Shown piece by piece: positions 1 through 22,983 of a stretch of 22,983 nucleotides of DNA (its first letter is position 1; every line of letters begins with the position of its first letter). Origin of the DNA: a virus; IMG/VR virus record IMGVR_UViG_3300020463_000145, positions 1 to 22,983 of that record. One strand, written 5' to 3'. Both the position numbers and the translations under genes were made by a program. Below the pieces are notes generated by a model. The model was not told the origin of the DNA, made no database searches, and was given only the letters and a program-made list of their open reading frames with translations.

Positions 1-42
1 ATCTTAAACTAAAAAAACTACGGAGAAATAAAGGATTTAATA

Positions 43-681
43 ATGAACACAGTACAACTGGTGACAGTGACACCCAACGCAGAAGAAACGATGGGTTACA
101 TAGCGAGAGTCAGCAACCCCAAGAATCAGGACAACCCTAATGTCTCTGGACTCCTTGGTTACTGTATAAAACATAATCATTGGTCTGTATTTGAGCAAGC
201 ACATATGTCTTTAGAAGTGGAAACAACTAGAGGTATTGCTGCTCAAGTTTTAAGACATAGATCATTTACATTCCAAGAGTTTAGTCAACGCTATGCAAAT
301 ACAAATTTACTTGGAGCAATACCTGTGCCTGATCTTCGTAGTCAGGACTTAAAGAACCGTCAGAATAGTAATGATGACATACCAGAAGAACAAACGAAAA
401 GGTTACAAGATCAGATTGCAAGATATTTCGCTGAAGGACTTGATCTATACAATGAACTTATCCGTGAGGGTGTTGCGAAGGAATGTGCGAGATTTGTTCT
501 CCCGTTAGCAACACCTACCAAGATCTACATGACAGGAAGTGTACGTTCTTGGATTCACTACATAGAACTACGTTCTGCACACGGTACACAAAAAGAACAT
601 ATGGACATTGCATTAGATACTAAAAGAGTATTCAAAGAACAGTTCCCTATCTGTTCAACAGCATTAGGATGGAACTCATGA
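43..681 (+). CDS. thyX: ThyX flavin-dependent thymidylate synthase
   Basis: Converts dUMP to dTMP using FAD, NADPH and methylene-tetrahydrofolate, supplying thymidylate for phage DNA synthesis. The 212-residue length fits the family. The ThyX signature RHR-x7-S is seen as R71-H72-R73 ... S81, followed by R83; it binds FAD and dUMP. The segment WIHYIELRSAHGTQKE near the C-terminus is the second conserved ThyX region. The ATG is preceded by GGAG and AAAGGA elements in the short leader (bases 1-42), which holds no other gene I can recognise. It overlaps the next gene (ho1) by an ATGA junction, so the two are probably translationally coupled. ThyX in place of a T4-type Td is usual for cyanobacterial myoviruses. 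Identification is firm. Confidence 0.95.
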   Translation: MNTVQLVTVTPNAEETMGYIARVSNPKNQDNPNVSGLLGYCIKHNHWSVFEQAHMSLEVETTRGIAAQVLRHRSFTFQEFSQRYANTNLLGAIPVPDLRSQDLKNRQNSNDDIPEEQTKRLQDQIARYFAEGLDLYNELIREGVAKECARFVLPLATPTKIYMTGSVRSWIHYIELRSAHGTQKEHMDIALDTKRVFKEQFPICSTALGWNS

Positions 682-1376
682 CATTTTCAAAAGAATTAAA
701 AGAAGCAACTAAAGTATCTCACTCAGCAGCAGAAAATACAAAATTTGTTGCAGGATTTCTTAGAGGAGTTGTAGATCCAGAAGACTATCGTAAACTGATT
801 GCTAACTTCTGGTATGTTTACAGCACCATGGAGAAATTAATTGATGATGCTGATGATTCAGTTGTAAAAGTATTACAAGGATGGCAAACAGATTTAGATC
901 GTAAACAATCATTAGAGAAAGATCTCTCATATTATTATGGTACTGACTGGAGGGAGGAGGTAGTAGCTTCAGAAGCATGTGATACTTATTGTTCTAGATT
1001 AAATAAATTGGCACAAGAAGATCCATATCTTTTACTTGCTCATCATTATACTAGATACATTGGTGACCTATCAGGTGGTCAGATCCTTTGTAAGATAGCA
1101 AAGAATGCACTCAATCCTCCTGCAGGAGAGGGGTTGCATTTCTATGAGTTTCCTAACATTCACAATGCAAAAGAATGGAAGACAACTTATAGAGAAGTGC
1201 TTGATACATTATCATTAGATCAATCACAAAAGAATGCTTTGTTTGATGAAGCAAACTTTGCTTTTCGTCTTAACATGTACATGTTTGATGAGATTAAATC
1301 AGAAGATCCTTACCCTGCAATGACAGCATTGAAAGGTTTCTGGAAAGTAATCACTGGTTCTATCAGAGGAAAATAA
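678..1376 (+). CDS. ho1: Heme oxygenase (biliverdin-forming)
   Basis: Ferredoxin-dependent oxygenase that opens heme to biliverdin IXalpha, CO and iron, the first step of bilin synthesis. The proximal heme ligand is His15 in the motif VSHSAAENT, and the distal-helix motif GDLSGGQ lies near residues 129-135; both are diagnostic. The 232-residue length matches cyanobacterial HO1. I chose the ATG at 678, which overlaps the thyX stop (ATGA), over an in-frame ATG at 669, because MTFSKELKEATK aligns with the N-terminus of other phage and host HO1 proteins as I recall them. Its biliverdin product is the substrate of PebS encoded at 4610-5248. Such genes are known auxiliary metabolic genes of cyanophages. 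Confidence 0.95.
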   Translation: MTFSKELKEATKVSHSAAENTKFVAGFLRGVVDPEDYRKLIANFWYVYSTMEKLIDDADDSVVKVLQGWQTDLDRKQSLEKDLSYYYGTDWREEVVASEACDTYCSRLNKLAQEDPYLLLAHHYTRYIGDLSGGQILCKIAKNALNPPAGEGLHFYEFPNIHNAKEWKTTYREVLDTLSLDQSQKNALFDEANFAFRLNMYMFDEIKSEDPYPAMTALKGFWKVITGSIRGK

Positions 1377-1643
1377 ATGCCAACATATCCTGTAAAAAAT
1401 TTAAAGACCGAAGAGAAGAAAGAACTCTCCATGACCATGAAAGAATATGAACAATGGAGAAAAGATAATCCCGATTGGGATAAAGATTGGCAAGCAGGAG
1501 TTGCTGCTGCTGGTGAAGTAGGAGAGTGGCGAGACAAGATGGCAACCACACATCCTGGTTGGGTAGATATTATGAAGAATAAAGTTCTTCCCAAAGCAGA
1601 ATATGTAAACAACAAAACTATCACAGACAAATACAGATACTAA
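1377..1643 (+). CDS. Conserved small cyanophage protein, function unknown
   Basis: An 88-residue charged soluble protein beginning directly after the ho1 stop codon. The N-terminus (MPTYPVKNLKTEEKKEL) and the segment MTMKEYEQWRKDNPDW recall small phage proteins of the FmdB-like type, but the zinc-binding cysteines of FmdB are absent: there is no Cys at all. The rest is rich in Trp and Lys, with no membrane segment. It sits between ho1 and phoH in one probable operon. Similar proteins occur in other T4-like cyanophages from memory; no function is known to me. Confidence 0.75.
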   Translation: MPTYPVKNLKTEEKKELSMTMKEYEQWRKDNPDWDKDWQAGVAAAGEVGEWRDKMATTHPGWVDIMKNKVLPKAEYVNNKTITDKYRY

Positions 1644-1644
1644 C

Positions 1645-2403
1645 ATGCCAGTAAAAAGAAAAAGTAATCATCAGAAAGCACCTGGTCAGGGCATGACTCT
1701 GAAACAGAGGAAGCGTAGGAAACCTATTAGTGAAGACTATATGGTTCCTGTTGAACCCATCACAGATAATCAAAAAAGATTCTTTGATGCGTGGGATGAA
1801 GGTAAGATGATCTATGCCTATGGTGTAGCAGGAACAGGTAAAACTTTTATTGCTTTGTATAAAGCTTTGAAAGATGTTCTAGGAGAGACAACACCATACG
1901 AGAAGATCTATATTGTTAGATCGTTAGTTGCTACTAGAGAGATTGGTTTCTTACCTGGTGATCACGAGGACAAGTCATCACTGTATCAGATACCATACAA
2001 GAACATGGTACAAGCAATGTTTGAAATGCCTGATGACAATTCTTATGAAATGTTGTATGATAATCTTAAGGCACAAGAAACAATATCATTCTGGTCTACC
2101 AGTTTCATTCGTGGAACTACATTAGATAATGCTGTTGTTATAATTGATGAGTGTCAAAACTTAAACTTCCATGAGTTAGATAGTATTATCACTCGTGTAG
2201 GACAGGACAGTAGGATTATATTCTGTGGTGATGCTGCACAAACTGACTTGCAAAAGATCAGTGAGCGTAGTGGTATTTTAGACTTCCAACGTATCATTCA
2301 GAACATGGAAGAGTTTTCTTTAGTGGAATTTAATCTAGAAGATATTGTTAGGTCTGGTCTTGTTAGATCTTATCTAATTAATAAAATTAATTTAGGATTA
2401 TGA
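1645..2403 (+). CDS. phoH: PhoH-like P-loop ATPase
   Basis: PhoH-family ATPase, 252 residues. The Walker A motif GVAGTGKT is at residues 60-67, a Walker B-like motif VVIIDECQN is near 165-172, and a GDAAQTDL motif follows, all typical of PhoH and of the SF1 helicase-like ATPase core. The N-terminal 40 residues are basic and probably disordered. PhoH is very common in marine phages; a phosphate-stress or RNA-related role has been proposed but is not settled. It starts one base after the preceding stop codon and overlaps the next gene by ATGA, so it belongs to the same operon as thyX and ho1. Confidence 0.93.
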   Translation: MPVKRKSNHQKAPGQGMTLKQRKRRKPISEDYMVPVEPITDNQKRFFDAWDEGKMIYAYGVAGTGKTFIALYKALKDVLGETTPYEKIYIVRSLVATREIGFLPGDHEDKSSLYQIPYKNMVQAMFEMPDDNSYEMLYDNLKAQETISFWSTSFIRGTTLDNAVVIIDECQNLNFHELDSIITRVGQDSRIIFCGDAAQTDLQKISERSGILDFQRIIQNMEEFSLVEFNLEDIVRSGLVRSYLINKINLGL

Positions 2404-3095
2404 AATTATATAATCACATTGGACTTGATCCTATTGAATTATGTGCTACAATGGTGGAAGGTAAACGTGTTTACTCTACACCCGAAGGAGATAGGTTTCC
2501 ATCTGTCACCACTGTGATTAGTAACAATGCCGAGAAGAAAAAAGCAATAGCAAAATGGAGGAAAAGAGTAGGCACAGAAAAAGCAAATAATATAAGTGCG
2601 AGATCAACACACCGAGGTACAAAGTATCATTCTATTGTAGAAGATTATCTTAACAACCAACTAACTCTGTCAGAATATGATAAGTATCCACTTCCAGTTC
2701 TGATGTTTCAGCATAGCGTTAAGACTCTAGAAAGGATAAATAATATATACCTCCAAGAAGCAGCACTTTATAGTAGACATCTTGAATTGGCAGGAAGAGT
2801 AGATTGTATTGCTGAGTTTGATGGCGAACTTTCTATCATTGACTTCAAGACATCTGCTGAACCAAAACGAGAAAAATACATGTATGATTATTTCGTACAG
2901 GAAACTGCCTATGCATGTATGCTTCAAGAACAATATGATATAACTGTCAAACAACTAGTAACAATCGTTGCTTGTGAAAATGGAGAAACTCAAGTGGTAT
3001 CACGACCACCTAAGAAAGAATTTTTCATCAAGTTGATGTCATACATTGACGAATACCAAGAACGATATGGACAAAAAACAATTATTAGAGGATAA
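2400..3095 (+). CDS. PD-(D/E)XK exonuclease (Cas4/MGME1-like)
   Basis: A 231-residue nuclease of the RecB/Cas4 type. The N-terminal part has the HRGTKYHSIVEDYL helix with the conserved His. The catalytic core GRVDCIAEFDGELSIIDFKT (about residues 135-154) carries the motif II Asp and the D-x-K pair. The helix YFVQETAYACML supplies the downstream Gln/Tyr motif. This arrangement resembles the mitochondrial MGME1 exonuclease and the exonuclease annotated in many cyanophages. It likely works in replication or recombination, in keeping with gp33 and gp32 downstream. It overlaps phoH (ATGA) at its start and gp33 at its end. Exact polarity and substrate cannot be read from the sequence. Confidence 0.85.
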   Translation: MKLYNHIGLDPIELCATMVEGKRVYSTPEGDRFPSVTTVISNNAEKKKAIAKWRKRVGTEKANNISARSTHRGTKYHSIVEDYLNNQLTLSEYDKYPLPVLMFQHSVKTLERINNIYLQEAALYSRHLELAGRVDCIAEFDGELSIIDFKTSAEPKREKYMYDYFVQETAYACMLQEQYDITVKQLVTIVACENGETQVVSRPPKKEFFIKLMSYIDEYQERYGQKTIIRG

Positions 3096-3321
3096 ATTTA
3101 TGACCGCTGCGAGATTCTCGCAAGAGGTGGAGAAGATTGCCTTTGACAATCCCAACATGAATTACATTGATTCTGTTATCCACTACTGTGAAGTGAATGA
3201 AATTGAATTAGATAGTATAGGTAAATTAGTAAGTAAACCTTTGAAAGAAAAACTAAAACATGAAGCACAACAACTAAACTTTATGAAGAAAACATCCAGA
3301 GCAAAATTAATGTTAGTATGA
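3067..3321 (+). CDS. 33: gp33-like late transcription co-activator
   Basis: Small protein (84 residues from this ATG) resembling T4 gp33, which bridges host RNA polymerase and the sliding clamp at late promoters. The core TAARFSQEVEKIAFDNPNMNYIDSVIHYCE and the C-terminal LKEKLKHEAQQLNF fit cyanophage gp33 proteins as I recall them. A TTG start at 3046 is possible, but the ATG at 3067 (inside the end of the exonuclease gene) and an ATG at 3100 are better candidates. Its order upstream of gp32 matches the T4-like replication cluster. The TATAAATA sites further right in the window are the promoters such a factor would serve. Confidence 0.75.
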   Translation: MDKKQLLEDKFMTAARFSQEVEKIAFDNPNMNYIDSVIHYCEVNEIELDSIGKLVSKPLKEKLKHEAQQLNFMKKTSRAKLMLV

Positions 3322-3653
3322 GTTTTTTTAAATCCGATATCGTTAAAGGAGACATTCAAGAGATGATGGAACTACAACAGTTCTGTTTTCGTTCTGCTAT
3401 GAATTTTATTCTATTAGATAAAGATAGAAAGTTGGAATACTTTGAAGCATTGGAGACTCTTATAGAAAAACAAAAGATATTTTATGCTCGTGCTAAGTTG
3501 AGTGAAGACCCAGAAGCAAAGTCTGTGGTTGACACAATGAAACAAGGCATTATAATGTTAGGTGCAACACCTGATACAAGTATTGAAAAAATGTTTTCTG
3601 AACTCCTAGAAAAAGTTCAGTCAATGAAAAGACAAACAGAGGCACAGGGTTGA
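3318..3653 (+). CDS. DUF1825-like protein of cyanobacterial type
   Basis: A 111-residue soluble, mostly helical protein. The pattern FFKSDIV at the start, then RKLEYFEALETLIEKQKIFYARAKLSED in the middle and MLG-x-P ... MF ... MK at the end, matches the small DUF1825 family found almost only in cyanobacteria (FF-x-S-x-IV ... RY+-F-x-KRFELSED ... G-x-x-P-x-x-MF). Function is unknown. It is joined to gp33 by an ATGA overlap, and its TGA stop lies inside the -35 box of the gp32 promoter. In T4 the position between gp33 and gp32 is held by gp59, the helicase loader; I see no gp59 similarity here. Confidence 0.7.
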   Translation: MSFFKSDIVKGDIQEMMELQQFCFRSAMNFILLDKDRKLEYFEALETLIEKQKIFYARAKLSEDPEAKSVVDTMKQGIIMLGATPDTSIEKMFSELLEKVQSMKRQTEAQG

Positions 3654-3670
3654 CGCCCGTTCCTGTGCCT
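3640..3670. repeat. 9-bp perfect inverted repeat at gp32 promoter
   Basis: AGGCACAGG (3640-3648) and CCTGTGCCT (3662-3670) are exact reverse complements with a 13-base loop. The loop contains the -35 hexamer of the gp32 promoter, and the right arm fills much of the spacer. As DNA it could be an operator; as RNA read from upstream it would form a hairpin at the end of the DUF1825-like gene, but no T-run follows, so it is not a typical terminator. Confidence 0.75.
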
Positions 3671-3678
3671 GTTATAAT
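3650..3678 (+). promoter_or_regulatory. Sigma70-type promoter for gp32-pebS
   Basis: TTGACG (3650-3655) and TATAAT (3673-3678) separated by exactly 17 bases: one mismatch to the bacterial consensus. Transcription would start near 3685, giving an unstructured A/T-rich leader of about 45 bases before gp32. The -35 box includes the TGA stop of the preceding gene. It probably serves early or middle expression by unmodified host polymerase. Confidence 0.8.
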
Positions 3679-3730
3679 GTGTAATTGAAAGGGCAACAGA
3701 CCAAATCCAAATTAATCCGAGGTAATCTAA

Positions 3731-4606
3731 ATGTCATTCGCAGATCTAAAGCGTAAATCCCAGACCAATTTTTCATTCTTACAAAAAGAATTAGAAAAAT
3801 CATCCAGCAATAAAAATGTTGATGAGAGATTCTGGAAGCCTGAAGTTGACGCTTCTGGTAATGGATACGCAGTTATCCGTTTCCTTCCTGCTCCTGATGG
3901 GGAGACAGTTCCATGGGCAAAACTATACTCACATGCCTTTCAAGGACCAGGCGGTTGGTATATTGAAAACTCTCTCACTACAATAGGTGACAAAGATCCA
4001 GTTGGCGAAGTCAACCGTCGTCTTTGGAACAGTGGTGAAGATGCAGACAAAGAGACTGCTCGTAAACAGAAGAGAAAACTCTCCTACTACAGCAACATCT
4101 TAGTCGTAAAAGATCCTAAGCACCCTGAGAACGAAGGTAAAACTTTCTTGTATAAGTATGGTAAAAAAATCCATGACAAGATACTTGCAGCAATGCAACC
4201 TGAGTTTCAAGATGAAGAACCAGTAAATGTTTTTGATCTATGGGAAGGTGCTAACTTCAAGTTGAAGATTAAAAAAGTTGCAGGGTTCTGGAACTATGAC
4301 AGCAGTGAGTTTGATAGTGTTTCTGCTATTAGTTCAGATGATTCTGAATTGGAAGCAGTCTGGAAAAAAGAATACTCGTTAGAGTCATTCACTTCTAGAG
4401 ATCAGTTCAAGTCTTATGAAGATCTTGAGCGTCGTTTAAATCTCGTTCTTGGTATAGGTCAACGACCAGTTACCGCTACACCTACAGTAGATGACGAAGA
4501 GTTTGAACCTATTCCAGTTGCTGCAGTACCATCACCTGTAAAAGAAGAAGCAGTAGTTGATGATGACGATGCGTTATCATACTTTGCGAAACTTGCAGAA
4601 GAATAA
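3731..4606 (+). CDS. 32: gp32-like single-stranded DNA-binding protein
   Basis: T4 gp32 homologue, 291 residues, which coats single-stranded DNA in replication, recombination and repair. The N-terminus MSFADLKRKSQTNF matches the cooperative-binding basic region. The OB-fold core has YSNILVVKDPKHPENEGK and LWEGANFKLKIKKVAGFWNYD, close to T4's ANILVVKDPQAPDNEGK and [21 protein letters not shown]. The C-terminus is acidic (DDDDALSYFAKLAEE), the part that recruits partner proteins in T4. There is no cysteine in the protein, so T4's zinc site (one His, three Cys) is missing. A GAGGT ribosome-binding site precedes the ATG. pebS follows after three bases and shares the promoter at 3650. Confidence 0.93.
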   Translation: MSFADLKRKSQTNFSFLQKELEKSSSNKNVDERFWKPEVDASGNGYAVIRFLPAPDGETVPWAKLYSHAFQGPGGWYIENSLTTIGDKDPVGEVNRRLWNSGEDADKETARKQKRKLSYYSNILVVKDPKHPENEGKTFLYKYGKKIHDKILAAMQPEFQDEEPVNVFDLWEGANFKLKIKKVAGFWNYDSSEFDSVSAISSDDSELEAVWKKEYSLESFTSRDQFKSYEDLERRLNLVLGIGQRPVTATPTVDDEEFEPIPVAAVPSPVKEEAVVDDDDALSYFAKLAEE

Positions 4607-4609
4607 CTA

Positions 4610-5248
4610 ATGAATGATCTCTGGGTTAACTATAAAGCAACCGTTGCTGAGTTATTCCCTGACATACAATTTGTTCAGCGTCATGCTGAGTGGACTAATG
4701 AAAAAGGTGTAAACCTAACTGCTGACCTCTACAAAGGTCAGCATTTTATTAAGTCTAGACAAATAGATATATGGGATAACAAGTCTTGCACTATTCATAA
4801 TAATATAATCTATCCTAAGACAGGAGCAAATCTTCCTTGTTTTGGTATGGATCTTATGGGTATGAGTGATAAGAGAGTGGTATTAGTTTTTGATTTTCAA
4901 CATCCAGTAGAAAATTATCTTTTTTCTACTGACAAATTACCATTAGCAACTGGAACTTATAGATTTTTTGAACCTGGCAATCACTTCTCAAAAAATATCT
5001 ACGTTAGATATTGTAAACCTGATGAAGTTGAAGATCACTTACCTATGTTCAGAAAGTATCTTGAATTTTATAAAGAACTTATAGATGAACACAAACCAAC
5101 TGGTGAAGATACAACACAGTATCATGACTTTGATGACTACATGATAAGACTAGATCCTATCTCAGGATATCTTTCCAGTAGGTTTGGTAAAAAAGAAGCA
5201 GAGACTTTAATAAAAGAATTCTTTTTTTGTTACGCACAGCAAAATTAA
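4610..5248 (+). CDS. pebS: Phycoerythrobilin synthase PebS
   Basis: Ferredoxin-dependent bilin reductase that takes biliverdin IXalpha to phycoerythrobilin by a four-electron reduction; hosts use two enzymes, PebA and PebB. The 212-residue protein closely follows cyanophage PebS: YPKTGANLPCFGMDLM, VFDFQHP, RFFE-x-GNHFSKNI-x-VRYCKPDEV and GEDTT-x-Y-x-DFD-x-YM. The two catalytic Asp residues known from P-SSM2 PebS (Asp105, Asp206) correspond to Asp81 in FGMDLM and Asp182 in LDPISGY. PcyA or PcyX is less likely given this close match. The N-terminus is shorter than in P-SSM2. It is last in the operon with gp32 and is followed by a terminator. It would use the biliverdin made by Ho1. Confidence 0.93.
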   Translation: MNDLWVNYKATVAELFPDIQFVQRHAEWTNEKGVNLTADLYKGQHFIKSRQIDIWDNKSCTIHNNIIYPKTGANLPCFGMDLMGMSDKRVVLVFDFQHPVENYLFSTDKLPLATGTYRFFEPGNHFSKNIYVRYCKPDEVEDHLPMFRKYLEFYKELIDEHKPTGEDTTQYHDFDDYMIRLDPISGYLSSRFGKKEAETLIKEFFFCYAQQN

Positions 5249-5265
5249 AAACTCAATTCTATAAA

Positions 5266-5294
5266 ACCCCGAAAAATTTTCGGGGTATTTTTTT
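5266..5294. terminator. Bidirectional hairpin terminator
   Basis: ACCCCGAAAA (5266-5275) pairs with TTTTCGGGGT (5277-5286), followed by an eight-T run (5287-5294 region) on the + strand. It lies between convergent genes: pebS ends at 5248 and the - strand gene ends at 5297. The opposite strand also has a short T-rich tract, so it may stop both transcripts. Confidence 0.88.
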
Positions 5295-5296
5295 GT

Positions 5297-5590
5297 CTAT
5301 AAAGTCTTCACCCATTTCAATAACCACATACGTAAGTAAATGAATGTAAATGCAGTTCCCCAAAACGTGAGGAAAGCATACAGATGATTCAATCTATGTG
5401 GTGAGAATCCAAATCCTAATGCTACAACAATTACCCAAAGGTAATCTACTATGCCATGAAAGGTTTGCCAACCATCACCAAACTTTTCTATGAGGTTCTC
5501 CCTTTGTTCTGCAAACCAAGGTGAGATGTGTCTCATCATCACGAATCCCTCATTGAGAAACATGATGGTAAATCCTATCCAAAAAATCAT
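5297..5590 (-). CDS. Small membrane protein, function unknown
   Basis: A 97-residue protein with about three hydrophobic segments: residues 2-18 (IFWIGFTIMFLNEGFVM), about 48-66 (DYLWVIVVALGFGF) and about 70-90 (LYAFLTFWGTAFTFIYLRMW). A charged stretch with Trp (SPWFAEQRENLIEKFGDGW) lies between the first and second. It is last in the - strand late operon after gp53, two bases away. Similar proteins occur next to gp53 in other cyanophages from memory. Position suggests late expression, perhaps a membrane or lysis-stage role, but that is inference. Confidence 0.75.
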   Translation of the reverse strand: MIFWIGFTIMFLNEGFVMMRHISPWFAEQRENLIEKFGDGWQTFHGIVDYLWVIVVALGFGFSPHRLNHLYAFLTFWGTAFTFIYLRMWLLKWVKTL

Positions 5591-5592
5591 AA

Positions 5593-6225
5593 CTATCCAG
5601 TTTTCTTTAATCTTTTTGCTACAAAATCATTTGAATCTTTATAAAGATTTTGTTTCCTAAAGTCGGCAACAAATCCTCTAAAATATTTTGATCTTAGTAA
5701 ATATATTTCTCTTTTCTTTTCATTTTCATTGTAATAGTGATCGGAAATTGTAACAGGAGTTGCAATCTCATTACCATTCTTGACTATCACACTTCCATCT
5801 ATATTTATCTTGTGCTGACCATCATAAAAAGTTTTATCTACACGTAAACCTTTATTATATCTTCCTATCTTTTCTTTGATCTCATAGTGTCTAATCTCTG
5901 AGTATGGATCATCAAATTCAGACTCTATTATTTTAGAAAGATCGTATCCAGATACTGGCCAGTCATATTGTGAATTGATTACGTTGTTTGTTAGTAAGAC
6001 AACCCAATCATAAAATGGATTCCCGTATGCCTTCTTAGCAACATTGTCTGGTCTTTCACCATCAACAATAGCATACTTCTTAAAGTAAACAGCATCAGAA
6101 AATATATCATCGTTCAATTTATATCTACGAAAGAAATTTTTGGCAACAACATAATCTGACTCAGAAAATGGAAACGATATTGGTTTCTGATCGTATGCTA
6201 TGTTTGGTACTATTTTAAAATACAT
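5593..6225 (-). CDS. 53: Baseplate wedge protein gp53
   Basis: T4 gp53 homologue, 210 residues; in T4 it binds neighbouring wedges together in the baseplate. The N-terminal section has the typical features KNFFRRYKLNDDIFSDAVYF, then ERPDNVAKKAYGNPFYDWVVLLTNN (a LysM-like fold in T4 gp53) and the following QYDWPVS. It starts inside a TAATG junction with the stop of gp48, so the two are translationally coupled. The C-terminal part is basic and ends KRLKKTG. Confidence 0.88.
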   Translation of the reverse strand: MYFKIVPNIAYDQKPISFPFSESDYVVAKNFFRRYKLNDDIFSDAVYFKKYAIVDGERPDNVAKKAYGNPFYDWVVLLTNNVINSQYDWPVSGYDLSKIIESEFDDPYSEIRHYEIKEKIGRYNKGLRVDKTFYDGQHKINIDGSVIVKNGNEIATPVTISDHYYNENEKKREIYLLRSKYFRGFVADFRKQNLYKDSNDFVAKRLKKTG

Positions 6226-7589
6226 TAGTGATTACCTGTTGCTATTTCTTCAGAGTATATGAGTTTTGTCTCTAAGAAGTTTAATTTCAATTCATACGCT
6301 ACAGGACCTCCTTGAGCAAAAGTAGCATAGTTATTGTCTGGTGTATAACCAACTGTGACATCAGTTAATGCACATAATTTATACTTAGGAAGCATTTGAT
6401 GTTGTTGACCTCCTCTCATGTATGAAACTTGAACTAACTTTGGAACTTTTATGAAAGCAGCATCTATTTCAGCACTATCACCATTAGATAATTCGGTTTC
6501 TCCTATACTATATGATGGCAACATTGCTCTCTTAAATTCTCTTATTATTTCAAGTATATTTTTTTCGTCTTTCTTATTATATGGTGCCATCTTAAATCCA
6601 TGATCAAATGTTCTGAGATTCATGTTCTGGAATAAAACTTCAGTGTTTGGGTTTCTTATGACACCTTTTGCTCCTCCAAAAACATCACCAGTGGTAATAG
6701 TATCTCCTGTAACTGATGTTGCCAATTTAGTTATAGCTTCAGCAGCAGCATTAGTTTGTAATCTTTTAGCAATACCTTTTGTGGTGTTGCCAAGATTTCC
6801 TATAGCATTTATAAAATTATCTGATCCAGCAGTGCCAGAAATAATACCAGCAGAGATATTTCCGAATGCTTTTCCTTCCCAACCAGCAGAGAAAGCATCT
6901 CCAATATCCTCTGGCATATAAAGTATAATAGTCTTATAACCTTCAGCTTCTTTAGCACTGAATGCTACACTTGAATTGTATGCACCTAAAGTTTGATTCA
7001 GAACTTGATCTTTACTTTTCTTACTTTTTGGATCATATAAATTATCTTTTGGTCTCTCTACATCACTACCAAAAGGTGGAACATATTCATAGAATTTGAA
7101 CATCATATAATCAGTTTCATTATTAATAATATCGCTTGGATATCTGAGTAGTTCAGTACCATCTGGTTCTGCAATTGTTAATGGTTGATTAACAAAAAAT
7201 CCTTTATTCTTTTCATCAAGAACACCATTAGCTATTAGATTATCAATTTTTCCTGGATCTATATTATTAACAGCTTCATCATATCTGGCATCAGTAAAAT
7301 ATGCCTTTCCTGTCGCTTTTGATTTAAAAGATCCCTGACCTACATGAACCCATTTCTCACCGTTATAAACTGTCCCTGATCCCCTTTTACCAGGAATAAA
7401 GTCTCCTTTTTTAGGATCACCAAAATATGCAGCAATAAGTTCTTGCTTCTTGTCTCTAACGGATAGTGGGTAATCCTTTGGATCTTTATATTCAATAACG
7501 GGTTTACTTCTTCCCCTTTTATCGGTTTTGTAACCCACGATGGTTCCGTAAGCACCCTTTATTGGTGGTTCTGCAGGACTATATGACAT
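6225..7589 (-). CDS. 48: Baseplate tail-tube cap gp48-like
   Basis: A 454-residue protein, longer than T4 gp48 (364 residues). The C-terminal third carries the tail-tube-like fold seen in gp48/gp54: FQNMNLRTFDHGFKMAP, LEIIREFKRAMLPS, LPKYKLCALTDVTVGYTPDN and AYELKLNFLETKLI. The N-terminal 150 residues contain a basic, glycine-rich stretch (PGKRGSGTVYNGEKWVHVG) not expected in T4 gp48 and probably an added domain. The central part is an Ala/Gly-rich helix-prone region. It would cap the baseplate and start the tail tube. gp54 is the main alternative; neighbours and length favour gp48. Confidence 0.8.
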   Translation of the reverse strand: MSYSPAEPPIKGAYGTIVGYKTDKRGRSKPVIEYKDPKDYPLSVRDKKQELIAAYFGDPKKGDFIPGKRGSGTVYNGEKWVHVGQGSFKSKATGKAYFTDARYDEAVNNIDPGKIDNLIANGVLDEKNKGFFVNQPLTIAEPDGTELLRYPSDIINNETDYMMFKFYEYVPPFGSDVERPKDNLYDPKSKKSKDQVLNQTLGAYNSSVAFSAKEAEGYKTIILYMPEDIGDAFSAGWEGKAFGNISAGIISGTAGSDNFINAIGNLGNTTKGIAKRLQTNAAAEAITKLATSVTGDTITTGDVFGGAKGVIRNPNTEVLFQNMNLRTFDHGFKMAPYNKKDEKNILEIIREFKRAMLPSYSIGETELSNGDSAEIDAAFIKVPKLVQVSYMRGGQQHQMLPKYKLCALTDVTVGYTPDNNYATFAQGGPVAYELKLNFLETKLIYSEEIATGNH

Positions 7590-7600
7590 CGGTACAATTT

Positions 7601-8293
7601 TTAACTATTTAGTGCCATATTTACAGATTGTTGAGTCCCATAACCTTTTACGATTCGTTCACCTCTAATTTTATCGTAGAAATTCTCTTCTGTATCAGAC
7701 CAGACATCTTCTTTTTGTATAGGAAACTGTAAACCATTCACATCCTTTACAAATTCTTCTGTTGGTAATAAGATTGCAGTATCCCACTCGGTAGCAGCAA
7801 GATCAATCATCAATCCTTCTACATGTTGTTGTATATATTTGTGAAAGCATGACTTTGGAAAGTCTATTCTACCTTGCATTAATTTACTGGTAGCAATTAA
7901 TCTCTTCTTTGGTTTCAAATAATGTAAGTTTGCTCCCCAGAACTGATTCTTCTCTGACTTGATAACATATACTAGGGGAAATTTGTCATAATATGGTAGA
8001 TACTTTGATCTTGCACCATATTCAAACATATAAAGGTGTCCTTGTACGGTGTAACGACGAAGTTCGTTAGAGTCTTGGTCTTGTACAGCACCAATCTTAT
8101 CGCTCTTCTCGTTTAATATATACTTGTCAAAATTCTTTCTGTAACTACTTGCTTCAGATTTTACAGCATTTCTGTACCATGTTAATGTTTTCTTTTGTCC
8201 TTGTGCTTTTGCGTTTATCTTTTCAAACAGAGTTTGATACCCCGCTTGTGTGGACACAGTATTCCTTTGAATAGTGCTAAATCCTGTTGCCAT
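7601..8293 (-). CDS. Conserved T4-like virion protein, perhaps DNA end protector
   Basis: A 230-residue protein without signal peptide or membrane segment. The centre has YMFEYGARSKYLPYYDKFPLV followed by FWGANLHYLKPKKR, a pattern I recall from conserved T4-like marine phage proteins, some annotated as gp2-like DNA end protectors. Later come FPKSCFHKYIQQHVEG and TEWDTAILLPTEEF. In T4, gene 2 sits beside gene 4, and here the gene follows gp4 directly, which is consistent. The N-terminus is rich in Gln, Lys and Ser. The functional label is uncertain; a structural or head-completion role is the safer statement. Confidence 0.7.
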   Translation of the reverse strand: MATGFSTIQRNTVSTQAGYQTLFEKINAKAQGQKKTLTWYRNAVKSEASSYRKNFDKYILNEKSDKIGAVQDQDSNELRRYTVQGHLYMFEYGARSKYLPYYDKFPLVYVIKSEKNQFWGANLHYLKPKKRLIATSKLMQGRIDFPKSCFHKYIQQHVEGLMIDLAATEWDTAILLPTEEFVKDVNGLQFPIQKEDVWSDTEENFYDKIRGERIVKGYGTQQSVNMALNS

Positions 8294-8297
8294 TGTT

Positions 8298-8729
8298 CTA
8301 TACTCCTAGATGATCTTCGGTGAGAATCATAAAATTCATCTGCCTATCTTCACAGAAGTCTTCTGCAGCGTCCCACTTGGCACGGTTTTTAGCAAAAGTT
8401 AGTGCATCACGCTTATAGGCAGCAGTTTTTTTGTTTTTAACATTCGGTGGTTTAGTTTGTTTTTTGGGTTTTATCTCAATAATATACTTTGATATTTTTC
8501 CTGATCCTTCACGAACTTTAATGTAAAAATCAGGAAAGTATCTTCTTACCTTACCATCAGGTGCTCTGTATGGTATAATAACTTCTTCACTACCCCATTC
8601 TAGTATGGATGGTTGGTTATCACAGAATACCATGAACTTCCGTTCCCATAGTGACCTGTAGATAACTCGTCTTGCGTTACCACGGTACTTTTTAGGATTA
8701 ATTGGTTTGTAAATCCCAGAGTACGCCAT
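8298..8729 (-). CDS. 4: Head completion protein gp4 (nuclease fold)
   Basis: T4 gp4 (also called gp50/65) homologue, 143 residues against about 150 in T4. It matches YRSLWE-x-KFM-x-(F/Y)CD ... EWGSEE-(V/I)-IIPY ... RYFPDFY-(I/M)-KV ... IEIKPK. These include a PD-(D/E)XK-like active site: Glu29 in LWERKF, Asp67 in PDFY, and Glu85-x-Lys87 in IEIK, similar to TnsA-type endonucleases. It is needed for finishing filled heads before tail joining. It is first in the - strand late operon, with a TATAAATA promoter 21 bases upstream. Its start codon overlaps a late promoter reading the other way. Confidence 0.92.
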   Translation of the reverse strand: MAYSGIYKPINPKKYRGNARRVIYRSLWERKFMVFCDNQPSILEWGSEEVIIPYRAPDGKVRRYFPDFYIKVREGSGKISKYIIEIKPKKQTKPPNVKNKKTAAYKRDALTFAKNRAKWDAAEDFCEDRQMNFMILTEDHLGV

Positions 8730-8734
8730 AAATA
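8727..8734 (+). promoter_or_regulatory. T4-type late promoter, + strand
   Basis: CATAAATA fits the T4-like late consensus NATAAATA. The predicted start is about six bases downstream, near 8740, leaving a 20-base leader to the GTG at 8762. Its first three bases are the gp4 start codon on the opposite strand. Confidence 0.6.
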
Positions 8735-8749
8735 TAATATGTTCCCTTA

Positions 8750-8757
8750 TATTTATA
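8750..8757 (-). promoter_or_regulatory. T4-type late promoter, - strand, for gp4 operon
   Basis: The + strand reads TATTTATA, so the - strand has a perfect TATAAATA. The predicted start is near 8744, about 15 bases before the gp4 ATG at 8729. It forms a 10-bp inverted repeat (8728-8737 with 8747-8756) with the divergent + strand promoter. Confidence 0.75.
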
Positions 8758-8761
8758 AAAC

Positions 8762-9403
8762 GTGGCAGATTTTATAAGCACATTCATAGAAGCAACTAAT
8801 GACAAAGGAGGAATGTCTTTCTCCAACAGTTTTAAAGTTGACATCAAGGGTACTGGTGTAGCTGGCCTGACGGATGATAATAATTATGGTATGTCAGGTG
8901 AACCAATGTTTACTTTTCTATGCGATGAAGCACAACTTCCTAATGTTCAAGCTGCCACAGGTACATTGAAAGGGAGATATCTAGGTGAAGGACAAATAAA
9001 TTATGCACACACAAGAGTATTTACAGAATTTCAATTAGCATTTCAATGTGATGCAAATATGACACCATTAAAATATCTCAACGATTGGTTTGGTATGATT
9101 TTTAAAGAGATGCCCTCAACAGATGGCGATGGTATAAAATATACGGCCAATAGATCAAATCGTTTATCATATCCATCAGATTATTGTAGAGACATATACA
9201 TTACAAAAACAGAAACAAGTGGTAAAAGTGCTGTTGGTAGAGAGTCATTATGTTATGTAATGGAGAGAGCATGGCCATTTGCAGTTGATGCAGTTCCATT
9301 ACAGTTTGGTACAGCACAGTTAACAAAAGTAACAGCACAGTTCTATTATACAAGACATCATGTAATTAATAAATTAAGTGGAGCGATGTCTGGAAATTAT
9401 TAA
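8762..9403 (+). CDS. gp19-fold tail tube or tube-initiator protein
   Basis: A 213-residue protein of the T4 gp19 tail-tube family. Signs are the strand-rich core MFTFLCDEAQLPNVQ, the loop GRYLGEGQINYAHTRVFTEFQLAFQCD, the helix TPLKYLNDWFGMIFKE, and the closing VMERAWPFAVDAVPLQFG ... VTAQFYYTRHHV. It could be a second tube-like protein such as gp54, or a distal-tail connector; the true gp19 usually sits with gp18 and gp20, which are not here. The reading frame opens with GTG at 8762, with a poor ribosome-binding site. An internal ATG at 8813 has AGGAGG too close for good initiation. The start is therefore uncertain. Confidence 0.75.
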   Translation: MADFISTFIEATNDKGGMSFSNSFKVDIKGTGVAGLTDDNNYGMSGEPMFTFLCDEAQLPNVQAATGTLKGRYLGEGQINYAHTRVFTEFQLAFQCDANMTPLKYLNDWFGMIFKEMPSTDGDGIKYTANRSNRLSYPSDYCRDIYITKTETSGKSAVGRESLCYVMERAWPFAVDAVPLQFGTAQLTKVTAQFYYTRHHVINKLSGAMSGNY

Positions 9404-9450
9404 AACCAAATTTGAATTTTTGATTCCATGAAAGTGGGAAAAAAAATCCT

Positions 9451-9473
9451 GACTTTTTTTGTTTGAAAAAGTC
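9451..9473. repeat. 8-bp perfect hairpin before gp26 promoter
   Basis: GACTTTTT (9451-9458) pairs exactly with AAAAAGTC (9466-9473) around the loop TTGTTTG. It lies 48 bases after the gp19-like stop and seven bases before the late promoter at 9480. No T-run follows, so it is either a weak terminator, an mRNA 3' end protector, or a DNA site. Confidence 0.6.
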
Positions 9474-9479
9474 GCTAAA

Positions 9480-9487
9480 TATAAATA
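9480..9487 (+). promoter_or_regulatory. T4-type late promoter for gp26
   Basis: A perfect TATAAATA. Transcription would begin near 9493, two bases before the GGAG ribosome-binding site (9495-9498) of gp26. This placement supports the gp26 start at 9507 and rules out the upstream TTG at 9459, which would lie before the transcript. Confidence 0.8.
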
Positions 9488-9506
9488 TGACCTTGGAGTA
9501 AATATA

Positions 9507-10220
9507 ATGGCATTGCCAAAACTGGATTTACCAATTTATGAATTGGTATTACCATCAACAAAGAAGAAAGTTAAATATAGACCATTTCTAGTCAAAGAAG
9601 AGAAAGTATTGTTAATTGCACTAGAAAGTAATGATGAAAAAAATATTAGAGAAGCAGTTGTACAACTATTGAAGGGATGTATTCAAAGTAGACTAAAAGT
9701 AGAAAATTTGTCTACTTTTGATTTGGAATATATCTTCTTAAATATTCGTGCTGTATCTGTAGGTGAACAAGTAGAAATGAAGATAACTTGCACAGATGAC
9801 AATAAAACTGAAGTTGGGTATACTTTAAATTTGCAAGATGTAGAAGTTAATTTTCCAAAAGGACATACTAACAAAATCATGCTAACTGACACTACAGGTA
9901 TCATAATGAAATATCCATCATTTAGTAGATTTGTAGAATCTAACTTTACAGAAAAAGAAATAAATCAAGAAAGTGTTCTTGATATTATTGCAGAAAGCAT
10001 AGATCAAATATTTCAAGGAGATGAGGTATTTGATGAATCTACTACCACTAAAAAAGAATTTTTACAATTTGTAGAAAGTTTAACTACTGAACAATTAACA
10101 AAAATTCAAGAATTTTTTGAAACTGCTCCTAAATTACAACATACTTTTAAGATTAAAAATCCAAATACAGGAGTTGAATCTGATTATACTATATCAGGAC
10201 TGAATAATTTTTTCGGATAG
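9507..10220 (+). CDS. 26: Baseplate hub / tail assembly protein gp26
   Basis: T4 gp26-family protein (T4 gp26 is 208 residues), 237 residues from the ATG at 9507. The N-terminal MALPKLDLPIYELVLPSTKKKVKYRPFLVKEEK is typical, followed by a conserved helical and strand region (STFDLEYIFLNIRAVSVGEQ). In T4, gp26 is a hub assembly factor. Its position directly before the tape measure is that of the tail assembly chaperones of other long-tailed phages. Its last codons, AAT TTT TTC GGA TAG, contain a slippery heptamer with a downstream hairpin, so a share of ribosomes may read on into the -1 frame to give a 297-residue fusion. It has its own late promoter. Confidence 0.85.
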   Translation: MALPKLDLPIYELVLPSTKKKVKYRPFLVKEEKVLLIALESNDEKNIREAVVQLLKGCIQSRLKVENLSTFDLEYIFLNIRAVSVGEQVEMKITCTDDNKTEVGYTLNLQDVEVNFPKGHTNKIMLTDTTGIIMKYPSFSRFVESNFTEKEINQESVLDIIAESIDQIFQGDEVFDESTTTKKEFLQFVESLTTEQLTKIQEFFETAPKLQHTFKIKNPNTGVESDYTISGLNNFFG

Positions 10221-10245
10221 CCCTCTTTCATAATACGCTAGAGGG
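10208..10245 (+). promoter_or_regulatory. Programmed -1 frameshift signal in gp26
   Basis: The slippery heptamer T TTT TTC (10208-10214) is in the correct phase relative to gp26 (AAT TTT TTC). After a six-base spacer comes a perfect 6-bp stem: CCCTCT (10221-10226) with AGAGGG (10240-10245), loop 13 bases. The 0-frame stop TAG is at 10218-10220. In the -1 frame a TAA at 10205-10207 lies immediately before the heptamer, and the frame is then open to 10399. Confidence 0.8.
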
Positions 10246-10399
10246 ATACTACAAAACTAACTTTGCTTTGATGCAACATCATAAATACAGCTTGAGCGAT
10301 CTTGAAAATATGATGCCCTTTGAAAGACAAGTCTATACTACATTATTAATGCAATACCTAGAACAGGTAAAACAACAACAAGCACAACAGAAAAGATAA
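10214..10399 (+). CDS. -1 frame extension of gp26 (gp51-like)
   Basis: The -1 frame after the slippery site encodes 61 residues: RIALFHNTLEGYYKTNFAL, then MQHHKYSLSDLENMMPFER, then QVYTTLLMQYLEQVKQQQ and a basic tail. It has no start codon before an ATG at 10271, which would leave only 42 residues and cut off the patterned N-terminal third; that ATG has no clear ribosome-binding site. The sequence resembles cyanophage proteins annotated as gp51-like baseplate hub assembly catalysts, from memory. It ends in a TAATG junction with the tape measure gene. I infer it is made mainly as a gp26 fusion, like lambda gpGT. Initiation at 10271 as a separate protein is the alternative. Confidence 0.72.
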   Translation, partial: RIALFHNTLEGYYKTNFALMQHHKYSLSDLENMMPFERQVYTTLLMQYLEQVKQQQAQQKR

Positions 10400-12621
10400 T
10401 GGCAGCAGGAACAGTCGGTTACACAGATACTAGAGGTAATAAAGATTACCTAGGTATGATTGCGTCTCAAATTAAAAATAGAGTGACCGAAGCATCTGAC
10501 ATGGCAAATGAGGAACGTCAGTTTGCAGAAGAAAAAGCAGAATCTGGTGGAACATCATTAGACGAGGCAGGAATAGGTAAAGGTTTCTTTTTTGGGAAAG
10601 CATTAGGTAGTAGATTTGGTGGAGATGCAATTGCTAGAACTAGAGGTAGGTTTGCAAAAACTCCAGGTGCAGGGATAGATCCTGCTGGTAATGCTGCATC
10701 TAGATTTCGTGGAGGTTTTGATTTTAATGTTACTAACGAAATCGCAACTGGAGATACTTCTAATATAGAAGCTGCACTTATTAGTGGACTTAGCGGTGTA
10801 TCACAAGGATTGCAAGGTGTATCACAAGCACTTATTAAAATAGATGATACTCTTGGTGGATTAGAAAGAACACAAATGGACATGGCAAGAGCAATCATGT
10901 TCCAAGGATATATAAATCAAATGTTGTTAAGTCAACAACAACGAGCAGCTGGAAGAGATTCTTTAAGAAGAGAAGAAAGATCAATTGAAGGTGGTGGTAG
11001 TGGTAGAATTGGCGGTGCAGGATTTGGTGGTGGCGGTGGTGGTCGTGGAATGATCAATGTCACACCAGGTGGTCGTAGATCTGGTGGAGGTTTTAATCCT
11101 TTAAGAGATGGATTAGGAAGTTTTGGAACATCTCAATTGTTAGGAAGAAACACAGCAACTAAAGGAGCACTAAGTAAAGGAACAAATCTTGCTAAATCTG
11201 TTAATTTGAGTAAAGTAGCCCGTAATACTTCAAACTTATTAAAAGTTCCTGCAACTGGATTGAGAAGTGCGTTTACTAATGCAAAAAACTTAACTCCACT
11301 TAAATCTTTAAAGGCACTTAAGGATACCATTACAGCTCAATCTGCAGCGGGACTTTTAGGACTTAGACTAAATCCAGTTGAACAATTAAAAAACTTCTCT
11401 AAGATTAGTAAATATGATAAAGTTGCACAGGATATGGCTAAAGGAACTAAAAGTTTTCTTAGAGGTGGATTTAGAGGTGCATCTTCAGTTCAGCCTTTTC
11501 TAGATGCAATGGATTCTACTCCAGATGAATTTGCTAAGTTTATTGAAAGTTTTGAAGATATTCCCGCAGATCAAATAGATAATGTCTTTGACGATTTAGC
11601 AAAAACTGGTTTTAAACAATCAGATTTTAAACATATTGCAACTGGTAACTATAGTCCTGAGTCATTAATTACAAGTGTGCATTCGGTTAAAAATCCTAAA
11701 TTTATTGAGCCTGCTACAGAATTAATGGAAGGAGTTAGTAGACCCCCACGCATAATTAATAAAAAATTATCCCAAAAAGCAGCAGAAGAAGTTACTCCAC
11801 AAAGAATTGCAGATCTATCTGATGCTGGTGTTAAGACAGCAGACATCGCAACTGATCAAATTGTTAAACAGGGAACTAAACAAGGACTCAGAAGAGGTGG
11901 TAAATTAACTAGAATGATGGTTAAGAAATTTGGTGCTGCTGGAACCAGATCTATTCTTAAGAAAATTCCAGTTGTTGCTGGTGCTGCTGGTGTTTTATTT
12001 GGTATCCAACGTGCATTAGAGGGAGATCTTTTTGGTGCTGGTCTTGAAATTACTTCTGGATTATTAGGTGCTACTGGTGTAGGTGGTGGTCTTGGATTAG
12101 CTATTGACGGTTTCTTACTTGGTAGAGATTTAGGTGCAATACCAATGGCAAAGGGTGCTCTTGTATCGGGACCTACTAATGCATTAGTTGGAGAAGCAGG
12201 TCCTGAGTTAGTAACACCTTTAAATGATGAAACATTTATTAAGTTTGGTGAGGGTATATTGAACGCTAATAAAAGAAACTATTCAGAGTTCTCAAAACAA
12301 AATGCGTCATGGTTAGCAAATATGGGAGGTAGTGGAGAAGGAGACAATTCTTTATTCAAAATTAATTTTGCTGGTAATGATAAGGTTGACTTAGATGGTA
12401 TTAGTTCAAATGTGAGAGAAATTGCTCCTGCTATAAATTCACTATCTCAACAAATTGTGAGTACTGCTGGCGGTGGTGGAACTAACGTAGTTAATAACGT
12501 AGTAAATAATTATGGATCAGGTGGAAAACCTGGTGAAGGTGGTGGAGAAGATAATGGAGGAGATTTCTCTAGCTCAGGTTTAGATGCGTTTAGATTACAA
12601 TATCTTGGGAGTCTTAGTTAA
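10399..12621 (+). CDS. Tape measure protein (gp29-like)
   Basis: A 740-residue protein in the tape measure position, after the gp26 chaperone genes and before the hub. T4 gp29 is 590 residues. It has a polar, helical N-terminus, a Gly-rich linker near residues 197-235, long Lys/Ser/Ala helices, and a hydrophobic Gly/Ala segment near 520-595. It then has VSGPTNALVGEAGPELVTPL, the hallmark C-terminal motif of many phage tape measures. The end is Gly/Asn-rich (VVNNVVNNYGSGG). The protein would fix tail length and may pass into the host membrane at infection. It overlaps the frameshift extension (TAATG) and the next gene (TAATG). There is almost no Cys, as is common for tape measures. Confidence 0.8.
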   Translation: MAAGTVGYTDTRGNKDYLGMIASQIKNRVTEASDMANEERQFAEEKAESGGTSLDEAGIGKGFFFGKALGSRFGGDAIARTRGRFAKTPGAGIDPAGNAASRFRGGFDFNVTNEIATGDTSNIEAALISGLSGVSQGLQGVSQALIKIDDTLGGLERTQMDMARAIMFQGYINQMLLSQQQRAAGRDSLRREERSIEGGGSGRIGGAGFGGGGGGRGMINVTPGGRRSGGGFNPLRDGLGSFGTSQLLGRNTATKGALSKGTNLAKSVNLSKVARNTSNLLKVPATGLRSAFTNAKNLTPLKSLKALKDTITAQSAAGLLGLRLNPVEQLKNFSKISKYDKVAQDMAKGTKSFLRGGFRGASSVQPFLDAMDSTPDEFAKFIESFEDIPADQIDNVFDDLAKTGFKQSDFKHIATGNYSPESLITSVHSVKNPKFIEPATELMEGVSRPPRIINKKLSQKAAEEVTPQRIADLSDAGVKTADIATDQIVKQGTKQGLRRGGKLTRMMVKKFGAAGTRSILKKIPVVAGAAGVLFGIQRALEGDLFGAGLEITSGLLGATGVGGGLGLAIDGFLLGRDLGAIPMAKGALVSGPTNALVGEAGPELVTPLNDETFIKFGEGILNANKRNYSEFSKQNASWLANMGGSGEGDNSLFKINFAGNDKVDLDGISSNVREIAPAINSLSQQIVSTAGGGGTNVVNNVVNNYGSGGKPGEGGGEDNGGDFSSSGLDAFRLQYLGSLS

Positions 12622-14132
12622 TGGCTACTGAATCAGAAGTAACAGAACAAAAAACAGAAGCACAATATGCTACACAAGCAAATTTAATAAGTTGTGTTAT
12701 TACAAATAATAAAGGAGAAGAATTACCACCACTTAATGGTGATATGATTCTAGGTTTTATACACCGTGAAAGTTTATTGTCTCCTTTTATGAGTGGCATT
12801 TTGGCAATTAGTGATAGTGCTGATTTTTTAAATGGACTTGATATGGATGGAAATCAGTCACCAATAGAAGGTGGAGAAGTTGTTAAAATAACAGTAAAAA
12901 CTCCCGTCTCAAAAAATGAAGATGGTGAAACTTATGAATATAAAATATGGAAGATTGGAAATAGAATATCAATTAATAAAAAACAAGCATATGCGTTAGC
13001 ATTAGTATCAGAGGAAGCATTTCTTAATGAGACAACAAGAGTTGTTGGAAGAATTCCATCAGGTGGACAAAATGATAAAGAACAACCACAGAAAAGTATT
13101 AGTGGCATTGTAGAAGATTTAATAAAGACGAATATTGGAATTAATTCTGATAAACCATTTTATTCAGAAGATACAAAATTTAAACAAGTAATTATAGGAG
13201 CAAGAAGAAGACCATTTGATATCATAACAGCATTATCAGATAAGGCAGTTTCTACTAAAGGAAAGACAGGTTCTACTGGATCAAGTAGTAGTTCGGAATC
13301 AGATGAGACAAAAGAAACTATAAAAGGAACTGCTGGATTCTTTTTCTGGGAAACAATAAGAGGATATAACTTCTTTTCAGTTGATGCATTGTGTGATGTG
13401 CCAAACGGTATATTTGCTGCACCAGATCTTAAATCTGAAACACATAAAGGATATCAAGAAAAAATTGCTAATCAGGATGGGATTGATGCCAGATCAATAA
13501 TTTCTAAAATTACATTTACATCAGAAATAGATACGTTAAGTGCCTTAAGAAAAGGAAAATATTCTACTACTATGATATTTTTTAATATATCTACTGGACA
13601 ATATGAAGAGTATCAGTATAAAATTAGTGATAGTTATAAAAATATGGCACATCTTGGTAATCAAACCAAAGTGTCTGATTTGAAAGTAGGAGAGAAGCAA
13701 TTAGTAGAAACTCCATCAAGACTAATGACAATGGTATTGGATCATGAAACTTGGTTTAATGAACCAGGTGTGGCATCACCATATGAGAACGCAGAAAACC
13801 CAAGTGTTTTTGCTGATTGGCATAAACATTTTGCTGCACAGTCAGTTGCAAGAAAAGAGTTACTTCTAAACCAACAGTGTACTGTTGAAATTCCTGGTAA
13901 TAATGAAATATGTGCAGGAGATAAAGTTGAAATAAAAGTACAGAGAAAAGCACCAGATAAATTAAAAGAAGAAGAACCATGGGATCAAGAGTCTAGTGGT
14001 GTTTACTTAGTTAAAGATGTTGAACATAGATTTAACTTTGCTGACGGAATCAGCGGAACAGTCAAAACTACGCTACAATTGTTTAGAGACTCCTATGGTG
14101 TTAAAGATACAGACACTAAACGAGGGGAATAA
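12621..14132 (+). CDS. gp27-like baseplate hub protein
   Basis: A 503-residue protein placed between the tape measure and the gp5-like spike, as expected for the hub ring protein (T4 gp27, 391 residues). The segment YEYKIWKIGNRISINKKQAYALALVSEEAFLNET (about residues 108-142) has the hub-like pattern of a strand, then L-x-x-VSEE and an Asn. Other hub-like parts are RRPFDIITALSDKA, GTAGFFFWETIRGYNFFSVDAL and, near the end, CTVEIPGNNEICAGDKVEIKV followed by SGVYLVKDVEHRF. A Ser-rich linker lies near 216-230. Assignment rests on motif style and order rather than close identity. Confidence 0.7.
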   Translation: MATESEVTEQKTEAQYATQANLISCVITNNKGEELPPLNGDMILGFIHRESLLSPFMSGILAISDSADFLNGLDMDGNQSPIEGGEVVKITVKTPVSKNEDGETYEYKIWKIGNRISINKKQAYALALVSEEAFLNETTRVVGRIPSGGQNDKEQPQKSISGIVEDLIKTNIGINSDKPFYSEDTKFKQVIIGARRRPFDIITALSDKAVSTKGKTGSTGSSSSSESDETKETIKGTAGFFFWETIRGYNFFSVDALCDVPNGIFAAPDLKSETHKGYQEKIANQDGIDARSIISKITFTSEIDTLSALRKGKYSTTMIFFNISTGQYEEYQYKISDSYKNMAHLGNQTKVSDLKVGEKQLVETPSRLMTMVLDHETWFNEPGVASPYENAENPSVFADWHKHFAAQSVARKELLLNQQCTVEIPGNNEICAGDKVEIKVQRKAPDKLKEEEPWDQESSGVYLVKDVEHRFNFADGISGTVKTTLQLFRDSYGVKDTDTKRGE

Positions 14133-14135
14133 ATA
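14128..14135 (+). promoter_or_regulatory. Late-type promoter for cp12 and spike genes
   Basis: AATAAATA (fits NATAAATA) overlaps the stop codon of the gp27-like gene and lies 24 bases before the cp12 ATG. Predicted transcription would start near 14141, just ahead of the GGAGGT ribosome-binding site at 14145-14150. The first base differs from the T of the strongest sites, so it may be weaker. Confidence 0.5.
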
Positions 14136-14158
14136 AAAGAGTACGGAGGTAAATACTC

Positions 14159-14386
14159 ATGAAAAGCATAGAAGATCATATTAAAAAGGACAAAGAAATC
14201 CTTGAGGATCCAAAAACATCAGAACCCATGCGTCATCATATTGAAGATGAACTGCATGATTTGGAAGAGTATGTAGAACATCATAAAGATGAAATAAAGG
14301 CAGGAGATCATCACGACCCTAGTGTATTAGAGGTATTCTGTGATGTACACCCTGATGAACCAGAGTGTTTAGTATATGACGATTAA
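14159..14386 (+). CDS. cp12: CP12-like Calvin cycle regulator
   Basis: A 75-residue acidic, His-rich protein. The C-terminus CDVHPDEPECLVYDD (Cys61, Cys70) is the CP12 signature C-D-x-x-P-D-x-x-EC-x-x-YDD, which in hosts forms a redox loop that binds GAPDH and, with PRK, switches off the Calvin cycle. The central helix (HHIEDELHDLEEYVEHH) stands where hosts have AWD-x-VEEL, and the N-terminal Cys pair is absent. Cyanophage CP12 proteins are known and are thought to divert carbon from fixation to the pentose phosphate route. GGAGGT precedes the ATG at good spacing. It shares TAATG with the gp5-like gene, so it is co-transcribed with baseplate genes. Confidence 0.88.
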   Translation: MKSIEDHIKKDKEILEDPKTSEPMRHHIEDELHDLEEYVEHHKDEIKAGDHHDPSVLEVFCDVHPDEPECLVYDD

Positions 14387-17166
14387 TGGATGAATCATTT
14401 TCACGCATAGTACCTTCTCATAGAGTTGGTAATGATGGTTTCAACTGGTGGATTGGCCAAGTTGAAATTTCTGCTGCGGATGAAGAAAATAACAAAGGTG
14501 GTTACAGATATAAGGTAGCAATCGTAGGAGAACATCCTGCTGATAAGAACTCACTGGACACAAGTCAGTTGCCATGGGCAAACGTGATGATGCCAGTAAC
14601 TCACCCATTCACACCAGGTGCAATTGGAGGAGCTCATCCTCAGTTGGTAAATGGTTGTTGGGTGATGGGTTTTTATCTTGATAATGATAAAAATAAACCT
14701 ATAATCATTGGTTCAATTGGTCAAACACCAGGTGCCACAAGTAATATTCAAGATTGTATTCCTGATGATAAGACTAGATTTAAGACTTGTGTAAAAACAG
14801 ATGAAGTATTTGCACCAATAGTTGAAGTTGATGGAGAAGAGGGTAGTATAGATGATAAACAAAGGCAAACTGTTTTAGCAGATGGAACAAGAGATGGTGA
14901 TGGTAAGGAAAGAGTAGACTTAGGAACTAGAAAAAAAGAAGATTTTAAAAGAGAAGAATTTTGTATTACACCAGCAAGTGAAGGAGATTGTGATGACTTA
15001 AAAAAAGATTTCACATACATTCTTGGTAATTTTTTAAAAGATGTACAAAACAGCAATGGTAATGTAGGAACATACTATACTAGCAAAGTTACAGGAAGTG
15101 TTAATGACACTATTAATATAGGAAGAAGATATGTACATAAAGCAATTGCTGTAATTCAAAAATTCCTAGCAAAAGTAAAGGGATACATAACATCACTTTT
15201 ACAGAAGGCAGTAAATAAATTAGTCAAAGCACTATTAAGACCTTCTGAGAGTGGTAATGCTTTAACACCTGTAACAGAATTTTTTAACAAACTTCTTAAA
15301 AATTTGGGTTGTAAAATGGCAGACCTAGGTGATAGGTTGATTTCATGGTTAACAAATCTTTTAATGAGTTACATCAATCAAATCTATCGTGCTGCTGTAT
15401 GTCAGGTAGATGAGTTAGTAAACGGAATTATCTCTAAAATAATTCAATTAATGAATGAATTGTTTGATTCTATTTTAGGTCCTCTACAAGATATTCTAGG
15501 TGCTATTGCTGCCCCACTAAACATGATTGGTAATGCAATTAATTATATTCTAAATCTACTTGGTATTTCTTGTGATGGTCCTGACAATGATTGTGCAGAT
15601 GATAAACTATGTACAACTGGAGAAAGAGGAAATGCTGTAGATGACTTCCTAGACAAATTATTAGCAGATCTTGATACTTTGTTTGGCGATACTCCTGCTG
15701 ATTTTACACAATATGTTTGCGATGAAGCATATACAGGTGCACCATTAACTTTCACAACTGTAGGATTTACAGGGGGAGTTCCTCAAATAGGAACTGGAAC
15801 TAATTCACCAAAAATTACATACTCTATTAATGATATACAGGTAACAGAGGGTGATATTGCAATATTTACTGTTACTAGATCTGGTCAGACTGATATAGCA
15901 TCATCTGTTGAGTTTAAAGTACTGAATGGTCAAGGAACTGCTACTGTCGGACAAGATTTTCTTAATGCAGACGGTATTTTAGGATTCTCTCCTAATGAAA
16001 CTGCTAAAACTATTGAAATCCAAACTTTAGTTGATTTTGATAGTGATAGTAATGAGACTTTCTTTATTAGAATAAAAAATAACTCCCCAGAGGGAAGTAT
16101 ACCAATTAAATTTAAAAAAGATATTGGTAAATGCACTATTATAGAGAAAGATATAAAAGAACCTTACGATCCTTATAAACCAGATCCAACAGATCCATTT
16201 GATCCAATACCAGACATACCAGATAACATATTAGATGAAGACGATGGAACTGGTGATAGTGGTGATACAACACCTACTTTTGCTGTGGTTGCAAATAGAT
16301 CATCAGTTCCAGAGGGAGAATTTGTAATTTATACGGTCACAACAACTAATGTTGAAAGTGGAAGTATACTGTATTACACTCTATCTGGTGTTGGTATTAC
16401 AAATGATGATATTGTTGGTAATAAATTAACTGGCGAATTTGTAATTGACACCAATACTGCAAAAATTACAGTTGGAATTGCTGATGATAGTACAGTAGAA
16501 GATATAGAGACTTTAACTTTTACAATTAATGGAACAGATGCATCAGTAGATGTTCTTATTACAGTAGACGATGTTGATATTGAGGATGGAGGTGTTGGTG
16601 ATTCCCCAGAAACTGTATTTGAAGACTTTAAACTTCCAATAGTCAACACTGGTGACATCATTACAGATGAAAATGGTGGTATTATAGAAATACCTATTGA
16701 TAATCCTGGTGGTGCATGGGCAGAAGCACCTTATGTTTTCATTGGTGGAGAAGGAAATGGTGCAACAGGAGTTGGTTTATTAGATGAAGGAGGGTTTCTT
16801 ACAGAAATTAGAATTCATTCATCAGGATTTGGATACAAGAAAAATCTTGCGAAAGATAAAAATGTAAGATGTATCATTGATTCATTTACTATACTGAAAA
16901 CAGGCAGAGGTTACACATCTACTCCAGATTTATATGTAAATGGTCAACTTGGTATTGCAGAAGCAATCGTAGAAAATGAAGTTGTTATTGGTGCTCGTAT
17001 ATTAAATAGACAAATAACTTTTGAAAAATTCCCTGCAATTAGTATTGTAGGTGGAGGCGGTTATGGTGCTAGAATGTTACCATCACTAGCATGTCTAGAT
17101 ACTAATGCTCTTACTACAGTTGGTGCTACTAAGATTGGTACTGGTAAATATGTTGATTGCCCATAA
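14386..17166 (+). CDS. 5: gp5-like hub spike with OB fold and Calx-beta domains
   Basis: A 926-residue protein. Residues 1-115 form the gp5-type OB fold: FNWWIGQVEIS, KVAIVGEHP, LPWANVMMPVTHPF and VMGFYLDNDKNKPIIIGSIG. No T4-like lysozyme domain follows. Instead there is an acidic linker (to about 200), an amphipathic helical region with several Cys (about 240-440), two Calx-beta-like domains (about 482-587 and 631-730) joined by a Pro/Asp-rich linker, and a Gly-rich C-terminal region (about 770-920) with GFGYKK and GRGYTSTP. The OB fold would attach the spike to the hub, and the added domains may contact the cell surface. The stop overlaps the next start (TAATG). Confidence 0.83.
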   Translation: MDESFSRIVPSHRVGNDGFNWWIGQVEISAADEENNKGGYRYKVAIVGEHPADKNSLDTSQLPWANVMMPVTHPFTPGAIGGAHPQLVNGCWVMGFYLDNDKNKPIIIGSIGQTPGATSNIQDCIPDDKTRFKTCVKTDEVFAPIVEVDGEEGSIDDKQRQTVLADGTRDGDGKERVDLGTRKKEDFKREEFCITPASEGDCDDLKKDFTYILGNFLKDVQNSNGNVGTYYTSKVTGSVNDTINIGRRYVHKAIAVIQKFLAKVKGYITSLLQKAVNKLVKALLRPSESGNALTPVTEFFNKLLKNLGCKMADLGDRLISWLTNLLMSYINQIYRAAVCQVDELVNGIISKIIQLMNELFDSILGPLQDILGAIAAPLNMIGNAINYILNLLGISCDGPDNDCADDKLCTTGERGNAVDDFLDKLLADLDTLFGDTPADFTQYVCDEAYTGAPLTFTTVGFTGGVPQIGTGTNSPKITYSINDIQVTEGDIAIFTVTRSGQTDIASSVEFKVLNGQGTATVGQDFLNADGILGFSPNETAKTIEIQTLVDFDSDSNETFFIRIKNNSPEGSIPIKFKKDIGKCTIIEKDIKEPYDPYKPDPTDPFDPIPDIPDNILDEDDGTGDSGDTTPTFAVVANRSSVPEGEFVIYTVTTTNVESGSILYYTLSGVGITNDDIVGNKLTGEFVIDTNTAKITVGIADDSTVEDIETLTFTINGTDASVDVLITVDDVDIEDGGVGDSPETVFEDFKLPIVNTGDIITDENGGIIEIPIDNPGGAWAEAPYVFIGGEGNGATGVGLLDEGGFLTEIRIHSSGFGYKKNLAKDKNVRCIIDSFTILKTGRGYTSTPDLYVNGQLGIAEAIVENEVVIGARILNRQITFEKFPAISIVGGGGYGARMLPSLACLDTNALTTVGATKIGTGKYVDCP

Positions 17167-18266
17167 TGTCTCACGCTCGTCCTGCTAATACCTATCCAGA
17201 TTCAATCTTTCAGCAAACAACAGCTGATGAATCTCAAGAACTTTCTAGTGGTCCTAGGTTTACAACACTTATAAAAGATACAAGAACTAGAGCAGAACTT
17301 TATACAAGAGTTCTTCCTGATGACACTTCTGCTGCTCTTTGTATTGATGGACCTGCAACTGGATCTTCTAGTGGTCACATTGCTCTTGATAGTCTCGGTA
17401 GAGTTAAGATTTTAACTGGTGATAGAACTGATAACTCTCCAGCATCAGGTCAACTTCAAATAAAAACATTTGGACAAGTACAACAACATCTAGAGGCTAG
17501 TTATATTGAGTATAATGCTGGACAAGATGAAGGTGAGTATGCTTTGAATATTAAAGCATATGGAAAAGTAACAGAAAATTGTGTAGGACATCAAAGAACT
17601 ATAAAAGCAACAAAGATTGTTATTGATGCTGATGATCTATTAGTAATTAAAGGACAAAATGTAAGAATTCAAGCACAAGGAGAACTTCAACTTGCAGGAT
17701 CTCAGATGACCAAAGTTTTGGTTAATGATAAAGAAATTATCCTAGGTCAAAAAATGGTATTTGGTGCTGGTGAAGATACAAGAATGGCATTTGATCCTCG
17801 TGCAAATATTAGTGTAATATCAACTGGACATGTTAACCATCAAATAATAGGAGATTATAGACTTAGAACTGGTGGAGTAATGCACATGGAAGGTGCTGGC
17901 GGCACATTTGCTGCTCCATTAATAAAAACTGGACGTCAATTTGGATTAAAGATGAATACTTTGACAAAATCATATTATGGTGGTAATGTTAGTGCAGAAC
18001 TCAATGCTCCAATAGTTAAAGTTGGTGGTGGACAAACACCTGGTATAGTAAAAGTAAATGCAACTGATTACAGTTTAGATACGTCAGGAAAAGCAGATAT
18101 GACTATTCAAGGAACATCAAAGTATGAAGTTACTGGAAATTTAGACATAGAGGGTTCTAATCTCAATGTTAAAGGTGCAAACACAGTCGTAGAGGGAACT
18201 GGAATGGTAGAAGTTAAGAGTGCTGGAAATGTTAAGATTACTGGAGCATTAATTTACCTTAACTAA
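17166..18266 (+). CDS. Beta-helix needle protein (gp5 C-terminal-like)
   Basis: A 366-residue protein beginning at the ATG in the TAATG junction (an upstream TTG at 17157 is less likely). The N-terminal 110 residues are polar. From about residue 110 onward the sequence is a run of short strands with V-x-G, I-x-A and Gly turns, for example DLLVIKGQNVRIQAQGELQL and the closing VTGNLDIEGSNLNVKGANTV followed by VEGTGMVEVKSAGNVKITG. This is the pattern of the trimeric beta-helix of T4 gp5C and VgrG tips. I infer that it forms the puncturing needle as a separate chain. It is followed by about 25 bases and a new promoter. Confidence 0.72.
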   Translation: MSHARPANTYPDSIFQQTTADESQELSSGPRFTTLIKDTRTRAELYTRVLPDDTSAALCIDGPATGSSSGHIALDSLGRVKILTGDRTDNSPASGQLQIKTFGQVQQHLEASYIEYNAGQDEGEYALNIKAYGKVTENCVGHQRTIKATKIVIDADDLLVIKGQNVRIQAQGELQLAGSQMTKVLVNDKEIILGQKMVFGAGEDTRMAFDPRANISVISTGHVNHQIIGDYRLRTGGVMHMEGAGGTFAAPLIKTGRQFGLKMNTLTKSYYGGNVSAELNAPIVKVGGGQTPGIVKVNATDYSLDTSGKADMTIQGTSKYEVTGNLDIEGSNLNVKGANTVVEGTGMVEVKSAGNVKITGALIYLN

Positions 18267-18293
18267 GACATAAGGTATCCTAATATACAAAGG

Positions 18294-18320
18294 TTGACAA
18301 ATTAGAAAAAGTAGTATAAT
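18294..18320 (+). promoter_or_regulatory. Consensus sigma70 promoter, 15-base spacer
   Basis: TTGACA (18294-18299) and TATAAT (18315-18320) are both perfect hexamers, with a 15-base spacer instead of 17. The transcript would begin near 18327 and carry a leader of about 100 bases before the exported protein at 18426. It lies in a late-gene region but looks host-type. Confidence 0.75.
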
Positions 18321-18330
18321 ATACTCTTAC

Positions 18331-18411
18331 ACAGGATCCGAAAGATCGTAACCCTGCGTAAAGACACCCAAGTCGGGGTAGTCTCACATCCGCAGGATTT
18401 ATCTTGCGAGA
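18331..18411 (+). ncRNA. Structured 5' leader, candidate cis-regulatory RNA
   Basis: An outer stem CCTGCG (18353-18358) with CGCAGG (18391-18396) encloses an inner 8-bp stem. The inner stem is AGAC+ACCC (18362-18369) with GGGT+GTCT (18376-18384, one bulged A), closed by the loop AAGTCG. Unpaired TAA and CACATC flank it. A 4-bp GATC/GATC hairpin lies just upstream, and CTTGCGAG lies downstream near the start codon. An alternative ATCC-GCA-GGAT hairpin (18388-18398) would break the outer stem, so a switch between folds is possible. I do not match it to a named riboswitch. Confidence 0.55.
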
Positions 18412-18425
18412 AATAAAAAACAAAA

Positions 18426-18797
18426 ATGATCAAATCAACAATCGCAGCACTTGCTGCAACTCCTCTTCTATTTTCTGGTGCTGCGTTTGCAGGTCCTTAC
18501 GTTAATGTGGAAGCTAGTGGTTCATATCCAGACGGAGCATATACATCAGGAACTTGGGAATTCCAAATTGGATACGAAGGTTCTACACCTAATGGAATTG
18601 ACTGGTACGTATCTGGTGGTCCTACAGTGACTCACACAGAAACTGCTGATGAGTTCGGTGACACTGAACTTATTGGTTACATCGGTGGCGGTAAGTCCAT
18701 CAATGATAGCGTAGGAGTATACGGTGAACTATCAGGTGCTACTAATGTAGATGACGTAGACTGGTCTGGAAAGGCAGGACTTAAGTACACTTTCTAG
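18426..18797 (+). CDS. Small exported protein, outer-membrane-like
   Basis: A 123-residue protein with a clear Sec signal peptide: MIKS, a hydrophobic core to residue 17, and likely cleavage after AFA (residue 22). The mature part of about 101 residues is acidic, Gly/Ser/Thr-rich and made of alternating strand-like segments (YVNVEASGSY, TWEFQIGYEG, DWYVSGGPTV, ELIGYIGGGK, VGVYGELSGA). It ends GKAGLKYTF, with the terminal Phe and alternating pattern of an outer-membrane beta-barrel targeting signal. It has its own promoter, a structured leader and a terminator. Function is unknown; similar proteins occur in cyanophages from memory. It is rather short for a classical 8-strand barrel, so a periplasmic or oligomeric form is possible. 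Confidence 0.8.
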   Translation: MIKSTIAALAATPLLFSGAAFAGPYVNVEASGSYPDGAYTSGTWEFQIGYEGSTPNGIDWYVSGGPTVTHTETADEFGDTELIGYIGGGKSINDSVGVYGELSGATNVDDVDWSGKAGLKYTF

Positions 18798-18817
18798 TGC
18801 TTTCTTAACATAATCTT

Positions 18818-18842
18818 AAGACCCTTTCGGGGGTCTTTTTTT
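18818..18842 (+). terminator. Hairpin terminator
   Basis: AAGACCC (18818-18824) pairs with GGGTCTT (18831-18837), loop TTTCGG, followed by a run of T. It ends the transcript of the exported protein gene. Confidence 0.9.
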
Positions 18843-18890
18843 ATGTCAGCAACTCCTAACATCTAAATAATGTTACAGGAGGTAAAGACA

Positions 18891-19064
18891 ATGTTACACA
18901 TAAGTTGGAAGACACCAGAAGTTCCAGAATATAATGCAGAAATTCACAATCCAGAGAGGGTCTTTGCCCTGCTATGTTACCGAGGAGTTCACTATGCCAA
19001 GTGGGTGACTCTTGATGTGTTTAAAGTGTTTAACTGGGAAACAAGTAATCCAAGAAAAAATTAA
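18891..19064 (+). CDS. Small hypothetical protein
   Basis: A 57-residue protein starting at the ATG at 18891, which has an ideal AGGAGGT ribosome-binding site (18877-18883). An in-frame ATG at 18870 lies before that site and is not used on this view. The sequence (MLHISWKTPEVPEYNAEI ... FALLCYRGVHYAKWVTLDVF) is aromatic-rich, has no membrane segment, and shows no family I recognise. It is a single-gene unit between two terminators. Confidence 0.65.
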   Translation: MLHISWKTPEVPEYNAEIHNPERVFALLCYRGVHYAKWVTLDVFKVFNWETSNPRKN

Positions 19065-19069
19065 ATTTT

Positions 19070-19098
19070 AGACCTCTACATAGTAGGGGTCTTTTTTT
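19070..19098 (+). terminator. Hairpin terminator, 10-bp stem
   Basis: AGACCTCTAC (19070-19079) pairs with GTAGGGGTCT (19083-19092) with one G-T pair and the loop ATA, followed by seven T. Confidence 0.9.
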
Positions 19099-19103
19099 AT
19101 ATA

Positions 19104-19247
19104 ATGAATCTACTCAAGCATCCGTTGTTTCAGATCAATATGATAATTGTTTGTTCTCTTTTGTTTATAGAAATATTACATGTTAATTATCATAGAACAG
19201 CACCTCCCTGTCCTACACAGCAAATAGAGATGGAGAATGATTGGTAA
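19104..19247 (+). CDS. Small single-pass membrane protein
   Basis: A 47-residue open frame starting just after the terminator. Residues 12-26 (NMIIVCSLLFIEILH) form a membrane segment, and the rest is polar with PPCPT. There is no strong ribosome-binding site in the T-rich start region, so expression is uncertain. Small proteins of this kind are common in cyanophage accessory stretches. Confidence 0.4.
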   Translation: MNLLKHPLFQINMIIVCSLLFIEILHVNYHRTAPPCPTQQIEMENDW

Positions 19248-19252
19248 ATCAA

Positions 19253-19295
19253 GATATAACTATTGGTTATACTATAAATAATTTTTAGTTATATC
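19253..19295. repeat. 10-bp perfect inverted repeat around a late promoter
   Basis: GATATAACTA (19253-19262) and TAGTTATATC (19286-19295) are exact reverse complements. The 23-base interval contains TATAAATA. The right arm begins at the predicted transcription start. Confidence 0.75.
19273..19280 (+). promoter_or_regulatory. T4-type late promoter
   Basis: A perfect TATAAATA, 22 bases before the ATG at 19302. The predicted start is near 19286. It would drive the small-gene operon running from 19302 to at least 20022. Confidence 0.8.
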
Positions 19296-19301
19296 AGTGG
19301 T

Positions 19302-19601
19302 ATGCTATCAACACAATATCGTCTTCGGTTAGAAGGCATTTGCAAGTCAATTGCAGCGGGGACCGAAGTTAGTATGGGGGATATGATATGGGCACAAAAA
19401 TTATCTAAAGCAAACACCTCAGCAAGAGGTATGCTACAAACAGCAAGAAGAATGAGTAAGAATCCGAACGATTCTTTTTTGAATAACTTGAATATTGGAG
19501 ACCCCGATTCAAGTAATCACCGTAGGGGTTTCTTTAAACCAGAAGATGTGGTAGAATGGTTTCATCAAGAACGATCAGATGATTGGAGGCAACGAGACTG
19601 A
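19302..19601 (+). CDS. Conserved cyanophage protein, function unknown
   Basis: A 99-residue soluble, basic and helical protein. The segment MIWAQKLSKANTSARGMLQTARRMSKNP looks like a pair of helices with a nucleic-acid-binding charge pattern, and the C-terminus is acidic and Trp-rich (EDVVEWFHQERSDDW). From memory, similar proteins are widespread in T4-like cyanophages with no assigned role. It is first after the late promoter at 19273 and joins the next gene by TGATG. Confidence 0.7.
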   Translation: MLSTQYRLRLEGICKSIAAGTEVSMGDMIWAQKLSKANTSARGMLQTARRMSKNPNDSFLNNLNIGDPDSSNHRRGFFKPEDVVEWFHQERSDDWRQRD

Positions 19602-19792
19602 TGTGGCAATTTTTTCAATGGGCATGGAATTTAGATTGGGGTGAAGGTTTTGCTTTACTTGCATGTTTATTTGTATTCTGGTATGGAAAGAAATGGATAG
19701 ATAGTAAGTTTGGTTCCATCAATCAAAAACAAGCAAAACAACTTAAAAGAATTATCAGAGAAGCAATAGACGAATCGGAACTGATAAAATGA
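19601..19792 (+). CDS. Small membrane-anchored protein
   Basis: A 63-residue protein from the ATG in the TGATG junction; a GGAGG site lies upstream at about 19585-19589. An N-terminal hydrophobic segment (GFALLACLFVFWYG, about residues 16-29) is preceded by Trp-rich residues and followed by a basic helix (KQAKQLKRIIREAIDES). It probably has one membrane pass with a cytoplasmic tail. Function is unknown. It overlaps the glutaredoxin-like gene by ATGA. Confidence 0.65.
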   Translation: MWQFFQWAWNLDWGEGFALLACLFVFWYGKKWIDSKFGSINQKQAKQLKRIIREAIDESELIK

Positions 19793-20022
19793 AAGTAGTA
19801 TTGTATTCTAACGGAAATCAAGAATGTGAACGTGTAAAGCAATTACTAAAGTCAGTAAAAGGAGAATTCTTAGAGTATTTTTTAGATGATGGTTTTACAC
19901 AACAACAGTTTGACATGGAATTTGGTGGAGATGCAAGTTATCCACAAATACAAATTGACTATAAACATATTGGTAATTTAAAAGATACGTTGCATTATTT
20001 GCAAGACTGTGGTAAGATATAG
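19789..20022 (+). CDS. Glutaredoxin-like protein with altered active site
   Basis: A 77-residue thioredoxin-fold protein of the glutaredoxin family. Seen are the first strand KVVLYSN, the helix ECERVKQLLKS, the cis-Pro motif SYPQIQI (Pro52) and the glutathione-side element HIGNLKDTLHYL. The usual C-x-x-C is N10-Q-E-C13: the nucleophilic first Cys is Asn and only the second Cys remains. A normal disulfide reductase activity is therefore doubtful. It may bind a partner or glutathione, or use Cys13 alone. T4-like phages carry NrdC-type glutaredoxins that serve ribonucleotide reductase. It is coupled to the previous gene by ATGA. Confidence 0.8.
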   Translation: MKVVLYSNGNQECERVKQLLKSVKGEFLEYFLDDGFTQQQFDMEFGGDASYPQIQIDYKHIGNLKDTLHYLQDCGKI

Positions 20023-20039
20023 GTAATTATAGATAAGAT

Positions 20040-20252
20040 ATGAACTGTTGGCATTGTAACACTGAACTGATATGGGGAGGTGATAATGAATGCGAATGGG
20101 CAGAAGATTTTAGTTTTGTTACGAATCTCTCTTGCCCTGAATGTAATTCTTATGTAGAAGTATATTTTCCTAAAGAAAATGAAAGTCCCAAATTGGCAGC
20201 ATCACAGCAAGAAGGAACTGAAGAGGACTCTCAAACCTCAAGCACTTCGTAG
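20040..20252 (+). CDS. Small zinc-ribbon protein
   Basis: A 70-residue protein. Cys3-x2-Cys6 and Cys32-x2-Cys35 form a likely zinc ribbon, with strand-like sequence between (ELIWGGD, FSFVTNL). After about residue 46 the sequence becomes low-complexity and acidic/Ser-rich (QQEGTEEDSQTSSTS), where another reading frame is open. Small zinc ribbons of this kind are common in T4-like phages and may contact nucleic acid or polymerase; the role here is unknown. Confidence 0.65.
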   Translation: MNCWHCNTELIWGGDNECEWAEDFSFVTNLSCPECNSYVEVYFPKENESPKLAASQQEGTEEDSQTSSTS

Positions 20253-20310
20253 TGCAAAAAAACGTCTTAAATTTCTCAAAATTAAACTTCGGTTAAATAG
20301 TAGTACATGA
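20179..20310 (+). CDS. Small very basic protein, overlapping frame
   Basis: A 43-residue open frame starting within the zinc-ribbon gene (+1 relative) and ending 10 bases before the next gene. It is extremely basic: MKVPNWQHHSKKELKRTLK, then PQALRSAKKRLKFLKIKLRL. The composition is that of a nucleic-acid-binding peptide. The ribosome-binding site is weak (AAAGAAA). The matching stretch of the zinc-ribbon frame is low-complexity, which makes this frame more likely to be the selected one. Confidence 0.4.
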   Translation: MKVPNWQHHSKKELKRTLKPQALRSAKKRLKFLKIKLRLNSST

Positions 20311-20320
20311 GGTACTCACG

Positions 20321-20599
20321 ATGGAGAATAAGTATGTATTGAGTAAAAGGTTTTGTTTCGTAGACAATGTACCAGTTCAAATGTTTTTTGTGAACGAAAT
20401 ACCTTTTGCCATGGATCCTTTAGACGACATGGAAAAACAAGACGTTTGGATATTGTCAGAGTGTGCTATTAATCCAACATACACTTTAGATGATGTGCTA
20501 AGATGGTCTGAATACTTAATACAAGAAGAGTGTCACCCAGTCTTATTTGAATTGGAATTAGTTACAAAAGAAGGATTACCTGATGAGTCAATTTATTGA
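20321..20599 (+). CDS. Hypothetical acidic protein
   Basis: A 92-residue acidic soluble protein with a GAGGT ribosome-binding site near 20309-20313. It is rich in aromatic residues (RFCFVDNVPVQMFFVNEIPF) with no signal peptide or recognised motif; the end is helical (DDVLRWSEYLIQEE). It overlaps cpeT by 17 bases, so the two are probably co-translated, and a link to the bilin lyase is possible but only by position. Confidence 0.65.
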   Translation: MENKYVLSKRFCFVDNVPVQMFFVNEIPFAMDPLDDMEKQDVWILSECAINPTYTLDDVLRWSEYLIQEECHPVLFELELVTKEGLPDESIY

Positions 20600-21113
20600 T
20601 TTTTTGGTTGGAACATTTGCAAATAAAATACAAGCACAGTCCCATCCTACTCGTTATGCTCATATTCGTGTCTCTCATCGTTTGATAGGAGAGAACAGAA
20701 TCTATGGAGAACAAGCTTATAATTATCTTTTAAATCGTCCTTACCGTCAATTTGTTATTGATGTTGTAGAAGAGAGTGAAGAAGAGTATCGTTTAAAAAA
20801 TTATGAAATTGCAGACCCTCTACAGTTTGCACAATGTAAAGGACTTGATAAGATTACAGATGATATACTAACATATCGTGAAGGGTGTGATGTTATCATG
20901 AGAAAGACAGGTTCCAAATCATATCTTGGTGGCACATCCACATGTAATTGTTTTGTAACTTGGAATGGAGTTAAGACATATGTTCAAAATGAAGTTGGTC
21001 TTACAGAAGATGAATATCAGGTTACAGATAAAGGAATGCACGCAGAAGAACATACAAAGGTGTGGGGTTCTAATTATGGAGCATTTAAGTTTGTAAAACA
21101 AAACAATACTTGA
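20583..21113 (+). CDS. cpeT: CpeT-type phycobiliprotein lyase
   Basis: T-type lyase family (CpcT/CpeT), 176 residues; in hosts CpeT helps attach phycoerythrobilin to the beta subunit of phycoerythrin. Family features seen in order: RYAHIRVSHRLIG (about 24-36), EQAYNYLLNRPYRQFV (43-58), YEIADPLQFA, the GCDVIMRKTG segment, CNCFVTWNGVKTYV, and KVWGSNYGAFKF near the end. It is a beta-barrel lipocalin-like fold. Characterised cyanophage CpeT proteins bind phycoerythrobilin. With ho1 and pebS it completes a make-and-handle route for this pigment. The stop codon lies within the -35 box of the next promoter. Confidence 0.92.
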   Translation: MSQFIDFLVGTFANKIQAQSHPTRYAHIRVSHRLIGENRIYGEQAYNYLLNRPYRQFVIDVVEESEEEYRLKNYEIADPLQFAQCKGLDKITDDILTYREGCDVIMRKTGSKSYLGGTSTCNCFVTWNGVKTYVQNEVGLTEDEYQVTDKGMHAEEHTKVWGSNYGAFKFVKQNNT

Positions 21114-21138
21114 CAAATAATTCAGTTACTGTTATATT
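21110..21138 (+). promoter_or_regulatory. Sigma70-type promoter of HNH cassette
   Basis: TTGACA (21110-21115), a 17-base spacer, and TATATT (21133-21138); TATTAT two bases on is an alternative -10. The transcript would start near 21145. The -35 box contains the cpeT stop codon. Confidence 0.65.
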
Positions 21139-21173
21139 ATAAATGTTGGACGCAACATTGGGAGTGACTGAAT
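21120..21173. repeat. Nested dyad across promoter
   Basis: ATTCAGTTACT (21120-21130) pairs with AGTGACTGAAT (21163-21173), 11 bp with one G-T. Inside it AATGTTG (21142-21148) pairs exactly with CAACATT (21153-21159), loop GACG. The outer left arm lies in the promoter spacer and so is outside the transcript, which points to a DNA-level site. Confidence 0.6.
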
Positions 21174-21345
21174 AAACTTACTGGCATACTGCTGGTTAAG
21201 GTGATGAGACAGAGGTGGTGCTCGCTGTCAGGAATGGCAGAACTATCTTACCAGATAGGTCTTAGGCAAAGATGTATTTACTCTGTAGTAATGCCCATCT
21301 TTTGTTGGTACACAGGAACCCAACCTCCCTCCTTTTTAATAGAGA
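21145..21345 (+). ncRNA. Candidate structured RNA upstream of HNH gene
   Basis: About 200 bases without a gene. Pairings visible: GACAG (21208-21212) with CTGTC (21225-21229); CTATCT (21243-21248) with AGATAG (21253-21258), loop TACC, which competes with CTGGTTAAG (21192-21200) pairing to CTTACCAG (21247-21254). Further on, CAAAGATG (21267-21274) pairs with CATCTTTTG (21296-21304) enclosing TTACT/AGTAA (21278-21282 with 21287-21291), and GTTGG (21304-21308) pairs with CCAAC (21320-21324). It could be a long leader, an intron remnant, or an independent RNA. I match it to no named family. Confidence 0.5.
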
Positions 21346-21348
21346 GAT

Positions 21349-21702
21349 ATGCCCTTTAAAGATAAAGAAGAAGAAAGAAAATATAAAAGAGAGTGGGCAA
21401 GGAGAAATGGTCAAACTCTCAAGAAAAATCAAACAGGTGCAAAAAGAAAAAAACAAATGGTTATAGATGCAAAATCTTATGCATGTGTAATCTGTAATAA
21501 AACATATCCACATCAATGCATGGATCTTCATCATATAGATCCTGAGTCAAAAATATCTGGCATAGCAGAGTTGATGAGGATATCAAGTTATAAAACATTA
21601 AAAGAAGAAATTGATAAATGTGCACCTTTGTGTGCTAACTGCCATAGATTACTACATGCAGGACTAGCAGAACTACCAGAAGACCTAATTGTTATTGGAT
21701 AA
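21349..21702 (+). CDS. HNH endonuclease, probably free-standing homing type
   Basis: A 117-residue HNH nuclease. The basic N-terminus (residues 1-36) is rich in Lys/Arg and probably binds DNA. The zinc pairs are Cys46-x2-Cys49 and Cys95-x2-Cys98. The catalytic motif has His61-His62 in MDLHHIDP, Asn97 in CANCHRLLH and His103. Such small HNH genes spread between cyanophages as homing endonucleases, with or without an intron. No split gene is visible around it: cpeT is complete on the left and the structural gene starts cleanly on the right. It lies in a cassette with its own promoter and terminator. Confidence 0.88.
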   Translation: MPFKDKEEERKYKREWARRNGQTLKKNQTGAKRKKQMVIDAKSYACVICNKTYPHQCMDLHHIDPESKISGIAELMRISSYKTLKEEIDKCAPLCANCHRLLHAGLAELPEDLIVIG

Positions 21703-21732
21703 GGTTCCAATCTCAACGATTTCATTCTTTAG

Positions 21733-21758
21733 AACCCTCAGTAAAACTGGGGGTTTTT
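21733..21758 (+). terminator. Hairpin terminator after HNH gene
   Basis: AACCCTCAGT (21733-21742) pairs with ACTGGGGGTT (21746-21755) with one G-T pair, loop AAA, then a five-T run. It separates the HNH cassette from the structural gene promoter. Confidence 0.88.
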
Positions 21759-21762
21759 CGTG

Positions 21763-21770
21763 TATAAATA
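21763..21770 (+). promoter_or_regulatory. T4-type late promoter in a short inverted repeat
   Basis: A perfect TATAAATA, 42 bases before the structural gene ATG. TCGTGT (21758-21763) and ACACGA (21773-21778) are exact complements around it. The predicted start is near 21776. Confidence 0.75.
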
Positions 21771-21811
21771 AAACACGAGGATAAAAGTATAACTACAGGA
21801 TCAAGGTAATC

Positions 21812-22983
21812 ATGCCATTAACACGTTTGGATAATCTTATTAGTTCAAAGACTGGTAAGTATCTTTATGTTTCACCTGATGATTTTAATGCAACTGATGC
21901 GTTATCTAATAGAGGTAACTCACCAGTAACACCATTCAAGAGTATTCAGAGAGCATTTCTAGAAATCGCAAGATATTCATACTTGCCAGGTTTCCAAAAT
22001 GATAGATTTGACCAGTTTAGCATCATGTTGATGCCTGGTATTCATTACATTGACAATAGACCAGGTTTAGTAGATACAAGTAATATTGATATATTTGGAT
22101 TTGATCAAGCAAACAATGCTTGGACAGATGACAGTATCCTAGATTTATCTAATTCTGATAACATATACTATAAGTTTAATAACACTGAAGGTGGTGCCAT
22201 TATTCCTCGTGGTTCCTCACTTGTTGGTTATGATTTAAGAAGAACTGTTGTAAGACCTCTTTATGTTCCTGATCCTGCTGTAACAGAAAGAGAGATTCCT
22301 CGCTCTGCTATGTTCAATGTAACTGGTGGATGCTATTTCTGGCAGTTTACTCTTAAAGATGGACAAACAACATCTGAATCTCCTCTATATGACGCAGCAG
22401 CTGGAACTGGTAAAGTTTATTACGATCCAAGTGACTTTACTAAGTTAACAGCACCAAACTATTCTCACCACAAATTAACAGTATTTGAATATGCAGATAC
22501 TGATGAGTTAAATCTATACTATAGAAAGATTGCTAAAGCATTCTCTGCATATCAACCAACCATTGATGATCCTGGTGAGTTTGACACAAGAATTCAAGAA
22601 AACAGAATTGTAGGTCCTCTATCTGACTCTAGAGTTATTGAGAGTCTAAAAATTACTGATGCTACTACTGATCCTAGTATTCCTGCATCTACATCAGAAA
22701 TTGAAGTAACAACTAAAATTGATCACGGGTATTTCCAAGGACAATTTGTTGCTATTGATAAAACAGAGATTGATGATGTATTAGAAGGTATCTTTGCGAT
22801 CAAAACAATTGATCAGACAGATTCTAGAAAATTTACTTATGAAGTTCCATTTGTTGCAAGTGCAATAGGATCTAATATTGTATCTGGACAGACTGTAAGT
22901 GTTGACACTACACCAGCACTTGGACAGAACGCACAGACATTAGCAGAAGTTGACTCAGTTGAATCTGCATCACCATATGTCTT
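21812..22983 (+). CDS. Large virion structural protein, partial (VrlC-like)
   Basis: An open frame from the ATG at 21812, preceded by an AAGGT ribosome-binding site, running off the right edge without a stop (390 full codons seen). The start MPLTRLDNLISSKTGKYLYV, then PDDFNATDALSNRGNSPVTP, FKSIQRAFLEIARYSYLPG and PRGSSLVGYDLRRTVVRPLY match a large structural protein found in T4-like cyanophages, labelled VrlC-like in some annotations, from memory. TPFKSIQRA with the surrounding Gly/Asp pattern recalls right-handed beta-helix proteins. It is probably a baseplate- or fibre-associated protein. The label is by memory of similar sequences; the structural role is likely, the exact location unknown. 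Confidence 0.8.
   Translation, partial: MPLTRLDNLISSKTGKYLYVSPDDFNATDALSNRGNSPVTPFKSIQRAFLEIARYSYLPGFQNDRFDQFSIMLMPGIHYIDNRPGLVDTSNIDIFGFDQANNAWTDDSILDLSNSDNIYYKFNNTEGGAIIPRGSSLVGYDLRRTVVRPLYVPDPAVTEREIPRSAMFNVTGGCYFWQFTLKDGQTTSESPLYDAAAGTGKVYYDPSDFTKLTAPNYSHHKLTVFEYADTDELNLYYRKIAKAFSAYQPTIDDPGEFDTRIQENRIVGPLSDSRVIESLKITDATTDPSIPASTSEIEVTTKIDHGYFQGQFVAIDKTEIDDVLEGIFAIKTIDQTDSRKFTYEVPFVASAIGSNIVSGQTVSVDTTPALGQNAQTLAEVDSVESASPYV

Follow-up and report, generated by a model that had tools for sequence, protein, structure and literature searches.

A predicted -1 frameshift would yield two tail chaperone forms from one gp26-family gene in T4-like cyanophages

How might a T4-like cyanophage express a conserved reading frame that follows its gp26 gene and lacks a usable start codon? 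This question is raised by an IMG/VR virus record (IMGVR_UViG_3300020463_000145; 22,983 bases, here referred to in its entirety as the window), the genes of which were shown by sequence comparison to match those of T4-like marine cyanophages. Within the window, the gp26 ORF sits directly 5' of a putative tape measure ORF, and the features of the junction between them are listed in Table 1. The last two sense codons of gp26 but one, TTT (10209-10211) and TTC (10212-10214), form part of a heptamer that fits the pattern X_XXY_YYZ in phase, with one Gly codon between the heptamer and the gp26 stop. The -1 frame carries a TAA (10205-10207) directly 5' of the heptamer, contains 61 open codons after the presumed slip, remains open to position 10396, and ends in a TAA (10397-10399) that overlaps the tape measure ATG as TAATG. 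The stem that follows is a perfect 6 bp helix starting 6 nt past the heptamer, and RNAfold returned the same stem. Slippage to the -1 frame would thus produce a fusion of 236 + 61 = 297 aa. The heptamer and its phase, the six-base spacer and perfect stem, the -1 frame with its preceding stop, 61 open codons, lack of a good start and TAATG junction, and the product lengths of 237 and 297 residues had all been put forward in the original prediction, and each was confirmed.

Table 1. Coordinates of the features at the predicted frameshift locus and of the second duplicated gene pair in other phages
Sequence	Feature	Position	Strand	Remark
Window	gp26 family gene (PF12322, phrog_150); short form, predicted TAC-N, 237 aa	9507..10220	+	ATG at 9507, TAG stop at 10218-10220; direct read
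Window	SD-like TCAGGA, candidate upstream stimulator	10194..10199	+	8 nt 5' of heptamer; weak in the window
Window	Slippery heptamer T TTT TTC	10208..10214	+	Direct read
Window	6-nt spacer GGATAG	10215..10220	+	Includes 0-frame TAG stop; direct read
Window	Stem 5' arm CCCTCT	10221..10226	+	Pairs with 10240-10245
Window	Stem 3' arm AGAGGG	10240..10245	+
Window	-1 frame extension, 61 codons + TAA; predicted TAC-C	10214..10399	+	'gp51' in cyanophage records
Window	Probable tape measure protein, 740-aa ORF	10399..12621	+	ATG overlaps -1 stop
Vibrio phage SRILMA	Second duplication	302-1644
Vibrio phage Va1	Second duplication	848-2190
Campylobacter phage CPt10	Second duplication	2286-3020

The reading that we favour, to which we assign a probability of roughly 93%, is that the phage makes two forms of a tail assembly chaperone (TAC) from one gene by -1 frameshifting, i.e. 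a short TAC-N and a TAC-NC fusion. The majority of ribosomes would finish gp26, whereas a minority, stalled by the downstream stem and possibly aided by the Shine-Dalgarno (SD)-like sequence upstream, would slip from T TTT TTC to TTT TTT, bypass the stop and complete the gp26-extension fusion. The short form would coat the tape measure protein encoded by the next gene, as with lambda gpG/gpGT, and the extension of the long form would recruit tail tube subunits. In T4 and its close relatives, the slip would be replaced by two genes, gp26 (the short form) and gp51 (a paralogue with the extension). The slip site, the stem and the conserved -1 frame are features of the sequences themselves; the frameshift and its rate are inferred.

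A gp26-based search identified 81 junctions in full, with protein identities of about 40-93%; of these, 79 were shown to carry TTTTTTC and two TTTTTTT. In a non-redundant set of 44 relatives, with junction regions more than 10% different, TTTTTTC was present at 42 junctions, compared with 11 of 210 Phe-Phe pairs (5%) elsewhere in the same DNA. A second search, performed with a profile of the extension only and hence independent of gp26, retrieved 80 loci, each of which displayed six T followed by C (74 loci), T (4) or A (2), preceded by a gp26 frame that stays open for at least 150 codons. When both searches were combined, the slip run was found in 161/161 cyanophage-type junctions (153 TTTTTTC, 6 TTTTTTT and 2 TTTTTTA). 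The changes in the third letter that convert Phe to Leu yet leave the site slippery (TTA in two loci, and TTG in Rhizobium phage RHph_I46, which carries TTTTTTG) suggest that the conserved feature, last base aside, is the slip and not the protein. Comparative support for programmed -1 frameshifting is very strong. The loci share ancestry, and the family statistics given here for heptamer, stem and SD-like stretch are not independent draws.

The extension itself was shown to be subject to protein-level constraint. Over 46 codons in the 44 loci, the -1 frame contained no stops, whereas the two remaining frames held 208 and 222. In the stretch from the heptamer up to the first conserved Met, synonymous codon differences amounted to 38% in the -1 frame versus 7-8% in the other frames, indicating that the -1 frame evolves as a protein that starts at the heptamer. 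An alternative explanation is that the extension represents an independent small gene (gp51) with its own start, reached by internal initiation or by termination-reinitiation. Separate gp51 genes are indeed annotated in S-PM2 and S-RSM4, and TAATG or TGATG junctions occur in nt-1, PVA8, Cr30, RHph_I46 and Limestonevirus, so that reinitiation may add free extension in some of the non-cyanophage relatives. However, the annotated starts differ between phages, being non-equivalent internal codons in the cyanophage 'gp51' records where the gene is annotated at all, and the slip run and stem are retained where no start exists. In the window, the only candidate starts in the -1 frame are a TTG and an ATG, 60-63 nt into the overlap; no SD match (dG 0) was found before this first ATG, 63 nt in, and selection on the protein acts ahead of it. 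An independent T4-style gp51 gene was not found in the window, which offers no usable start and a single PF12322 copy. The original prediction was weighed against two patterns, a second frame with a conserved start and a heptamer lost while the extension is kept, and neither was observed, given that 23 of the 44 non-redundant relatives lack any ATG within the initial 45 nt of this frame and that the run is preserved in all extension-found loci. Expression as an independent gene is consequently considered very unlikely.

If the -1 extension is part of a fusion, the cyanophage 'gp51' would be the C-terminal portion of that protein rather than a gene in its own right. No annotated phage record among those examined joins both frames. 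Expression of the extension solely as part of a fusion would also explain the report by Sullivan et al. (2010) that gp51 is missing in Aeh1 and has ~20% of its normal length in cyanophages (PMC3037559).

To assess the downstream structure, 42 nt starting at +12 after the heptamer start were folded and compared with synonymous recodings of the extension. The mean z score over the 44 loci was -2.74 at this offset, compared with only -0.59 to +0.21 at six other downstream and seven upstream offsets. The signal was replicated in another 71 loci with mutual similarity below 85%, where the z score at +12 was -1.96, compared with -0.42 to +0.09 at the remaining offsets. The stem starts 5-9 nt past the heptamer in 41 of the 44 relatives, yet its shape varies by clade, ranging from 6 bp with a long loop through 9 bp and an 11-pair stem to as many as 15 pairs. 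Across clades, only the position and stability of the stem are thus conserved, while its sequence and register differ; the stem of the window is among the weaker ones and is not significant alone (z -1.35). Of the junction conservation that had been proposed, therefore, the heptamer and the position and stability of the stem held up, whereas the exact stem of the window is not present in every clade.

An SD-like stretch was also observed upstream of the heptamer, with a family mean dG peak of -6.0 at position -11 and presence in 43 of the 44 loci, compared with a null of 15. Synonymous resampling gave -5.04 +/- 0.21, and none of 1000 resamplings reached the family value, indicative of an enrichment that exceeds codon choice, yet is partly forced by a conserved Glu-Gly pair. 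The corresponding site in the window (dG -4.0; fraction 0.12) is not significant alone.

The T run could, in principle, instead cause slippage of RNA polymerase, yielding a mixed mRNA pool of which a part encodes the fusion. Six consecutive T occur throughout, and eight in a few loci, but six T are short for polymerase slippage, and the location of the stem at a ribosomal distance, the fixed codon phase and the variation confined to the last base fit X_XXY_YYZ. Slippage during transcription is accordingly viewed as highly improbable, and ribosomal frameshifting is retained as the preferred reading.

Profile comparisons were consistent with the assigned identity of the parts. The gp26 product matched PF12322 (T4_baseplate; E=3.3e-69, 233 bits, curated Pfam cut-off 24.5) and phrog_150 (3.5e-77), while the extension matched phrog_634 ('baseplate hub assembly catalyst'; 1.5e-27) and the C-terminus of phrog_150 (1.1e-5), the latter implying that the extension is encoded in frame in part of the gp26 family. 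The downstream ORF displayed a weak match to phrog_12798 (tape measure; 2.8e-4); in Cr30, the ORF after the junction is annotated as 'tail tape measure protein', and gene order is similar in relatives. Profile matches of this ORF also included entries named endolysin and peptidase, and its relatives bear names such as '2OG-Fe(II) oxygenase' and 'peptidase', possibly through carried-over misannotation. Elsewhere in the window, a 926-aa gp5-like hub protein with a Gp5_OB and a Calx-beta domain is encoded at 14386-17166, and a 235-aa ORF at 669-1376 resembles, by eye, a phage haem oxygenase, an auxiliary metabolic gene.

The function of the two products was addressed by structure prediction. No sequence relatives of gp26 or gp51 were found in the PDB. 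The AlphaFold (AF2) model of gp26 (mean pLDDT 86.5) gave as its top PDB matches the tail assembly chaperone of HK97 (2ob9, Z 6.7) and 3fgx (Z 6.5), followed by a third match at Z 5.0 and the remainder at 2.9 and below. The two top matches cover ~85 residues within the first 90 of gp26, and Z scores below 8 can reflect a common arrangement. Since Foldseek alone did not return a significant score (E=1.5), the fold supports a chaperone role without proving it. The extension, when modelled alone, was predicted at low confidence (pLDDT 68.7).

An alternative view accepts the frameshift, but regards gp26 and the fusion as structural parts of the hub rather than as a chaperone pair. Database names ('baseplate hub subunit') and genetic studies, cited in a review, that put gp26 in the hub (PMC3004832) are in line with this view. 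The same review nevertheless counts both gp26 and gp51 among the chaperones of hub assembly and reports that T4 gp51 is required for assembly, yet absent from the particle (PMC3004832); moreover, the best fold match is to the HK97 TAC, the gene lies directly before the tape measure gene, and passages citing Vladimirov et al. (2022) speak of chaperones in T4-like phages. A structural role is therefore deemed unlikely. The fold match, the place before the tape measure gene and the finding that T4 particles lack gp51 together make a chaperone role, which we infer from them, the best reading. The analogy with gpG/gpGT drawn in the original prediction is likewise supported by position, by the frameshift architecture and by this best, albeit weak, fold match.

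The proposed link to T4 gp26 and gp51 found more direct support. T4-type gp51 (from phage phiS) matched phrog_150 over its full length (6.3e-71), PF12322 (2e-43) and phrog_634 (3.2e-21), and the profile of the cyanophage extension aligns to residues 207-244 of T4 gp51 (E=2.8e-5), from which it follows that gp51 is a paralogue of gp26 to which the extension is fused in frame. An hhalign comparison of T4 gp51 with the A2 alignment is partly circular, as this alignment contains two gp51 rows; the phrog_150, phrog_634 and PF12322 matches and the extension-profile alignment are the non-circular tests. Whole-genome scans revealed a single PF12322 copy in every genome with a slip site, and two copies in T4, phiS, Konradin, PspYZU05, KpF2, SRILMA, Va1 and CPt10. 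Paralogy and copy numbers can, as such, be read from the sequences. In T4, genes 26 and 51 belong to the same family as the locus studied here and include the same extension; unlike here, they are two separate, divergently placed genes with no slip site, T4 gp26 ending in GAG TTC TTT GAG.

Phylogenetic analysis placed the gp26/gp51 pair of the T4 group in one group (support 98/97), and the pair of Vibrio phage SRILMA (Va1 type) and Campylobacter phage CPt10 in another (97/65), beside a frameshifting Rhizobium phage; the final tree does not include Atu_ph07, the branch of which was very long. A single origin of all gp51 copies was rejected (AU test, p=0.015), while a grouping of all duplicated genes was not (p=0.25); the tree also contains several long branches. 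The most likely scenario is that duplication took place twice among phages that used frameshifting. The direction from frameshifting to duplication is taken from the observation that frameshifting is the rule in other long-tailed phages (PMC5009743), not from the root of the tree. In Va1-type phages, gp26 and gp51 lie in tandem right before the tape measure gene, and in CPt10, gp51 adjoins the terminase gene, with gp26 located ~10 kb away. A search of viral_contigs with a Va1-type gp51 query retrieved no relatives.

The junction with the tape measure gene was also found to be tightly arranged. A simple rule allowed a tape measure start to be assigned in 107 loci, and in 98 of these it falls between -15 and +5 nt relative to the -1 stop. 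No SD match precedes the tape measure start of the window, while the SD of gp26 is good (dG -5.9). Translation of the tape measure gene is possibly coupled to the slipped ribosome; were its start used mainly by such ribosomes, its product and the long chaperone form would be tied to each other in amount. The combined proposal, that frameshifting is original in T4-like phages, that duplication replaced it at least twice independently (in the T4 group, and in Vibrio Va1-type and Campylobacter phages), and that slipped ribosomes make the long chaperone and the tape measure protein in a linked ratio, is considerably more tentative, and we regard it, taken as a whole, as less likely than not.

The same arrangement was detected beyond the cyanophages. 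The heptamer T TTT TTC followed by the extension is present in Straboviridae outside the T4 group (Aeh1, AS-zj, nt-1 and PVA8), in Stenotrophomonas phage DLP6 and in Pelagibacter phage Mosig, and T TTT TTT occupies this site in Caulobacter phage Cr30 and Sinorhizobium phage phiM19. No run of six T is found at the gp26 stop of Ackermannviridae and Vibrio phage K413; a conserved NNTTTTC occurs at the same place and is followed by a homologous-looking -1 extension (YSIFEI...MPWHLD). Kuttervirus lacks an ATG after the gp26 stop, and Limestonevirus carries its TAATG there. The NNTTTTC sequence resembles the slip site of T7 gene 10, and this variant may represent a weaker frameshift of that type or, alternatively, reinitiation.

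Comparison with known systems would place the locus among tail chaperone genes with a slip near their end. As in lambda gpG/gpGT, the gene lies directly before the tape measure gene and would undergo a low-level -1 frameshift near its end that appends a C-terminal extension (PMC5009743). The likeness to lambda drawn here is one of architecture, and the fold match is only to the HK97 relative, and weak. The lambda slip heptamer is GGGAAAG, unlike T TTT TTC. The E/E' tail genes of P2, which also has a contractile tail, use the T-run slip site T TTT TTG, i.e. the form seen here in Rhizobium phage RHph_I46; as far as is known, they belong to a different protein family. In the TAC of Pseudomonas phage Adele (Vandenendeviridae), a T run ahead of the tape measure gene likewise serves a conserved -1 frameshift, but the motif is GTTTTT and the phage belongs to another family (PMC12846349).

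The core of this finding was probably already described in 2022. A passage in the PRFect paper cites Vladimirov, Gautam & Davidson (Virology 2022, 566:9-15) for T4-like phages with one short and one longer fused chaperone gene (PMC10885494), and a passage in the Adele paper refers to it for the poly-T slip sites that TAC-N genes of T4-like phages contain (PMC12846349). In view of these citations, the core is taken as published in outline, with the window as a further member. The 2022 study reportedly finds frameshifting retained by several groups of T4-like phages, with separate genes in its place in the T4 group. A search of the open literature for gp26/gp51 together with frameshifting returned only unrelated phages that share these gene numbers. 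The second, apparently independent duplication in Vibrio Va1-type and Campylobacter phages and the stem that is conserved in position but variable in sequence are probably new; the same may hold for the variant seen in Ackermannviridae and for a possible coupling of the slip to translation of the tape measure gene.

These observations, if the predicted frameshift holds, would correct a standing annotation error, in which the cyanophage 'gp51' is listed as a tiny separate gene or missed. They would also bring T4-like phages under the gpG/gpGT rule, to which a major review considered T4 an exception (PMC5009743), and would explain T4 gp51 as the long chaperone form, arisen by duplication. Frameshifting and gene duplication would then represent alternative answers to one and the same stoichiometry problem.
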